64,000 bases of DNA from an uncultured beta proteobacterium (GTDB taxonomy: Bacteria; Pseudomonadota; Gammaproteobacteria; Burkholderiales; Burkholderiaceae_C): assembly GCA_903873485.1 (NCBI GenBank), contig CAIQOO010000185.1, positions 124,001 to 188,000 of the forward strand. The letters are read 5' to 3'. The position numbers and the translations under genes were made by a program. The first letter of the stretch is position 1. Each line of letters begins with the position of its first letter. Positions 1 through 64,000 of this stretch are shown here, piece after piece. The notes under the pieces were generated by a model that worked only from the letters and a program-made list of their open reading frames with translations, did no database searches and was not told the DNA's origin.

Positions 1-191
1 TCATGTAGCAGCCCGGTCAGGGCTGGCCCACATCATGGTGATCAGCCGGGTAAAAATTTTGAGATGGGGCATGGTTTCTTCCTGAAAAAGTTGTTGGGTT
101 GCTGCGCGCCATGAAGTTGGCAAACATCTGGTGACCATAAATATGCTTGCATTGGTAATATGTAGGCTTATTAAATCTTTTGAGGTCCATC
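1..191. other. Left-edge intergenic region before the toxin-antitoxin operon
   Basis: No convincing gene lies here. On the minus strand a 23-codon frame (72 to 1) starts with ATG after a good AGGAAG ribosome-binding site and stops exactly at the window edge. It may be the out-of-frame beginning of a neighbouring gene or a leader peptide. The stretch from about 130 to 180 is AT-rich and probably contains the promoter of the rightward operon that starts at 192, but I cannot fix its boxes. Confidence 0.4.
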
Positions 192-497
192 ATGCAAGTC
201 TCGATACGCGAACTCAAAGCCAACCCGGCGCGCGCCATTGCCGCCATTCGCCCGGGCCAGCCGGTGCAGATCACCTCGCACCGCAAGGTGGTGGCTGAAC
301 TGGTGTTGCCGATCAACAAACCAGCACCGCCCAAAGTGCTCAGCGATGAAGAAGCGATGCAGCGGCTGGTTGATGCCGGCTACATCGCCCACCTGCCGAC
401 GCAGCCCTTGCGTTTGCCCAAGCCAGTGGTTTTTTCGCCTGACCCAAGCGGCCAAACCATGAGCGACTTGGTAATTGAACTGCGGGGGCCAAAGTGA
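192..497 (+). CDS. Type II toxin-antitoxin system antitoxin, Phd/YefM-like
   Basis: This 101-aa protein is probably the antitoxin that binds and neutralises the PIN-domain toxin encoded next and represses the shared promoter. The N-terminus (MQVSIRELKANPARAI) has the form of the Phd/YefM fold, in which residues 1-60 bind DNA as a dimer; the GQPVQITSHRKVVAELV stretch is the usual beta-hairpin with 'R-G-x-P-V-x-I-T' character. The C-terminal 40 residues are Pro-rich and likely toxin-binding. ATG at 192 was preferred to the upstream in-frame TTG at 180 because GAGG at 182-185 sits six bases before it. The stop codon overlaps the next start by four bases (GTGA), so the two are translationally coupled. 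Confidence 0.85.
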   Translation: MQVSIRELKANPARAIAAIRPGQPVQITSHRKVVAELVLPINKPAPPKVLSDEEAMQRLVDAGYIAHLPTQPLRLPKPVVFSPDPSGQTMSDLVIELRGPK

Positions 498-922
498 TTC
501 TGTTTTGCGATACGTCGGCCCTGATGAAGCTGTTTGTGCAGGAACAGCACAGCGCCAGCATGCAAGCGGCTTTTCAGTCCGCCAGCCGGATCGCTGTCAG
601 CCAGTTGACCTGGGTCGAGATGTGCGCAGCGCTGGCTCTCAAGCAGCGCACCCAGCAAATTGATGCACCACAAGCGGCGCAAGCTTTGCAGGAACTACAG
701 CAGGAATGGGGCGGCTACAGCCAGCTTGCCGTCGATAGCGCCCTCATCACCAATGCTGGCGACCTTGCCCAAACCTTCGGTCTGCGCGCCTACGACAGCC
801 TGCAACTGGCAAGCGTCTTGCGCATCCATAGCCAGGCCGGGGCCACCATGGCATTTTGCTGCTTTGACAAACAGCTCAACACAGCGGCTGGCGCACTGGG
901 CATCCAACTCACGACCCCATGA
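494..922 (+). CDS. PIN-domain toxin, VapC-like
   Basis: A 142-aa PIN-domain protein, expected to be a Mg2+-dependent RNase acting as the toxin of the pair with the preceding antitoxin. The acidic active-site residues of the fold are visible: Asp6 in LFCDTSALMKL, Glu42 in TWVEMCAAL, Asp101 in AYDSLQLA and Asp125 in CCFDKQL. Length is normal for VapC. The GTG start at 494 overlaps the antitoxin stop. Its own TGA overlaps the ATG of the following restriction-modification gene (919-922), so toxin, antitoxin and R-M gene form one tightly coupled operon. The RNA target cannot be read from sequence. Confidence 0.88.
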   Translation: MILFCDTSALMKLFVQEQHSASMQAAFQSASRIAVSQLTWVEMCAALALKQRTQQIDAPQAAQALQELQQEWGGYSQLAVDSALITNAGDLAQTFGLRAYDSLQLASVLRIHSQAGATMAFCCFDKQLNTAAGALGIQLTTP

Positions 923-3813
923 AAAACCTGATCGCCCAGGGCATTGCCCGAAAATTGATCCGCTTTGAAGACAACGAAAAATACATTGTCTATATCCACC
1001 AAAACAAGCGCCGGAACTTTGACAACCCGGAGGAAAAAGTCCAGGCCGATGCCTTCCTGACGCTGGTCATCGACTACCAATACCCGGTAGGACAAATCTG
1101 GCAGTTTGTCAGCGTGCAAATGGGTTCCGACACACGCGAAGCCGACATGATCGTTTATGACGATGCACTTCGTCTCAAGCCGCTCATTGTGGTGGAGTGC
1201 AAAAAACAGGATGTCACCGAACTCGAATTTCAGCGTGCTGCCGATCAATGCTTCAGCTACGCCGTGGCGGAAGGGGCCAAATATGTCTGGACCACTTCCG
1301 GGCTAAAGGATGCCTATTACCAGGTTCCGGCAGACAAGCCCAAGGCGCGCATCACCGTCTCGGACATTCCCCAGTTTGGCATTAAAAAACTCGCGATTTA
1401 CAAATATGCCTATGGCGGTGGCAGCACGCCAGAAGGCCAAAAGCTGCAACCACTCACCATCGTTACCCAGGACGAACTGACCGCCCGCTTCAAACAGGCG
1501 CATCAGGCGCTGTGGGGTGGCGGCGAGCTCAACCCCTCAGAAGCGTTTGACGAACTCGACAAGCTGATTTTTTGCAAAATTTGGGACGAGCGCAAACCGC
1601 GCAAACAGGGCCAGCCCTACGATTTTCAGATATTTGCCCTCGATACCGAAGAAGAAACCAACACCGCCCTGCACACCAGAATGCGTGCACTGTACGAAGA
1701 AGGCCGCAAAAAAGACCCGGAAGTCTTCAAAGACGATATCCGCCTGCGGGCCAGCAAAATCCGCGTGGTGGTCGGTTACCTGCAAGACATCAACCTGTCA
1801 GACACCGACCTCGACAGCAAGGGCCGCGCCTTCGAGACCTTTATGGGCTCGTTTTTTCGTGGCGACTTTGGCCAGTATTTCACCCCCCGACCGATCGTCA
1901 AGTTCATCGTTGATGTGCTGCCCATCACCCATGAAAGCCGCGTGCTGGACACCTCATGTGGCAGTGGCGGTTTTTTGCTGCACGCCCTGGACAAAGTGCG
2001 TTTTGAAGCCGACAGCTATTACCCGGACCAAATCGCCATGCCGTCCGAAGGCCGCCCGGAAGGCGCCCAGCACTTTCGCCACTGGCACGACTTTGCCGAG
2101 AAAAACCTGTTTGGCATCGAGATCAACGAGCAAATCGCCCGCACCGCCAAAATGAACATGATCATCCATGACGATGGTCACACCAACGTGGCAGCGGCAG
2201 ACGGTTTGCTGCCACCCGACGAGTTGGCCCGAAAAACCGGCAACACCCAGTTCAAAGCCAACAGCTTTGACTTCATCATCACCAATCCGCCTTTTGGCTC
2301 CAGCGTGCGGCAAGCCGAGCAGGCGTACTTTCACAACTACCGGCTGGCGATCAAGGGTGCAGACTGGCTTAACCCAAAAAGCAAAGCTGCCAGCCGCCCG
2401 GCGCAAGACACCGAAATTTTGTTCATCGAGCAGTGCCACACCTATTTGCGCGAAGGCGGCTACCTAGCCGTCGTCATCCCCGACGGCATCCTGACCAACA
2501 GCAGCTTGCAATATGTGCGCGACCAGATCGAGAGCCTGTACCGCATCGTGGCCGTCATCTCAATGCCACAAACCGCCTTTGCCGCCACCGGGGCCGGGGT
2601 GAAAAGCTCGGTGCTGTTTCTGCGCAAACACAGCCAGCAGCAAACCAAACGCATCGAAGACCTGCGCCAGCGCCTGCAGGACGAGATCAAAAGGCAGCAG
2701 CAACTGGAAAAGCAACTGACCCGGCTGGAAGCCGAGAAAAAAGACACCCTGAAAAGGAAAACCGGCTTTGCCGGGGCCGATGCTGGCCGCCGCGCCGCGC
2801 TGCAACTGGTAGCGCTGCGCGAACAGCAGCCAGCAGAAAAAATCGACATTGAAGACACCCCGGCCTATGCCGCCTGGAAAAAAGAGGTCAGCGACCAGTT
2901 TGCCGATCGGGTCGATGCCATCAAATTTGCCGCCAGCCAAGCTTATGAAGCAGCGCTGCGCCAGGGACAGGATGATTACGATATTTTTATGGCGATTGCC
3001 GAAACTATAGGTTATGACTCAACAGGAAATCCGACCAAGAAAAATGATCTCATTGGAATAAGTGTTGAATTATTAAAATTTATTCAATCTAATAAATTTA
3101 TCTCGAATGAATCATGTTTTATAAAATCGCTTGATGACATCGTTACTTATCAGCGATGGGATCCATTATTTCATCAGTTTAATGTTTTTCAATTTGCTGC
3201 TAAGCATTCTATTCGCTTCTTACGTCTTGGAACTCTAACGAAATATATACGAACAGGTTTTGCGGCTGGAAAATCAGATCAGGAAATGGAAACTGGAACT
3301 GGTGTTATTCAAATTAGGCCAACAAATATTAATGAGGACCGCGATTTGATATTTGATCGAAATGTATATTTACCTTTCGCATTGATTCAAGAGTATCCAA
3401 AAGACATATTAGAAAGAGGTGAAGTACTTTTCAATAACACAAACAGTCAGGATTTGGTAGGTAAAACAACTTATTTTGATTTTGATGGTGATTACTTTTG
3501 CTCTAATCACATCACGCGCATTGCAACAAATATTGAAAAATTGGATCCAAAATATTTAACTTATATTCTCAATGCTTATCAGAGAATGAAGATTTTTTAT
3601 CGCATGTGTGTCAACTGGAACAACCAGTCTGGAATCAATGCTGATGCGCTGAAAAATTTACTGGTTCCTGTACCGGAAATGAAAGAGCAAAAACGCATTG
3701 TTGCCAAACTTTGCGAGCTAGAAGTCGAAGCTGCAACCCTGCGCCAGCAAGCCAAACAAAAACTTGACGACGCAAAATCCCAAGTCGAAAAGCTGATTCT
3801 GGGCAGCCCTTGA
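919..3813 (+). CDS. Single-chain restriction-modification protein: HsdR_N-type nuclease, N6-adenine methylase, HsdS-like specificity domain
   Basis: A 964-aa protein that appears to combine cleavage, methylation and DNA recognition. Residues 1-130 match the HsdR N-terminal (PD-(D/E)XK) nuclease pattern, with Asp76 in READMIVYDD and Glu93-x-Lys95 in VVECKKQ. The methylase core spans about 240-620: GQYFTPRP near 318, the SAM-binding motif VLDTSCGSGGF from 342, and the catalytic NPPFG at 456-460 (gamma-class N6-adenine methylase). A coiled coil (about 585-620) leads to one target-recognition domain (about 700-920) ending with the HsdS-like NWNNQSGINADALKN and a C-terminal helix. No helicase/translocase motor is present, so it is more like a type IIG/IIB enzyme than a type I complex. 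About 2990-3690 is conspicuously AT-rich relative to the rest, as expected for an exchanged specificity domain. The recognition site is unknown. Confidence 0.85.
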   Translation: MKNLIAQGIARKLIRFEDNEKYIVYIHQNKRRNFDNPEEKVQADAFLTLVIDYQYPVGQIWQFVSVQMGSDTREADMIVYDDALRLKPLIVVECKKQDVTELEFQRAADQCFSYAVAEGAKYVWTTSGLKDAYYQVPADKPKARITVSDIPQFGIKKLAIYKYAYGGGSTPEGQKLQPLTIVTQDELTARFKQAHQALWGGGELNPSEAFDELDKLIFCKIWDERKPRKQGQPYDFQIFALDTEEETNTALHTRMRALYEEGRKKDPEVFKDDIRLRASKIRVVVGYLQDINLSDTDLDSKGRAFETFMGSFFRGDFGQYFTPRPIVKFIVDVLPITHESRVLDTSCGSGGFLLHALDKVRFEADSYYPDQIAMPSEGRPEGAQHFRHWHDFAEKNLFGIEINEQIARTAKMNMIIHDDGHTNVAAADGLLPPDELARKTGNTQFKANSFDFIITNPPFGSSVRQAEQAYFHNYRLAIKGADWLNPKSKAASRPAQDTEILFIEQCHTYLREGGYLAVVIPDGILTNSSLQYVRDQIESLYRIVAVISMPQTAFAATGAGVKSSVLFLRKHSQQQTKRIEDLRQRLQDEIKRQQQLEKQLTRLEAEKKDTLKRKTGFAGADAGRRAALQLVALREQQPAEKIDIEDTPAYAAWKKEVSDQFADRVDAIKFAASQAYEAALRQGQDDYDIFMAIAETIGYDSTGNPTKKNDLIGISVELLKFIQSNKFISNESCFIKSLDDIVTYQRWDPLFHQFNVFQFAAKHSIRFLRLGTLTKYIRTGFAAGKSDQEMETGTGVIQIRPTNINEDRDLIFDRNVYLPFALIQEYPKDILERGEVLFNNTNSQDLVGKTTYFDFDGDYFCSNHITRIATNIEKLDPKYLTYILNAYQRMKIFYRMCVNWNNQSGINADALKNLLVPVPEMKEQKRIVAKLCELEVEAATLRQQAKQKLDDAKSQVEKLILGSP

Positions 3814-3876
3814 CGCTTCCAGCAGTCAAGTCCTTCGCGCTTTGGTCACGTTGAATGAAAACGATTGATTTTAAAA

Positions 3877-3946
3877 ATAGCTATGCTAAAGATAGCTGTC
3901 AGCGCTTTACCAGCAAGGGCTAGAGGTCTTTTTTACATATAAATCC
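3877..3946 (+). repeat. Dispersed ~70-bp repeat, copy A
   Basis: Copy of the dispersed element described in the findings. It has AGCTAT, an AT-rich spacer, AGCT, four bases, GCGC, ACCAGCAAGGGCT, AGAGG and a T-rich end. It lies between the R-M gene and mntA, in direct orientation. Copy B at 4759 is nearly identical because the whole mntA upstream region is duplicated. Confidence 0.85.
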
Positions 3947-3964
3947 TTGAGTAAGACACGCTCC

Positions 3965-4300
3965 ATGTCAACCTTGCCAGCAGAAGCCCTCGACCAAATG
4001 GTCAACATCATCGTCAGCGAAGTTGACCCGGAAACCGTCATCCTGTTTGGCTCGCACGCCAGGGGCGATGCCAGACCGGATTCTGACGTTGACCTGATGG
4101 TGATTGAGCAGGCACCTTTTTCAGCGCAACGCAGTCGCCGTGCAGAAACTGCCCGTCTGTCGATGGCGCTGCGCGACTTTCCGTTTGCCAAAGACATCCT
4201 GCTCTACAGCCGCGACGAATTCGACTACTGGAAAGATTCCCCGAACCATGTGGTAGGCCGTGCCCAGCGCGAAGGAAAAGTGCTTCATGTCAGACCTTAA
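3965..4300 (+). CDS. mntA: MntA-type nucleotidyltransferase antitoxin (MNT domain)
   Basis: A 111-aa minimal nucleotidyltransferase. The signature GSHARGD followed by DSDVD is intact: Gly29-Ser30 and the two metal-binding Asp41 and Asp43. Proteins of this type modify and neutralise the HEPN RNase encoded beside them (polyadenylylation of HepT by MntA in the characterised pairs). ATG at 3965 was preferred to TTG at 3947 because the duplicated copy at 4847 conserves the ATG and its immediate upstream bases but not the TTG. The gene overlaps hepT by 14 bases. A truncated second copy lies at 4847, downstream of hepT. Confidence 0.85.
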   Translation: MSTLPAEALDQMVNIIVSEVDPETVILFGSHARGDARPDSDVDLMVIEQAPFSAQRSRRAETARLSMALRDFPFAKDILLYSRDEFDYWKDSPNHVVGRAQREGKVLHVRP

Positions 4301-4721
4301 ACAAGCCCAGGCCATGCTGCGTATGGCACACCGCGACCTCAAGGCGCTCGGTGGCATGCATGATGACGCCGTGTTTGCCGATGAAATTTTTGGTTTTCAT
4401 GTGCAGCAGGCGGTTGAAAAAAGCCTCAAAGCTTGGATGTGCGCGATCGGCATAACTTACCCGTTTACCCATCACATTAACCGCTTGCTGATGCTGCTCA
4501 AGGAAGCGGGGATGAATGTCGATGCCTTTTGGTGGGCCGATGAGTTCACCATCTATGCCCATCAAGCGCGCTATGAGGAGGGCCACCTCAGCGCCGATGC
4601 ACCGCTGGATCGGGATCAAATCCTGGCAGCCGTCGCCAGTCTGGTACAAAAAATTAACACTCAAATCAAAAACATCCAGACCCATGCCCTGCCCAAGCCA
4701 CCGCCTTCAGGCAGCAATTGA
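4287..4721 (+). CDS. hepT: HEPN-domain toxin, HepT-like
   Basis: A 144-aa HEPN protein, predicted ribonuclease toxin of the HepT/MntA system. The HEPN active-site motif R-x4-H is Arg95 to His100 (RYEEGH). The helix HVQQAVEKSLKAWM (about 38-51) is typical of the family. Start chosen at ATG 4287, with GAAGGAAAAG just upstream (about 4270-4279). It overlaps mntA by 14 bases, so the two are translated together. The C-terminus after residue 130 is Pro/Ser-rich and probably unstructured. Order antitoxin-toxin is the one commonly seen for this pair. Confidence 0.85.
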   Translation: MSDLKQAQAMLRMAHRDLKALGGMHDDAVFADEIFGFHVQQAVEKSLKAWMCAIGITYPFTHHINRLLMLLKEAGMNVDAFWWADEFTIYAHQARYEEGHLSADAPLDRDQILAAVASLVQKINTQIKNIQTHALPKPPPSGSN

Positions 4722-4758
4722 CACTTCCAGCAGTCAAATGAATACCATTGATTTCAAA

Positions 4759-4828
4759 GCAGCTATGCTAATAATAGCTACTAGCGCTTTACCAGCAAGG
4801 GCTAGAAGTCTTTTTTATATATAAATCC
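4759..4828 (+). repeat. Dispersed ~70-bp repeat, copy B
   Basis: Second copy in the defence block, in the same orientation as copy A and at the same distance before the truncated mntA copy. The duplication starts with the shared CTTCCAGCAGTCAA just after the stop codon of the preceding gene in both places (about 3817 and 4724). Copy B was therefore probably carried along by a local duplication rather than inserted independently. Confidence 0.85.
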
Positions 4829-4846
4829 TGCAGCCAAGCACGCCCC

Positions 4847-5041
4847 ATGTCAACATTGCCAGCAGAAGCCCTCAACCAGATGGTCAGCATCATCGTCAAC
4901 GAAGTTGACCCGGAAACCATCATTTTGTTTGGCTCGCACGCCCAGGGTGGCGCCAGGCCGGATTCTGGGCGCATTGCCCAGTCGAGGCTTATGCCAACGA
5001 CGGTTTTTTTGAACACCACGGATCAACAGCGCAGAGGATAA
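4847..5041 (+). pseudogene. Truncated second copy of mntA (nucleotidyltransferase)
   Basis: The first 41 codons closely match mntA at 3965 (MSTLPAEAL, then EVDPET and LFGSHAQGGARPDSG). Just after DSG the similarity stops, so the two metal-binding aspartates of the DSDVD motif are lost and the frame runs on for about 23 unrelated codons. Arg-Gly-Asp of the motif is also changed to Gln-Gly-Gly. The upstream repeat and gene border are duplicated too. No partner HEPN gene follows; the next gene is on the opposite strand. It is most simply a decayed tandem duplicate that cannot transfer nucleotides. Confidence 0.8.
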
Positions 5042-5050
5042 AGCGGCAGC

Positions 5051-5410
5051 TTAATTCGGGTTTTCAAAAAACAGGTAGTTCGAGCCGTAGTCGCTGATCT
5101 CGAAATAGACCTTTTTTTCCCCTGAGTCCACGACAAAGTTCAGGTTGGCATCAAACACGCCATAGCCAAAACGGTAGGCGCGCGGCTTGCCGTCTTCGGT
5201 CCCCATGGCCGTACTGAGTTTGTCGATCTTGATAAAGCGGCGCACCAGCTTGTCACCGGCATAAAACTCCAGCACGCCATTGGTGCCGGTCCAGTTCTGA
5301 ATGTCGCGGCTGATCTTGTTCTGCTGTTCCTGGGTGCAGGCATTCAGAAGGAAAAGGGCTGCAGCCCCCGCCAGCACTGCGCTGACAGCTCTATATTGAA
5401 TAGCATTCAT
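5051..5410 (-). CDS. Hypothetical lipoprotein
   Basis: A 119-aa protein of unknown function. It has a lipoprotein signal peptide with the lipobox LNAC (Cys25). The mature part is a small, probably beta-rich domain containing GVLEFYAGDKLVRRF and YGVFDANLNFVVD. I do not recognise the family. ATG at 5410 overlaps the rlmB stop by four bases, so it is probably the second gene of an rlmB operon. Its signal-peptide hydrophobic core is encoded by copy H of the dispersed repeat (5348-5407), in the same frame as copy I in the Sco1 gene. Confidence 0.7.
   Translation of the reverse strand: MNAIQYRAVSAVLAGAAALFLLNACTQEQQNKISRDIQNWTGTNGVLEFYAGDKLVRRFIKIDKLSTAMGTEDGKPRAYRFGYGVFDANLNFVVDSGEKKVYFEISDYGSNYLFFENPN
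5348..5407 (-). repeat. Dispersed repeat, copy H (inside lipoprotein gene)
   Basis: Minus-strand copy lying wholly in the signal-peptide coding part of the 5051-5410 lipoprotein. It reads GCTATT, AGAGCT, GTCA, GCGC and GGGGGCTGCAGCC. The encoded peptide is A-V-S-A-V-x-x-G-A-A-x-L-F, very like that of copy I. Confidence 0.75.
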
Positions 5411-6225
5411 GGCATCATCGATCTCGCTTGGGTTGAAGAATCATCGGCCTTTGCGGCCGTCAAACGCTGACGCAGCGCCTCATACAGACAAACACCGCTG
5501 GCCACCGACACGTTCAGGCTTTCGACTGCGCCGCGCATGGGAATGCTGACCAGTTCATCACAGGTTTTGGCCGTTAACTGGCGCATGCCGTCGCCTTCGG
5601 CACCCAGCACCAGCGCGACCGGCCCGGTCAGGTCGGCCTGGTACAGCGTTTTGGCGGCTTGGTCGCTGGTGCCGATGATCCAGATATTGCGATCCTTGAG
5701 TTCATTCAAGGTGCGCGCCAGGTTGGTCACCATGAAATACGGCACGGTTTCGGCGGCCCCGCTGGCCACCTTGGCCACGGTGGCGTTGATGCCCGCCGCA
5801 TGGTCTTTGGGCGCAATCACCGCATGCACACCGGCGCCATCGGCCACCCGCAGGCAGGCACCCAGGTTGTGCGGGTCGGTCACGCCGTCGAGCACCAGGA
5901 TCAGCGGCTGCTCGCGCTCGGATGCCGGTTTGTCGGCTTGGGATGCCTCCAACTGTTCCAGCAACTCGTCGAGTGACGTGATCTGGGCAAGTTCATGCAC
6001 CCTGGCCGCCACCCCCTGATGCCCGTGGCTGCCCGACATTTTGGCCAGCCGCATGCCGTCGGCCTCAATCAGGCGCAGGCCGGATTCATTCACCTTGTCA
6101 ACAAACTGGCGCATGCGGGCATCGCGCCGCGCCGGATCAAAATAAACCTCAATGATGGATTTGGGCGCAGTTTTCAGCCGCACGCCCACAGCATGAAAGC
6201 CGAACAGAACTTTTGGATTTGACAT
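5407..6225 (-). CDS. rlmB: 23S rRNA (guanosine(2251)-2'-O)-methyltransferase RlmB
   Basis: A 272-aa SPOUT-family RNA methyltransferase that methylates the ribose of G2251 in the peptidyl-transferase P-loop of 23S rRNA. The N-terminal L30e-like RNA-binding domain (about 1-95) is followed by the knotted SAM-binding domain, with VTDPHNLGACLRVADGAG, LVLGAEGDGM and IPMRGAVESLNVSVASG as the three SpoU motifs. Length is slightly above the usual 245-250 because of a short C-terminal tail. It is transcribed leftward, with the lipoprotein gene overlapping its stop. Confidence 0.95.
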   Translation of the reverse strand: MSNPKVLFGFHAVGVRLKTAPKSIIEVYFDPARRDARMRQFVDKVNESGLRLIEADGMRLAKMSGSHGHQGVAARVHELAQITSLDELLEQLEASQADKPASEREQPLILVLDGVTDPHNLGACLRVADGAGVHAVIAPKDHAAGINATVAKVASGAAETVPYFMVTNLARTLNELKDRNIWIIGTSDQAAKTLYQADLTGPVALVLGAEGDGMRQLTAKTCDELVSIPMRGAVESLNVSVASGVCLYEALRQRLTAAKADDSSTQARSMMP

Positions 6226-6309
6226 TTTCAGATTATCGCTGGCGCTATTTCAGCGCTGCAGGGCAAGCCGGCACCGCCCGTGGCGTTTTTTGACCGGCCG
6301 CGCGGATGA

Positions 6310-7029
6310 TCACAGCCAGCGGGTGAACTCACCCACCGGTATCCGTGGCGTGATGAAAGAATTCACCACGGCAGCTTCATCGGCATAGCCCAGCGCCATG
6401 GCGCACACCAGCATTTCACTATCGGTGGCACCAAGGTGCGGCAAAATAATGCTGGCAAAACCATTCCAGGCGGCTTGCGGGCAGGTGTGCAGGCCATGCG
6501 CCCGCGCAGCGATCATCAGGCTTTGCACAAACATGCCGTAATCCAGCAGTGAACCGCGACCCATGACACGGTCTATCGTGAATATCAGCCCAACCGGTGC
6601 ATCAAAAAAACGGTAGTTGCGCTGGTGCTGCAAGTGCATCTTGTCCTTGTCGCCCTTGCCAATGCCCAGCACGCCATACAGTCCCCAACCGTTTTCACGC
6701 CGGCGCTCAATGTAGGGGCTGACCCATTTGCCGGGGTAATAGTCATATTCCTCCTGGTACTGCGCGGCAAGTGCCGGGTCTGCGCGCAGGGCGTCATGGG
6801 CGGCGCAAACCTTGGCAACCAAGGCATTGCGGCTGTCGCCTTGCAGCACATAAACCTTCCAGGGCTGGGTATTGGTGCCTGACGGGGCACGACTGGCCAC
6901 CTCCAGCAGATGTTCGATGGTTTCCCGCGGCACATCTTGCCCGGTAAAGGCGCGTGTTGACATGCGCGAGGTGATGGCTGCCTCAACGGCGGCAGCTTGC
7001 CCGGCCCGGCTGGCGGGTGTGGTGGTCAT
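6310..7029 (-). CDS. Nitroreductase family protein
   Basis: A 239-aa flavin-dependent reductase of the nitroreductase fold. It probably uses FMN and NAD(P)H; the natural substrate cannot be deduced. Visible family features are the N-terminal SRMSTRAFTGQDVPRE, the FMN-phosphate-binding SRAPSGTNTQPWK, LIFTIDRVMGRGSLLDYGMF in the dimer core, and a C-terminal PLP-like loop VNSFITPRIPVGEFTRW that closes over the flavin. It starts 47 bases after the lutB stop on the same strand, so it may be cotranscribed with lutABC. Confidence 0.85.
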   Translation of the reverse strand: MTTTPASRAGQAAAVEAAITSRMSTRAFTGQDVPRETIEHLLEVASRAPSGTNTQPWKVYVLQGDSRNALVAKVCAAHDALRADPALAAQYQEEYDYYPGKWVSPYIERRRENGWGLYGVLGIGKGDKDKMHLQHQRNYRFFDAPVGLIFTIDRVMGRGSLLDYGMFVQSLMIAARAHGLHTCPQAAWNGFASIILPHLGATDSEMLVCAMALGYADEAAVVNSFITPRIPVGEFTRWL

Positions 7030-7076
7030 GAAAATTTCTCCAGAACTGATTTCAATCGGGTGGGAAATGGCGGCAC

Positions 7077-8510
7077 TTACGGTTGCTGGTCTTTCAGCAA
7101 ATCGCGCAGTCGTCTGGCTGCTGGCACCAGCGGTGTGCGGCTGCGGGTCCAGGCACCCTGCTCGGAGGGCGACAGCGCCCGGCCCCGGCTCATGAACCAG
7201 GAAGCCACCTTGTACAAGCCGAGCTTGCTATAAACCTGCGACCAGACGCTCCACACCGCCGACGCCGCCATGCTGCGCGCCGCACCGCTGCCGCGCAAAG
7301 TGGCATCGTCACTGTCGGGCCGGGCCTGCGCTTCGTTGCGCAAACGCACCAGAATGTCGGTGATGGGAATCTTCACCGGGCAGACTTCGGCACAGGCACC
7401 GCACAGGGTGGAGGCAAAAGCCAGCGGATAAGTCGCATCCAGGCCGAGCATGTGCGGCGAGATGATGGCGCCAATCGGCCCCGGATAGGTGGTGCCGTAG
7501 GCATGGCCGCCAATGCGCGCATAGACCGGGCAATGGTTCATGCAGGCACCGCAGCGGATGCACTGCAGGGTGGCGCGCAGTTCGTCATCGGCATAGGCCT
7601 GGGTGCGCCCGTTGTCCAGCAAGATCAGATGCACCTCTTGCGGGCCGTCTTTTTCACCTGGCTGGCGTGGCCCGCTGATCATGTTGACATAAGTTGTCAC
7701 CGGTTGGCCGGTGGCCGAGCGCGTCAACAGGCTCACCAGCGGCGGCAGATGTTCGAGCTTTTCCAGCACTTTCTCAATACCGGTAATGGCAATATGCACC
7801 TTGGGCACGGTGGTGCACATGCGGCCATTGCCCTCGTTTTCGATCAGACACAGCGTGCCGGTTTCGGCCACACAGAAGTTCACGCCAGACAAACCAATGT
7901 CGGCCTCGGCAAATTTGTGCCGCAATACCCGTCGGCCAATCTGGATCAGCGCATCCACATCTTCGGTGTAAGTCACCCCGGGCACTTCATCGGCAAACAG
8001 TTGGGCGATTTCCTGCTTGGTTTTGTGGATGGCCGGCATGATGATGTGCGATGGTGCCTCACCGGCAAGCTGCACGATGTACTCGCCCATGTCGGACTCA
8101 AAAGCTTCAATGCCGGCCGCTTCCATGGCATGGTTGAAGCCAATCTCTTCACTCACCATCGACTTGCCCTTGATGATGCGCCGGGCATCGACACGCCGGG
8201 CAATGCCAAGCGCAATCGCGTTGGCTTCATCGGGTGTTTCTGCCCAGTGCACCTGAACCCCGCGGGCGGTCAGATTGGTTTCAAGCTGCTCCAGCAGGCG
8301 CGGCAGATGGGCTAAGCTATAGCGACGAATCTGGGCACCCAGCTCGCGCAGACCCTGCAACTCGTCCTGATCGGCAAACTGGGCACGGCGCTTGGCCTGC
8401 AAGAAGTCCATGGCGCCGCGAAAATTCTTGCGCTGCGCCGGGTTATTGAGCACCTGACGGCTGCGCTCCTTGAAGTCTTCGGTCGGGCGGATTGGAATAA
8501 CCTGGCTCAT
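7077..8510 (-). CDS. lutB: Lactate utilization iron-sulfur protein LutB
   Basis: A 477-aa iron-sulfur protein, the middle subunit of the LutABC complex that oxidises L-lactate to pyruvate. An N-terminal LUD domain (about 60-290, including ARRIIKGKSMVSEE and VCFxETGT-like FCVAETGTLCLIENEG) is followed by two ferredoxin-type clusters, CIRCGACMNHCP and CGACAEVCPVKIP. Start chosen at ATG 8510, preceded by AGGAG with good spacing; the frame is open further upstream but lies inside lutC. The ATG overlaps the lutC stop by four bases (8507-8510). Confidence 0.92.
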   Translation of the reverse strand: MSQVIPIRPTEDFKERSRQVLNNPAQRKNFRGAMDFLQAKRRAQFADQDELQGLRELGAQIRRYSLAHLPRLLEQLETNLTARGVQVHWAETPDEANAIALGIARRVDARRIIKGKSMVSEEIGFNHAMEAAGIEAFESDMGEYIVQLAGEAPSHIIMPAIHKTKQEIAQLFADEVPGVTYTEDVDALIQIGRRVLRHKFAEADIGLSGVNFCVAETGTLCLIENEGNGRMCTTVPKVHIAITGIEKVLEKLEHLPPLVSLLTRSATGQPVTTYVNMISGPRQPGEKDGPQEVHLILLDNGRTQAYADDELRATLQCIRCGACMNHCPVYARIGGHAYGTTYPGPIGAIISPHMLGLDATYPLAFASTLCGACAEVCPVKIPITDILVRLRNEAQARPDSDDATLRGSGAARSMAASAVWSVWSQVYSKLGLYKVASWFMSRGRALSPSEQGAWTRSRTPLVPAARRLRDLLKDQQP

Positions 8511-9181
8511 GATAGGACTCCTGATGCTTGCCGCAACAGCACCACCAGTTCGCGCGGGCCGTGCGCGCCGTAGGCCAGCGTTTGCTGGATATCGGCAGTT
8601 TTGGAAGGGCCGCAAATCAGCAGGGCATTGGTCGGCATGCCGGCGGCCCAGCCTTCGCTTTGCATGGCCGAGTGAAAGTCGGCGTGAATGCGGTCCACAT
8701 CAAGCAGCACAAAATGCAATGAAGGCACCAGCGACATCAGCCGGGGTTCACTCGGGCTGGGCCACAAAATCAGGCTGCCGGTTTCCGCCACCGCCCCTCT
8801 GGCCAGAGTCAATGCGGCATCGATGCCGTCAAACAACTGGTCTTGCCAGACATCAATCGGTTGGTCGTAATGCACGATTTGCAGCGTTTCAGGCGCCTGG
8901 GCTGCCAGCTCGGTGCCGTGCGGCGTAGCCGAGCCGATCAACAGGTGGCGCAAGCCCTTGCTGGCGGCGATGGCCAGCAACACAGTTGCCCAATTGGCGT
9001 GGGTCACGTCATGGACTTCGGTTTTGACCGCTTCCAGTGCGGTGCGAAGCCTTGCGGCACGTTGCGTGCTGTTTTCGTTGCGGCCATGTGCGTCAAACCA
9101 GGCCGCCACATCGGGCAGCGTCGGCATGGTTGTGATGGCGGTGGCGCGCAAACGCGCCAAAATTTGGTCCCGTGCGCTCAT
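8507..9181 (-). CDS. lutC: Lactate utilization protein LutC
   Basis: A 224-aa LUD-domain protein, third component of the LutABC lactate-oxidising system. The domain shows VAETGSLILWPSPSEPR and the C-terminal ICGPSKTADIQQTLAYGAHGP, which is the typical LUD ending (PSxTxDIE...GxHGP). ATG 9181 was chosen because it overlaps the lutA stop (9178-9181), consistent with the overlap at its own 3' end; upstream in-frame codons lie inside lutA. Confidence 0.9.
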   Translation of the reverse strand: MSARDQILARLRATAITTMPTLPDVAAWFDAHGRNENSTQRAARLRTALEAVKTEVHDVTHANWATVLLAIAASKGLRHLLIGSATPHGTELAAQAPETLQIVHYDQPIDVWQDQLFDGIDAALTLARGAVAETGSLILWPSPSEPRLMSLVPSLHFVLLDVDRIHADFHSAMQSEGWAAGMPTNALLICGPSKTADIQQTLAYGAHGPRELVVLLRQASGVLS

Positions 9182-9990
9182 GGCGCGGCCTCCTGGCCCA
9201 AGTTGGTGCGGTTCCACAAAAAGCTGGCCAGGTGCTGGCCCGGCAATGATGCCGCCGTGCGACCCGCCAGTTCATCCTGTTTGGCGGCACGCCCTGTTAT
9301 GTTGAGCAGGCAGCCACAGTCGGCACTGACCACACATTGCGCCCCGCTGTCCTTGATGCTGGCGACCTTGTCGGTCACGATGGCCTCTGATATGTCGGGG
9401 TGCAGCAGGGCAAACGTGCCGCCAAAGCCGCAACACTCGTCGATGCGGGCTTGTTCCACCACCTTGACATGGCCCAAGGTGTCGAGCAGCGCGGCGCTGG
9501 TTTCGTGCGAGCCCATCTGGCGGCGTGCGTGGCAAGAGGTGTGCAGTGCCACCGTGCAATCGACACCGGCATCGGCACGGCTGAAATTGACCACATGCAC
9601 TAGAAATTCGCTCAACTCATAGATACGTTCGGACAGTTCCAGCGCCCTGGCATGCAGCACCGGATCATCGGCAAACAGGTGCGGGTAATGCAGGCGCATC
9701 ATGCCGCCGCACGAACCCGAGGGCACCACCACCGGCCAGGGTTGGGCAAACAGATTGAGCTGGTGCAAGGCCACGGCACGCGCCTCATCCGGGTAACCGC
9801 TGCTGTGCGCCGGCTGGCCGCAGCAGGTTTGGGCTTGCGGGTAATGCACCCGAATGCCCTCGCGCTCAAGCAGCCGAACCGTGTCAAGCCCGGCCTGTGG
9901 CGTGAACTGGTCGATCAGGCAGGTTGCAAACAAATAAACATCGCCCGGTTTCTCGGGATACTTTCGCGGCAATGAGGTGAATTGGCCCAT
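9178..9990 (-). CDS. lutA: Lactate utilization (Fe-S)-binding protein LutA
   Basis: A 270-aa protein with two cysteine-rich CCG domains, similar to the heterodisulfide-reductase-like subunits that bind a [4Fe-4S] cluster. The two repeats are AQTCCGQPAHSSGY (about 55-68) and DECCGFGGTFALLHP (about 195-210), with CHARRQMG between them. It is the first gene of lutABC, with GGAG shortly before the ATG at 9990. No lactate permease or LldR/LutR-type regulator lies next to the operon here. Confidence 0.92.
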   Translation of the reverse strand: MGQFTSLPRKYPEKPGDVYLFATCLIDQFTPQAGLDTVRLLEREGIRVHYPQAQTCCGQPAHSSGYPDEARAVALHQLNLFAQPWPVVVPSGSCGGMMRLHYPHLFADDPVLHARALELSERIYELSEFLVHVVNFSRADAGVDCTVALHTSCHARRQMGSHETSAALLDTLGHVKVVEQARIDECCGFGGTFALLHPDISEAIVTDKVASIKDSGAQCVVSADCGCLLNITGRAAKQDELAGRTAASLPGQHLASFLWNRTNLGQEAAP

Positions 9991-10154
9991 GGTTTGTCTC
10001 CTTCGTTGTTGTGGCGCAATGATGCCACGTTACTGGCAGCCGGTCGGACTTGACCCGACAGCACAATAGACACAGTTGCCACACCCAAGGAGGACGAGAT
10101 CGTTGGCTGCTGTACCGCGTGGAACGGGGCTTGCTTAATCGGCCCTTTTTCTAA

Positions 10155-10218
10155 GCACTTTCGGGCTGTAGCCCTTGCTGGTCAAGCGCAGTTAGCTACA
10201 TTATAAATAGCTATTTTC
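10155..10218 (-). repeat. Dispersed repeat, copy C
   Basis: Minus-strand copy in the lutA-kdp gap. It has AATAGCTAT, an AT-rich spacer, TAGCT, AACT, GCGC and ACCAGCAAGGGCT followed by ACAGCCC. It shares the ACCAGCAAGGGCT block with copies A, B, D and L. Confidence 0.85.
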
Positions 10219-10313
10219 CTGCTGCACCGAGCACGGCAGTCGGCCCATCGGTCGCCGTGACCACAACCCGGCAGCCACCGCGCCGATCCTGCCAACTCCC
10301 TTGCAATCGGTCG

Positions 10314-10332
10314 TTTTTACACTCTTTTTACA
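10314..10332 (+). promoter_or_regulatory. Candidate KdpE operator (direct repeat TTTTTACA)
   Basis: TTTTTACA occurs at 10314-10321 and again at 10325-10332, exactly 11 bases (one helical turn) apart; a third TTTTTACG is at 10357-10364. This resembles the T-rich/TTTACAC KdpE site upstream of the enterobacterial kdpFABC promoter, and kdpE lies in this operon. The match is by eye only. Confidence 0.45.
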
Positions 10333-10409
10333 GCCAGTTGATAAAACTCAACCCCGTTTTTACGCGGCACTGCGCACACTTCTCTCATCTCAACGACAAA
10401 GGAGTGAAC

Positions 10410-10514
10410 ATGGATCTGGTCTATCTCGGCGTTATCGCCGGCTTGTGGGGCTTGATGGTATTGCTGGTGCGAGGCTTCGTGCGGCTAGAGCAAGCCAAAG
10501 GAGCGCGCCCATGA
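10410..10514 (+). CDS. 34-aa membrane protein upstream of kdpF
   Basis: A very small protein with one predicted membrane helix (about residues 3-24: [18 protein letters not shown]) and a short basic/acidic tail. ATG at 10410 follows a good AAAGGAG. Its TGA overlaps the kdpF start (10511-10514), so it is translated with the kdp genes. I recognise no named family; by position and form it may be an extra small subunit or regulator of the Kdp pump. Confidence 0.65.
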
Positions 10515-10609
10515 TCAGCCTGGAAGTTCTCTATGGTTTTGGCGGCATGTGCGCCATCGCGCTGCTGGTTTATCTGGTTTATGCGCTGCTGCGCGCCGAG
10601 GAGTTTTGA
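10511..10609 (+). CDS. kdpF: K+-transporting ATPase small subunit KdpF
   Basis: A 32-aa single-helix protein whose ending [12 protein letters not shown] matches KdpF (compare YLVYALINAEAF in enterobacteria). KdpF packs against KdpA and stabilises the KdpFABC complex in the inner membrane. Its start overlaps the upstream 34-aa gene, and its stop shares one base with the kdpA ATG (TGATG at 10607-10611). Confidence 0.85.
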
Positions 10610-12408
10610 TGAGCACATCATCATGGGGCTTGCTGGCCCTTTTCCTCGCAGTCTTGCTGCTGACCGCCTGGCCGCTTGGCCGGTGGCTGGCAGACTTGAG
10701 CACTGGCCAACTGCCGGCCTGGATGCTGCGGGCCGAGGCTCCGCTGTACCGGCTGGCGGGCACCTCGGCCAGCCAGTCGATGCACTGGTCGCACTATGCA
10801 CTGGCGTTGCTGGCCTTTAACGCCATGGGTGTGCTGGTGGTTTATGCCCTGCAGCGGCTGCAAATCTGGCTGCCGCTTAATCCGGCTGGCATGGCCGCTG
10901 TCTCGCCTGACTCGGCCTTCAACACCGCCGTCAGCTTTGTCACCAACACCAACTGGCAGGGCTACGCGGGTGAATCGACCATGAGTTACCTGACCCAAAT
11001 GCTGGCGCTGGCGGTGCAGAACTTTTTATCGGCCGCCACCGGCATTGCTGTGGCCTTTGCGTTGATGCGCGGCTTTGCCGGGCGCTCGACTGGTGTCATC
11101 GGCAACTTCTGGGTTGATGTCACGCGTGTCACGGTCTGGCTGCTGCTGCCGCTGTCGCTGGTGTTTGCCCTCTTTTTGGTGGGCCAGGGCGTCATCCAGA
11201 ACTTTGATGCCTACCAAGATGTGACGACGCTGGAGGCCACCCGCTTCCAGCAGCCCAAAATCGGCCCTGATGGCTTGGCACTGAAAGACGACCAAGGCAA
11301 TCCCGTCATGGAACAGGCCATGACCGACAAGCAAACCCTGGCCATGGGGCCGGTCGCATCGCAGGAAGCCATCAAGATGATTGGCACCAATGGTGGCGGC
11401 TTTTTCAACGCCAACTCGGCCCACCCGTTTGAAAATCCCACGGATTTAAGCAACCTGCTGCAGATGCTGGCGATATTTCTGATACCTGCTGCCCTGTGCT
11501 TTGCCTTTGGCCGCGAGGTCGGCGACCTGCGCCAGGGCTGGGCCGTGCTGGCCGCGATGACCCTGCTGTTTGTGCTGGCCGTCATGGTCATCACGCCTGC
11601 CGAGCAGGCCGGCAACCCGCTGATCGGGGCGCTGGGAGTGGATCAAAGCGTAAGCCACCTGCAAGCAGGCGGCAACATGGAGGGCAAGGAAGTCCGCTTT
11701 GGCATCACCGCCTCAAGCCTGTTTGCCGTGATCACCACCGCTGCCTCCTGTGGTGCCGTCAACGCCATGCATGACTCCCTCACGCCGCTGGGCGGCATGG
11801 TGCCGATGGTGCTGATGCAGCTCGGCGAAGTGGTGTTTGGCGGGGTTGGCAGCGGCCTTTATGGCATGTTGATCTTTGCCATGCTGGCAGTGTTTATTGC
11901 CGGCTTGATGATTGGCCGCACGCCGGAGTACCTTGGCAAGAAGATCGAAGCGCATGAAATGAAGCTGACCTCGATCGCCATTCTGGTAACCCCGCTGCTG
12001 GTGCTGGCTGGCACCGCCATCGCCGTGCTGGCAGATGGCGGCCGCGCCGGTGTGGCCAATCCCGGCGCGCATGGTTTCTCTGAAATTCTCTATGCCTTGA
12101 GTTCTGCGGCCAACAACAACGGCAGCGCCTTTGCCGGCCTGTCGGCCAACACCCCGTTTTACAACCTGCTTCTGGGGCTGGCGGTATGGCTGGGGCGCTT
12201 TGGCGTGATCGTGCCGGTGCTGGCCATTGCCGGTGCGCTGGCTGCCAAAAAGCGCCTGGCCGTCACCTCCGGCACCATGCCCACCCATGGCCCGCTGTTC
12301 GTCATGCTGCTGATCGGCACGGTACTGCTGGTCGGCCTGCTCAATTACGTGCCTGCCCTGGCGCTCGGGCCAATAGTTGAGCACCTGATGCTGTGGCCAG
12401 TCCGGTAA
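10609..12408 (+). CDS. kdpA: K+-transporting ATPase potassium-binding subunit KdpA
   Basis: A 599-aa membrane protein of the superfamily of K+ transporters, forming the selectivity filter and K+ entry path of the high-affinity KdpFABC pump. Filter-loop sequences are visible: [49 protein letters not shown] and [17 protein letters not shown] 10609 was chosen by the overlap with kdpF; upstream in-frame codons lie inside kdpF in another frame. Length is normal for the family. Confidence 0.95.
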
Positions 12409-12439
12409 ACCGTCAACATCAAATAAGCGAGTTCATCCC

Positions 12440-14527
<2,088 letters not shown>

Positions 14528-14572
14528 AGCGGCTGGCGTCAGGTTCTCAACACACAAGCCAAGGAAATTTTC

Positions 14573-15145
14573 ATGAAAACCATTGTTCGTCCGGCACTCG
14601 TGCTGTTTTTCATCCTCACACTGCTGACCGGTGTGGCCTATCCGCTGCTGGTCACCGGCCTGGCGCAAGCGCTGTTTCCGGCGCAAGCCGGCGGCAGCCT
14701 GATCCTGCGCAACGGCAAGCCGGTGGGTTCAACGCTGATTGGCCAGAACTTCACCGACCCCAAACATTTCTGGGGTCGCCCGTCGGCCACCGGACCGATG
14801 CCCTACAACGCCCAGGCATCGAGTGGCTCCAACCTGGGGCCGCTGAACCCGGCGCTGACCGATGCCGTCAAGAGCCGCATCGAAGCGCTGCGGGCCGCCG
14901 ATCCGGGCAACACGGCACCGGTGCCGGTGGACCTGGTGACGGCATCAGCCAGCGGGCTTGATCCGCACATCAGCCCGGCTGCGGCCAACTTTCAGGTGGC
15001 CCGCGTGGCCAAAGCGCGCGGCCTGCCTGCGGCCAAGGTCCAAGCACTGGTAGAACACGCCATCCAGCACCCGCTGGCGGCCTGGCTGGGCGAGCCTGGT
15101 GTCAATGTGTTGCAACTCAATCTGGCGCTGGATGCGTTGCGCTGA
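14573..15145 (+). CDS. kdpC: K+-transporting ATPase subunit KdpC
   Basis: A 190-aa protein with one N-terminal membrane helix (about 7-33) and a periplasmic domain. It assembles with KdpA and KdpB. Typical family motifs are present: [40 protein letters not shown] and LNLALD at the end. AAGGAAAT before ATG 14573 is the ribosome-binding site. Confidence 0.95.
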
Positions 15146-15196
15146 CCCTGGAGGCATGAGGCCCCATCGACAAATGCCTAAGAGAGGAACCCGTCT

Positions 15197-17968
15197 TTGA
15201 ACCACCTTGACGACACCCGCCCCGACCCCGATGCGCTGCTGGCGCAACTGCGCGACGAGGACCAGCGCGCCCAGCGTGGCAAGCTGCGCATTTATTTCGG
15301 TGCCAGCGCCGGTGTCGGCAAAACCTACGCCATGCTCAATGCCGCAAGGCTGCTCCATCAAGCCGGCCAGAACCTGCTGGTCGGCGTGATCGAGACCCAT
15401 GGCCGCCAGGAAACCGCCGAACTGCTGTCCGGCCTGCCGATACTGCCGCTGCGCCAACTGCCCTACCGGGGACAAACGCTGCAGGAATTCGACCTGGACG
15501 CGGCGCTGGCCGCGCATCCGCAGGTGCTGCTGGTGGACGAACTGGCGCACAGCAATGCGCCGGGCTCGCGCCACCCCAAACGCTGGCAGGATATAGAAGA
15601 ACTGCTGGAGGCCGGCGTCGAGGTCTGGTCGGCACTGAATGTGCAGCATCTGGAAAGCCTCAATGGCACGGTGGGTGCCATCACCGGCATTCGCGTCAAC
15701 GAAACCGTGCCCGATACGGTGCTCGACCGCGCCGACGAGATCATTTTGGTCGATGTCACGGTCGATGAGTTGCTCAGCCGCCTGAAAGCCGGCAAAGTCT
15801 ATCTGCCGCAGCAAGCCGAGCGTGCCACGCAAAACTTCTTTCGCAAAGGCAATCTGATTGCCCTGCGCGAAATCGCCCTGCGGCGCACCGCCGAGCATGT
15901 GGGTGACGATGTGCGTACCTTCCGCACCGAACAATTTCGCGTCAATCGCAATGGTGGCGCAGGCACACCGGCCTGGAACACCTCGGGTGCGATGCTGGTC
16001 TGCGTCGGGCCACACGAAGGTGCCGAACACGCAGTGCGCAGTGCGGCGCGGCTGGCCGGGCAACTCAATGTGCGCTGGCATGCGGCCTATGTGGAAACGC
16101 CCGCGCTGCAGCGGCGCAGCGCGACCGAGCGGGACCGCACGCTGGCGGTGCTGAAACTGGCTGAAGAACTCGGTGCCAACACGGCAGTGCTGGCTGGCAG
16201 CCAGGTGGCACAGGAACTGATACAGCAGGCGCAAAAATTGAACTGCGCCACCCTGGTGATTGGTCGCCCTCACCAGCCCGGATGGCAAAACTTTTGGCAT
16301 CTATTGCGCCCAACTCTGACCCGCCAACTGGCCAGACTGGCACCTGCCATCGACATGGTAGAAGTCGGCACGCCCCCGGCCATGCGCCGCCTTGCACCGC
16401 AATCGCTGCAAACCGCCAGGGGTGTCAGTACTGCAGCCGACCCGGCACCGTGGCTGCAGGCGCTGCCGCGCTACGCGTGGGCCTTGGCGGCCTGCCTGCT
16501 CACCACCTTGTTGACATCACCCCTGCAGCGGTTTCTGGACCAGGCCAATATCGTCATGCTTTTTCTGCTGTGTGTGGTGCTGGTGGCAGTGCGGCTGGGT
16601 CGTGGCCCGGCCATGCTGGCAGCGGTGGTCTCGGTGGCGGCATTTGACTTTTTTTATGTGCAACCGCATTTTTCGTTTGCCGTCAGCGATGTTCAATACC
16701 TGATCACTTTTGCGGTGATGTTGGCAGTCGGCCTGATCATCGGGCAGCTCACCGCCCGCCTGCAATTTGCCGCCGATGTGTCAGCCAGCCGGGAACGCCG
16801 CGCCAGCGCGTTGTTTGAGCTAACGCGTGAGCTGTCTGCGGCCCTGCAAAACGACCAGATCGTCGAACTCGGCGAAGCTGCCGTGCAACAGACTTTTGGC
16901 GGCGAGGTCCGGGTGCTGCTGACCAATGCCAATGACCAGTTGGCAATGGGCGATGGCTTGCCCGTCGGGCTCGATGCCAGCATTGCCGACTGGACCTTCA
17001 ACCACGGCCAGCGCGCCGGGCTGGCCACCGCCACCCTGCCATCGAGCCGCTGGCATTATGTGCCGCTGCGGGCACCAATGCGCATTCGTGGCGTGCTGGC
17101 GCTGGCACCCAGCCACCCGCGCTGGCTGTTGATACCCGAGCAGGTGCAACAGCTCGACACGCTGGCGCGCCAGATCGCGATTGCCGTGGAACGGGTTCAC
17201 TATGTCGAAATTGCCCAAGCCGCCGTGGTGCAGATGGAATCCGAGCGGCTGCGCAACACGCTGCTGGCCGCCATGTCGCACGACGTGCGCACCCCTTTGA
17301 CGGCGCTGGTGGGCATGGCCGAGTCGCTGGAACAATCTGCGCCGCTGACAGCAGAGCAGCGGGCATCGACCCAGGCCATCCGCAGCGAGGCCCACGAACT
17401 GAGCGCCTTAGTGAGCAACCTGCTGGACATGGCGCGGCTGGAAAGTGGCCAGGTCAATCTGCATCGCGACTGGCAGTCGGTCGAAGAAGTGGTGGGTGCT
17501 GCGATCCGTGCGGCCCGTCATGCCCTGGGCCAGTTGGAGGTGCGCACCGAGATAGCGCCAGACTTGCCGCTGGTGGACTTTGATGCCAGCCTGATGGAGC
17601 GGGTGCTGGTCAATCTGCTGGAAAATGCCGCCAAATACGGCGTGTCGCCCAACACGGCACAGCCACAACCGATTGTGCTGAGTGCGCGTGTCACCGCCAC
17701 CAGCCTGGAACTGCAGGTGCGCGACCATGGGCCGGGCCTGCCGCTGGCCAGCCGGGGGCAGGAAGAAACCCTTTTTGACAAGTTCACCCGTGGCCAGACC
17801 GAGTCAGCCACCCGCGGTGTCGGCCTGGGACTGGCCATCTGCAAGGCGGTGGTGTTGGCGCATCATGGCCGCATTACCGCCGCACAAGCGGTCGGTGGTG
17901 GTGCAGAATTCACCATCACCCTGCCACGCACGGCACCGCCCGAACTGCCCCTGACTGAAGAGAACTGA
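15197..17968 (+). CDS. kdpD: Osmosensitive K+ channel sensor histidine kinase KdpD
   Basis: A 923-aa sensor kinase controlling kdp expression through KdpE. The N-terminal KdpD domain has the Walker A motif GASAGVGKT (about 35-43) and DELAHSNAPGSRH; a USP-like domain covers about 250-370. Four closely spaced membrane helices lie at about 425-515, then a GAF-like region and the kinase core. The phospho-acceptor is His695 in MSHDVRTPLTALVG; N, G1 and G2 boxes follow (LLENAAKYG, DHGPGLP, GVGLGLAICKAVV). It starts with TTG 15197, preceded by AGAGGAA. The stop is six bases before kdpE. Confidence 0.95.
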   Translation: MNHLDDTRPDPDALLAQLRDEDQRAQRGKLRIYFGASAGVGKTYAMLNAARLLHQAGQNLLVGVIETHGRQETAELLSGLPILPLRQLPYRGQTLQEFDLDAALAAHPQVLLVDELAHSNAPGSRHPKRWQDIEELLEAGVEVWSALNVQHLESLNGTVGAITGIRVNETVPDTVLDRADEIILVDVTVDELLSRLKAGKVYLPQQAERATQNFFRKGNLIALREIALRRTAEHVGDDVRTFRTEQFRVNRNGGAGTPAWNTSGAMLVCVGPHEGAEHAVRSAARLAGQLNVRWHAAYVETPALQRRSATERDRTLAVLKLAEELGANTAVLAGSQVAQELIQQAQKLNCATLVIGRPHQPGWQNFWHLLRPTLTRQLARLAPAIDMVEVGTPPAMRRLAPQSLQTARGVSTAADPAPWLQALPRYAWALAACLLTTLLTSPLQRFLDQANIVMLFLLCVVLVAVRLGRGPAMLAAVVSVAAFDFFYVQPHFSFAVSDVQYLITFAVMLAVGLIIGQLTARLQFAADVSASRERRASALFELTRELSAALQNDQIVELGEAAVQQTFGGEVRVLLTNANDQLAMGDGLPVGLDASIADWTFNHGQRAGLATATLPSSRWHYVPLRAPMRIRGVLALAPSHPRWLLIPEQVQQLDTLARQIAIAVERVHYVEIAQAAVVQMESERLRNTLLAAMSHDVRTPLTALVGMAESLEQSAPLTAEQRASTQAIRSEAHELSALVSNLLDMARLESGQVNLHRDWQSVEEVVGAAIRAARHALGQLEVRTEIAPDLPLVDFDASLMERVLVNLLENAAKYGVSPNTAQPQPIVLSARVTATSLELQVRDHGPGLPLASRGQEETLFDKFTRGQTESATRGVGLGLAICKAVVLAHHGRITAAQAVGGGAEFTITLPRTAPPELPLTEEN

Positions 17969-17974
17969 ACACCC

Positions 17975-18691
17975 ATGTCTGCCCCGGTTGCCATCCTGAT
18001 TGAAGACGAACCCCAGATTCGCCGCTTTGTGCGCGCCGCGCTGGAGTCTGAAGGCTGGCTGGTGTTTGAGGCCGAAAACGTCAGAACCGGTTTGCAAAAT
18101 GCCGCCACCCGCAAGCCGGATTTGCTAGTGCTTGACCTGGGCCTGCCCGACGGAAGCGGGCTGGATTTGATCAGAGAGGTGCGCGGCTGGTCCAATGTCC
18201 CGATCGTGGTTTTGTCGGCCCGCACCGACGAGGGTGACAAGATTGCCGCACTCGATGCCGGTGCCGACGACTACCTGACCAAGCCCTTTGGCATCGGCGA
18301 GTTGCTGGCACGAGTGCGGGCCAATTTGCGCCGGCCACGCAGCACCGCAGGTGGCCAGGACGAAACCAAGTCGGGCGAGCTTGACCCCTTGTTCAGGTTT
18401 GGCGAAGTCGAGGTGGACCGGCAAGCCAGAATCGTGCGGCGCAAGCAGGCAGAAATCCACCTGACCCCGATCGAGTACCGCTTGCTCACGGTGCTAATGG
18501 CCAATGCCGGGCGGGTCATGACACACCGCCAGTTGATGCGCGACGTGTGGGGGCCAGCGCATGCCGACCAAAGCCACTACTTGCGCATTTACATGGGTCA
18601 TCTGCGGCAAAAACTCGAAGCCGACCCGGCACAGCCACAGCACTTGCTGACCGAGACGGCGGTCGGCTATCGCTTGCTGCCAGACGGTTGA
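17975..18691 (+). CDS. kdpE: Two-component response regulator KdpE
   Basis: A 238-aa OmpR/PhoB-type regulator that activates kdpFABC. The receiver domain (1-120) has the acidic pocket Glu10/Asp11 and the phospho-acceptor Asp54 in LLVLDLGLPDG, plus the Lys of DDYLTKPFG. The winged-helix DNA-binding domain (about 140-238) ends with YLRIYMGHLRQKLE and the wing ETAVGYRLL. It is the last gene of the kdp operon; no clear hairpin terminator follows. Confidence 0.95.
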   Translation: MSAPVAILIEDEPQIRRFVRAALESEGWLVFEAENVRTGLQNAATRKPDLLVLDLGLPDGSGLDLIREVRGWSNVPIVVLSARTDEGDKIAALDAGADDYLTKPFGIGELLARVRANLRRPRSTAGGQDETKSGELDPLFRFGEVEVDRQARIVRRKQAEIHLTPIEYRLLTVLMANAGRVMTHRQLMRDVWGPAHADQSHYLRIYMGHLRQKLEADPAQPQHLLTETAVGYRLLPDG

Positions 18692-18857
18692 AGCTGCTGA
18701 CAATCCTGGCCAGCTTTGATCAATCAATATCGCGCTTGGGATGTCAGCGTTCCTGGTAGCCCGTGGTCTGGTGCGCCATGATGGCTGCAAGGGGCAGGCA
18801 AGATGAGGTCTCTGTGTTTCGCCGGAACAATCGGTTTTAATGAAAATTTTTCTCAAT

Positions 18858-18874
18858 TTGTTGCAATGCAACAA
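18858..18874. promoter_or_regulatory. Perfect palindrome upstream of the phasin promoter (candidate PhaR operator)
   Basis: TTGTTGCA-A-TGCAACAA is a perfect 17-base palindrome, eight bases upstream of the -35 box. TGC/GCA-rich dyads upstream of phasin genes are the known targets of the repressor PhaR in other PHB-storing bacteria. PhaR itself is not in the window. Confidence 0.55.
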
Positions 18875-18917
18875 AAAAAGCTTGCGCCGGTTGAATAATT
18901 TCTTATAATTTGTGTCA

Positions 18918-18932
18918 TGCTGCACTGCAACA
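18918..18932. promoter_or_regulatory. Second, imperfect TGCA palindrome at the phasin transcription start
   Basis: TGCTGCA-C-TGCAACA lies 9 bases after the -10 box, where transcription would start. Bound protein would block initiation, which fits a repressor acting here together with the palindrome at 18858. Confidence 0.5.
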
Positions 18933-18993
18933 TAGGATGAGTCAAACTCAGTGACAGAGCAGTTCATTTTTTTTAACTGAAGGAGAAATCATC

Positions 18994-19536
18994 ATGATGA
19001 CAGTAGAACAAGTTCTGGCCTCGCAAAAAACAAATGTCGAAACCTTGCTGGGTTTGACAACCAAGGCCTTTGAAAGCGTTGAAAAGATCATTGAACTCAA
19101 CATGGCCGCGTCCAAAAGTGCGCTGATGGAGTCTGGCGAGAACGCCAAAGCCATGCTGAGCGTGAAAGACGCGCAAGAGTTGCTGGCTCTGCAATCGGGC
19201 TTGCTGCAGCCGCTGGTTGAAAAAACCGCTGCCTACAGCCGTCACCTGTACGAAATCGCCTCGGGCACCAGCAGCGAATTCACCAAGGCATTTGAAGGTC
19301 AGGCCACTGAAGCACAGCAAAAGATCACCGAACTGATCGACACCGCTGCCAAGAACGCACCGGCCGGTTCTGAATCCGCTGTAGCCGTCATGAAAAGCGC
19401 TGTAGCCGCTGCCAATAATGCATTGGAATCGGTGCAGAAGGCAGTCAAACAGGCAACCGAAGTTGCAGAAGCCAACTTCACCGCTGTGACCAACACCGCA
19501 ACCAATGCGGTCAAGGCGGGCGCGAAAAAGCATTAA
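18994..19536 (+). CDS. phaP: Phasin family protein (PHB granule-associated)
   Basis: A 180-aa amphipathic, Ala-rich helical protein of the phasin family (PhaP). It would coat polyhydroxybutyrate granules and set their size and number. The family form is seen in [36 protein letters not shown] and [16 protein letters not shown]; the C-terminal third is a long helix rich in Ala and Val. No other PHB gene is adjacent. It is transcribed alone between its own promoter and a strong hairpin terminator at 19695-19727. Confidence 0.9.
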
Positions 19537-19694
19537 TGGGTGGCTAGCTTGAATTCAAAATAGAAATTTAATGTTCAATCTCTAAAGTTGAAGGGAAAAC
19601 CCTGAGATACTGGCCTCCAGAGGTCGATTCAAACATTTTTTTCACAGGTTGTCTCCTCGGGTCCTTTCGTAACCTTCAGGTTCAGGGATCCCTT

Positions 19695-19727
19695 AAGGGT
19701 TGGTCGCAAGACCAACCCTTTTTTTTT
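19695..19727 (+). terminator. Rho-independent terminator after the phasin gene
   Basis: AAGGGTTGGTC (19695-19705), loop GCAA, GACCAACCCTT (19710-19720), continuing into a run of nine T. The 11-bp perfect stem with a stable tetraloop is typical of an intrinsic terminator. It lies 159 bases after the phasin stop and just before the convergent patatin gene. Confidence 0.9.
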
Positions 19728-19731
19728 GCCG

Positions 19732-20658
19732 CTATTTCGATTTGGCTGCCATCAGGCGACGCAATGCAGGCAATTGCGCCAACATGGCCTGACGACCCGA
19801 CTGGATGGCATCGGCCCGCGATGAAAAACTTGCGCTGGCAAGCCCTGCCAGCCAGGGCTTGACCACCACATCGGCCGCCTGAAGTTCAAAAGCGTTGATG
19901 CTTTTTGCCATGATGGCAAAGGTTTGCATCAGAATTTGAAAGCTGTCCTGGGCATCTTTGCCATCTGGTTCACTGGAAATGTCCACGGCAAGAACAAGTT
20001 CCGCGCCCATTTTTTGGGCGTAAACGACCGGCACCGGCGACACCAGGCCACCATCGACATAATCTCTGCCGGCAATGGAAACCGGTTGAAACACCGCCGG
20101 AACCGCACTGGAGGCCCGCACGGCAGTGGCGGTATCACCACGCTGAAACAACACACCAAGCCCACTGCGCAGGTCAGTGGCAACTACCCCTAGCGGCATT
20201 GGCAACTCTTGTATCTGTCGGCCCTTGACCTGGACGCTGATGAATCTGGCCAGGGCCTCGCCTCTGAAAACACCTGGCTTGAACAATGGCAAACGCCAGT
20301 CAGAAAACGATGCCTCGTCCATGGACAGTGCAACGCCTTGGATTTCTTTCCCGTTCTTGCCACTGGCATAGAGTGCTGCCACCACACTGCCAGCCGATGT
20401 GCCGACTACCAGGTCAGGGTGAATGCCGGCTTCTTCCAGCACTTGAATCACCCCGATATGCGCAAACCCGCGGGCCGCACCGCCACCGAGTGCCAGGCCC
20501 AGTTTGGGCAACTTCTTGACAAGGGTTGGGGAAACGGGTTCAGGTCGCTGCACCGTTGGTGGCAGTGGCTGGCGCAACTCCTGTTGCGCGCAACCAACAA
20601 CAGCCAAGGCCAGCAACGCGAGCGAAAGCTGACGGAATAACTTGGGGAGCCTGTTCAC
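19732..20658 (-). CDS. Patatin-like phospholipase lipoprotein
   Basis: A 308-aa patatin/NTE-family serine hydrolase, probably acting on phospholipids or lipid esters at the envelope. It has a lipoprotein signal (Cys23 in VVGCAQQ), the oxyanion loop GGGAARGFAH at 58-67, the nucleophile Ser88 in GTSAG, and the dyad Asp202 in YVDGG. It starts at GTG 20658, which puts the signal peptide at the very N-terminus. It lies 36 bases downstream of clpA on the same strand. Confidence 0.88.
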   Translation of the reverse strand: MNRLPKLFRQLSLALLALAVVGCAQQELRQPLPPTVQRPEPVSPTLVKKLPKLGLALGGGAARGFAHIGVIQVLEEAGIHPDLVVGTSAGSVVAALYASGKNGKEIQGVALSMDEASFSDWRLPLFKPGVFRGEALARFISVQVKGRQIQELPMPLGVVATDLRSGLGVLFQRGDTATAVRASSAVPAVFQPVSIAGRDYVDGGLVSPVPVVYAQKMGAELVLAVDISSEPDGKDAQDSFQILMQTFAIMAKSINAFELQAADVVVKPWLAGLASASFSSRADAIQSGRQAMLAQLPALRRLMAAKSK

Positions 20659-20694
20659 TCGGTCAGTTGCACGTCGATCTGGACCAAGCTTGGT

Positions 20695-23022
20695 CTAACT
20701 CGTGGTCACTTCCTGCGCCTCGGGTCTGGGCTTGCCTTCTTTTTTCAGCAAAGGCGTGATATCGAGCAAGACATCGGTTTTGCTCTGATCCTTGTCGTCA
20801 AGATCGACTGTCAAACGGCCGCCGTCCATCAGTCGGCCAAACAGCAATTCGTCGGCAAGCGCACGGCGGATGGTGTCCTGAATCAGGCGCTGCATTGGTC
20901 GCGCGCCCATCAGCGGATCAAAACCTTTTTTCGCCAGGTGCTTGCGCAGTTTGTCGGTGAACGTGACTTCAACCTTCTTTTCCGCCAACTGGGCTTCCAA
21001 CTGCAATAAAAATTTGTCCACCACCCGCAGAATGACGTTTTCGTCCAGCGACTTGAAACCAACAATCGCATCGATCCGGTTGCGAAATTCGGGGGTGAAC
21101 AGGCGCTTGATGTCGGCCATTTCATCGCCCGCCTCACGCGGGTTGGTGAAGCCGATGCTGGCCTTGTTCATGGTTTCGGCACCCGCGTTGGTGGTCATGA
21201 TGATGATGACATTGCGGAAATCCGCCTTGCGGCCATTGTTGTCGGTCAGCGTGCCGTGGTCCATCACCTGCAGCAGTACATTGAAAATCGCGGGATGGGC
21301 TTTTTCAACCTCGTCGAGCAGCAGTACGCAATGCGGCTTCTTGGTGACGGCCTCGGTCAGCAAACCACCCTGATCGAACCCGACATAGCCAGGTGGCGCA
21401 CCAATCAGGCGGCTCACGGCATGCTGTTCCATGTATTCACTCATGTCAAAGCGAATCAGTTCAATGCCCATGATGTAGGCCAACTGCTTGGCGGCTTCGG
21501 TCTTGCCAACACCGGTTGGGCCGCTGAACAGGAATGAGCCAATCGGCTTGTCGCCCTTGCCCAGACCCGAGCGCGCCATCTTGACGCTCGATGCCAGCAT
21601 GTCAAGCGCCTTGTCCTGGCCAAACACCACGTTGCGCAAATCACGTTCGAGCGTCTTGAGCTTGCCACGGTCATCGTTGGACACATTGGCGGGTGGAATG
21701 CGGGCGATCTTGGCCACAATGTCTTCCACCTCGGCCTTGGTGATGATTTTCTTGCGTTTGGAGGCCGGCAAAATCCGCTGAGCTGCACCGGCCTCGTCAA
21801 TCACGTCTATCGCCTTGTCGGGCAAATGGCGATCATTGATGTACTTGGCGCTCAGTTCGGCAGCCGCCTGCAAGGCGGCTACCGCATATTTCACGCTGTG
21901 ATGCTCTTCAAAGCGTGATTTCAGTCCCTTGAGAATCTCCACCGTCTGCTCCACCGTGGGTTCGACCACATCAACCTTCTGGAAGCGGCGCGACAGGGCT
22001 GCATCTTTCTCGAAAATCCCCCGGTATTCGGTGAAAGTGGTGGCACCAATGCACTTGAGCGCGCCAGAGCTCAAAGCAGGCTTGAGCAGGTTGGACGCAT
22101 CCAACGTTCCGCCCGATGCCGCCCCGGCACCAATCAAGGTGTGGATTTCGTCAATGAACAAAATGGTGTTGGGTTTGTCCTTGATCGACTTCAAGACACC
22201 TTTAAGGCGTTGCTCGAAATCACCCCGGTATTTGGTACCGGCCAGCAGCGCACCCATGTCGAGCGAATAGACCACCGATTCGGCCAAAATTTCCGGCACA
22301 TCCTTTTGCGTGATGCGCCAGGCCAGGCCCTCGGCAATCGCGGTTTTGCCAACGCCCGCCTCGCCGACCAGCAGCGGATTGTTTTTGCGTCGGCGGCACA
22401 AAATCTGAATGACCCGCTCAACCTCATAGTCACGGCCAATCAGCGGATCGATCTTGCCGTCTTTGGCGAGCTGGTTGAGGTTTTGGGTGAACTGCTCAAG
22501 TGGCGACGATTTTTCATTCTTCTCGGACGCAGCCTCTTCGGCCTCGGCCGGACTGTCGCTGGTCTTGGCTGGTTCGGGCGACTCGGTCTTCTTGATGCCA
22601 TGGGCAATGAAGTTGACCACGTCCAGCCGGGTGACACCCTGCTGGTGCAGGTAATAAACGGCGTGCGAATCCTTCTCGCCAAAAATAGCCACCAGCACAT
22701 TGGCGCCGGTCACTTCTTTCTTGCCACTGCCGGTGGATTGCACATGCATGATGGCACGCTGAATCACGCGCTGGAAACCCAGCGTGGGCTGGGTATCGAC
22801 ATCATCGCTGCCCGCCACCTGCGGCGTGTTGTCTTTGATGAAGGTCACCAGCGACCTGCGCAGGTCATCGATGCTGGCTGAGCAGGCCCGCAACACTTCG
22901 GCGGCGCTGGGGTTGTCCAGCAGGGCCAGCAGCAGGTGCTCCACGGTGATGAATTCGTGCCGCTGCTGGCGCGCCTCAACAAACGCCATATGCAGACTGA
23001 CTTCCAGTTCTTGAGCAATCAT
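20695..23022 (-). CDS. clpA: ATP-dependent Clp protease ATP-binding subunit ClpA
   Basis: A 775-aa AAA+ unfoldase that feeds substrates to ClpP. The N-domain (1-145) binds ClpS. Two AAA+ modules follow, with Walker A motifs GEAGVGKTA and GPTGVGKTE and Walker B motifs TILFIDEIH and [11 protein letters not shown]. An acidic linker is seen around 150-165. It starts with ATG 23022, 80 bases after clpS in the usual clpS-clpA order. No clpP gene is in the window. Confidence 0.96.
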
Positions 23023-23102
23023 GAGATTCCTTTAATAGCTTTGTTTCAGGAGTTGACTGTAATCTGATTTCGAATCAGGACACGGGTAAAAAAACGGGTT
23101 TC

Positions 23103-23465
23103 TCAAGAATCGATCGGCTCGGACACACATTGCAGCGGATGACCGGCCTTGTTGGCGGCATCGAGCACCTGATTGACCTTGGTCGCGGCAACGTCTTTGG
23201 AGTACACGCCACAAACGCCGCGACCATCGAGGTGGATCTTCAGCATGATTTGCGTGGCCGTCTCAAGATCTTTGCTGAAAAATTCCTGGATGACGATCAC
23301 CACAAACTCCATTGGCGTGTAGTCATCGTTGAGCATCACCACCTGGTGCATTTTCGGCGGTTTCGTTTTTTGGGTGCGGCGCTCTAGCACAACCGTGCCG
23401 TCGGAATCAATTTCGGCAGGTTTGATCGGGCGCTGCGGGATGGTGGTTGGGGATTTGGTAGCCAT
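23103..23465 (-). CDS. clpS: ATP-dependent Clp protease adaptor ClpS
   Basis: A 120-aa adaptor delivering N-end-rule substrates to ClpAP. After a flexible N-terminal extension (about 1-35) the core shows [18 protein letters not shown], the LNDDYTPM stretch that forms the N-degron pocket, and the conserved [15 protein letters not shown] helix-turn. Transcribed with clpA. Confidence 0.95.
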
Positions 23466-23621
23466 TGTTTCATTCTATCGGCCTCACTATCGCGCTGCCG
23501 ATCACAGTGAATTGGTGATGCAGAATCAAATTTCAAGTCTCGGGAATTCGGTTTGTGAAACAGGATGAAAGGTTAGCAACCCGGTTTGTGCCTCGGGCGG
23601 TTGTCTTTCATGCCTCTCAGA

Positions 23622-23708
23622 TGGTGCGCGGGGCGGGACTCGAACCCGCACATCCTTGCGGACGTCAGGACCTAAACCTGGTGCGTCTACCAATTTCGCC
23701 ACCCGCGC
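23622..23708 (-). tRNA. tRNA-Leu (anticodon UAG)
   Basis: The reverse complement folds as a class II tRNA. The acceptor stem is GCGCGGG paired with CCCGCGC. The D-arm contains AAATTGGTAGACGC. The anticodon loop TTTAGGT gives UAG. A variable arm is built on CGTCCGCAAGGATG, the T-loop is GGTTCGAGTCC, and an encoded CCA ends the gene at 23622. The pattern is very like bacterial tRNA-Leu(UAG). It is intact, and no integrase or attachment-site duplication is seen beside it. Confidence 0.95.
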
Positions 23709-23841
23709 AAATCAATCGGGGTGGCAGAAAACCAACCCAAAAAACCAATAACCCGGATTTTAACCTTGAGCGCCGGGTGGCCAGCTTTCCTGTCAGGCTG
23801 ATCATGGCGCCAACCTGCCCCCCGGCACCCATAACACTGAC

Positions 23842-26800
23842 TCAACGGCTGTGCTGACCAAAACCGCCGCCGCCCGGCGTGTGGATTTCAAACACATCGC
23901 CTGCCGCCATCTCGGTCTGGCCAATATGGCCCAAGGTCTCGATGCTGCCGTCAACCCGCAGCACCCGGTTGATGCCCGGCTGGCCCGGCTGCCCGCCGGC
24001 CATGCCAAAAGCGCCGGCTACCCGGCCGTTGGACAAGATGCCGGCCGTCATCGGCTGCAGAAAGCGCAGTCGGCGCACGCCACCGTTGCCACCCGGCCAG
24101 CGCCCTGCCCCACCCGAACCCTGCCGAATCTCAAAACTCTCCAGCCGCACCGGAAAGCGAAACTCCAGCACCTCGGGGTCGGTCAGACGCGAATTGGTCA
24201 TGTGGGTTTGCACCACGCTGCAGCCATTGAAGCCGCCCACCACACGACCGTCAGCGTCAAACACCGCACCGGCACCCGAGCCGCCCGAGATGGTTTCGTA
24301 ATACTGGTGCTGCCCGTTGCCAAAGGTGAAGTTGTTCATGGTGCATTGGCCGGCCGCCATGCTGCCAAGCGCGCCATACAGCGCATTGGTGATGCAGCTT
24401 GAGGTTTCCACATTGCCCGCCACCACCGAGGCCGGCGGATTCGGGTTGAGCATGGAGCCGGCCGGAATGATGACCCTGAGCGATTTCAGGCAGCCGGCGT
24501 TAAGCGGAATGTCGTCACCCACCAGGGTGCGAAACACATACAGCACCGCCGCCATGCAGACGGCGGTGGGGGCATTGAAGTTGTTGGGCTGCTGCGCGCT
24601 GGTTCCGGTAAAGTCAATTTCGGCACTGCGCGCTGCCGCATCAACCCGAATTGCCACACAAATCTGCGCGCCGTTGTCGAGCGCCAGCGTGAACTGGCCG
24701 TTTTTGAGGCGGGTGATGACCCGGCGCACCGCCTCTTCGGCATTGTCCTGCACATGGCCCATGTAGGCCTGAACGACGGCCAGGCCAAACTGATCGACCA
24801 TTTTGCGCAATTCCTGCACGCCTTTTTCATTGGCGGCGATCTGCGCTTTCAGGTCGGCCATGTTTTGCTGCGGGTTGCGACTGGGGTAGCGGCCCGCTTG
24901 CAGCAGCGCCAGCATCGCCGCCTCTTGCAGCACGCCGCTTGCAACCAGCTTGAAGTTGTGAATCTGCACCCCTTCTTCTTCTATGCAGACAGAAAACGGC
25001 GGCATCGAACCCGGCGTGATGCCGCCAATGTCGGCATGGTGGCCGCGCGAGCCGACATAAAACATCGGCTCTTTGGATGCCGCCAGATACACCGGCGTGA
25101 TCACCGTGATGTCGGGCAGGTGGGTGCCGCCGTGGTACGGGTCATTGAGCACATAGACATCGCCGGGCAACATCCGGCCGGCATTCCCGGCAATCACCGT
25201 CTTGATGCTCTCGCCCATTGAGCCCAGATGCACCGGCATGTGTGGTGCGTTGGCGATCAGATTGCCAACTGCGTCAAACAGCGCGCAACTGAAATCGAGC
25301 CGCTCCTTGATATTGACCGAGCAGGCGGTGTTTTGCAGTTGCAGGCCCATTTGTTCGGCTATGTTCATGAACAGGTTGTTAAATACCTCCAGCAGCACCG
25401 GGTCAGCGCTGGTTCCTGATGCAAATGTAATAGCACGCTGCGCTTGCCTGACAAGGGCCAGATGGCTAAATGATGTGATACTTGCGGCCCAGCCAGGCTC
25501 TACCACGGTGGTGGCGTTTTGCTCGGCAATGATGGCCGGCCCGGGCACCATGTCACCGGCTTGCAGCTCGTCGCGCCAGACCAGCAGCGCCTGATGCCAC
25601 TGGCCGCCCGAGTACAAACGCACCGTTTCACGCACCACGCCGCTGGCCTGCAGGTCGCGCGGCGGGTTTAACCGATGGCTGATTTCACTCGGCGCGTCCC
25701 CGGCTATCACCGCTTCAACCGACAGCGCCTCCACCACCAGTGCCCGGCCCGGCAGCAAAAAGGCAAAACGCTGGCGGTAGGCGACCTCAAAGCGCTCGGT
25801 GATCTCGGCGAGGCTGCCAAACGGCACGATCAGTGCCGAGTCGCTGCCGGCATAGCGCAAATGCACCCGGCGCAGCACCTGCACCGCAGCCGCTTGCGCA
25901 CAGGCCGCCGCCGGGCCGGTGGCGGCGGCATCGCCTGCCTGCTGGCGACGCAACGCGGCTGCCGCCGTTTGTGCCAGCGCGTCGATTTGGCGGGCCAGTT
26001 GCGACACGGTCTGGGCGTTCAGCGGGCGCTCCACCGCCTGCTCGCGCATCAGCGTCTGATCCGCCAGGCCCATGCCATAAGCGCTCAAAACCCCGGCCAG
26101 CGGATGCACCAGCACCCTTGTCATGCCCAGAGCATCAGCTACCAGGCAGGCGTGCTGACCACCGGCGCCGCCAAAACATTGCAGGGTGTAGCGCGTCACG
26201 TCATAGCCGCGCGCCACCGAAATCTTTTTGATGGCATTGGCCATTTGCTGCACGGCAATATTGATGAAGCCCTCGGCCACGTTCTCTGGCGCACGACCGG
26301 TTTGCGCTGCCAGCACGCCAAAACGCTCAAGCACCACCGCGCTGTCGAGCGCCTCATTGGCGCCTGGCCCAAACACCCTGGGAAAGTGGCGCGGCTGCAG
26401 CTTGCCGACCATCAGATTGGCATCGGTCACCGTCAGCGGGCCACCGCGCCGGTAACTGGCCGGCCCCGGATTGGCCCCGGCACTCTGCGGTCCGACCCGA
26501 AAGCGCGCGCCGTCAAAAGCCAGGATCGAGCCGCCTCCGGCCGCCACGGTGTGGATGCTCATCATTGGCGCGCGCATGCGCACACCGGCTACCAGGGTTT
26601 CAAATTCGCGCTCAAATTCACCGGCATAGTGGCTGACATCGGTCGAGGTGCCGCCCATGTCAAAGCCGATCACCCGCACCGGGCCATCAAACCCTGCCGC
26701 CGGGCTGCCAGCGCCAAACGCCAGCTCGGCGGTGCGCGCCATACCGACAATGCCACCGGCCGGGCCGCTCAAAATCGCATCCTTGCCGCCAAACGCATGG

Positions 26801-27567
26801 GCATCGGCCAGGCCACCGGACGACTGCATGAACAGCAGCTTGACACCGGGCATGTCGGCCGCCACCTGCGCCACATAACGCTTCAGAATCGGCGACAAAT
26901 AGGCATCGACCACGGTGGTGTCACCCCGGCTGACCAGCTTCATCATCGGGCTGACCTGATGCGAGACGCTGATTTGCGTAAAACCCGCCTGTTGCGCCAG
27001 CCGTTTCGCCGCTTGTTCATGCGCGGGGTAACGGTAGCCGTGCATAAAAACAATGGAAACACTGCGCAGCCCTTGCTGGTATTGCGCTTCTAGCTCTGTT
27101 TTCAATAGTAACTGATTGAGCGGCTGAAGCATTTCACCATGCGCTCCGACGCGCTCTTGCGCCTCTACCACAGCGCAGTACAGCAACTCGGGCAGCACGA
27201 TATGGCAGTCAAACAGGCGTGGCCGGTTTTGATAGGCAATCCGCAGCGCATCCCGAAAACCGCGCGTGATGACCAGCAGCGTTGGCTCGCCCTTGCGCTC
27301 GAGCAGCGCATTGGTGGCCACCGTGGTGCCCATCTTGACGCATTCGACCCGGTCGGGGGTGACCGGCTCACCTGGCTGCAAACCCAGCAAATGGCGAATG
27401 CCCGCCACGGCCGCATCGCGGTACTGCTCGGGGTTGTCTGACAGCAGCTTGTGGGTCACCAGCGTGCCGTCGGGGCGTTTGCCGACGATGTCGGTAAAGG
27501 TGCCGCCCCGGTCAATCCAGAATTGCCAGCGCTGGTCGGGTCCGGATATGGCGTTTTTGGCTGGCAT
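23842..27567 (-). CDS. 5-oxoprolinase / hydantoinase HyuA-HyuB fusion
   Basis: About 1241 aa, probably ATP-dependent 5-oxoprolinase (5-oxo-L-proline to L-glutamate); a hydantoinase or related lactamase is possible. The N-terminal HyuA-type half contains [13 protein letters not shown] (phosphate-binding) and [15 protein letters not shown]; the C-terminal HyuB-type half begins near [20 protein letters not shown] and ends GTPGGGGFG-like ([10 protein letters not shown]). Both halves in one chain match full-length oxoprolinases. ATG 27567 was used; an in-frame GTG at 27582 overlaps the stop of a 63-codon upstream frame and is a real alternative. Two copies of the dispersed repeat lie inside the frame (27066-27110 and 25422-25480); the second falls near the junction of the two halves. 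Confidence 0.88.
25422..25480 (+). repeat. Dispersed repeat, copy M (inside the 5-oxoprolinase gene)
   Basis: A diverged plus-strand copy: GTAATAGC, then GCTGCGC, CCTGACAAGGGCC, AGATGGC and TAAATGAT. It lies antisense within the 5-oxoprolinase gene, near the junction of the HyuA- and HyuB-like halves, and is read as [14 protein letters not shown]. It uses the same frame as copies J and K. The weakest of the listed copies. Confidence 0.5.
27066..27110 (-). repeat. Dispersed repeat, copy L (inside the 5-oxoprolinase gene)
   Basis: Sense-strand copy inside the 5-oxoprolinase gene: ACTATTG, AGAGCT, AGAA, GCGC and ATACCAGCAAGGGCTGCG. It is read as [15 protein letters not shown] at about residue 155-168 without disturbing the frame. 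The reading frame differs from that used by copies H and I. Confidence 0.7.
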
Positions 27568-27578
27568 TGGTGGTTCTT

Positions 27579-27770
27579 TCACAGGGAGGCAGCCGCCCGT
27601 GCGGCCTGGTCATACATGCCTGACAGCACCCGCAGCAGGCGTGCCAGTTCGCCGATGTTTTTATTGAGCGCATCATCGGCGTTGAGCGCGTCAATCAACT
27701 TTAGACATTCGACGTTTCTCCCGCCACTACTGACCAGACTGGCGAAAATGACGAGAACTTTGGAAAACAA
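27579..27770 (-). CDS. Possible 63-aa protein or gene remnant before the 5-oxoprolinase
   Basis: A short frame with a helical-looking C-terminal part ([32 protein letters not shown]). Its TGA overlaps an in-frame GTG of the 5-oxoprolinase by four bases, the pattern of coupled genes in this genome. However, it only has a TTG start and no visible ribosome-binding site, so it may be the 3' end of a lost gene. I do not recognise it. Confidence 0.25.
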
Positions 27771-27944
27771 GGCTGCCGGTTGGAGCCTTTAGTCACCCAA
27801 ACAGTAACCTTGGGTCTCCACGCTCGGCGGGGAAGGTGGATTTTTGCGACCTTTGGATCAAAACCGTCGCGGAATGAAGCGTTAGACTTTCAAGTCAGCA
27901 CTTGCGCCAAGGCCCGGCTGCGGTGTTCCAGAAACTTTATCAAT

Positions 27945-28280
27945 ATGGAGGATATGGTGGCCGAGAAAGATACATTTCCATTGGACTCCAAGGTCCGGTT
28001 TACCGAGGCCCGGTTGTCCGTTTTAATGCCGCAAGACAGAAAGCGGCTTGAAGGCCGGATTGGCGTTGTCCAAGGCTACTGGAATTACACCAGAAAACCG
28101 GTTGTCTATTTCCCGCAAGAAGGCGCCAGATCAGAGCTTCGGTTGCTTCGGGTGGATCCACGACACCTTGAAATGATTGAGCAAATGTCAATTGAGGCTG
28201 AAACTGAACCCAGACTCAGCGATGAGACGGCTGGCAGTGAAAAGCTGTCGCAAAGTGATATGGACAAGCTTTTTGACTGA
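27945..28280 (+). CDS. Hypothetical protein
   Basis: About 111 aa, family not recognised. The central part LEGRIGVVQGYWNYTRKPVV followed by YFPQ has the look of a small SH3/KOW-like beta-barrel, and the tail is acidic (SDETAGSEKLSQSDMDKLFD). Candidate starts are ATG 27945, ATG 27954 and GTG 27957; GGAGG at 27947-27951 would serve the GTG best. It is transcribed towards the convergent 28286-28861 gene, with only five bases between the stop codons. Confidence 0.6.
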   Translation: MEDMVAEKDTFPLDSKVRFTEARLSVLMPQDRKRLEGRIGVVQGYWNYTRKPVVYFPQEGARSELRLLRVDPRHLEMIEQMSIEAETEPRLSDETAGSEKLSQSDMDKLFD

Positions 28281-28285
28281 CCGCT

Positions 28286-28861
28286 TCAACGCAACCGGCG
28301 GATTAATGCGTTGGCGGCATCGATGTCAAATGCTTTCGGATCAAAAGGCCCGCCGTACCAATCCAGGTATTCAGAATGCTCGTCATCCTCAGGGTCCGCC
28401 ATCGACTTGAGGAACATCTCGTAGCCACCTGGACCACCCACATCGTCGGGCGGGCAGGCATTTTTGCCAGCAACGCATTGGGGCGAATCGTTGGCGGGGG
28501 TAGCGTCGATGATGCCTTTAACGACAACACGATGGCACCATCCATCACCAAAGTCGTATTCATATTCAAACTCGGAGACTGAATCTTTCAGCACCTCGGC
28601 CACCGTGAATTTCTTTTCATCCTTCACTTCTGCGTCCATGTCGTCAATGTCCGCCATGCCATAACGATCAGCACCAATCGTGAACTCGTGCAAGTGACTG
28701 TCGGTCCAGCCAAAAGCGGACTGAATCACTTGATTGAGCTGTGCCAGCGTCAGGTTTCCAGGAATCAGCAAACGCCGCCAAATCCTCGGCTTGATGTCAA
28801 GCAATGAGACATCGAACTGGTAAATGCGGTGGGCTTTGGCGGGTTTTTTAGTGGTGACCAT
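28286..28861 (-). CDS. Plasmid pRiA4b ORF-3 family protein
   Basis: A 191-aa protein of the pRiA4b ORF-3 family (PF07929), sometimes labelled IS1096 passenger-like. Biochemical function is unknown. The family core is clear: YQFDVSLLDIKPRIWRRLLIP, LAQLNQVIQSAFGWTDSHLHEF, YEYDFGDGWCHRV, and the metal-like CVAGKNACPPDDVGGPGGYE. Often found on plasmids and near mobile DNA, but no transposase or integrase is visible here. Confidence 0.85.
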   Translation of the reverse strand: MVTTKKPAKAHRIYQFDVSLLDIKPRIWRRLLIPGNLTLAQLNQVIQSAFGWTDSHLHEFTIGADRYGMADIDDMDAEVKDEKKFTVAEVLKDSVSEFEYEYDFGDGWCHRVVVKGIIDATPANDSPQCVAGKNACPPDDVGGPGGYEMFLKSMADPEDDEHSEYLDWYGGPFDPKAFDIDAANALIRRLR

Positions 28862-29009
28862 GGTGTATTATTCTGACGTATTCTTAAGTGAAACTGACAA
28901 GGTGACCAGGTCACAGGGTGTCGCCAACCGACCGCAAACACCGACATTGACGGCACTGGCAGCGGCATTGCTCAAGAGGTTCCGGTCAAACCATTGTTTG
29001 CCGACCTTC

Positions 29010-29079
29010 ATGTTGCTACATTAAGTAGAGCTGACAGCGCAGTACCAGCAAGGGCTGGAGGCCGATTTGTCATAAATTT
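29010..29079 (+). repeat. Dispersed repeat, copy D
   Basis: Plus-strand copy in the gap after the aor operon, just touching the stop codon of the 29078-29395 gene: GTTGCTACAT, TAGAGCT, GACA, GCGC, AGTACCAGCAAGGGCT, GGAGGCC and a TCATAAATTT end. Confidence 0.85.
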
Positions 29080-29395
29080 AACCGCCGCCGCGCTGCATGT
29101 ACAAATCAAAGCGTTGCATGAAGCGGTAGCGCTGCGCGTCATCCAGCCCGGCAAACCGAAAGCTCACCAACAGGCGCGCAATGCTGATCAGCCCGATCAC
29201 CCGGGGTGGCGCAACCTGCCATTTCAAACCCAGCGCACCGTCCCCTATGCGCACCCCGGCAGACTGCGCTTGCAGCTTCCAGTGGTGGTTGCCAATGGCA
29301 TTGGGCAGCCAGCCAAGCCAGTCGGCTTCGGTACAACCCATGTCGCGCTCGAAGCGCTCGGCGTAGCAATTCTGCATCGCAATCAGTGCCACCAC
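29078..29395 (-). CDS. Hypothetical protein at the end of the aor operon
   Basis: Up to 105 aa, family not recognised. Recognisable stretches are GCTEADWLGWLPNAIGNHHW and FRFAGLDDAQRYRFMQRFD. It starts 24 bases after the MoaD-like gene on the same strand, so a role in aldehyde oxidoreductase maturation or its cofactor is plausible but unproven. GTG 29395 is the longest start; ATG 29377 is possible. No clear ribosome-binding site helps the choice. Confidence 0.6.
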   Translation of the reverse strand: MVALIAMQNCYAERFERDMGCTEADWLGWLPNAIGNHHWKLQAQSAGVRIGDGALGLKWQVAPPRVIGLISIARLLVSFRFAGLDDAQRYRFMQRFDLYMQRGGG

Positions 29396-29419
29396 CGGGC
29401 AGGCGCAGCCTTGAGCCGA

Positions 29420-29674
29420 TCAGCCACCGGCAATCGGTGGCCAGATGGCCAGCGCATCACCTGCGGCCAGGGTGCGACCGGCCCGCTGCTCGGGCGGGAT
29501 GTAGCTGCCATTGACCAGCACCAGATGCACCAGCCGGGCCGGCAGACGGTGCTGCTCGACCAACTCGGCAATGCTGGTGTCAGGCGCGATGTCGATTTCG
29601 ATCAGATTGGTGTATTTGGCCTCGGCTGGCAAATAATCGGTGAGCGAAGCAAACAGCTTGAGGATGATTTTCAT
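29420..29674 (-). CDS. MoaD/ThiS-family sulfur carrier protein (AorD-like)
   Basis: An 84-aa ubiquitin-fold sulfur carrier ending in the diglycine Gly-Gly that is adenylated and thiocarboxylated for pterin dithiolene synthesis. Typical stretches are IILKLFASLTDYLP, LVLVNGSYI and GDALAIWPPIAGG. A MoaD-like gene within the aldehyde oxidoreductase operon suggests a dedicated carrier for the tungsten bis-pterin cofactor of AorB. It begins nine bases after aorC. Confidence 0.85.
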   Translation of the reverse strand: MKIILKLFASLTDYLPAEAKYTNLIEIDIAPDTSIAELVEQHRLPARLVHLVLVNGSYIPPEQRAGRTLAAGDALAIWPPIAGG

Positions 29675-29683
29675 GCCGTAATC

Positions 29684-30979
29684 CTAGCGCCTGCGCTGAT
29701 CCTGCGCCCCCGACCAGTCGCCCTGCCCTTGCGCCGAAGCCAGGTAAGCCTCCATCAGCCGGGTCGGGTCTTGCTTGAGGGTGTCTTTCCAGCGGCCGAG
29801 CCGCACCTGACCTTCCACCAGGCCGCGCATCACGCCGACATGCTCGGTCCAGCCGACCGAGTTGCAGCCCACCAGCACATCGTCCTTGAACTGCAGGCTC
29901 AAATGCCGGCCGGCTGCCCGGTCGGTCAGTTCCACATGGTCGCCACCCGGCACGCCCTGCCAGTCGCCAAAGCTGGCCGAAATCAGGCCCAGGGTGTCGA
30001 GCACGTTGATCTGCGTCACCCCTTTCAACTCGGCGTGGGCCGGTTTGCCACGCCCAAAGGCGACCATGTTGGTGGCTGCAATGCGCGCCTGCTCGGCTGC
30101 ATTGGGCTGAATGGCGCTGACCATCATCTTGCCTGACACTTTGTCAAAGGCCTCGGCACAGTCACCGGCGGCAAAAATGCCCGGCACATTGGTTTGCAAA
30201 TGCTCGTTCGTCAGCACACCGAGCAAACAGGTGATGCCGGAGTTTTCCAGAAATCCAATCGCCGGGCGCACACCGGCAGCGCTGATCACCAGGTCGGCCT
30301 CCATGGTTTTGCCGTTCGATAGCCTGACCGTCAGCGGCTGGCCTGGCGTGATCGACTCGACCTTGGTGCGGGTAAAGACTTCCACGCCCTTGGACTCGCA
30401 CCAGTCGCGGATCATGCCGCCAGCGGTTGGCCCCATCATGCGCGGCACCATGCGGTCGCCCATTTCAACCACGCTCAAATGCACGCCGCGCGCTGCGAGC
30501 GCCTCCATGATGATGCAGCCAATAAAACCGGCGCCAAGCTGCAGCACGCGGGCACCAGGCTGGGCCAGCGCGGCAATGGCGCGGGCATCTGCCAGCGTCC
30601 AGCAAGCATGCACGCCATTTGACTGAATGCCGGGAATCGGCGGGCTGACCGGGTGCGAACCGGTGGCAATCAGCAGGGTGTCGAAACAGATGCTGTTGCC
30701 GTCCTTGAATACTACTGTTTTAGTAGCTATCTGCACAGACTGGGCAAGGGCTTGAAGCCTATTTATCTTTAAATCCTGAAAGTGGGTCGGGTTTTTGCGC
30801 AGGTAGCTGCCGGCCTCGTCGATGTCGCCCATCAGCAGGTAGGGAATGGCCATGCGCGAGTAGCTCGGCTCCGGCTCGTCGCCAATCAGGGTGATGCTGT
30901 CGTTGGGGCTGAGCTTGCGGATGGTTTCTGCCGCAATGACACCGGCGGGACCGTTGCCGAGAATGACGTGGTGGGTCAT
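29684..30979 (-). CDS. aorC: FAD-dependent oxidoreductase subunit of aldehyde oxidoreductase (AorC-like)
   Basis: A 431-aa pyridine nucleotide-disulfide oxidoreductase-type flavoprotein. The N-terminal dinucleotide-binding site is ILGNGPAGVIAAETIRK, a second one is LQLGAGFIGCIIMEALAARG, and VPGIFAAGDCAEAF is the FAD-binding third motif. In the AorABC enzymes of betaproteobacteria the flavin subunit passes electrons to NAD+ (or from H2). Positions about 69-90 are encoded by dispersed-repeat copy J, giving LKINRLQALAQSVQIATKT between the first FAD motif and the rest. It lies downstream of aorB in the same operon. Confidence 0.85.
   Translation of the reverse strand: MTHHVILGNGPAGVIAAETIRKLSPNDSITLIGDEPEPSYSRMAIPYLLMGDIDEAGSYLRKNPTHFQDLKINRLQALAQSVQIATKTVVFKDGNSICFDTLLIATGSHPVSPPIPGIQSNGVHACWTLADARAIAALAQPGARVLQLGAGFIGCIIMEALAARGVHLSVVEMGDRMVPRMMGPTAGGMIRDWCESKGVEVFTRTKVESITPGQPLTVRLSNGKTMEADLVISAAGVRPAIGFLENSGITCLLGVLTNEHLQTNVPGIFAAGDCAEAFDKVSGKMMVSAIQPNAAEQARIAATNMVAFGRGKPAHAELKGVTQINVLDTLGLISASFGDWQGVPGGDHVELTDRAAGRHLSLQFKDDVLVGCNSVGWTEHVGVMRGLVEGQVRLGRWKDTLKQDPTRLMEAYLASAQGQGDWSGAQDQRRR
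30708..30775 (+). repeat. Dispersed repeat, copy J (inside aorC)
   Basis: Plus-strand copy within the minus-strand aorC: TTTTAGTAGCTATCTGCACAG, then GGGCAAGGGCTTGAAGCCTA and TTTATC. Only the GCGC box is changed (GCAC). It remains in frame and is read in the same frame as copies K and M. Confidence 0.8.
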
Positions 30980-31037
30980 GAAGGTCTCCAGAAAAAACGG
31001 CTCCTTGCAGAGCCGTCGTGTTGGTTGTCAGTTGAAG

Positions 31038-32891
31038 TTACAAGCTCAGGCGTTCGCGCGTCTCTGCCGTTGGGCGGCCTTCGGCATCCCAGCCCCGCGC
31101 CTGGTAATACAGCGGCAGCATGGTGGCGAGTTCGTTGAAGCGGCCCTTGGCCGGGCCGGTTTTGCAGGCTCCCTCGACCGAGGTCAGGCGTGCCGGCAGG
31201 CTGTCATCGGCTTTGGTGAAGCCGGCCCGGTTGTTGAATTCGCGCTCCATGTTCCAGATGCGCTCGCCGATCTTGGCCAACTCTTCAACGGTGTATTGCT
31301 CGCCGCAGGCACCCTGCATTTGCGGTGACAAATCCTGCAGTCCCCAGGCAAAAGTGGTGAATATGCACAGGCCCGATGAGTCAAAGGCGGCGGTTGCATC
31401 CTGAAACGCCTTAACCAGTTCGGGCTTACCAGCCGACTCCAGCGGGTCGGTCTTGACCGGGATGCCCAAAATTTCGGAGGCAATGGTGTAACCGCGCAAG
31501 TGGCAGCCGCCCCGGTTGCTGGTGGCATAGGCCAGACCGATGCCTTGAATGGCACGACTGTCGTAGGCCGGGAATTCCTGGCCCTTGGATGACATGCTGA
31601 GTTCCGGGTGGCCATATTTGGCGGTCAGGCGTTTTGAGCCTTGGCCAATTTCTTTGCCAAAACCACGGCCATTGATGGTTTCTTCGGCCAGAAAGGCCAG
31701 GGCGCGGGCCGAGCCAAACGGCGCTTCCATGCCAATTTGCTCCTTGGTCAAAACACCCATGCCATACAGCTCCATCACTGCGCCGACAGTGGCACCAAAG
31801 CTGATCGGGTCAATGCCTTCTTCGTTGCACAGCAGGTTGGCGTATTGCAGGCATTCCAGGTCATTGACGCCATTGGCGGCACCCAGCGCCCAAGCGGCTT
31901 CGTATTCGAGGCCGCCGTTGGCACCCCGGTATTGCGGCTTGTTCTCGATGGTGAAATGGCCTTCGTCCATCTTGCTGATGCGCCCGCAGGCAATGGTGCA
32001 GCCAAAGCAGGCCTGATTGGTCACCAGGTGTTTTTTGCCATCGGTCTTGCGCGGTGTCGCCATGGCTTCGGCACCGATATCCTTGGCCCCTTCAAACTGG
32101 TTGTCCTGGTGGTTGCGCGTCGGCAGGGCACCCACTTCGTTGATCACGCTCATGAGAACCTGGGTGCCCATGGCGGGCAGGCCGGTGCCGGTGACGCCGT
32201 TGTCGGCCAGCACTTTTTTGGCAGCTTTGACGGCGGCCATGAAGGCCTTGGGGTTCTGGATATTGGCAACACCCTTGGTGCCGCGCACCGCGATCGCCTT
32301 GAGGTTTTTGCTGCCCATGACGGCACCGACCCCCGATCTGCCGGCAGCACGGTGCAAATCATTGACGACAGCGGCAAACAGCACGCCGTTTTCACCGGCC
32401 TTGCCAATACTGGATACCCGGGCCAGCGGGTCTTGCAGGCCTTTCTTGATGATTTCTTCGGTTTCCCAGACGCTCTTGCCCCACAGGTGGGCGGCATCGC
32501 GCAGTTCGGCGATGTCGTCGTTGACATAGAGGTAAACCGGCTTCTCGCTTTTGCCCTCAAAGATGACCATGTCCCAGCCGGCCATCTTGAATTCGGCACC
32601 CCAGTAGCCGCCCGAGTTGGAACAGGCCACGGCACCGGTCAGCGGGCCTTTGGTGATCACCGTATAGCGGCCACCGGTAGAGGCCATGGTGCCGGTCAGC
32701 GGGCCGGTGGCCCAGATGATCTTGTTGTCGGGTGACAGCGGATCGACCGTGGCATCGACTTCTTCAACCAGGTATTTGGTGCCCAGGCCACGCGAGCCAA
32801 TGTAGCTTTTAGCCCAGTCCATGTTGAGGGGTTCAGACTTGACGGTGCCGGCGGTCAGATTGACGCGCAGTATTTTTCCAGCCCATGACAT
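31038..32891 (-). CDS. aorB: Tungsten-type aldehyde ferredoxin oxidoreductase catalytic subunit (AorB-like)
   Basis: A 617-aa enzyme of the AOR family oxidising aldehydes to acids at a tungsten (or molybdenum) bis-pterin centre. The N-terminal domain shows NLTAGTVKSEPLN, YIGSRGLGTKYLVEE, TGPLTGTMASTGGRY and CSNSGGYWGAEFK. The [4Fe-4S] ligands are in ACFGCTIACGR (Cys-x2-Cys-x3-Cys), with a further Cys in SSGLCIFTTF near 500. AGGAG precedes ATG 32891. With the Fe-S subunit upstream and the flavin subunit downstream, the arrangement matches AorABC of Aromatoleum-type bacteria rather than the single-subunit archaeal enzyme. Confidence 0.92.
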   Translation of the reverse strand: MSWAGKILRVNLTAGTVKSEPLNMDWAKSYIGSRGLGTKYLVEEVDATVDPLSPDNKIIWATGPLTGTMASTGGRYTVITKGPLTGAVACSNSGGYWGAEFKMAGWDMVIFEGKSEKPVYLYVNDDIAELRDAAHLWGKSVWETEEIIKKGLQDPLARVSSIGKAGENGVLFAAVVNDLHRAAGRSGVGAVMGSKNLKAIAVRGTKGVANIQNPKAFMAAVKAAKKVLADNGVTGTGLPAMGTQVLMSVINEVGALPTRNHQDNQFEGAKDIGAEAMATPRKTDGKKHLVTNQACFGCTIACGRISKMDEGHFTIENKPQYRGANGGLEYEAAWALGAANGVNDLECLQYANLLCNEEGIDPISFGATVGAVMELYGMGVLTKEQIGMEAPFGSARALAFLAEETINGRGFGKEIGQGSKRLTAKYGHPELSMSSKGQEFPAYDSRAIQGIGLAYATSNRGGCHLRGYTIASEILGIPVKTDPLESAGKPELVKAFQDATAAFDSSGLCIFTTFAWGLQDLSPQMQGACGEQYTVEELAKIGERIWNMEREFNNRAGFTKADDSLPARLTSVEGACKTGPAKGRFNELATMLPLYYQARGWDAEGRPTAETRERLSL

Positions 32892-32934
32892 GATGGATGT
32901 CTCCTAAGTATTGGTTGCTTGTGGCTGCATCAAC

Positions 32935-33411
32935 TCAGGCGGCTGCCGGTTGATTGCCGAGTTTGTTGGCCCACTGTTCCATCTTGCCAAGACCGGTCCA
33001 GTTGGCATCAATGAAGGTGATGGCAGCGGTCGGGCAGGCATCGGCACAGGCTGGCTCGCCGCCGCACAGGTCGCACTTTTGCACCTTGCCGGTTTCGGCC
33101 ACGTAATTGATGGTGCCAAACGGGCAGGCAATGGTGCAGACCTTGCAGCCGACGCAGGTGGTCTCGTTGACCACCTTGGCGCCGGTCAATTTATCGACCG
33201 TGATGGCTTCCACCGGGCAGGCATGCAGGCACCAGGCTTCGTCGCACTGGGTGCAGGTGTAGGGGACTTTCTTGCCAGTGTGGTGAAAGTTGAATACCTT
33301 GATGCGCGATTTGGCGGTGGCAAAGCTGCCGTAGTTCTCGAAAGAACAGGCCATTTCGCACTGCAAACAGCCGGTACATTTGTCGGCGTTGATGTGCAAC
33401 ATCTTTTGCAT
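32935..33411 (-). CDS. aorA: Four-cluster ferredoxin subunit of aldehyde oxidoreductase (AorA-like)
   Basis: A 158-aa polyferredoxin with 4 [4Fe-4S] cluster motifs: CTGCLQCEMAC, CTQCDEAWCLHACP, CVGCKVCTIACPFG and CDLCGGEPACADACP. It probably forms the electron wire between AorB and AorC. Start chosen at ATG 33411, with AGGAG at good distance; the frame continues upstream to 33516 without family similarity. First gene of the aor operon. Confidence 0.9.
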   Translation of the reverse strand: MQKMLHINADKCTGCLQCEMACSFENYGSFATAKSRIKVFNFHHTGKKVPYTCTQCDEAWCLHACPVEAITVDKLTGAKVVNETTCVGCKVCTIACPFGTINYVAETGKVQKCDLCGGEPACADACPTAAITFIDANWTGLGKMEQWANKLGNQPAAA

Positions 33412-33515
33412 GTTGTGTGTCTCCTGAGTAAAAAATCCAACCAAGCGGCACCAAGGTGATGCCGATCCTATGAAATCAACTGCATAGCGATTGTTGGAGT
33501 TTGGCGCGTATTTCA

Positions 33516-33535
33516 ACCTAGGGCTAACCCTAGGT
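33516..33535. promoter_or_regulatory. Palindrome upstream of the aor operon
   Basis: ACCTAGGG-CTAA-CCCTAGGT, a perfect inverted repeat with 8-bp arms, about 105 bases upstream of the aorA start. It has no T-run and lies in a gap of about 230 bases, so it looks like an operator rather than a terminator. The cognate regulator is not evident in the window. Confidence 0.5.
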
Positions 33536-33641
33536 CAGTACGGTAAATTCAGATATTCCCAAAATGCGACGGCGCCTGCCAATTCGCTTTGGTGTCAGCG
33601 CCACCGCGCCGCGCCAGGCATCCGCCTGATCACCCAGGTGG

Positions 33642-34076
33642 TCACACCCTGGGCGCAAAAAAAAGGTCAATGCGGTTGCTGCCGTCGATGCGCGAATAGC
33701 TGGCCGAGTCGGAAAGGCCGTACACCAGCAGTCGGCCCAGGCCGCCAATCAGCCGATCTTCCAGCGGCCCGGTGACTGCTTGCCATGTGTCGTCAAGCCC
33801 CTGAAAGGGATCAAACCGGGCAAAGCTGTCCTGATACCGGACATACAGGGCACCATCGCGCTGCAGCACCGATAAACCCACCTCGGCTGGCGCACCCGCC
33901 CGCCGCAGGCCGTGGCAAACACTGTTGGTAAACAGCTCTTCAATCACGATGGCAGCCCGCTGCACCAGCGCCAGACTGCTTTGGGCAGTCAAGTTGTCAA
34001 GCTGTTGCAAAACATCGGGCAATGCGGCCATATCGGCTGGAAAACGATACATGACGGCGTGGTTAAGGTAATTCAT
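33642..34076 (-). CDS. RsbW/SpoIIAB-like ATP-binding anti-sigma (serine kinase) protein
   Basis: A 144-aa GHKL ATPase of the anti-sigma/serine-kinase type. The N-box is visible in IVIEELFTNSVCHG and a shortened G-box in LIGGLGRLLV. Such proteins bind and phosphorylate a STAS antagonist, and a SpoIIE-type phosphatase reverses this. It starts 24 bases after the phosphatase gene and is the last gene of the partner-switching operon. Its target (sigma factor or another output) is not in the window. Confidence 0.85.
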   Translation of the reverse strand: MNYLNHAVMYRFPADMAALPDVLQQLDNLTAQSSLALVQRAAIVIEELFTNSVCHGLRRAGAPAEVGLSVLQRDGALYVRYQDSFARFDPFQGLDDTWQAVTGPLEDRLIGGLGRLLVYGLSDSASYSRIDGSNRIDLFFAPRV

Positions 34077-34100
34077 GCTTGCGTGTTGCCACCGCTGCGC

Positions 34101-36332
34101 TCAAGCCCCGACCGCCGCCTCAGCAGGGTTCCAGCGCAACAGCAGCAAAGTCAGGTCATCCGATGCCTGCGCTGCACCAACAAAACCGGCAATGTCGGCG
34201 CGCACCCGTTCAATCACCCGGCCCAGGTCCGGCTCGGTGGCGGTGGCGGCCAGCGCAGTGCGCAGCCGGTCGCTGCCAAACAACTCGCCGGCCTCGTTCA
34301 TGGCTTCGGTGACACCATCGGTGATCAGGCACAGCGTGTCGCCCGGTTCAAGCTGCAAGTGCTGCGGCAGATAGACAAAGTCATCGACCACGCAAAGCGG
34401 TGGCCCGCCGGTGCTCAGCGGTGTGGCAATTTTCTCGACCGAGCCAAGTCGGCTCAGTCGCCAGGGGGCATCATGCCCGGCATTCACCAGTTCCAGCGCA
34501 CCGCTTTGCACGTCAAGCACCCCCAGCAACAGGGTGACAAACAACATGCCGACGTTTTCCCTGGACAAGTCCTGGTTGGCGGCCATCACGACTTCAGCCG
34601 GGCCACCTGGCAGCCGCAGCGAAAAGCTCTTGGTCAGTGTCTTTGTTACCGCCATGAACAAACTCGCAGGAACCCCTTTGCCCGATACATCCGCCACCAC
34701 AAAACACAAGCGGTGCTCGTCAATCATGAAAAAATCGAACAGGTCGCCGCCCACTTCCCGGGCTGGCTCTAGCAGCGTGGCCAACTCGAATCGGTGCTCA
34801 TCAGGGAAAGCCCGCGCTGCATCGGGCAGCGAGCCGAGCTGAATATGTCTAGCCACAGCCAGTTCACCCGTGACGCGCGCGGCATCTTCCCTGAGCTGCT
34901 GTTGAATGACCGCCAGGCGCTGGTTGTCATGCTCGGTTTTCAGCATGACACTGAACATCAGACTGGGCAATACCAGCGCATAGCCGAGCAAGACTGCGGA
35001 TGCATCCATGAGCCATCCCCAGTGCGCAAACAACACAAACCCGGTTAGCAGCCAGGCCATGCAGCCGGCCAGAAAAAGCCAGCCGGGTGCCTGCCGCAGT
35101 CTGGTCATCAATGCGCTGCTGGTGGCGCGCCGCTGGCCTGGAATCAGCCAGACCATGAGCAAGCCGATGATCACCAGCAAACCCATTTCAACCCCCTTTA
35201 GCCACCAGGGGCGCAACAAAAACCGCCCCTCTAGCGCCGTTTCGAGCAGTTGCGCCTGCAGTTCGATGCCGGGCACCAGTTGCCCCAGCGGGGTGAAGCG
35301 TTTGTCGTTGAGGCCAGCACCGGTCAAGCCCACCAGCACCAGCTTGTCGAGCAGCGCATCGGCCGGCAGCCGCCCTTGCATCACCGCCGCTGCCGAAACC
35401 TGGCGCGCCAGGTCGTCGTCATGGCGCCTGGCAAAGTGCAGCCAGACATCACCCCGAGCCTGGGTCGGAATGCGCAGGTCAGCCACCGTGATGCTGTTGA
35501 TGCCGTGTGCATCCACCGTCACCTGCAGGGTTGGCTCTGCGGTGGCCACGCGCAACATTTCGAGCGCCAGCGAAGGCAGCACCTGGCTGTTGACGGCCAT
35601 TACCAGCGGCATGCGGCGAATCACGGTCTGGCCTGCGTCGATGCTCAGCAGCGCCTGCCCACGCGCGGCTGCCTGCAACTCGGGCAGGCTCGCCAGCACC
35701 CAGGGGTAGTGCATCAGGTAAGGCAAGGCATCGCCGCCGGACACCCGCACCGGGACTGCGCGCAGACCGCTGCGGGTGATTGGGGTTTCCTGATCCAAAC
35801 CCGCTGCGCCAAGTACCGTTGGTGCCGCCTTCAGGGATTGAACCAGACGCGCCTCGTGGCTCGGGAGCTGGCGCAAGCGCCGGGCCAGCCCCTCATGGCC
35901 GACCGGCAAGTTGTCGGCGACACGTCCGGGCGAGGTTTGATCAAGCTCGGGCATGTAGAAGTCAAGCCCGATGGCCAACGGCTTTTGCGCGGCAATCATG
36001 TCGATCAAAACCGCCAGTTGGTTGCGTGGCCAGGGCCATTGACCGATGGATTTCAGGCTGCTCTCGTCAATTTCAACCAGCGTAACGGGCTGGCTGAGAC
36101 GTTCGCGCAGCACAACATGCTGGTAGCTGTCAAACAACACCTGGCGTGCCGCTGCAAACGGCATGCCAATCAGACCCAGCGCACGACCGGCAGCAGTTCC
36201 CTGCCAGGCAGATGTCGCCTCGGTCTCGCTGACCCAACTGGCTACCACCACCCCGAGCAAGATCAACAGCGCCGCAAAGCGCCCATGCCAGACCAAAAAG
36301 AACCACTGCAGGACCGAGAAAAAAGAATTCAA
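34101..36332 (-). CDS. CHASE2-domain SpoIIE-family serine phosphatase
   Basis: A 743-aa membrane sensor phosphatase. One N-terminal membrane helix (about 15-34) is followed by an extracytoplasmic CHASE2 domain (about 50-350, with LVEIDESSLKSIGQWPWPR and KLVLVGLTGAGLNDKRFTPL). Three further membrane helices lie at about 370-470. The cytoplasmic PP2C/SpoIIE domain (about 500-743) shows PAREVGGDLFDFF, FVVADVSGKGVPASLFMA and LITDGVTEAMN with the metal-binding aspartates. It starts with TTG 36332, overlapping the upstream gene's stop by four bases (TTGA). It probably dephosphorylates the operon's STAS protein. Confidence 0.9.
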   Translation of the reverse strand: MNSFFSVLQWFFLVWHGRFAALLILLGVVVASWVSETEATSAWQGTAAGRALGLIGMPFAAARQVLFDSYQHVVLRERLSQPVTLVEIDESSLKSIGQWPWPRNQLAVLIDMIAAQKPLAIGLDFYMPELDQTSPGRVADNLPVGHEGLARRLRQLPSHEARLVQSLKAAPTVLGAAGLDQETPITRSGLRAVPVRVSGGDALPYLMHYPWVLASLPELQAAARGQALLSIDAGQTVIRRMPLVMAVNSQVLPSLALEMLRVATAEPTLQVTVDAHGINSITVADLRIPTQARGDVWLHFARRHDDDLARQVSAAAVMQGRLPADALLDKLVLVGLTGAGLNDKRFTPLGQLVPGIELQAQLLETALEGRFLLRPWWLKGVEMGLLVIIGLLMVWLIPGQRRATSSALMTRLRQAPGWLFLAGCMAWLLTGFVLFAHWGWLMDASAVLLGYALVLPSLMFSVMLKTEHDNQRLAVIQQQLREDAARVTGELAVARHIQLGSLPDAARAFPDEHRFELATLLEPAREVGGDLFDFFMIDEHRLCFVVADVSGKGVPASLFMAVTKTLTKSFSLRLPGGPAEVVMAANQDLSRENVGMLFVTLLLGVLDVQSGALELVNAGHDAPWRLSRLGSVEKIATPLSTGGPPLCVVDDFVYLPQHLQLEPGDTLCLITDGVTEAMNEAGELFGSDRLRTALAATATEPDLGRVIERVRADIAGFVGAAQASDDLTLLLLRWNPAEAAVGA

Positions 36333-37285
36333 AGCACCAGTTCCTGCCCATCCCAGGCCGACAGCACTTCCAGGGCGTGACCATCGCGGGTGATTTCTTC
36401 AAACCGGCGGGTCTCGTTGAGCACGCCGAGTATCTGGGCATCGGAATAAGCCGGTTCGTGATGAAACAACACCAGCCGTTTGGCACCGGCGGCCTGACAC
36501 AACTCGACACCAACAATGTTGCTGGAGTGACCCCAGTCGGCCTTGACCGAAATCGCATCGGCCAGCGAAAACATGGCATCAAACACCACGGCATCAGCCG
36601 ATGCAAAAAACGCCACCACGCCCGCCAGTTCGGCTGCATTGTCGAGCCGGTGCTCGGAATCGGTCGAATACACCAGGCTGCGCCCGCCCTGCTCGAAGCG
36701 CCAGCCATAGGAGTCGCCGGCATGGCGCTGCCGCCGCGCGCTGACCTCAAAGCCGGCAATCTGATAAGGCGTGTCAGGGGCCAGCACGTCGAATTCAATG
36801 GTCGCCGCCAACTGCCCGAAATCAACCGGAAATGAAGGGCTGCACTGTTGCCGCAAAAACGCATGTTCAACCTGTGCATGACAGGCATGAATGACGATCC
36901 GGTTGCCGGCAATATAGGCCGGCGAGAAAAATGGAAAACCCATGATGTGATCCCAATGCAGGTGGGACATGAACACATGGTAGGTCTGCGGCAGCGCCGG
37001 GCCAAACCGGGCCAGCATCGCCTGGCCCAATGGTCGCACCCCGGTACCCAGATCCAGAATGATGTGTTCGGGGCCGTCGGTGACAATTTGCAGGCAACTG
37101 GTATGACCGCCAAAGGTGCCTGCCACATCAAAGCTCAGGGTATCGAGGTAGCCATCCACCGTCAACGCTGTCAACGGGGCACGGCTGGCTGCATCAAGCA
37201 GGGCAAAGCGAAGTTTTGAACGCACATCGGAACCGGTCATGGAAACCGGTATGGAGCCGCGGGTACCCCAAAACCTGATTTTCAT
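36329..37285 (-). CDS. MBL-fold metallo-hydrolase
   Basis: A 318-aa metallo-beta-lactamase-fold protein. The metal-binding motif is SHLHWDHIMG (His-x-His-x-Asp-His), with GDSYGWRFE and LVYSTDSEH providing later ligands (Asp/His). FWGTRGSIPVS at the start and GGHTSCLQI are typical of the phosphodiesterase-like branch found beside signalling genes. Substrate unknown. It overlaps both neighbours by four bases, between the STAS protein and the CHASE2 phosphatase, so it belongs to the signalling operon. Confidence 0.88.
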   Translation of the reverse strand: MKIRFWGTRGSIPVSMTGSDVRSKLRFALLDAASRAPLTALTVDGYLDTLSFDVAGTFGGHTSCLQIVTDGPEHIILDLGTGVRPLGQAMLARFGPALPQTYHVFMSHLHWDHIMGFPFFSPAYIAGNRIVIHACHAQVEHAFLRQQCSPSFPVDFGQLAATIEFDVLAPDTPYQIAGFEVSARRQRHAGDSYGWRFEQGGRSLVYSTDSEHRLDNAAELAGVVAFFASADAVVFDAMFSLADAISVKADWGHSSNIVGVELCQAAGAKRLVLFHHEPAYSDAQILGVLNETRRFEEITRDGHALEVLSAWDGQELVL

Positions 37286-37629
37286 GATGCCAGCGCCAGA
37301 ATCGCCTCATCAACACTGCCATACACCTGCAGCACCAAGTTGAAGCGGCTCACCTGAAAGACCTCGCTGACTATTGGCGTCAAAGCCGCCATGGCTATTT
37401 TTCCCTGCTGCAGCTTGGCTTGCTTGGCCGCCAGCATCAAGACGCGCAGACCGACGCTGCTGATGAAATCAACGCCCGAAAAATCCAGCACCAGCGGCAT
37501 TCCGGCTGCCTTGCAATGCAACAGGTGGGGGGCCAGCGCGGCCTCAAAGGCATTGGCATGGGCGTGGTCGATGTGACCGCGAACAGCCACAATCTGCACC
37601 TTTTTTTCAGTTCGAAAAACCAGTTCCAC
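37282..37629 (-). CDS. STAS-domain anti-sigma factor antagonist
   Basis: A 115-aa STAS protein. The phosphorylatable serine is in the conserved DFSGVDFISSVGLRVLM; the neighbouring serines Ser-Ser in ISSVGL are the likely target site. Start chosen at GTG 37629, with GAGG six bases before it; longer in-frame starts run through the promoter of the divergent gene. The stop overlaps the MBL gene by four bases (ATGA). It heads the operon and would be the switch partner of the RsbW-like kinase. Confidence 0.85.
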   Translation of the reverse strand: MELVFRTEKKVQIVAVRGHIDHAHANAFEAALAPHLLHCKAAGMPLVLDFSGVDFISSVGLRVLMLAAKQAKLQQGKIAMAALTPIVSEVFQVSRFNLVLQVYGSVDEAILALAS

Positions 37630-37737
37630 GGCAGCCTCGTGAAGTTTGAAATGACACGGCAAGTATATCGATGGCCATGCCGCAAGCCGTGGCACAGCCA
37701 AAGCCCGGAATAACCAAATAAATACGTTTGAAATGGC

Positions 37738-40170
37738 ATGAAATTGCCCAGCAGGCGTAGTATTGACCCCATGCAATTCAACTTTCGGGCGTGGCATTCT
37801 CTCAAGGCACGCGTCACCCTCGCGACCCTGGCCATTTTTCTGGTCAGCTTGTGGAGCTTGTCGTTTTATGCCATGCAGGCACTGCACACCAACATGCAAG
37901 ACGAGTTCAGCACCCGGCAGCGCACCACCGTGTCGCTGCTGGCGGGGCAGCTTGATCAGCGCTTGAATGAACATTTGCAATGGCTGCAACAGGTGGGCAA
38001 CGAAATCGGCATCGGGCTGCTTCAAGACTCCGGCGCCTTGCAGGTGCATCTGGACAATCGTCCGATTCTGCGCAAGCTGTTCAATGAGGTGGTGGTGGTG
38101 CTCAATGCCGAGGGTCAGGCCATTGCCGAACTGCCCCGCAACGCCGGGCGCGTGGGCATCGGGCACCTTGATGTGCCAGCCGTCAGCACCGCCTTGCAGC
38201 AGGGGCATGCATCAATTGGCATGGTGTACCGCGATGCGCACCAGGCTATGCCGATGTTTGCCATGGTGGTGCCGGTACATGACCACAATGGCCGGGTGAC
38301 GGGCGCGCTCGCCGGACTGACCAACCTGGGCCAGCCCAATTTTTTGCGCATCGTTACCGACACGCCCTACGGCAACAGCGGCAGCTACCTGCTGCTTGAT
38401 CCACAACAGCGCCGCATCATTGCGGCCAGCGACAGCGCCCGCATCATGACGCAACTGCCCGCCGCCGACAGCAAAGCGGCACCGGACCGCTGGGTCACCG
38501 GACTTAAAGGCTCCCGGATCAGCATCAACTTGCAGGGCGTTGAAACCCTGGCGGCGGGCGCAATCGTGCCCGGCACCGGCTGGATTCTCTGGGCCGAGTT
38601 GCCCACCGACGAAGCATTTGCCCCGCTTCGCGCCAGCCAGCAGCGCCTGCTGCTGGCCACCCTGCTGTTGAGCCTGCTGGTGGCTGGCTGGAGCTGGTGG
38701 CTGCTGCGCACACCGGTGGTGCCGGTATTGACCCCTGTCAATCCGCCCGCAGAACCTGGCCCGCCGGTGTCGCCACCGCCAGCCGTGGTAGTGCCGGTGC
38801 CAGACGAAATAGGTCAACTGGTCAGTGCCTTCAACCTGCTGCTGACGCGGCTGGCACAGCATGCCAGGGCGCTGACCCAAAGCCAGACCATGCTGGCGCG
38901 CACCGAGGCCATGACCCATGTCGGCAGTTGGGAGTGGGATGTGGCCAGCCAGACCGTAACCTGGTCGGACGGCTTGTTTAGCCTGTTGGGGGTGAACCCC
39001 GCCGACGGTGCACTCCCGTTGGCCGACCAGTCCGGCTATTACGAACCAGGCGATTTTCAGCGGCTAAAAGACGCAGTGGCGACAACGCTGGGCACCGGTG
39101 CCCCCTACACCCTGGAACTGCGCGTGATTCGTGCCGACGGCATTGAGCGCATTTGTCTGGCAAGCGGTCAGGCCGAATCGGGACCGGACGGGCAGGTGCT
39201 GCTGGGGTCGCTACAAGACATTACCAAACTGAAACAAACCGATTTGAAACTGCAAATCGCGGCCAGCGTCTTTGACCACGCGCATGAAGGCATCACCATC
39301 ACCGATGTGCAGGGCACCATTTTGGATGTGAACAAGGCGTTTTGCCGCATCACCGGCTACAGCCGCGAAGCCGTGCTGGGGCAAAACCCGCGTGTGCTGA
39401 AGTCCGAACGGCAAGATACCGCTTTTTACCAGGCGCTTTGGCACGATTTGAAGCGATCTGGCCACTGGCGCGGTGAAATATTAAACCGGCGCAAAAACGG
39501 CGAGGTGTATGCCGAATTGCTCAATATCAGCGCGGTGCGTGACGAGCATGGCACGGTGTGCCAGTATGTCGGGCTGTTTTCAGACATTTCGCCAGGCCGG
39601 ACGGTCGAAGACCGGGTGCGCCAAATGGCGCTGTTTGATGCCCTGACCGACTTGCCCAACCGGCGACTGCTGGCTGACCGGTTCGGCCAGACGATGCTGC
39701 TGAACCAGCGCAACGGCCATTTTGGCGCGGTCATCTGGCTCGACCTGGACAACTTCAAGCCAATCAACGACACCCATGGTCATGCCACCGGCGACTTGCT
39801 GCTGCTCGAAGTGGCACGCCGCCTGAAGGCTTGCGTGCGCCAGGTGGACAACGTGGCGCGGACTGGCGGCGACAATTTTGTGGTGGTGCTCAGCGAACTC
39901 GACGCTGAAGTGCAGTCTTCTGCCGAACGAGCCAGGTTTTTGGCCGAAAACGTTCGCCAGAGCCTGGCCGGTCCTTATATGTTGCCGCTCAAACACCTTG
40001 GGCGCCCCGACACTCTGGTTGAATACCGCTGTAGCGCCAGCATTGGCGCGACCCTGTTCGGCCCGACCGAAACGAACCAGGATTTGGTGTTCAAACAAGC
40101 CGAGCGCGCCATGTCGCAGGCCAAGGAGGCCGGTCACAACCGCGTGGTGTTTTTCCAGCCACCGGCCTGA
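37738..40170 (+). CDS. Membrane sensor with Cache-like, PAS, PAS and degenerate GGDEF domain
   Basis: About 810 aa. Membrane helix about 27-50, a periplasmic Cache-like sensor (about 55-290), second helix about 300-322, and a Pro-rich linker. Two PAS domains follow (about 385-500 with VGSWEWDVASQTVTWSDGLF, and 505-630 with ITDVQGTILDVNKAFCRITG). The GGDEF domain spans about 640-805. Its signature is Gly710-Gly-Asp-Asn-Phe (GGDNF), so the usual glutamate is replaced. The c-di-GMP inhibitory site RxxD (RQVD) five residues before it is kept. It may bind but not make c-di-GMP. ATG 37738 or 37771 could start it; no strong ribosome-binding site decides. Divergent from the partner-switching operon. 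Confidence 0.85.
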   Translation: MKLPSRRSIDPMQFNFRAWHSLKARVTLATLAIFLVSLWSLSFYAMQALHTNMQDEFSTRQRTTVSLLAGQLDQRLNEHLQWLQQVGNEIGIGLLQDSGALQVHLDNRPILRKLFNEVVVVLNAEGQAIAELPRNAGRVGIGHLDVPAVSTALQQGHASIGMVYRDAHQAMPMFAMVVPVHDHNGRVTGALAGLTNLGQPNFLRIVTDTPYGNSGSYLLLDPQQRRIIAASDSARIMTQLPAADSKAAPDRWVTGLKGSRISINLQGVETLAAGAIVPGTGWILWAELPTDEAFAPLRASQQRLLLATLLLSLLVAGWSWWLLRTPVVPVLTPVNPPAEPGPPVSPPPAVVVPVPDEIGQLVSAFNLLLTRLAQHARALTQSQTMLARTEAMTHVGSWEWDVASQTVTWSDGLFSLLGVNPADGALPLADQSGYYEPGDFQRLKDAVATTLGTGAPYTLELRVIRADGIERICLASGQAESGPDGQVLLGSLQDITKLKQTDLKLQIAASVFDHAHEGITITDVQGTILDVNKAFCRITGYSREAVLGQNPRVLKSERQDTAFYQALWHDLKRSGHWRGEILNRRKNGEVYAELLNISAVRDEHGTVCQYVGLFSDISPGRTVEDRVRQMALFDALTDLPNRRLLADRFGQTMLLNQRNGHFGAVIWLDLDNFKPINDTHGHATGDLLLLEVARRLKACVRQVDNVARTGGDNFVVVLSELDAEVQSSAERARFLAENVRQSLAGPYMLPLKHLGRPDTLVEYRCSASIGATLFGPTETNQDLVFKQAERAMSQAKEAGHNRVVFFQPPA

Positions 40171-40230
40171 TGCTATTTATTAAATAGCTAGCTGCGCAGG
40201 TGCAGCAAGGGCTAGAGGCCAATATCCTCA
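40171..40230 (+). repeat. Dispersed repeat, copy E
   Basis: Plus-strand copy starting directly after the stop codon of the GGDEF gene: GCTATTTAT, AAATAGCT, AGCT, GCGC, TGCAGCAAGGGCT, AGAGGCCAATATC. It may lie in the 3' untranslated region of that gene. Confidence 0.85.
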
Positions 40231-40282
40231 CTATTTTGTGGCACCGAAACTGGCTTTGCAGTGCCCCGGCTGGCCAGTTGCT

Positions 40283-40972
40283 TCAGATCCGCTTGAGCAC
40301 CTCGGCAACACAGCGCTCGATACCGGCAAACACATCGCGCAAGGGTGCATCGTCAAACATGTAGGCCGGGGTGGTGACCAGTTTGTGCGCTTCGTCAATC
40401 ACTACCTCGCGCGAACCGGGCGTACTTTGATAGTGCTGGCCAAGTTGGGTCATGGCGGCCGCCACACCGGCATCGTTGCCCAGCGTCATCGCGGCACTGT
40501 CGCCGCTGGCATGCAAGGCCAGCGCCACCAGCGCCGGGGCAATGCAAATCGCGCCGACCGGCTTGTTGGCAGCGAAAAAACCCTGCAAAAACGCGGCCAC
40601 ATCTGGCCGGACTTCGGCATCTGTGCCCTTGAAAGCAAACGAGCAATGGTTTTTGGCGACACCATAGCCGCCCGGCATGAGCAAAGCGTCGAAGTCCTGC
40701 ACCCGGGCGTGGGCCAGGTCCAGGCACTTGCCCATGCGCGAAATCCGGCTCGATTCCTCCAGCATATTGCGCACGGCACCGGCTACCGGCTCGCCGCTAA
40801 TATGGTTGACGACGTGAAACTGGGGTGCGTTGGGCGCAATGCACTGAACCGCTGCGCCATGCTGGTCAAGCGCCAGCAGGGTCAACACTGCTTCGCGTAT
40901 TTCTGCGCCATCAAGGTGGCCGCAGCCTGCCAGCAGAACGGCAACGCGGGGGGATTTTTTGCTATCGGTCAT
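40283..40972 (-). CDS. elbB: Isoprenoid biosynthesis glyoxalase ElbB
   Basis: A 229-aa DJ-1/PfpI-superfamily protein (ElbB/GATase1-like), linked in E. coli to isoprenoid synthesis and glyoxalase activity. Visible motifs are VAVLLAGCGHLDGAEIREAV, LLMPGGYGVAKN, the nucleophile elbow GAICIAPAL (Cys) and TPAYMFD. ATG 40972 follows CGGAG; the open frame upstream to 41071 is not similar to the family. It stands alone on the minus strand. Confidence 0.9.
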   Translation of the reverse strand: MTDSKKSPRVAVLLAGCGHLDGAEIREAVLTLLALDQHGAAVQCIAPNAPQFHVVNHISGEPVAGAVRNMLEESSRISRMGKCLDLAHARVQDFDALLMPGGYGVAKNHCSFAFKGTDAEVRPDVAAFLQGFFAANKPVGAICIAPALVALALHASGDSAAMTLGNDAGVAAAMTQLGQHYQSTPGSREVVIDEAHKLVTTPAYMFDDAPLRDVFAGIERCVAEVLKRI

Positions 40973-41112
40973 GGTGGTTCTCCGGTGGGGTTTTGGCGGA
41001 TTATCGCGTGCCCGGCACGCGCTTTGCAAGGGCGCGGCGGCTGTCAAGGTGATGAAAACATGGGCTGTCACAATGGCCTGACCGGCCCCGGCCAGCCCTG
41101 CCCTTTTGTGTC

Positions 41113-41820
41113 ATGCCCACCACTCCAGCCAGTTCACCGCCAGATTCACCACCCCCCATCTCGGTGCTGGCGCTGTCAGTCCCGGTCGCCATGGGTTATG
41201 TGCCGCTGGGCACGGTGTTTGGCTTTTTGTTTGTGCAGGCGGGCGCGCCCTGGTGGCTGGCGCTGCTGGCAAGCCTGGTGGTTTTTGCCGGCGCAGCGCA
41301 ATTCATGATGATTCCGATGCTCGCCGCAGGCCTGCCGGTGGCCTCCATCGCCTTGGCCACCTTGGTGGTCAATCTGCGCCATGTGTTTTATGGCCTGTCA
41401 CTGTTGCACAAGCTGCCGGCCAAGGCGCTGGCACGCTGGTATCTGGTGTTTTCGCTGACCGATGAAACCTATTCGGTGCTGACCACCTTGCCGCCGGGCA
41501 CCAGCACCCGCCAGATGGTGACGGTGGCGCTGCTCAACCAGGGCTGGTGGGTGCTGGGCACGCTGATCGGGGCCGTCATCGGGGCGCAAGCGCAGATCAC
41601 GCTGATCGGGCTGGACTTTGCGCTGGCTGCATTGTTTGCGGTGCTCGCCGTGGAGCAGTGGCGCAGTGCCGGCTCGTCCGCCCCGCTGTGGCTGGCGCTG
41701 TTGAGCTACGCCGCCGCCCTGGTCATGCTGCCCCGGCAGGCGTTGCCGGTCGCCATTGGCATCAGTGTCGCGGCGGGCCTGGTCTGGCCAAAGATAGCCC
41801 CCAAAGAGGTCGCGCCATGA
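41113..41820 (+). CDS. azlC: Branched-chain amino acid permease large subunit AzlC
   Basis: A 235-aa membrane protein of the AzlC family, which exports branched-chain amino acids together with AzlD. Family features are PVAMGYVPLGTVFGFLF, the NLRHVFYGLSLLHKLP loop and SLTDETYSVL. It has about five to six membrane helices. The stop overlaps the azlD start (ATGA at 41817-41820). Confidence 0.92.
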   Translation: MPTTPASSPPDSPPPISVLALSVPVAMGYVPLGTVFGFLFVQAGAPWWLALLASLVVFAGAAQFMMIPMLAAGLPVASIALATLVVNLRHVFYGLSLLHKLPAKALARWYLVFSLTDETYSVLTTLPPGTSTRQMVTVALLNQGWWVLGTLIGAVIGAQAQITLIGLDFALAALFAVLAVEQWRSAGSSAPLWLALLSYAAALVMLPRQALPVAIGISVAAGLVWPKIAPKEVAP

Positions 41821-42149
41821 TCTCGACAAGCCACGCGCTGGGCGCATTGGCGGCCATGGCTTTGGTCACCTTTGGCTTGCGGGCCTTGCCATTTCTGGCA
41901 GCACGCTTTTTGCAGCGTCACCCGGCGGTGCAACGCCTGGGTCGTTTTTTGCCGCTGGCCATCATGACGCTGCTGCTGCTGCACACGCTGGCAGGCAGTG
42001 CGCGCCAGAATCCGTCCGGACCCTGGGCCGAACTGGTCGCCGTGGCGACCGTGGTCACGCTGCAATGGTGGCGCAGGCAGGCGCTGTTGAGCATTCTGGC
42101 TGGCACTGCCTTGTATGTGCTGCTGCGCAACAGCACCGGGCTGGGATAA
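41817..42149 (+). CDS. azlD: Branched-chain amino acid transport small subunit AzlD
   Basis: A 110-aa membrane protein with about four helices; LRALPFLAARFL and FLPLAIMTLLLLHTL are typical of AzlD. Small partner of AzlC. Start fixed by the four-base overlap with azlC. Confidence 0.9.
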   Translation: MISTSHALGALAAMALVTFGLRALPFLAARFLQRHPAVQRLGRFLPLAIMTLLLLHTLAGSARQNPSGPWAELVAVATVVTLQWWRRQALLSILAGTALYVLLRNSTGLG

Positions 42150-42229
42150 GGCCAGCCCCTGGCGAACCGGCTTGAACCGGCAGTGACCAAGCAGGTGCGC
42201 CAGTCAATCAAGGCGATTGAACTTTTTTG

Positions 42230-42256
42230 TTGGCACTCGTCTTGAGAGAGTGCTAA
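42230..42256. promoter_or_regulatory. CIRCE element (HrcA operator) at the rpoH promoter
   Basis: TTGGCACTC, nine bases, then GAGTGCTAA. This is the CIRCE inverted repeat with one change in the left arm (TTG for TTA). It overlaps a likely promoter, TTGGCA (-35) and TAACAT (42254-42259, -10) with an 18-base spacer, so HrcA would block rpoH transcription directly. hrcA is not in this window. Confidence 0.9.
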
Positions 42257-42287
42257 CATCCGAAAAAGTTTTTACAGGAGTTCTGGC

Positions 42288-43229
42288 ATGACTGTTCATA
42301 TTGGCACACCAAGCACGGCGCTGACCTTGGTCAACCCTTGGGCGCTGGTCCCGGCGCTGGGCAATCTGGACGCTTACATTTCGGCAGCAAAACGCATGCC
42401 GATGCTGACGCTCGAAGAAGAGCAATTGTTTGCGCGCCAGTTCCGCACCGACAACGACCTTGAAGCTGCCGGCAAGCTGGTGTTGTCACACCTGCGGCTG
42501 GTGATATCAACCGCACGCCAATACCTTGGCTACGGTCTGCCCCATGGCGACCTGATTCAGGAAGGCAACGTCGGGCTGATGAAAGCCGTCAAGCGTTTTG
42601 ACCCGGATCAGGGCGTGCGCCTGGTCACCTACGCGCTGCACTGGATCAAGGCCGAAATTCAGGAATACATCGTCAAGAATCTGCGCATGGTCAAGCTTGC
42701 CACCACCAAGGCGCAGCGCAAGCTGTTTTTCAATCTGCGCTCGATGAAGCAGCGTTTCAGAAGCGAAGATGCCATGGCCGACCTGGACTCGCACCACGAC
42801 ACCCTCAACGAAAGCCAGATCAATGCCATGGCCGCCGAACTCAACGTCAAACGCGAGGAGGTGACGGAAATGGAAGCACGCCTGTCCGGCGGCGATGTGC
42901 TGCTGGACCCCAGCCCGTCTGACGACGGTGAAGACACTTACGGCCCGATTGCTTACCTGACCGATGCCACCCATGAACCAACCGCCATGCTCGAAGCGCA
43001 CCACCGCGATGTGCTGGCCAGCGACGGCTTGGCACTGGCGCTTGACACGCTCGACGCACGCAGCCGCCATATTGTGGAAGAGCGCTGGCTCAAGGTGAAC
43101 GATGACAATTCGGGCGGCATGACCCTGCACGACCTGGCAGCGGTTCATGGCGTCAGCGCCGAGCGGGTTCGCCAGATTGAAGTCGCGGCGATGAAAAAAA
43201 TGAAGAAATCCCTGGTTGAATTTGCCTGA
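42288..43229 (+). CDS. rpoH: RNA polymerase heat-shock sigma factor RpoH (sigma32)
   Basis: A 313-aa sigma70-family factor of the RpoH group. Region 2 is LVLSHLRLVISTARQYLGYG, DLIQEGNVGLMKAVKRFDP and TYALHWIKAEIQEYI. The RpoH-box region is TTKAQRKLFFNLRSMK. Region 4 is LDARSRHIVEERWL and LAAVHGVSAERVRQIE. CAGGAG sits before ATG 42288. The CIRCE element 32 bases upstream suggests that sigma32 levels are also set by HrcA. Its stop is eight bases from the convergent MocR gene. Confidence 0.96.
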   Translation: MTVHIGTPSTALTLVNPWALVPALGNLDAYISAAKRMPMLTLEEEQLFARQFRTDNDLEAAGKLVLSHLRLVISTARQYLGYGLPHGDLIQEGNVGLMKAVKRFDPDQGVRLVTYALHWIKAEIQEYIVKNLRMVKLATTKAQRKLFFNLRSMKQRFRSEDAMADLDSHHDTLNESQINAMAAELNVKREEVTEMEARLSGGDVLLDPSPSDDGEDTYGPIAYLTDATHEPTAMLEAHHRDVLASDGLALALDTLDARSRHIVEERWLKVNDDNSGGMTLHDLAAVHGVSAERVRQIEVAAMKKMKKSLVEFA

Positions 43230-43237
43230 AAAACTGT

Positions 43238-44695
43238 TCAGAAAACAGGGTCCATTTTGGTCCTGACCGCCTCGAACACCTGCCAGAACGTGGCCTCCTG
43301 GGTGGTGCAGAAGTTGATGCGCATCAGCGTGCTGGGTTGCCGGCTGGCGTGAAACAGCGAGCCAGGCGCCAGCAGATAGCCGACATCAAGCAGGCGCTGG
43401 GCCAGCACATCGGTGTCAACCCCGGTATCGACCCAGCCAAACAGGCCTGCTGGGGGTGCCGCAAAAGTGCAGCCTGCGGCCTGCGCCAGCTTGACACTGC
43501 GCCCACGCGCCTGTTCGAGCCGGCGGTACACCTGCTGGGCGTGGCGGCGCAGTTGACCCTGCTCGATGCACCAGGCCAGCGCCTTCTCTAATAGCGCCGG
43601 AGTGGTCAGTGTGGCCAGCAGCTTGGTGTCGAGCAGTTGCTCAAACAAGGCGGTCGGTGTCGCCATAAAGCCCACCCGCCAGCCAGGCACCAGGATTTTG
43701 GAAAAGCCGCTGACATAAATCGTGCGCTGCAAGCCGTCCAGCGCACTCAGGCGGGTGGCGTGCTCCGGGGCCAGGTGGCTGTAGGTGTCGTCTTCAACAA
43801 TGTGGAAGTTGTGCTGGCTGGCCAGTTGCAGCAAACGGTGCGCGCTGCCCGGACTCAAGCAATAGCCGGTCGGGTTATGCAGCACGCTGACGCTGACAAA
43901 CAGCTTGGGCGCATGCAGCGCGCAGTAGTGCGCCATCACCGCCAGATCAGGCCCGTCGGGTCCGCGCGGCACCGGCAAAATGCGCATGCCCAGGGCATCG
44001 AGCCGGGCAAACTCGATCGCCCAGCCAGGCTCTTCGACCATCACGCAGTCGCCTGCGCGCAGCAAAGTTCGGCTGACGATGTCAAGCGCATGGGTGGCGC
44101 CGACGGTGGTGATGATGTGCTGGGGGCTGGCCGGGATAGCCAAGGCATTCAACCGGCCGGCCAGTGCCTGACGCAGGCCCAAGTCACCGGCTGGCTCGCC
44201 ATACTGCAAGGAAAACGCCTGCAACTGCGCGCCGCTGGTGACCCGGCGCACGGCAGCCGACAAAAAGCGGGTTTCCAGCCAGTCGGGCGGAAACGCCCCC
44301 AGGCCGGGCTGCGGCTTGTCTGCTTGACCATAGAACATGCCGCGTATCAACGCAACAGCGTTGACTGGCACATGCCGGGCTTCAACGCCAGTTTTTGCCG
44401 CCGATCCCGGCCCTTGATTGACTCCTGAATTTGTAGCTGTCTGCGCTTTATCTGTATGGTATAGAGACCTATTTCTTATGTAAAAGCCGCGATTTTTCCG
44501 GGCTTCTACCAAACCCTGCGCCAGCAACTGGTCATAAGCCGCCACCACGGTGCTGGCACTTACACCCTGTTGCTGGGCACATTGCCGCACCGAGGGCAGC
44601 CGGTTGCCGGGAGCCAGCAGGCCGGTCGCAATACGTTCGGTCAAGCGCAGCGCCAGTTGCTTGACCAGGGACTGGGAGGTGGTTTTGAGCAACAT
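43238..44695 (-). CDS. MocR-type transcriptional regulator (GntR HTH fused to aminotransferase domain)
   Basis: A 485-aa PLP-dependent regulator. The winged helix (1-72) reads APGNRLPSVRQCAQQQ, GVSASTVVAAYDQLL, LVEARKNRGFYI. The fold-type I aminotransferase-like domain (about 115-485) has VEEPGWAIEFARLDALG, VSVLHNPTGYCL and the PLP lysine in VSGFSKILVPGWRVGF. The linker at about 69-90 is formed by dispersed-repeat copy K. It is divergent from the lysE-type gene at 44886, which it may control; direct repeats in the shared gap are possible sites. Confidence 0.9.
   Translation of the reverse strand: MLLKTTSQSLVKQLALRLTERIATGLLAPGNRLPSVRQCAQQQGVSASTVVAAYDQLLAQGLVEARKNRGFYIRNRSLYHTDKAQTATNSGVNQGPGSAAKTGVEARHVPVNAVALIRGMFYGQADKPQPGLGAFPPDWLETRFLSAAVRRVTSGAQLQAFSLQYGEPAGDLGLRQALAGRLNALAIPASPQHIITTVGATHALDIVSRTLLRAGDCVMVEEPGWAIEFARLDALGMRILPVPRGPDGPDLAVMAHYCALHAPKLFVSVSVLHNPTGYCLSPGSAHRLLQLASQHNFHIVEDDTYSHLAPEHATRLSALDGLQRTIYVSGFSKILVPGWRVGFMATPTALFEQLLDTKLLATLTTPALLEKALAWCIEQGQLRRHAQQVYRRLEQARGRSVKLAQAAGCTFAAPPAGLFGWVDTGVDTDVLAQRLLDVGYLLAPGSLFHASRQPSTLMRINFCTTQEATFWQVFEAVRTKMDPVF
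44428..44485 (+). repeat. Dispersed repeat, copy K (inside the MocR regulator gene)
   Basis: Plus-strand copy within the minus-strand gene: TTGTAGCT, GTCT, GCGC, TTTATC, GGTATAGAGACC, TATTTCTTATGTAA. It encodes RNRSLYHTDKAQTATNS in the linker just after the DNA-binding domain, in the same frame as copy J in aorC. Confidence 0.75.
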
Positions 44696-44885
44696 GTTTG
44701 GCTCCTGGTAATGCGCCTGATGGTTCTGATGGTTTTTGAGGGTTCTGGCCTAGCTCGCCCTTGCATCGACCGGCGCTGTGTTGCCGGTGAAAGCAATACA
44801 GTTCAGATAAATGTCTTCACTAGTGTACTGGCAGTGTGCTGTTTTTAACGCTAAAGTCCTGCCATGATGACCCAACCAAACCACC
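44696..44885. promoter_or_regulatory. Divergent control region between MocR regulator and LysE-type exporter
   Basis: Contains AGTGTACTG at 44822-44830 and AGTGTGCTG at 44833-44841, a direct repeat with 11-base periodicity. Near the MocR start, CTGATGGTT occurs twice in tandem from about 44717. Direct repeats of this kind are used by PdxR/GabR-type MocR proteins, so these are candidate binding sites for the regulator encoded to the left. Confidence 0.4.
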
Positions 44886-45497
44886 ATGAACAACGCTGAA
44901 CTGAGCGCGCTGCTGCTGTTATGCACGGCAGCCAGTTTTACGCCCGGACCCAACACCACGCTGTCTGCGGCACTGGCGGCCAACTTGGGGCTGCGGCGCT
45001 CGCTGCGCTTTGTGCTGTCGGTGCCGGTCGGCTGGGGCTTGTTGTTTAGCCTGTGCGCCGCCGGCCTGGGCGCGCTGGTGCTGGCAGTGCCGGCGCTGCG
45101 GCTGGGCGTGCAGGTGCTGGGAGTCGGCTATTTGCTGTGGCTGGCGCACAAATTATTCAGGGCCGACACGCTGGCGCAGGCCGATGCCAGCCAGTTGCAA
45201 GTGACTTTCTGGCAGGGCGTGATGCTGCAGTTTCTCAACATCAAGGCCTGGATGCTGGCGCTCACTGTGGTGGCGGGCTGGCTGGCCGGGCGCGAAGATG
45301 CCGTCAGCCGTTTTGCCCTGGTGCTGCCGCTGCTGCTGATGTTCGGGCTGGCCAGCAACCTGACTTACGCCCTGATGGGCACCCTGCTGCGTCAGTGGCT
45401 GGCTGACCCCGAGCACGGCGGACGGCGCTTGCGCCGGTTCAACCGCAGCATGGCGGCGGTGCTGGTGCTGACGGCGGGCTGGATGGCGACCTTGTGA
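44886..45497 (+). CDS. LysE family translocator
   Basis: A 203-aa inner-membrane exporter of the LysE/RhtB family (amino acids and related compounds). Family features: ASFTPGPNTTLSAALAANLG near the N-terminus, VGYLLWLAHKLFRA, FWQGVMLQFLNIKAWMLALT. About six membrane helices. ATG at 44886. Divergent from the MocR regulator, and the first of three amino-acid-related genes (exporter, DMT transporter, aminotransferase). Confidence 0.9.
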   Translation: MNNAELSALLLLCTAASFTPGPNTTLSAALAANLGLRRSLRFVLSVPVGWGLLFSLCAAGLGALVLAVPALRLGVQVLGVGYLLWLAHKLFRADTLAQADASQLQVTFWQGVMLQFLNIKAWMLALTVVAGWLAGREDAVSRFALVLPLLLMFGLASNLTYALMGTLLRQWLADPEHGGRRLRRFNRSMAAVLVLTAGWMATL

Positions 45498-45500
45498 AAC

Positions 45501-45599
45501 ATTGGGTGACAGACCAATATTTGCGGAGCAAATTTGCTCTGTTACCAACTGATCGTCGGATGTCCGGCTGTTGACATTGGCTGACAGACTCATATTTTC
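45501..45599 (+). repeat. Imperfect 24-bp direct repeat with central palindrome
   Basis: ATTGGGTGACAGACCAATA (first 19 of 24 bases, 45501-45524) recurs as ATTGGCTGACAGACTCATA (45576-45599), 20 of 24 bases identical and 75 bases apart. Between them GAGCAAATTTGCTC (45526-45539) is a perfect 14-base palindrome. There is no T-run, so it is not an obvious terminator. It may be a regulatory region for the DMT transporter gene. Confidence 0.55.
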
Positions 45600-45600
45600 A

Positions 45601-45656
45601 GCAAAATCACCCTCCAGCCCTTATTCAACAAGCGCAGACAGCTATGACTATCAGAG
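45601..45656 (-). repeat. Dispersed repeat, copy F (overlapping a start codon)
   Basis: Minus-strand copy: GATAGTCATAGCT, GTCT, GCGC, TTGAATAAGGGCT, GGAGGGT. The start codon of the DMT transporter (45644) lies within it, so the element contributes the translation start and the first residues. Confidence 0.75.
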
Positions 45657-46591
45657 CAACAAACAACAAGCACGAAACCCTTGGGCTATGGCTGAGCGTG
45701 CTGGGGGTGTGCATTTTTGCCGTGACGCTGCCGATGACGCGGCTGGCCACCGGCACCGTTGACGCACCGCAGCTCTCGCCCTGGTTTGTCACCTTTGGGC
45801 GGGCCGCGCTGGCCGGCGCTTTGTCGCTGGCATTTTTACTGATGACCGACTCGGCCCTGCCGACACCCCGGCAACGCAAGCCACTGCTCATGGCACTGCT
45901 GGGCAATGCCATTGGCTACCCCTTGTTGCTGGGTTTTGCCTTGCGTCAGGTCACCTCCGGCCATGCGGCGGTAATCACCGCGCTGCTGCCCTTGGCCACC
46001 GCTGCCGTGGCAGCGCTGGTGCTGCACCAGCGGGCCCGGCTAAGTTTTTGGCTGTGCGCTGGCTTGGGCAGTGGGCTGGTGGTGGTTTTTTCGGTGCTGC
46101 GGGTCTATCAACAGGGCCACGGCTTTGGTTTTGAGTGGGCGGATGTGCTGCTGCTCGGCGCGGTGCTGGCTGCTGCCATCGGCTATGTGTATGGCGCCCA
46201 GGTCACCTACGCGCTGGGGGCCGAGCGGGTGATCTGCTGGGTCTGCGCGATGGCACTGCCGCTCACGGTGCCCGGCACCTGGCTGTGCTGGCCCACCCAC
46301 AGCGTCAACCCCTCGGCCTGGCTCGGACTGCTGTATGTGGGCGTGTTTTCGATGTGGGCCGGTTTTTTTGCCTGGTACCGCGGCATGGCCATGGGCGGTG
46401 CCCTGCGGGTCAGCCAAACCCAACTGTTGCAACCGTTCTTGAGCATTCTGGCTGCCGTGCCGCTGCTGGGCGAGCCGCTGGAGCTGATCACCCTGGGCTT
46501 TGCACTGACCGTGATGGCAACCGTTTTTCTGAGTCGGCGGCTGTCATCGCCAGCCCCCGCTTTCAACCCTGCGCCAAAGGACACTTCATGA
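45644..46591 (+). CDS. EamA/DMT family transporter
   Basis: A 315-aa inner-membrane protein with ten predicted helices in two EamA repeats (about 12-150 and 165-300), typical of drug/metabolite exporters. Examples are VCIFAVTLPMTRLATG in helix 1 and LYVGVFSMWAGFFAWYRGMA in repeat 2. ATG 45644 lies in repeat copy F and has no clear ribosome-binding site. The stop overlaps the aminotransferase start (46588-46591), which suggests the exported compound is linked to amino-acid metabolism. Confidence 0.88.
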   Translation: MTIRATNNKHETLGLWLSVLGVCIFAVTLPMTRLATGTVDAPQLSPWFVTFGRAALAGALSLAFLLMTDSALPTPRQRKPLLMALLGNAIGYPLLLGFALRQVTSGHAAVITALLPLATAAVAALVLHQRARLSFWLCAGLGSGLVVVFSVLRVYQQGHGFGFEWADVLLLGAVLAAAIGYVYGAQVTYALGAERVICWVCAMALPLTVPGTWLCWPTHSVNPSAWLGLLYVGVFSMWAGFFAWYRGMAMGGALRVSQTQLLQPFLSILAAVPLLGEPLELITLGFALTVMATVFLSRRLSSPAPAFNPAPKDTS

Positions 46592-47817
46592 GCGACACCA
46601 CTTCCCCCTGGCATCTGGCGCGCCGCGCTGCGCGCATGAACCCCTCGGTGATCCGCGAGATTTTGAAAGTCACCGAGAAGCCCGGCATCATCAGTTTTGC
46701 TGGCGGCCTGCCTTCAGCCAAGACCTTTCCGGTGGCCGAGTTTGAGGCTGCCTGCGCAAAGGTGCTCAAGGACGATGCGCCAGGCGCGCTGCAATACGCT
46801 GCCAGCGAAGGCTTCGGCCCGCTGCGCGAGCAGGTGGCCGCGCAGTTGCAAAGCCAGGCAGCGGCGGCAGGACAAAGCTGGCAGGTGAACCCGGCGCAGG
46901 TGCTGATCACCACTGGCTCGCAACAGGGGCTGGACTTGGTGGCCAAGGTGCTGATCGATGCCGGCAGCAAGATCCTGGTCGAGTCGCCCACCTACCTGGG
47001 CGCGGTATCGGCCTTCATCCCGATGGAGCCTGAAGTGCTCGGCGTGGCCAGCGATGACGAGGGTCTGGACTTAGCCGACCTGCGCGCCAAAGCCCAGGAT
47101 GCGCGGTTTTTCTACGTTTTGCCCAACTTTCAAAACCCGACCGGTCGCACCCTGAGCGAGAACCGCCGCGTCGCCTTGAGCCAGCTGGCCGCTGAGCTGA
47201 ATCTGCCGCTGCTCGAAGACAACCCCTACGGCGATTTATGGTTTGATGCCCCGCCCCACGCGCCCCTGACGGCCCGCAACCCCGACGGCTGCATCTACCT
47301 GGGCTCGTTTTCCAAGGTGCTGGCTCCAGGGCTGCGGCTGGGCTTTCTGGTAGCACCGAAGGTGGTCTATCCGAAGCTGCTGCAAGCCAAGCAGGCCGCC
47401 GACCTGCACAGCCCGGGGTTTAACCAGCGCATGATTGCCGAGGTGATGAAAGACGGTTTTCTGGATCGCCATGTGCCGACCATTCGCGCCCTGTACAAGG
47501 CGCAGCGCGATGCCATGCTGGCGGCACTGGCACAGCACTTTCCCGATGCCCTAAGCCAGCCCGGACAGTCCCTGACCTGGAACCGCCCGGCCGGCGGCAT
47601 GTTTTTGTGGGCGCGCCTGCCCCAAGGCATGAGCGCCGTGGATTTGCTGCCGTTTGCGCTGGCCAAGGGGGTGGCGTTTGTGCCCGGTGCCCCGTTTTAC
47701 GCCGATCACGGCGACGAGCGCACGCTGCGCCTGTCATTTGTCACCCCCAGTGTGGAAGAGATTCAGCGCGGGGTAGCGGCGCTGGCAGCCGCCATCAAGG
47801 CGCGCCAACCCGCCTGA
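46588..47817 (+). CDS. PLP-dependent aminotransferase (2-aminoadipate/aromatic transaminase-like)
   Basis: A 409-aa fold-type I aminotransferase of the LysN/aro8-like class, without an HTH domain. The family N-terminus IREILKVTEKPGIISFAGGLP, the PLP-binding GSQQGLDLVAK, VLPNFQNPTGRTLS and the Schiff-base lysine in LGSFSKVLAPGLRLGF are all present. Start at ATG 46588, overlapping the transporter stop. Substrate (aminoadipate, aromatic or branched amino acid) cannot be fixed. Confidence 0.9.
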   Translation: MSDTTSPWHLARRAARMNPSVIREILKVTEKPGIISFAGGLPSAKTFPVAEFEAACAKVLKDDAPGALQYAASEGFGPLREQVAAQLQSQAAAAGQSWQVNPAQVLITTGSQQGLDLVAKVLIDAGSKILVESPTYLGAVSAFIPMEPEVLGVASDDEGLDLADLRAKAQDARFFYVLPNFQNPTGRTLSENRRVALSQLAAELNLPLLEDNPYGDLWFDAPPHAPLTARNPDGCIYLGSFSKVLAPGLRLGFLVAPKVVYPKLLQAKQAADLHSPGFNQRMIAEVMKDGFLDRHVPTIRALYKAQRDAMLAALAQHFPDALSQPGQSLTWNRPAGGMFLWARLPQGMSAVDLLPFALAKGVAFVPGAPFYADHGDERTLRLSFVTPSVEEIQRGVAALAAAIKARQPA

Positions 47818-47937
47818 GTTCGGGGCCACGGTGCCTTGTCTGGCAGCGCACAGACTGCAGCCGCGCAGCTTGCCTAAACTGGGTGGGCATGGAGATCGCG
47901 TCCACCGGATCGGTCGCCAAAACCCAAGGAACCCAAA

Positions 47938-48201
47938 TGATGTGGCTGCCGTGGCTCGGTGTGATTTCAGGCTTGCTGGTGGTCGCTGCTGTCAGCCTTG
48001 GCGCTTTCGGGGCCAGGCGCTGGCGCAGCGCCACGCAAGCGCTCAATTGCAGACTCGAAGCGGCCCGCATTGACGACAAGGTGCCGCCGCCATCGCATGT
48101 GGGTGCCGTTTACCGGCGAGGTGGAATGGCTGCATCCCGAAGGGCGCAGGCGGTACTTTACCGGCAGCGTCACGTCGCTGCGCTACGAATTTTTGCCATG
48201 A
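47938..48201 (+). pseudogene. Possible frameshifted small membrane-protein gene
   Basis: AAGGAA precedes ATG 47938, and the frame begins with a good membrane helix (MWLPWLGVISGLLVVAAVSL) followed by ARRWRSATQALNCRLEAARID. After about residue 50 this frame becomes unconvincing, whereas the overlapping +1 frame looks protein-like (MWVPFTGEVEWLHPEG, RRRYFTGSVTSLRYEFLP) and stops at 48201. One small gene broken by a frameshift near 48090 would explain both. No family recognised. Confidence 0.3.
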
Positions 48202-48258
48202 CCGGGTGTCGGCAGGCCACAACCCGTCCCGGAGCGCCATCGCCTCGCTCAAGGGGTT

Positions 48259-48364
48259 CCCGTTCGGGCTGAGCTTGTCGAAGCCTTCGAGAACCCTTCG
48301 AGAACCCTTCGAGAACCCTTCGAGAACCCTTCGAGAACCCTTCGACAAGCTCAGGGCGAACGGG
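48259..48364. repeat. REP-type inverted repeat enclosing five 11-bp tandem units
   Basis: Left arm 48259-48283 begins CCCGTTCGGGCTGAGC and continues TTGTCGAAG. The right arm 48340-48364 (CTTCGACAAGCTCAGGGCG onward) is its complement with two mismatches. Between them CCTTCGAGAAC is repeated exactly five times (48284-48338). The arm core TTCGACAAGCTCAG is a widespread proteobacterial intergenic repeat. Confidence 0.9.
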
Positions 48365-48429
48365 AGAGTTTTGCATGCTTCTGTGCTCAACCCGGTGCCA
48401 TTGCCCTGCCAGTTCTAGATTTTTTACAT

Positions 48430-48484
48430 GATTTAAGGCTCCAGCCCTTTACCCGCCTGCGCTGACAGCTACAAATAGAAGAGC
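48430..48484 (-). repeat. Dispersed repeat, copy G
   Basis: Minus-strand copy just downstream of sco1: CTATTTGTAGCT, GTCA, GCGC, GGGTAAAGGGCT, GGAGCC. Intergenic, adjoining the sco1 stop codon. Confidence 0.8.
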
Positions 48485-48486
48485 AA

Positions 48487-49098
48487 TCAACCGGCTTGCC
48501 GCAACAACATCCGAATATCGGCCGCCGTCAATTCGGGCTGGGTGCCGTAGCGGGTAAACAGCCGCAACTTGCCCTTGGTGTCATAGACATAGCTGCCCGC
48601 CGTGTGGTCGATGGTGTAGCTGGTCGGTGTCGGGCCATCGACTTTTTTGTAATACACCTTGTAATCCTTGGCCAGCGCCGCTGTTTTTTCCGGGCTGGTG
48701 TGCAGTGCCAGAAAGCTCGGGTCAAAGTTCTCCATGTAGGCCTTGAGCATCTCGGGCTTGTCGCGCTCGGGATCGACGGTGACAAACAGTCCCTGCAAGC
48801 GTTCGCCATCTTTGCCCAGCAGCTTTTTGATCGCCACCATCTCGACCATTGAGGTCGGACACACATCGGGACATTGGGTGTAGCCAAAAAACACCATGAC
48901 CACTTTGCCGTGAAAGTCCTTGAGTGTTCTGGCTTGGCCATTGTGGTCAGTCAGGGCAAAATCTTTGGCGTAATCGGCACCCGTAATGTCGATCGCAGTG
49001 AATTTCTGCGCGCCCTCGGAACAAGCAACAAATAGGCTTGCAGCCCCCGTCCAGACTGCGCTGATAGCTATAAATTTCAGAGCTTTTCGTTTGTTCAT
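48487..49098 (-). CDS. SCO1/SenC family copper chaperone for cytochrome c oxidase
   Basis: A 203-aa thioredoxin-fold lipoprotein that delivers copper to the CuA site of subunit II. The copper ligands are the two cysteines of QCPDVCP and the histidine of TIDHTAGSYVYD. Lipobox LFVAC follows the hydrophobic core. The signal peptide core (AISAVWTGAASLF) is encoded by dispersed-repeat copy I. ATG 49098 was used; ATG 49107 and 49110 are also possible. Last gene of the ctaA-ctaB-sco1 run. Confidence 0.92.
   Translation of the reverse strand: MNKRKALKFIAISAVWTGAASLFVACSEGAQKFTAIDITGADYAKDFALTDHNGQARTLKDFHGKVVMVFFGYTQCPDVCPTSMVEMVAIKKLLGKDGERLQGLFVTVDPERDKPEMLKAYMENFDPSFLALHTSPEKTAALAKDYKVYYKKVDGPTPTSYTIDHTAGSYVYDTKGKLRLFTRYGTQPELTAADIRMLLRQAG
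49028..49083 (-). repeat. Dispersed repeat, copy I (inside sco1)
   Basis: Minus-strand copy in the signal-peptide coding part of sco1: AGCTCTGAAATTTATAGCT, ATCA, GCGC, GTCTGGACGGGGGCT, GCAAGCCTATTT. The frame is identical to that of copy H. Confidence 0.8.
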
Positions 49099-49190
49099 GG
49101 GATCCATCATAAACCGGCGGCAAATGGGGCATTCAATGGCCCTGGCAACAAAAACAAGGCCAAGATGGCACGGCGAGGCCACCGCCTGCG

Positions 49191-50096
49191 CTAGCCCAGG
49201 GCGTAATGGTCAATCAACAAAGCGGCAAACAGCAGGCTCAGGTGAATCAGCGAAAAGCGAAAGGTCTTGCGCGCCAGCAAGTCAGAGTAATCGCGCCACA
49301 GCCACCAGGCATGCAGGCAAAACCCGACGTTGAGCAGCAGCGCCGCCGCCAGATAAAGCCAGGAACTCATGCCGTAGATGAACGGCAGCAAACAGGCCGC
49401 CAACAGGATAAAGGTGTAGAGCAGCACCATCAGCCGGGTAAATTCATTGCCATGCGTTACCGGCAGCATCGGCAGGCCCGACTTGCGGTAGTCTTCCACC
49501 CGGTACAGCGCCAGTGCCCAGAAGTGCGGCGGTGTCCACAAAAAAATGATCAAAAACAGAATCAGCGCCTCCGGGCCAACCTGGCCGGCCATGGCCGCCC
49601 AGCCCAGCACTGGCGGCATGGCGCCAGAGGCTCCGCCAATCACGATATTTTGCGGTGTCAGGGGCTTGAGGATGACCGTGTAAATAACCGCGTAACCAAT
49701 GAAAGTGGCAAAAGTCAGCCACATGGTTAGCGGATTGACCAGCAGGTACAGCACGGCAGAGCCTATGGCACACAAGGTAGCGGCAAATAGCAGGGTTTGA
49801 CGGTCGCCCAACTCGCCCCTAGCAGTCGGTCGCCAGGCAGTACGCTTCATTTTGGCATCAATGCTTTTTTCAATGATGCAGTTAAAGGCCGCCGCCGCAC
49901 CCGCCACCAGCCAGATGCCCAGACAGGCGGCCAGCGCCACCCCAACCTGATGCAGCGACGGCAGACCCGGCACTGCCAGCACCATGCCAATCAGGGCACA
50001 AAAAACAATCAGTTGAATCACCCGTGGTTTGGTCAGCGCATAAAACTGGGCCAACACCGACAGCGCCGGGTTGACTGGCGGCGTTGACACGCTCAT
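49191..50096 (-). CDS. ctaB: Protoheme IX farnesyltransferase CtaB/CyoE
   Basis: A 301-aa UbiA-family membrane prenyltransferase that turns heme B into heme O. The prenyl-diphosphate motif region is [16 protein letters not shown], and [20 protein letters not shown] and [20 protein letters not shown] are typical. Start at ATG 50096 overlaps the ctaA stop by four bases (50093-50096); the frame open upstream lies inside ctaA. Confidence 0.95.
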
Positions 50097-51256
50097 GCGC
50101 TGGCCTCCAATCCTGGCGGAGTTTGAATTGGCCCGACCGACGCCGGCCCGGCGCGTGCCGCAACCCAGGTCAGGGTCAGCACCAGGGCGGCAGAACCACC
50201 GGTGTGCAACAGTGCCGCCAGCAACGGCCAGCCCAGCACCACATTGCCCAGGCCAGTGGCCAACTGCAAGCCAATCAGCGCCGCCAGCACGCGCGACTGG
50301 ACCCGCCACAGCTTGGTGCGGTTGAGTTGCCAGGCCAGCACCATCAGCAGGCACAGCACGCCGTAGGCCACCAAGCGGTGCACATAATGAATCGCCGTAA
50401 GCGCAGCAAAGCTGATATGTTCGCCCGCAGCGGTCAGGCCCAGTTCGCGCCAGATTTCAAAACCTTGCCGCAAGTCCATGTCAGGCCACCAACTGCCCTG
50501 GCAGGTCGGAAAATCGCCACACGCCAGCACGGCGTAATTGGCACTGACCCAGCCGCCTAACGCCACTTGCACCAGCACCAAGGCAAAACTCCACCGCAAC
50601 AGACGGCGCACACCGGCAGTCAGGTCCGGCAATGGCAAATCGGCCTCAACCTGCCCACGGACAACCTGCACGCACAGCAGCACCAGCAACACCAGGGCCG
50701 CCAGCAAATGCAGCGTGACGATGGCGGGAAACAGCTTCATGGTCACCGTCAGCGCACCAAATGCACCTTGCAGGCAGACCCACACCAAGGTCAAACTCGG
50801 CAACCAGGGCCAAACTGGCGCACCGGGCAGCTTGCGCTGGCGCCACCAGTCACGCCAGCTCAACACCGTCAGCAAGGTGATCAGCGCCCCGACGGCGGTT
50901 GCCAGGTAACGGTGCAGCATCTCGATCCAGGCTTTGGCTTGCGTGACCGGGCCGTCAGGCAGCAGGTTTTGTGCGGCGACGATATGCTCACCAGCCCCGA
51001 CAGGCGAGGTATTGCCATAACAACCCGGCCAGTCCGGGCAGCCCAAGCCCGAGTCGGTCAACCGGGTAAAAGCGCCAAACAGCACCAGATCAAAGGTCAA
51101 CAGCAGCGTGAACAGCCACAAACCCTGCCGCCGCTCAAGCGCAGTGCCATGCGGGTTGCGCCACCTGAGCCACAGCACCGGCCCCAGCGCCAACAGGGCA
51201 CCTACCAGCAGCAAGCTCGCCAGCGGCGACAGGTTATAAAGCGGCGTGGCGTTCAT
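50093..51256 (-). CDS. ctaA: Heme A synthase CtaA
   Basis: A 387-aa membrane protein with eight helices that oxidises heme O to heme A. Family features: the substrate helix [34 protein letters not shown] and [13 protein letters not shown] with the heme-ligand histidines, and [15 protein letters not shown]. It starts seven bases after the CxxxC protein gene. Works with CtaB to supply heme A to the aa3 oxidase. Confidence 0.95.
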
Positions 51257-51262
51257 CGGACG

Positions 51263-51976
51263 TCACCGACCCGGCGCCGATGCTGCTGTTTCGTGCTGAC
51301 GACCGGGTGAATCCCACGCCACCGAAGCACGCAGCAGGTGCTCCATGTCGCGTTTGGCGCGACTGGCACCGGCACTGTCGAACACCGCTGGCAGGCGCAT
51401 CATGGCATTGCCCATTGGGTCCACCACAAAAATATAGTCGCGCATCGACTTGCCATCGGGCACCACCAGCCAGGACTGCAAGGCTTCAGGATCGATGCGG
51501 GCCACCGTGGCGCGGTCTTTTTGCAAGCCCTGATTCAGCGTGGCATCGATGCCAGCCAAGTCATTGACCAGCCAGACCCAGTCCACCCGCTCCATGTCTT
51601 TGCCGAGCATCAGACGCAACTGGCGCAACAGCAACAATTGCCGCTGGCAATCCTGTCCGCAGGCACCCCCATCCACTTTGACCAACAGCCATTGGGACTT
51701 CAGACTTGCCAATGGCAGCGGGCTGCCGTCGAGCCGACGGGCCACCCGGTCTGGCAAAGGCCGCGCCGGCGATATCAACTCACCCACCGCCGCTTTGCCT
51801 TGCGGGCGCAGCACATGGAGCGCCAGGTAAGACAAGATAACGGGCAGCGAACACACCAGCACAATGGCCAGCAACTTGAGCCGGCTGCGCACCAGTTCAG
51901 GAACCGGTGCATCGCCGGGCCGTGGCAGCGACAGCACGGTCAGGTCCAGCAGTTGGTCTTGCGGTGGTCGGCTCAT
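51263..51976 (-). CDS. Membrane-anchored protein with CxxxC motif, cytochrome oxidase assembly context
   Basis: A 237-aa protein with one membrane helix (about residues 33-55, LKLLAIVLVCSLPVILSYL) and a periplasmic domain that resembles a reduced SCO/thioredoxin fold. It has VDGGACGQDCQRQLLLLRQ with Cys-x3-Cys and IFVVDPMGNAMMRL near the end, where SCO proteins have their copper histidine region; that histidine appears absent. It lies between surf1 and ctaA and overlaps the surf1 stop by four bases. A thiol or copper role in oxidase assembly is inferred. No gene symbol is recognised. Confidence 0.75.
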   Translation of the reverse strand: MSRPPQDQLLDLTVLSLPRPGDAPVPELVRSRLKLLAIVLVCSLPVILSYLALHVLRPQGKAAVGELISPARPLPDRVARRLDGSPLPLASLKSQWLLVKVDGGACGQDCQRQLLLLRQLRLMLGKDMERVDWVWLVNDLAGIDATLNQGLQKDRATVARIDPEALQSWLVVPDGKSMRDYIFVVDPMGNAMMRLPAVFDSAGASRAKRDMEHLLRASVAWDSPGRQHETAASAPGR

Positions 51977-52689
51977 GCCGCATCCTTCTGACGCACACTG
52001 GCGACTACGAAAAAAATCAGCAGCGCCACGGCAATACCAAACCACTGAAAGGCATAACCCCGGTGCATGCCAACCCGATCTTCGGGCGGGTCCCAGCGGC
52101 GCACCAGCGCCGACCCGTCATCGCTGGTTTGCAGCAGCACCACCGGTTGCAGCGGCTGGTTGAGCAGACCGACAAAACGTGCCAGGTCCAGCCGGGACCA
52201 TAATTTGGTGGCCGCTTCGGGATGGTCTGGCATCAGGAAAAACTTCTTGGTCGAGGGTACCAAGGCAAGGCCGGTAATCTGCACCCGACCTGTCGGTGTG
52301 GCCACCACGGGCAACACGCCACGCCCCTGCGACCAGCCAATCCAGCCCCGGTTGACCAGAATGCGGGTATCGCTGCCGTCAATTCTTAGCGGAACAATGA
52401 CGTGGACTCCGGGCAAGCCCTTGTACTGACGGTTGTCCAGAAAGACCTGGTGCTGCGGCTCATATTCGCCCGTGGCCACGATGGGCGCATCACGAAGCTG
52501 TGCCGCATCCACCAGCGACTTGCCCACCTGAACCGCACCCAACTGGTTACGCGCAGCGCGCTGGTTCAGTTCAGCCTCAAGCCGATCACCCTTGCCGGAC
52601 TGCCACATGCCCAGATAAACAAACAGCCCCAAACCCGCTAGCAGGCCCAACAGGGGCAGCAACTTGAACTGAAAACGTAAATGGGTCAT
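51973..52689 (-). CDS. SURF1 family cytochrome oxidase biogenesis protein
   Basis: A 238-aa SURF1 protein with an N-terminal and a C-terminal membrane helix (about 9-27 and 210-230). It binds heme A and helps insert it into subunit I. Family patterns are LGMWQSGKGDRLEAE, QVFLDNRQYKGLPGVHVI and ILVNRGWIG. ATG 52689 was chosen. First of the surf1-CxxxC-ctaA-ctaB-sco1 run. Confidence 0.93.
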   Translation of the reverse strand: MTHLRFQFKLLPLLGLLAGLGLFVYLGMWQSGKGDRLEAELNQRAARNQLGAVQVGKSLVDAAQLRDAPIVATGEYEPQHQVFLDNRQYKGLPGVHVIVPLRIDGSDTRILVNRGWIGWSQGRGVLPVVATPTGRVQITGLALVPSTKKFFLMPDHPEAATKLWSRLDLARFVGLLNQPLQPVVLLQTSDDGSALVRRWDPPEDRVGMHRGYAFQWFGIAVALLIFFVVASVRQKDAA

Positions 52690-52783
52690 GAACAAATGGT
52701 AGAAGGCGCAAAGCCTGATTGTCCGTCAAGCGTGCCAAAGGCCAGTCCCGGATAATGGCGTGTCATTTTTGGGAAAGACCGCG

Positions 52784-52990
52784 ATGTTGGCAAAAATTTT
52801 GATTCTCTTGACCTTGGCAACCATTCTGGTCAGCTTGTTTAGCGCGCTGGCGCTGCTGTTCAAGAACGATGACGCATCCAAACGCAAGCGGGTGGTGCAG
52901 GCCCTGACAATCCGCATCGGGCTGTCGATTACCCTGTTTGTCTGCTTGCTGGCCAGTTTGTACTTTGGACTGATTCCGGGGCGCGGTTGA
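52784..52990 (+). CDS. Twin transmembrane helix small protein, DUF2909
   Basis: A 68-aa protein with two membrane helices (about 5-26 and 45-62) linked by the basic segment KNDDASKRKRVVQALTIR. It matches the DUF2909 type found with cytochrome oxidase genes in Burkholderiales. It is on the plus strand, opposite to the surrounding oxidase genes. A role in oxidase assembly is inferred from location only. Confidence 0.8.
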   Translation: MLAKILILLTLATILVSLFSALALLFKNDDASKRKRVVQALTIRIGLSITLFVCLLASLYFGLIPGRG

Positions 52991-53039
52991 CGACGCAGTG
53001 CCAAGCGCCCGGGCGGGTTGGGGGAGGCGCGCCTGAACG

Positions 53040-53903
53040 CTACAAAATATAGACAAACACAAACAGAATCAGCCACACCACATCGACAAAGTGCCAGTAC
53101 CAGGCAACAGCCTCAAAAGCAAAGTGGTTGTGCTCGGAAAAATGTCCGCTCATCCCGCGGCCCAGCATGACCATCAGCATGATGGTGCCCAGCGTGACGT
53201 GCAGGCCGTGAAAGCCGGTCAGGATGTAAAAAGTGGCGCCATAAACACCGGCACCCAGCGTCAAGCCCATTTCGGCGTAAGCATGGGCATACTCATAAAT
53301 CTGAAAGCCCATGAAGGTCATGCCCAGCGCCACCGTCATCGCCAAACCCCAGTTCAACTGGCTGCGCTTGCCCTTGATCAGCCCCCAATGCGCCCAGGTC
53401 AAGGTGGCACCCGAGGTCAGCAGCAGCATGGTGTTGATGGCCGGAATGCCCCAGGCATGCATCGGTGAAAACGGGTCGCCCAGCGGACCGGCACTGGGCC
53501 AGACACTGGTAAATTTTTCATAAGGCGTGAACACTGCCTCATAGCCACTGAGTTCAGGCAGCGATATCTGGCGGATGTAATACAGGGCACCAAAAAAGCA
53601 GGCGAAAAACATCACCTCAGAGAAGATGAACCAGACCATGCCGATGCGGTAAGAGCGGTCTTCCCATTGGGTGTAGGCACCCCGCAGGTTCTCGCTGATC
53701 AGTTCGCCAAACCAGCCCACCACCACATAGGTGATCAGCGCCGCACCCGCCAACATGCTCCAGACACCGGACGGTGTGCCATTGATTTTGAAGATGAAGC
53801 CCAGCGCCGTGAGAAAAACACCCACCGATAGGTAAGTGGAGTAACGGCTGGCTGCCGGCACATAGTAATGGCCCCGGGCGGCAGTGGTTGCGGCATGCGT
53901 CAT
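53040..53903 (-). CDS. ctaE: Cytochrome c oxidase subunit III
   Basis: A 287-aa seven-helix subunit III of the aa3-type oxidase. Visible features: SRYSTYLSVGVFLTALGF, WFIFSEVMFFACFFGALYY with the conserved Glu, and FHGLHVTLGTIMLMVML near the end, and WYWHFVDVVWLILFVFVY at the C-terminus. It starts 17 bases after ctaG. In several related clusters a DUF2970 gene lies between the two; none fits here. Confidence 0.95.
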   Translation of the reverse strand: MTHAATTAARGHYYVPAASRYSTYLSVGVFLTALGFIFKINGTPSGVWSMLAGAALITYVVVGWFGELISENLRGAYTQWEDRSYRIGMVWFIFSEVMFFACFFGALYYIRQISLPELSGYEAVFTPYEKFTSVWPSAGPLGDPFSPMHAWGIPAINTMLLLTSGATLTWAHWGLIKGKRSQLNWGLAMTVALGMTFMGFQIYEYAHAYAEMGLTLGAGVYGATFYILTGFHGLHVTLGTIMLMVMLGRGMSGHFSEHNHFAFEAVAWYWHFVDVVWLILFVFVYIL

Positions 53904-53920
53904 CGTGTGATCCTTCCGTG

Positions 53921-54478
53921 TCAGTTCGCCTTGACGGCTTCAAAAAATGCGTAAGAGAGCGTGACCGTTCCCAAGTCACGATCCATGTTGGGGTTGACGA
54001 CAAACACCACCGGCATGGTGCGGGTCTCGCCTGGCTGAAAGGTTTGCTGGCTAAAGCAAAAACATTCCAGTTTTTCAAAAAACCGGGTCGCTGCCGCTGG
54101 CGTGACACTGGGCACGGCTTGACCGACAAACACCCGCCCGCTGGTGTTTTTCACGGTGTAGTTGGTCCGGGTGATTTCGCCAGGGTGAACCCGCACCGAA
54201 AACTGTTCTGGCTTGAACTGCAGACCGACACCGGGCATGGTATGGCTTAAAAATTCGACTTTCACCGTACGGGTCAGATCGACCTGGGTATTCTGATCCG
54301 CCACGATGGGGGCTGAATTGGTCTTGCCGTTCAAGCCGGTCAGACGGCAAAACGCGTCATACAGCGGCACCATGGCAAAGCCAAAACCGACAAAAAACAG
54401 GGCTACCAGGCTCAGACGCACGGCCAGTCGGTGGTTGCTGTTCTGACGCTGTTGCGCTTCGGTCAGAGTGGTGCTCAT
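53921..54478 (-). CDS. ctaG: Cytochrome c oxidase copper assembly protein CtaG (Cox11)
   Basis: A 185-aa Cox11 family protein inserting CuB into subunit I. One N-terminal membrane helix (about 20-42) is followed by YDAFCRLTGLNG and a periplasmic Ig-like domain carrying the copper motif ECFCFSQQTF (Cys-x-Cys). ATG 54478 is chosen; its ATGA overlaps the stop of the 48-aa gene upstream. Confidence 0.94.
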   Translation of the reverse strand: MSTTLTEAQQRQNSNHRLAVRLSLVALFFVGFGFAMVPLYDAFCRLTGLNGKTNSAPIVADQNTQVDLTRTVKVEFLSHTMPGVGLQFKPEQFSVRVHPGEITRTNYTVKNTSGRVFVGQAVPSVTPAAATRFFEKLECFCFSQQTFQPGETRTMPVVFVVNPNMDRDLGTVTLSYAFFEAVKAN

Positions 54479-54621
54479 AGCGGCCGGTACTTCCATAGCG
54501 CGCCCAGAAACATCAGCAGCACAATCAAACCGACAAACAGTCCCAGGCGAACATTGGCCGCCTTGCGCTTGTCCCACTCTTCTGGGTCAAATTCGGGTTT
54601 GGGGGACACAGGCAGTTTCAT
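54475..54621 (-). CDS. Cytochrome oxidase small assembly protein (48 aa)
   Basis: A 48-aa protein: a charged N-terminus with FDPEEWDKRKAANVRLG and a single membrane helix (LFVGLIVLLMFLGALWKY). It corresponds to the small assembly protein found between ctaD and ctaG in Burkholderiales. Stop overlaps the ctaG start by four bases. Its precise role is unknown. Confidence 0.85.
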   Translation of the reverse strand: MKLPVSPKPEFDPEEWDKRKAANVRLGLFVGLIVLLMFLGALWKYRPL

Positions 54622-54653
54622 GGATTGACTCATTGACTCAAGCAGGAACGTAC

Positions 54654-56258
54654 TTACTTGATTTCAGGCGGAGTTTCAAAGGTGTGGTAGGGCGCGGGCG
54701 ACGGCACGGTCCACTCCAGGCCTTCAGCGCCCTCCCAGGCTTTGGCCTGCGCCTTTTCGCCACCACGGATGTTCTGGATCACGTTATAGACAAAAATCAG
54801 GTGTGAGGCACCCAGAATGAAAGCACCCACGCTCGATATCATGTTCCATTCGGCAAACATCAGCGGGTAGTCAGGTATGCGGCGCGGCATGCCGGCCAGA
54901 CCGACAAAAAACTGCGGAATAAAGGTGATGTTGAAGCCCACCACCGCCACCCAGAAATGCCACTTGCCCAGGGATTCATTGAGCATGTGGCCGGTCCACT
55001 TTGGCAGCCAATAGTAAATGGCGGCCATCGCGCCCATCACCGCAGAGGGGTAAAACGCATAGTGAAAATGGGCCACCAGAAAGTAGGCATTGTGGTACTG
55101 CGGGTCAGCCGCTGCATCTGACAAGGCAAGACCAGTCAGGCCGCCCCAGCCAAACAACACCAAAAAACCTAAAGCGAACAGCATCGGGGTCTCAAACGTC
55201 ATCGAACCCTTCCAGACTGAGGCAATCCAGCAAAAGAACAGCACCGCCAGCGGGAACGAAATCGCCATGGTGATGTACATGAAGTAAATCTGGCTGCCAA
55301 TCGACATGCCGCTGGTGAACATGTGGTGCGCCCAGACAATCACGCCCAAGCCAGCAATCGCCCAGAACGCATACACCTGCGCCTTGTAGCCATAGGTGGG
55401 CTTGCGGGTGAAGGCCGACAGTACATGCGGAATGGCGCCGGCAATCGGCAGCAGCAGCACATAGACCTCGGGGTGGCCCATGAACCAGAAAATGTGTTGC
55501 CACAGCACCGGGTCACCGCCGCCGGCAGCGTTGAAGAAATGCGTGTCAAAGTGGCGATCCATCAGCACCATGGTGACGCCACCGGCAAATACCGGCATGA
55601 TGGTGATCAACAGTACTGCTGTCATCAAAAACCCATGGGCGAACAGCGGCATCTTCATCAGCGTCATGCCAGGCGCACGCATATTGACAATGGTCACAAT
55701 GACATTGATGGAGCCCAGAATGGATGACACGCCGAGCATGTGGATGGCAAAAATGGCAAAGTCCATGCCCCAGCCGCTCTGAATTGACAGCGGTGCGTAC
55801 AGCGTCCAGCCGGTATCGACCGCGCCCGGGCCAATGCCAAAGATGCCCAAAAAGAAGGGCAGCGTCAACATGACGGCGGCCGGCGGCAAAATCCAGAAAC
55901 CCCAGTTGTTCAGACGCGGCAAGGCCATGTCGGGCGCACCGATCACCATCGGCAGCATGTAATTAGCCAGGCCAGTCGCGACAGGCATGGCAAAACCAAA
56001 CACCATAACCAGGCCATGCAAGGTGATAAGCTGGTTAAAAAACTCGGGCTGTATGAATTGCAAACCGGGCTGGAACAACTCGGCGCGCACCGCCAGAATC
56101 ATCGCACCACCGATAAACAGCATCACAAACCCGAAAATCAGGTACATGATGCCGATATCCTTGTGGTTGGTGGTTTCCAGCCAGCGGATGAATCCGCCAG
56201 AGTAGTGCCCGCCGTGAGAATCACCGTGCGGTATGCCATGCGACATATCGTGTGCCAT
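54654..56258 (-). CDS. ctaD: Cytochrome c oxidase subunit I
   Basis: A 534-aa heme-copper oxidase subunit I of the aa3 (A-type) family, the catalytic proton-pumping subunit. Twelve helices are expected. Key features are FFNQLITLHGLVMVF (heme a ligand His), the active-site WFMGHPEVYVLLLP with the His-Tyr pair, HHMFTSGM (CuB histidines), and HFHYAFYPSAVMG near the heme a3 ligands. The N-terminus is His/Gly-rich. AAGGAG precedes ATG 56258. Confidence 0.96.
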   Translation of the reverse strand: MAHDMSHGIPHGDSHGGHYSGGFIRWLETTNHKDIGIMYLIFGFVMLFIGGAMILAVRAELFQPGLQFIQPEFFNQLITLHGLVMVFGFAMPVATGLANYMLPMVIGAPDMALPRLNNWGFWILPPAAVMLTLPFFLGIFGIGPGAVDTGWTLYAPLSIQSGWGMDFAIFAIHMLGVSSILGSINVIVTIVNMRAPGMTLMKMPLFAHGFLMTAVLLITIMPVFAGGVTMVLMDRHFDTHFFNAAGGGDPVLWQHIFWFMGHPEVYVLLLPIAGAIPHVLSAFTRKPTYGYKAQVYAFWAIAGLGVIVWAHHMFTSGMSIGSQIYFMYITMAISFPLAVLFFCWIASVWKGSMTFETPMLFALGFLVLFGWGGLTGLALSDAAADPQYHNAYFLVAHFHYAFYPSAVMGAMAAIYYWLPKWTGHMLNESLGKWHFWVAVVGFNITFIPQFFVGLAGMPRRIPDYPLMFAEWNMISSVGAFILGASHLIFVYNVIQNIRGGEKAQAKAWEGAEGLEWTVPSPAPYHTFETPPEIK

Positions 56259-56308
56259 TGACTGCTCCTTATTGCTCAAAATCTTGAATCTGGACGACCG
56301 TTTATAGG

Positions 56309-57217
56309 TTACGGCGCGGCGCGAGCCAGCAGTACCGGTTTGATCACCGGTGCGGCTGTGGCCACCACGGGTGTTGGCTCTGGCACCCCGACTGCTGCCG
56401 CAGCGACCGGGGCTTTGACGGCGGCGGGCTTCTTGCTGGCCAGCCATTGGGCAAACTGTTCCTGCGTTACCACATTGACCACCACCGGCATAAAACCGTG
56501 CTCCTTGCCACACAGCTCCGAGCACTGGCCCCGGTAGGTGCCGGTTTTTTCAACGGTTGCCCAGAACTCGCGCAGAAAACCCGGCACCGCATCGCGCTTG
56601 ACACCAAAGGCCGGTACCCACCAACTGTGAATCACATCGTTGGACGTGGTGATGAAACGCACCTTTTTGCCAACCGGCAGCACCAGCGGGTTGTCCACTT
56701 CAAGCAAATAGTGCTCGCCTTTGGCTTCGCTGTTGTCGATTTGCGCGCGCGGCGTGACCAGGCGGCTGGTGAAGCTGACCCCTTCTGCCGGAAATTCGTA
56801 TTGCCAAAGCCATTGACTGCCGGTGACCTTGACCACCAGTTCGGCATCGGTTTTGGTGTCTTCGTACATCAGCACGGCGTGCAGGGCGGGAATGCCAAAC
56901 ACCACATAATCGATAAAAAACAACAGTGCAAATGGCGACAGCACCCACAACCACTGCTTGCGGCTGGTCGGTGCAGCAAAGTTGACCGCCTTGAACCCGA
57001 CCGCTTTGCGGTGGGTGTAAAACGAGTACATCAGCAAGCCAAACACCAAGAAAAACAGGATCAGAATCACCACCATGACCAGGTTGTGCATGTGCAGTGT
57101 TTCGTGCGCAATCGGGGTCACCGGCTCGGGGAAGTTGTAGGCATAACCCGCCAAAGCAGCGGCTGACCCGAGAGCCATCAAAACACAAAGGCCAAACCTG
57201 TAAAAGCTACGCATCAT
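56309..57217 (-). CDS. ctaC: Cytochrome c oxidase subunit II
   Basis: A 302-aa subunit II with signal peptide, two membrane helices and a periplasmic CuA domain. CuA ligands lie in CSELCGKEHGFM (Cys232, Cys236, His240, Met243), and GSQWLWQYEFP is the electron-entry Trp region. An Ala/Pro-rich tail of about 40 residues extends beyond the CuA domain; no cytochrome c domain is attached. ATG 57217 chosen for the signal peptide MMRSFYRFGLCVLMAL. First gene of the ctaC-ctaD operon, with an FNR-type box 34 bases upstream. Confidence 0.94.
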   Translation of the reverse strand: MMRSFYRFGLCVLMALGSAAALAGYAYNFPEPVTPIAHETLHMHNLVMVVILILFFLVFGLLMYSFYTHRKAVGFKAVNFAAPTSRKQWLWVLSPFALLFFIDYVVFGIPALHAVLMYEDTKTDAELVVKVTGSQWLWQYEFPAEGVSFTSRLVTPRAQIDNSEAKGEHYLLEVDNPLVLPVGKKVRFITTSNDVIHSWWVPAFGVKRDAVPGFLREFWATVEKTGTYRGQCSELCGKEHGFMPVVVNVVTQEQFAQWLASKKPAAVKAPVAAAAVGVPEPTPVVATAAPVIKPVLLARAAP

Positions 57218-57250
57218 TTGCTGTCCTTGCCATGGGAATTCATCAATCCG

Positions 57251-57264
57251 TTGATATCGATCAA
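57251..57264. promoter_or_regulatory. FNR/ANR-type box upstream of ctaC
   Basis: TTGATATCGATCAA, a perfect TTGAT-N4-ATCAA dyad. On the minus strand TAGAAT (57273-57268) can be a -10 box, which puts the dyad over the transcription start. That position suits repression of the aerobic aa3 oxidase by an FNR-type protein under low oxygen. No clear -35 box was found. Confidence 0.65.
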
Positions 57265-57550
57265 ATGATTCTAGACGATGAAATTGTCCTGACCGGCGCA
57301 AATCATCCGGGGGAAAACCCGAACTTGTGGCAGCAGATCGTGATTGAAAACGCAAGTTGGTCCGCTCCCTGCGGATCGCGGACGCCGGCGGCATGACACA
57401 CTCGGCTCATGGATAATGACTTTCCATGGTTTTGTCTGTTTTCTTGTTTCCTCCAGGCTGGCAGCACGGCGTGCCGGTTGGCATCTTGAACAGCGTCAAC
57501 AGAGCAATGCATCACGCTGTGGCACCGATGCCACCGGGACTTGCGGCATC

Positions 57551-57640
57551 ATGTGCCTGATCGCCTGGCACTGGCAGCCTGCCAGCCCGACACCGTTGCT
57601 GCTGCTGGCCAAAAATCACAAGCTCTCTGAGCCCGCGCTG
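57551..57640 (+). pseudogene. Possible N-terminal remnant of an NRDE (TANGO2) family gene
   Basis: The frame opening at ATG 57551 reads MCLIAWHWQPASPTPLLLLA, very like the start of NRDE-family proteins, but the following Asn-Arg-Asp-Glu signature is degraded (KNHKLS) and similarity ends after about 30 residues. The rest of the gene is missing. Confidence 0.35.
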
Positions 57641-57663
57641 GGCAACTCAGCTTGCAGCCATTT

Positions 57664-58113
57664 CTATTGCAGGGTTTTCTTGAGAATCTCAGGCAAGGCC
57701 AACGGCATAACGGAGATGCCCTCTTTGATGAGCGAAGCGGTTTGAACCAGTGTCGCTAATCCCCGGATGCCGCGTTCGTGCGATTCACCATAATGAATTC
57801 GACGAGCCTCCTGAGCGAAATCCTCACCAACATCCTCGGTGTTTTTCAGAATCTGACGGGCGGCCTCAAGCCAGCTTTCCTGCAATGGTCTGGAAACATC
57901 TGTTGACAGCGCAGCCGAAGGCTGAATTTCAGCTTGACCGATTCTGCCAAGATTGAGTCGGGGTGCGCTGAGTTGCTTGACAACCTGGACATCGCCACAC
58001 AATGGGCACTCGACCAACGCGCGCTGGCACTGCACCTGAAAATCGCTCTCGGAGGCAAACCAGCCTTCAAAAACATGTTGCCCGGACAAGCACTGCAAGT
58101 CAAAAACAATCAT
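57664..58113 (-). CDS. DUF1178 family protein
   Basis: A 149-aa protein of family DUF1178. The N-terminus MIVFDLQCLSGQHVFEGWF and the CPLCGD pair of cysteines are diagnostic; HYGESHERGIRGLAT is the second conserved block. The Cys-x2-Cys and other cysteines suggest a zinc ribbon. Function unknown. It follows the NUDIX gene by 15 bases. Confidence 0.9.
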   Translation of the reverse strand: MIVFDLQCLSGQHVFEGWFASESDFQVQCQRALVECPLCGDVQVVKQLSAPRLNLGRIGQAEIQPSAALSTDVSRPLQESWLEAARQILKNTEDVGEDFAQEARRIHYGESHERGIRGLATLVQTASLIKEGISVMPLALPEILKKTLQ

Positions 58114-58128
58114 GCCAGAGCGCGCGAT

Positions 58129-58713
58129 CTAACAGCCGCCAGCCGACCAATCAAGCGTCCAGGCACCAGACAGAAAATTTTGCAGCCAAAAAGCCGCAAC
58201 CAATGTTTTTGCATCCGTCACTGTCCCATTTCGACACCATTCAAGCAATTGGGTCGGCGTGGCCGTAAACACATCCAGGAATTCACCCTCGTCCAAAGCA
58301 CGGCGCCCGGCTATCAACCCGCAGGCAAACCAAATATCTATACGCTCGGTGGAATAAGAGATGACCGGATGCAAAGAACCCGCAAAAGCCCAAGAGCTTG
58401 CTCTGAACCCGGTTTCCTCACGTAACTCCCGCTGTGCACATTGAAACGATTGTTCACCCGGATCAAGCTTGCCAGCCGGAAACTCGATCATCACGCGCTC
58501 CATCGGGTATCTGAACTGCCGCTCCAGGACAAGTTCCCAGCCGCCTTGGACATCCTCCAACATGGGAATAACCATGACCGCACCAGGATGAAGCACATAC
58601 TCTCTTGCCGCGACTTGACCATTGGAGAGCTCAACCGTATCGCGAAAGGCATGAAGCAATTTACCCTTAAAAAGCTCAGCACCGCCAATTTTTTTTTCCA
58701 GCAGATGCGTCAC
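58129..58713 (-). CDS. NUDIX hydrolase (ADP-ribose pyrophosphatase-like)
   Basis: About 194 aa. The NUDIX box GKLDPGEQSFQCAQRELREETGF is complete apart from normal variation: G-x5-E-x7-R-E-x-x-E-E-x-G. MIEFPAG before it and SYSTERIDIWFA after it match ADP-ribose pyrophosphatases, which hydrolyse ADP-ribose to AMP and ribose 5-phosphate. GTG 58713 was chosen because homologues start just before HLLE; an earlier start up to 58758 or 58806 (overlapping nuoN) is possible. Confidence 0.85.
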   Translation of the reverse strand: MTHLLEKKIGGAELFKGKLLHAFRDTVELSNGQVAAREYVLHPGAVMVIPMLEDVQGGWELVLERQFRYPMERVMIEFPAGKLDPGEQSFQCAQRELREETGFRASSWAFAGSLHPVISYSTERIDIWFACGLIAGRRALDEGEFLDVFTATPTQLLEWCRNGTVTDAKTLVAAFWLQNFLSGAWTLDWSAGGC

Positions 58714-58771
58714 GGCAGCGGATGGATTGAGCGATGCAAGATAGGGTGGTAGGCCCACAATCGCGACCAAA

Positions 58772-60259
58772 TCAGGTCGTGAGCATTTTGTAAACCGCAC
58801 CTGCACACAAGGTCATCAGTCCACCAGGCAGCAAACCCAGAAAGAGCAGCAGACCGCCATTGAGTGTGAGCACAGCGCGAACATCAAGCGAAGCAGTCAC
58901 TGCGGTTGCAGTAATTGGTGCATCAAAATACATCACCTTGACAACCCGCAAATAGTAAAACGCGCCAATCAGGGACATCATGACCGCAAAGACAGCCAAA
59001 GCAATGTGAGAGCTGTCACCAGTGGCCACCAAGGCCTGCAAAACAGCCAGTTTGGCATAAAAACCGACCATAGGCGGAATACCTGACAATGAAAACAGAC
59101 ACATGGCCATGATGCCCGCATAAAAGGGGCTACGTTGATTCAAGCCAGCAAAGTCAGATATCTCCTCACTCTCGAACCCCTGGCGTGACAACAAAAGAAT
59201 AACGCCAAAACTCGCCAATGTCGTCAATACGTAAGACACGACATAGAACATGGATGAGCTGTAAGCATTGCCTGCCGCCTCAGCGTGGCCATTGACCACG
59301 CCCGACATCAAGCCAATCAAAACAAAACCCATGTGAGAAATAGTCGAAAAAGCGAGCATTCTCTTGATGTTGGTTTGCGCGATCGCCGCCAGATTGCCAA
59401 CCGCCAACGAACCAATGGCCAACAGCATCAACATCTGCTGCCAATCAACCGCCAACGGTGAAAGGCCTTCAACAAGCAACCGGATAAACACCGCAAACGC
59501 GGCTAACTTGGGTGCTCCGCCCACCAGCAAAGTGACCACTGTTGGTGCGCCCTGGTAAACATCGGGAATCCACATGTGAAATGGAACAACACCGAGCTTG
59601 AAAGCCAAACCCGCCACCACAAATACCAATCCGAAAACAAGCACCTGGTGTTTAATTTCGCCAGAGTTGATCGCCTTAAAAACCTCATGAAGATCCAGCG
59701 AACCCGTGGCACCATAAAGCATGGACATCCCATAAAGCAGAAATCCGGAGGCCATCGCGCCAAGGACAAAATATTTCATGGCTGCTTCGATGGCGACAGC
59801 ATTGTCACGACGAAGTGCTACCAGCGCATAGCTAGACAAGGTCAACAATTCAATGCCCATGTAAATGACAAGGAAGTTATTCCCTGAAATCATGACAAAC
59901 ATTCCCAAAAGTGCAAACAGGCTCAATGTGAACAACTCTCCACCGGCCAGCATATCTCGGCTGGCCGCGTAAGCACGACCATATACCAAGGTCACCATCA
60001 CCGCCAACGCAGCAAAACACTTCAGCCAGTTACCCATGGGATCGCTGACAATCATGTTGCCAAATCCGTAGAGCGTTGCGCCCTCACTTGCATAACTGGC
60101 CTGAAAAGCCGCAACGGCAGCTAGCGTGAAAAGAGTCAGAATATAAGTCGGTGTGCGACCGGCTCTCTTGACACCTAGATCAAAAATGGCAATCACGCAA
60201 GCCATCACCAGCAAGAGCAATTCAGGGTAAACGGCAATCAAACTGAGTCTGTCAATCAT
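58772..60259 (-). CDS. nuoN: NADH-quinone oxidoreductase subunit N
   Basis: A 495-aa antiporter-like membrane subunit of complex I, with about 14 helices. Typical stretches include [35 protein letters not shown], the lysine region [20 protein letters not shown], and [15 protein letters not shown]. It helps to translocate protons. It starts 37 bases after nuoM. Confidence 0.96.
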
Positions 60260-60282
60260 TTGAATCTCTTATCTCTATTAAA

Positions 60283-60296
60283 CCAGCAAGGGCTGA
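60283..60296 (+). repeat. Possible fragment of the dispersed repeat
   Basis: AACCAGCAAGGGCT, the most conserved block of the dispersed element, sits alone in the 37-base gap between nuoM and nuoN. Too short to be sure. Confidence 0.3.
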
Positions 60297-61772
60297 TCAT
60301 TGAAGCTTGGATTGCGCCACATGTTTTAAAAGTTCTGCCACCGATACATCCATCACGTCAGTAAACGGCTTAGGATAAACACCCAGGTACAAAACGGCAA
60401 TTGCCAGCAAGGCCAAGAACAAAAACTCTCTGGAATTAATGTCTTTCAAATGCTTGACATGATCATTGGAGACCGGGCCCAAATAAACTCGCTTGAACAT
60501 CCAAAGTGTATAGGCAGCACCAAATATCAACGCACTTGCAGCCGCCATGCCGGTCCAGAAATTAAACTTGACGGCACCAAGAATCACCATCCACTCCCCC
60601 ACAAAACCAGCAGTTCCGGGCAGTCCACAGTTTGCCATTGCAAACAAAAGTGCAAATGCGGTGAACTTGGGCATAGTATTCACCACACCACCGTAACTGG
60701 CTATTTCACGGGAATGCACCCGATCGTAAAGCACGCCAATGGACAGAAACATGGCGGCAGAAACAAAACCGTGTGCAATCATTTGAACGATGCCGCCAGC
60801 AACACCCAAATCATTGAATATAAAGAAGCCAAGAGTCACAAAGCCCATGTGCGCAACAGAAGAATAAGCCACCAGTTTTTTCATGTCTTTCTGAACCATG
60901 GTGACAAAACCCACATAAATCACCGCAGCCAGAGAAAGGCCAATCATCAAACCCGCCCATTCATGCGATGCATCCGGGGTGATTGGCAAAGAAAATCTCA
61001 GGAAACCATAGGCACCAAGCTTCAACATGATAGCAGCAAGCACGGCTGAACCGCCCGTTGGTGCTTCTACGTGAACGTCGGGCAACCAGGTGTGAACAGG
61101 CCACATTGGCACCTTGACGGCAAAAGCCGCCAAAAATGCAAAGAACAGCAAAGTCTGTGCATCGCGGCCTAAAGGCAACTTCTGCCAGACTGCCAACTCG
61201 AAGCTACCACCCGATGTAGTGTAGAGATAAATCAATGCGATGAGCATCAAAAGCGAGCCGAGCAAGGTGTACAGAAAAAACTTGAAGGCTGCATAAATTT
61301 TGTTTGGTCCACCCCATACGCCAATGATCAGGTACATCGGAATCAGCGTGGCTTCAAAAAAAACGAAGAAAAGCAAGCCATCGAGTGCACAGAAAACACC
61401 AATCATGAGCCCACTCAAAATCAAAAAAGAACCCATATACTGATTGACACGGCTGGTAATGACTTCCCAGCCCGCAATAACCACAACAAGATTGATGAAT
61501 GCCGTCAGCAATACAAACCACAGCGAAATACCGTCAACACCCAAGTGATAGTTGATGTTGAAACGCTCAATCCACGGTGCCATTTCTGTAAATTGCATCG
61601 CAGAAGTGGTGACATCAAACTGGGAATACAGTGGCAATGTGACTAAAAGGCTCACGGCTGCACCAATCAGCGCAATCCAGCGCACCACCCGCGCCTGGTC
61701 ATCCCGACCCAAGGCAAGCAACATGACACCGAATAATATTGGTGTCCAAATAGCCAGGCTCAACAAACCCAT
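60297..61772 (-). CDS. nuoM: NADH-quinone oxidoreductase subunit M
   Basis: A 491-aa antiporter-like subunit of complex I. Family motifs: NYHLGVDGISLWFVLLTAF, FVFFEATLIPMYLIIGVWGG with the conserved Glu, AFAVKVPMWPVHTWLPDVHVEAP with Lys, and GLPGTAGFVGEW near the C-terminus. 13 bases separate it from nuoL. Confidence 0.96.
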   Translation of the reverse strand: MGLLSLAIWTPILFGVMLLALGRDDQARVVRWIALIGAAVSLLVTLPLYSQFDVTTSAMQFTEMAPWIERFNINYHLGVDGISLWFVLLTAFINLVVVIAGWEVITSRVNQYMGSFLILSGLMIGVFCALDGLLFFVFFEATLIPMYLIIGVWGGPNKIYAAFKFFLYTLLGSLLMLIALIYLYTTSGGSFELAVWQKLPLGRDAQTLLFFAFLAAFAVKVPMWPVHTWLPDVHVEAPTGGSAVLAAIMLKLGAYGFLRFSLPITPDASHEWAGLMIGLSLAAVIYVGFVTMVQKDMKKLVAYSSVAHMGFVTLGFFIFNDLGVAGGIVQMIAHGFVSAAMFLSIGVLYDRVHSREIASYGGVVNTMPKFTAFALLFAMANCGLPGTAGFVGEWMVILGAVKFNFWTGMAAASALIFGAAYTLWMFKRVYLGPVSNDHVKHLKDINSREFLFLALLAIAVLYLGVYPKPFTDVMDVSVAELLKHVAQSKLQ

Positions 61773-61785
61773 TTTTATGTTTCTC

Positions 61786-63801
61786 CTATTTGAGCCAAAC
61801 GAAATACGTCATCAGCACAAAGATGCCAAGCACCATCGTCAAGGCGTAGTCATAAAGATACCCGGTCTGAAACTTGCGAACCACGCCGGATATCCAGCCG
61901 ACAACACGCCATGATCCATTAACACATGCGCCATCAATCAGCGCCTGATCACCCGCTTTCCAGAGGACAATGCCAAGTCCTCGAGCACCACGCGCCAACA
62001 CGTTTTCGTTAAACCAGTCCATGTAGTATTTATTCTCAAGCAGGTTAAACACAGGCATCAGGTTGCACTTGATGGCAGCCGGCAAAGCCGGATTAACCAT
62101 GTACATGTAGTAGGCGCAGGCCACACCGGAGAGCGCCAGCCAAAATGGCGCGGCCATCAAGCCGTGCATCGCCAGTTGCACCGGGCCATGAAACTCCTCA
62201 CGCAAGACCTCAATGGCCTTGTGAATTTCTGTGTTGACAAAAATGGAATCCTTGAAAAAGTCACCAAACAACATCGGGCCAATCGTGATGAAACCGATGA
62301 CGACTGATGGGATGGCGAGCATGACCAAAGGCAATGTGACAACCCAAGGTGATTCATGCGGCTTTTGATGCGCGCCATGATGACCATGATCGTGGCCGTG
62401 ATGCGCATCCGGGTTTTGATCAAATCGCTCTTTTCCATGAAAAACCAGAAAATACATCCGGAAAGAATAAAAGGCGGTGACAAACACGCCCGTCAAAACC
62501 GCAAAATAAGCAAAACCTGATGCCGGCAGTTGACTGGCATGCACCGCCATAATGATCTCGTCTTTGGAATAAAAACCGGAGAAAAGCGGCGTACCAATCA
62601 AGGCCAGCGATCCAAGAAGTGCCGTGATCCAGGTGATGGGCATATATTTGCGCAACCCGCCCATCCAGCGAATATCCTGATTGTGATGGACACCCATGAT
62701 GACCGAGCCAGCGGCCAAAAACAGCAAGGCCTTGAAAAATGCATGGGTCATCAGGTGGAAAACAGCGACCGAATATGCAGAAGCGCCCAGAGCTACTGTC
62801 ATATAACCCAACTGCGACAATGTCGAGTAGGCCACCACGCGCTTGATGTCGTTCTGGATAATGCCCAGAAAGCCCATGAACAAGGCCGTAATGGCACCGA
62901 TGATCAGAACAAAGTTGAGTGCTGTATCGCTCAATTCAAACAAGGGCGACATCCGGGCCACCATAAATATACCTGCAGTAACCATAGTGGCAGCATGAAT
63001 CAGTGCAGAAATAGGTGTCGGGCCTTCCATTGAATCTGGCAACCAGACATGGAGAGGAAACTGTGCAGACTTGCCCATTGCACCGATAAACAGACAGATA
63101 CAAATGACCGTGACAAGCATCCAGTCGGTACCGGGAAGAAGCAACTTGGACAACTCTGCGGATTTTGCAAAGGTTTCGGTGTAATTAAGGCTGCCACCGT
63201 AGGCCGCAAGCAAGCCAATGCCGAGAATGAAACCGAAGTCGCCGACCCGATTCACCAGAAAAGCCTTCATATTGGCAAATATGGCAGTGGGCTTGTTAAA
63301 CCAGAAGCCAATCAATAAATATGAAACCAGACCGACAGCTTCCCAGCCGAAAAATAACTGCAGCATGTTGTTGCTCATGACCAGCATCAACATGGAGAAA
63401 GTAAATAAGGAGATATAAGCGAAAAATCGGTTATATCCTTCATCCTCTTCCATGTAGCCAACAGTGTAGATATGCACCATCAATGAGACAAATGTCACGA
63501 CACACATCATCATGGCGGTCAATCCGTCAACCAAGAAGCCGACTTCCATCTTGAGATCGCCCACTACCATCCAAGTGTAGATAGTTTCATTGAAGCGTGC
63601 CCCGTCGAAAGCAACGCTGTAAAGAACCGAGGCAGACAGCACAAACGACAGCAATACACCCAAGATGGTCAGGGAGTGTGACATGCGCCGACCGATGGCA
63701 TTTCCGCCAAACTTGGTTCCGAGGATGCCAGCGGCAAGTGCCCCCACCAAGGGAGCCAGCGGAACCGCCAGCAAGGTTGATACTGAAAGGGTTTGACTCA
63801 T
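61786..63801 (-). CDS. nuoL: NADH-quinone oxidoreductase subunit L
   Basis: A 671-aa subunit at the far end of the complex I arm, with a long lateral helix near the C-terminus. Motifs include EVGFLVDGLTAMMMCVVTFV, FFGWEAVGLVSYLLIGFWFN, the lysine loop GKSAQFPLHVWLPDSMEGPT, and ATMVTAGIFMVARM. A His/Asp-rich loop HHGHDHGHHGAH at about 445-460 is a local oddity. Follows nuoK by 6 bases. Confidence 0.96.
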   Translation of the reverse strand: MSQTLSVSTLLAVPLAPLVGALAAGILGTKFGGNAIGRRMSHSLTILGVLLSFVLSASVLYSVAFDGARFNETIYTWMVVGDLKMEVGFLVDGLTAMMMCVVTFVSLMVHIYTVGYMEEDEGYNRFFAYISLFTFSMLMLVMSNNMLQLFFGWEAVGLVSYLLIGFWFNKPTAIFANMKAFLVNRVGDFGFILGIGLLAAYGGSLNYTETFAKSAELSKLLLPGTDWMLVTVICICLFIGAMGKSAQFPLHVWLPDSMEGPTPISALIHAATMVTAGIFMVARMSPLFELSDTALNFVLIIGAITALFMGFLGIIQNDIKRVVAYSTLSQLGYMTVALGASAYSVAVFHLMTHAFFKALLFLAAGSVIMGVHHNQDIRWMGGLRKYMPITWITALLGSLALIGTPLFSGFYSKDEIIMAVHASQLPASGFAYFAVLTGVFVTAFYSFRMYFLVFHGKERFDQNPDAHHGHDHGHHGAHQKPHESPWVVTLPLVMLAIPSVVIGFITIGPMLFGDFFKDSIFVNTEIHKAIEVLREEFHGPVQLAMHGLMAAPFWLALSGVACAYYMYMVNPALPAAIKCNLMPVFNLLENKYYMDWFNENVLARGARGLGIVLWKAGDQALIDGACVNGSWRVVGWISGVVRKFQTGYLYDYALTMVLGIFVLMTYFVWLK

Positions 63802-63807
63802 TTTTAA

Positions 63808-64000
63808 TTACCCCTTCAACGAATCAAGTTCGTCCACATTGATATTCGACTTGTTGCGGAACAAAAGCACCAGAATAGCCAGTCCGATGGCCGCCTCGGC
63901 TGCAGCAACTGTCAAGATAAAGAACACGAATATCTGTCCATGCAAATCACCTAAATAGTAGGAAAAAGCAACGAAGTTTGTGTTGACCGCAAGCAGCATG
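63808..64000 (-). CDS. nuoK: NADH-quinone oxidoreductase subunit K (partial, cut by window end)
   Basis: The last 63 residues of NuoK are visible. They include helix 3 with [19 protein letters not shown], which carries the conserved glutamate of the proton channel, and the tail [12 protein letters not shown]. The beginning lies beyond 64000, so the first visible ATG is internal. Confidence 0.95.

Follow-up and report, generated by a model that had tools for sequence, protein, structure and literature searches.

A dispersed motif with genome-specific wording in export signals and other coding sequences of a Rhodoferax-like bacterium and its relatives

The closest described systems are the uptake sequences of the Neisseriaceae (DUS) and the Pasteurellaceae (USS). 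According to excerpts of the papers cited here, known uptake sequences are 10-12 nt long (PMC2346458), differ as dialects between species (PMC3630211), occupy permissive positions and are absent from recently acquired genes (PMC2397512). The excerpt of PMC2397512 also describes neisserial uptake sequences as under-represented in a gene class to which genes with signal peptides belong, and the DUS receptor is, in the excerpt of PMC3868556, the minor pilin ComP. The USS are dispersed in and between genes and show an orientation bias inside genes (PMC2346458, in part). REP sequences are mainly intergenic palindromes that go together with a RAYT transposase. Rickettsia palindromic elements (RPE) are palindromes which are found in frame inside many unrelated proteins, and their insertions lengthen the protein.

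An excerpt of PMC5217627 reports spaced motifs in Rhodoferax ferrireducens T118, Polaromonas naphthalenivorans CJ2 and Acidovorax ebreus TPSY. R. ferrireducens ranked first for significant motif pairs (140), and ATAGCT(N)22CAAAAG and GCTTAT(N)5AAGCG were given as potential novel motifs. Parts of these resemble, by look only, the motif of this study; neither a complete element nor dialects are described in the excerpt, and signal peptides and growth in place do not come up there. The open-access papers searched, among which subscription journals are mostly missing, gave no account of the complete element, of its dialects or of its occurrence in signal peptides, and nothing that links uptake sequences with Comamonadaceae.

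The window is the whole stretch of 64,000 nucleotides analysed here. It belongs to a Rhodoferax-like genome of 4.70 Mb in 243 contigs (the host genome, G000), the nearest Sco1 among named genomes being that of Rhodoferax or Comamonadaceae. According to the original prediction, the signal peptides of two unrelated lipoproteins in the window lie inside copies of one repeat and use the same frame and phase of it. The seed pattern has exactly two matches in the window, at 5362-5392 and 49041-49071, both on the minus strand, and none in 100 shuffled windows. A position matrix built from 150 copies detects 13 copies above 0 bits, with these two (H and I) included (Table 1). Copy H encodes MNAIQYRAVSAVLAGAAALFLLNAC in the lipoprotein gene and copy I MNKRKALKFIAISAVWTGAASLFVAC in Sco1, and as both read xxA GCT xTC AGC GCA in codons, their frame and phase are identical; pattern, matrix and codons agree in this with the prediction. 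The mature proteins are unrelated as far as tested, since Sco1 was identified by Pfam PF02630 (E 2.5e-44) and the lipoprotein ORF gave no Pfam match at 1e-5. The hydrophobic core of the lipoprotein, said to end directly before LNAC, is indeed encoded by the repeat, but ALF does not immediately precede LNAC because the protein reads ALFLLNAC.

Table 1. Motif copies above 0 bits and the two founding host genes in the window.
Feature	Position	Strand	Score and remarks
Motif copy	3878..3943	+	66.3 bits
Motif copy	4760..4825	+	56.2 bits; within 216-nt duplication of 3870-4085
Small lipoprotein gene	5051..5410	-	Signal MNAIQYRAVSAVLAGAAALFLLNA followed by C
Motif copy H	5341..5406	-	57.1 bits; codons 2-24 of the lipoprotein gene, frame +0
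Motif copy	10148..10213	-	55.9 bits
Weak motif copy	25416..25481	+	28.5 bits
Weak motif copy	27046..27111	-	22.1 bits
Motif copy	29013..29078	+	73.4 bits, the highest of the window
Motif copy	30709..30774	+	52.9 bits; host gene on the minus strand
Motif copy	40170..40235	+	67.7 bits
Weak motif copy	44419..44484	+	32.9 bits
Motif copy	45594..45659	-	61.5 bits
Motif copy immediately 3' of the Sco1 stop codon	48421..48486	-	65.3 bits
Sco1 gene	48487..49098	-	Start MNKRK picked by comparison with orthologues
Motif copy I	49020..49085	-	62.3 bits; Sco1 signal peptide, frame +0

Two further structures were seen in the window. The stretches 3870-4085 and 4752-4967 are duplicates of 216 nt with 86% identity and one motif copy each, and the second adjoins a short ORF whose start resembles, by eye, a nucleotidyltransferase. 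At 48269-48356, downstream of Sco1, units of 11 nt (GAACCCTTCGA) form an array whose ends are inverted.

The best 150 of 3190 candidates from a model search of the host genome give the consensus TGCTATtaAATatATAGCTGtCAGCGCAngnnGGACAAGGGCTAGAGGCCnATTTGncaTAaAAA; as 150 candidates were scored, this number is a lower bound on the copies. A degenerate pattern finds 650 copies in the whole genome, 303 and 347 by strand, as compared to one match (1 + 0 by strand) for the reversed pattern used as control. The motif is thus like the DUS in having hundreds of dispersed copies on both strands. It differs from DUS and USS, whose short core has about 9-12 nt, in that its conserved positions extend over at least 35 nt and the complete motif over about 65 nt. 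Among 240 genomes of the same family a related core with at least 20 matches is found in 48, which represent 32 of 141 genera (both numbers by hand tally), the highest control count in any of the 240 being 11. With stricter filters the model built here matched 33 of 80 genomes, the host genome included, and all 33 are of one genus. Presence within genera is patchy: the species of g53 have 2, 235 and 1 matches, those of g47 32, 1 and 0, those of g104 236 and 4, and those of g160 125 and 3. Such wide differences among the species of one genus suggest that the motif may be gained and lost quickly.

An independent sample, 800 kb of the genome G032, holds 125 copies, and a Markov null of equal length gave one hit above the threshold. 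Of these copies 74 are fully in genes, 9 partly and 42 between genes. Even spacing was rejected, as the spacing is random (CV 1.03, null 0.84-1.18). The motif shares with the USS its dispersal in and between genes and an orientation bias within genes. However, USS of about 10 nt are biased to gene termini, and such a bias was rejected here because the positions within genes are flat by decile. The intergenic copies prefer convergent gene pairs (16 of 42, compared to 38 of 334 gaps).

Frame +0 of the motif (ATA GCT GTC AGC GCA ...) encodes A-I-K-x-I-A-V-S-A-x-x-(T/A)-x-A-x-G. It is one of the two stop-free frames of the consensus, the other being -1. The 74 fully intragenic G032 copies are distributed over frame +0 (26), frame -1 (31) and the rest (17), so the stop-free frames hold 57 of them. 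The frame agreement of H and I is therefore largely expected, and as an argument the shared frame is weak. In the host genome, codon usage of the flanks assigns 52 of the 150 copies to genes or gene edges, with 29 internal, 16 called N-terminal (2 doubtful) and 7 called C-terminal (1 doubtful); this sample leans to H and I because its first 28 copies were picked by a pattern drawn from them. A Pfam scan covered 50 of the 52 host proteins; of the two left aside, one was another cut of an ORF already included. The majority of the coding copies lie, like RPE, in frame in ordinary and unrelated proteins. Pfam hosts include Hsp70, a topoisomerase, Tex, DNA polymerase III gamma/tau and a PurL-type enzyme, and further a CoaBC-type flavoprotein, a CCA-adding-type enzyme (two copies), a Kdo transferase, PRAI and CobU.

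Some single hosts are described here for completeness. The gene of the CCA-adding/poly(A) polymerase kind (L106) contains its two motif copies at C74:71075 and C74:71933. At C167:42372 (L071) the peptide encoded by the motif is tandemly repeated in the surrounding protein (RELSAQVQQGLEADLALISGNQGKLLQNKELLAQVQQGLEADLALF). The copy at C38:5165-5231 (L060) encodes a signal-like stretch which precedes, by eye, a periplasmic-protein-like sequence; this ORF has an in-frame stop just upstream, no start and no Pfam match at 1e-5.

The 16 N-terminal calls of the script (14 'Nterm' and 2 'Nterm?') were checked by hand, which left six of 150 copies (numbers 0, 21, 29, 48, 68 and 77). Their hosts are Sco1, the lipoprotein, LolA (MRQIAILLIAISAVPAWA followed by AGL), DsbD, a protein at C185:67149 and a DUF934 protein, and a simple export rule calls all of them exported except the last. 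Seven calls were dropped by eye: number 13 has an in-frame stop upstream and no start, and for 14, 36, 74, 106, 134 and 135 the start codon apparently lies at or after the copy. Copy 54, which reads by eye as a membrane segment of DsbB and is no signal, and the copies 109 and 139 ('Nterm?'), which are far inside genes, were not counted. Four G032 copies are entirely intragenic and have their anchor before codon 28. The rule assigns a signal to three of their genes; one of the copies is weak, and two, both in genes with a signal, use frame -1.

Of the 668 genes in the G032 sample, 117 (17.5%) are exported by this rule. When the six host copies and the four G032 copies (one weak at 18.9 bits) are combined, 8 of 10 N-terminal copies are in signal peptides (p 2.8e-5), with a codon-28 cut that was chosen after the list had been seen and a partial copy at codon -5 omitted; without H and I the count is 6 of 8 (p 5.8e-4). 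Widening the cut to codon 45 adds four G032 copies, two of them in genes called exported, one falsely by eye. Random placement in the first 28 codons of G032 genes predicts 1.06 copies for signal genes and 5.0 for the others, where 3 and 1 were seen; exported N-termini thus carry copies and other N-termini rather avoid them, though the numbers are small. That N-terminal copies are mostly in signal peptides supports the original prediction in part. It had also been proposed that one reading frame of the repeat is a ready-made export signal. Frame +0 can indeed form the signal core, and it recurs at further export signals of the host genome (LolA, DsbD and the protein at C185:67149), but it is not the sole frame of that kind, since the two G032 copies in frame -1 are in genes with a signal by the same rule.

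We compared orthologous signals with and without the motif. The Sco1 set comprises 105 parsed of 110 loci from two overlapping collections with 85 distinct signals: 64 loci score above 10 bits, 22 between -20 and 10, and 19 at or below -20. The Sco1 signal has 25 residues before the Cys in 42 of the 64 motif loci and 24-26 residues in 12 of the 19 loci without the motif, 25 being the commonest length in both groups. In the other two families, for which 22 of 30 LolA and 19 of 30 DsbD loci were parsed, 14 and 7 loci exceed 10 bits. Their signals are not clearly longer: with intermediate scores left out, LolA signals have 18-26 residues with the motif and 15-22 without (6 loci), and DsbD signals 25-32 and 23-29 (6 loci), respectively. 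Outgroup Sco1 proteins from other families of the Burkholderiales, 18 of 19 loci being parsed, have different signals with scores of -69 to -91, so that distant Sco1 proteins with the same signal but no repeat were not found among them. Random 150-nt windows have a median of -77, a 99th percentile of -40 and a maximum of 45, the latter presumably a real copy. Several low-scoring relatives exceed this random level, in our own reading as if their copies had decayed.

Of 16 lipoprotein loci, 10 have an N-terminus that the model matches, that of the host genome among them; in one the match falls into two weak pieces. The loci L199, L201, L202 and L203, the last of them from another family, have ordinary signals. 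To the eye L192 and L196 appear alike, though the model matches neither. By eye, the start codon lies inside the motif in L190 and L192-L194, and the motif of L198 immediately precedes the Cys in a different register.

If coding copies were inserted elements, host proteins should differ in length at the copy. G032 coding copies were aligned to loci of the host genome, and 15 pairs with at least 50% identity and an alignment spanning the copy were retained. Twelve have no net gap at the copy and the remaining three have net gaps of 6, 2 and -16; a clean insertion of about 20 residues was seen in none of the 15. The G032 orthologue of the gene that contains the copy at 30709..30774 has one at identical codons, gap-free. 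In 12 of 15 pairs the host-genome site likewise exceeds 18 bits, so that these pairs date the site and the prior state is not visible in them. The three presence/absence pairs consist of one with a 6-residue gap in a poorly conserved stretch and two gap-free ones whose G032 copies are weak (18.6 and 20.6 bits).

Seven chosen hosts were compared with solved homologues, FolC and guanine deaminase being picked because they looked conserved. The motif lies on residues alignable with the homologue in FolC, guanine deaminase, PRAI, Hsp70 and the CCA-adding enzyme. The length change at the copy is +4 residues for FolC, 0 for guanine deaminase and PRAI and +6 for the CCA-adding enzyme, and Hsp70 is shorter; FolC and its solved homologue both have ASFAxxExARG in the motif region. 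Inserts at the copy are present in two of the seven, CobU (about 19 residues) and Tex (about 30). Copies inside genes thus resemble those of the DUS at permissive places (PMC2397512, in excerpt), with CobU and Tex as exceptions. Most motif copies tested neither lengthen the protein nor keep a palindrome, which distinguishes them from RPE.

The departure of coding copies from the intergenic consensus was also determined by codon position, with the seven copies dropped above (13, 14, 36, 74, 106, 134 and 135) excluded. Second positions depart most in all four full sets from two genomes, and third positions depart least or are tied. The third-minus-others difference is positive in four of four sets and outside the null only for G032 in frame +0, and for six signal and membrane copies, a small set, the departure is largest at first positions. 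That second positions are most divergent would follow if native residues resisted the motif; a neutral insert decaying under protein selection would show most departure at third positions.

The consensus differs among four genomes. The 35-nt core is TAGCTGnCAGCGCAnnnnnGACAAGGGCTAGAGGC in the host genome (136 copies), TAGCTnCTTGCGCTTGTTnnAnAAGCGCTAGAGGC in G010 (50), TAGCTnnTnGCnCTTnnnnnATAAGGGCTAGAGGC in G024 (40) and TAGCTnCTTGCGCAnnnnnnACGGGGGCTAGAGGC in G032 (36 passing the same filter). From these four genomes we scored 15 signal copies, located at related sites in Sco1, LolA, DsbD and the lipoprotein, with each of the four matrices. The own genome fitted best in 14 of 15, in five of the 14 by less than 3 bits; the exception is the Sco1 of G010, which fitted G032. 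The matrix of the host genome excluded signal copies, and those of the other three genomes are absent from the sets by coordinates; the G010 rows are exact matches only and the G024 matrix comprises 40 of the 100 rows listed. As a yardstick, ordinary copies, each left in its matrix, were assigned to their own genome in 116 of 136, 47 of 50, 31 of 40 and 29 of 36 cases. Copies at the same site in different genomes hence mostly follow the local dialect, and dialects are a feature of the DUS as well (PMC3630211, in excerpt). The original prediction of a recruited mobile repeat is mostly unsupported by these data, as signal lengths are similar with and without the motif, clean insertions were not seen in the 15 pairs, and signal copies follow the dialect of their own genome.

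Atypical codon usage was taken as a stand-in for acquired DNA in 80 bins of one genome, G032. Copy density is 0.65 per 10 kb in the lowest quarter and 1.87 elsewhere (one-sided permutation p 5e-5, Spearman 0.48), comparable to the low density of DUS in acquired DNA (PMC2397512, in excerpt). The central pair of the potential stem is G-G in 141 of 150 copies of the host genome and 101 of 125 of G032, so that the hairpin is not the conserved feature. Most of 24 hand-picked rows from G010 and G024 are palindromic, often with a perfect stem, and the central pair is G-C in G010 and C-G in G024. RNAalifold on 28 copies gave five pairs, none of them changed on both sides; a conserved hairpin was rejected on this result and on the broken stem in the host genome and G032.

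Several explanations have to be weighed. Convergence of alanine-rich signals without any repeat would fit the simple composition of signal cores, but it is hardly conceivable in view of 57 and 62 bits at two sites, the empty shuffles, identical codons, ATA-GCT among them, that recur at unrelated signals, and the motif-free Sco1 of other families (18 of 19 loci parsed); signals that lack the motif score far lower. The idea behind the original prediction, a mobile palindromic element of the RPE kind that inserted in frame and was domesticated as export signal, gains from the hundreds of copies, many of them intragenic in stop-free frames, from the lipoprotein start codons inside the element in four loci (by eye) and from the inserts in CobU and Tex. 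In-frame copies in dozens of genes had led to such an early reading. It was dropped on the dialects, the 15 pairs without a clean insertion, the similar signal lengths, the G-G pair in a stem that keeps no hairpin and the scarcity in atypical DNA, and we now consider it very unlikely.

Old mobile repeats, some of them inserted in genes, might instead have been homogenised by short-tract ectopic gene conversion, signals included. Dialect matching at fixed sites, sites common to two genomes and the two inserts speak for this, whereas the copies in FolC, guanine deaminase, PRAI and Hsp70 lie on alignable residues without element-sized extra length, and in each of the four full sets the departure is strongest at second codon positions. 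The tracts would measure 35-65 nt, which is very short for homologous conversion. We regard this explanation as unlikely, but as the strongest of the alternatives. Selection for binding by a chromosome-organising or regulatory protein, and not for uptake, is less probable still. A long and strongly conserved core, the preference for convergent gene pairs and random spacing would agree with it, but the patchy presence within genera (as in g53), the absence from many relatives and the scarcity in atypical DNA suggest no essential role, and a need for sites hardly explains growth in signal peptides and enzyme cores.

It is probable, on the other hand, that the motif arises and is kept in place by substitution and not by insertion. 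The basis for this is the copy number, the mostly gap-free coding alignments, the signal lengths, the dialect matching and the scarcity in atypical DNA. Against it count the CobU and Tex inserts, the 12 of 15 pairs with the motif in both genomes and a codon-position effect that leaves its null in one of four full sets. DNA uptake sequences are likewise marked by dialects, by growth in place where codons are permissive and by low density in atypical DNA (excerpts of PMC3630211, PMC2397512 and PMC2346458), which leads to an uptake-like reading. Whether the motif is a dispersed uptake-sequence-like recognition motif, grown in place and worded differently by genome, is in our judgement evenly balanced; the 35-nt core and the motif of about 65 nt, the under-representation of neisserial uptake sequences in the gene class with signal peptides and the small size of the dialect test (15 copies, four genomes) speak against it. 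Uptake or recombination of DNA as the driving force is suggested more tentatively, by analogy. Cells would favour DNA with the local dialect in uptake or recombination, alleles closer to the consensus would spread, and each copy would be pulled to the consensus wherever the protein permits. Signal-coding DNA is permissive because nearly any string of Lys, hydrophobic and then small residues works, and strings of this kind are what the motif specifies in its two stop-free frames; signal peptides would therefore have been colonised by the motif and not built from an inserted one. The arrow of the original prediction is thus probably reversed: the genome-wide motif wrote itself into signals, and signals did not recruit a repeat.

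The DUS have 10-12 nt and ComP as receptor; the motif has a 35-nt core and occurs in another bacterial family. Because of its length it was not filed as an uptake sequence. With the same caution as for the driving force, the Comamonadaceae might be a third family with its own dialected, genome-wide self-recognition motif, far longer than DUS and USS, which rewrites signals and enzyme cores in place and in concert with the species dialect. If this is true, export signals and parts of enzymes owe their sequence to a force at the level of DNA that has no relation to what the proteins do. It would affect a large family of environmental bacteria, in which orthologous signals change together with intergenic repeats, and would add a further independent case of the uptake type to those of Neisseriaceae and Pasteurellaceae, with a simple test of why uptake sequences exist. 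Even if gene conversion is the cause, it would be unusual for signal peptides to evolve concertedly with hundreds of dispersed repeats.
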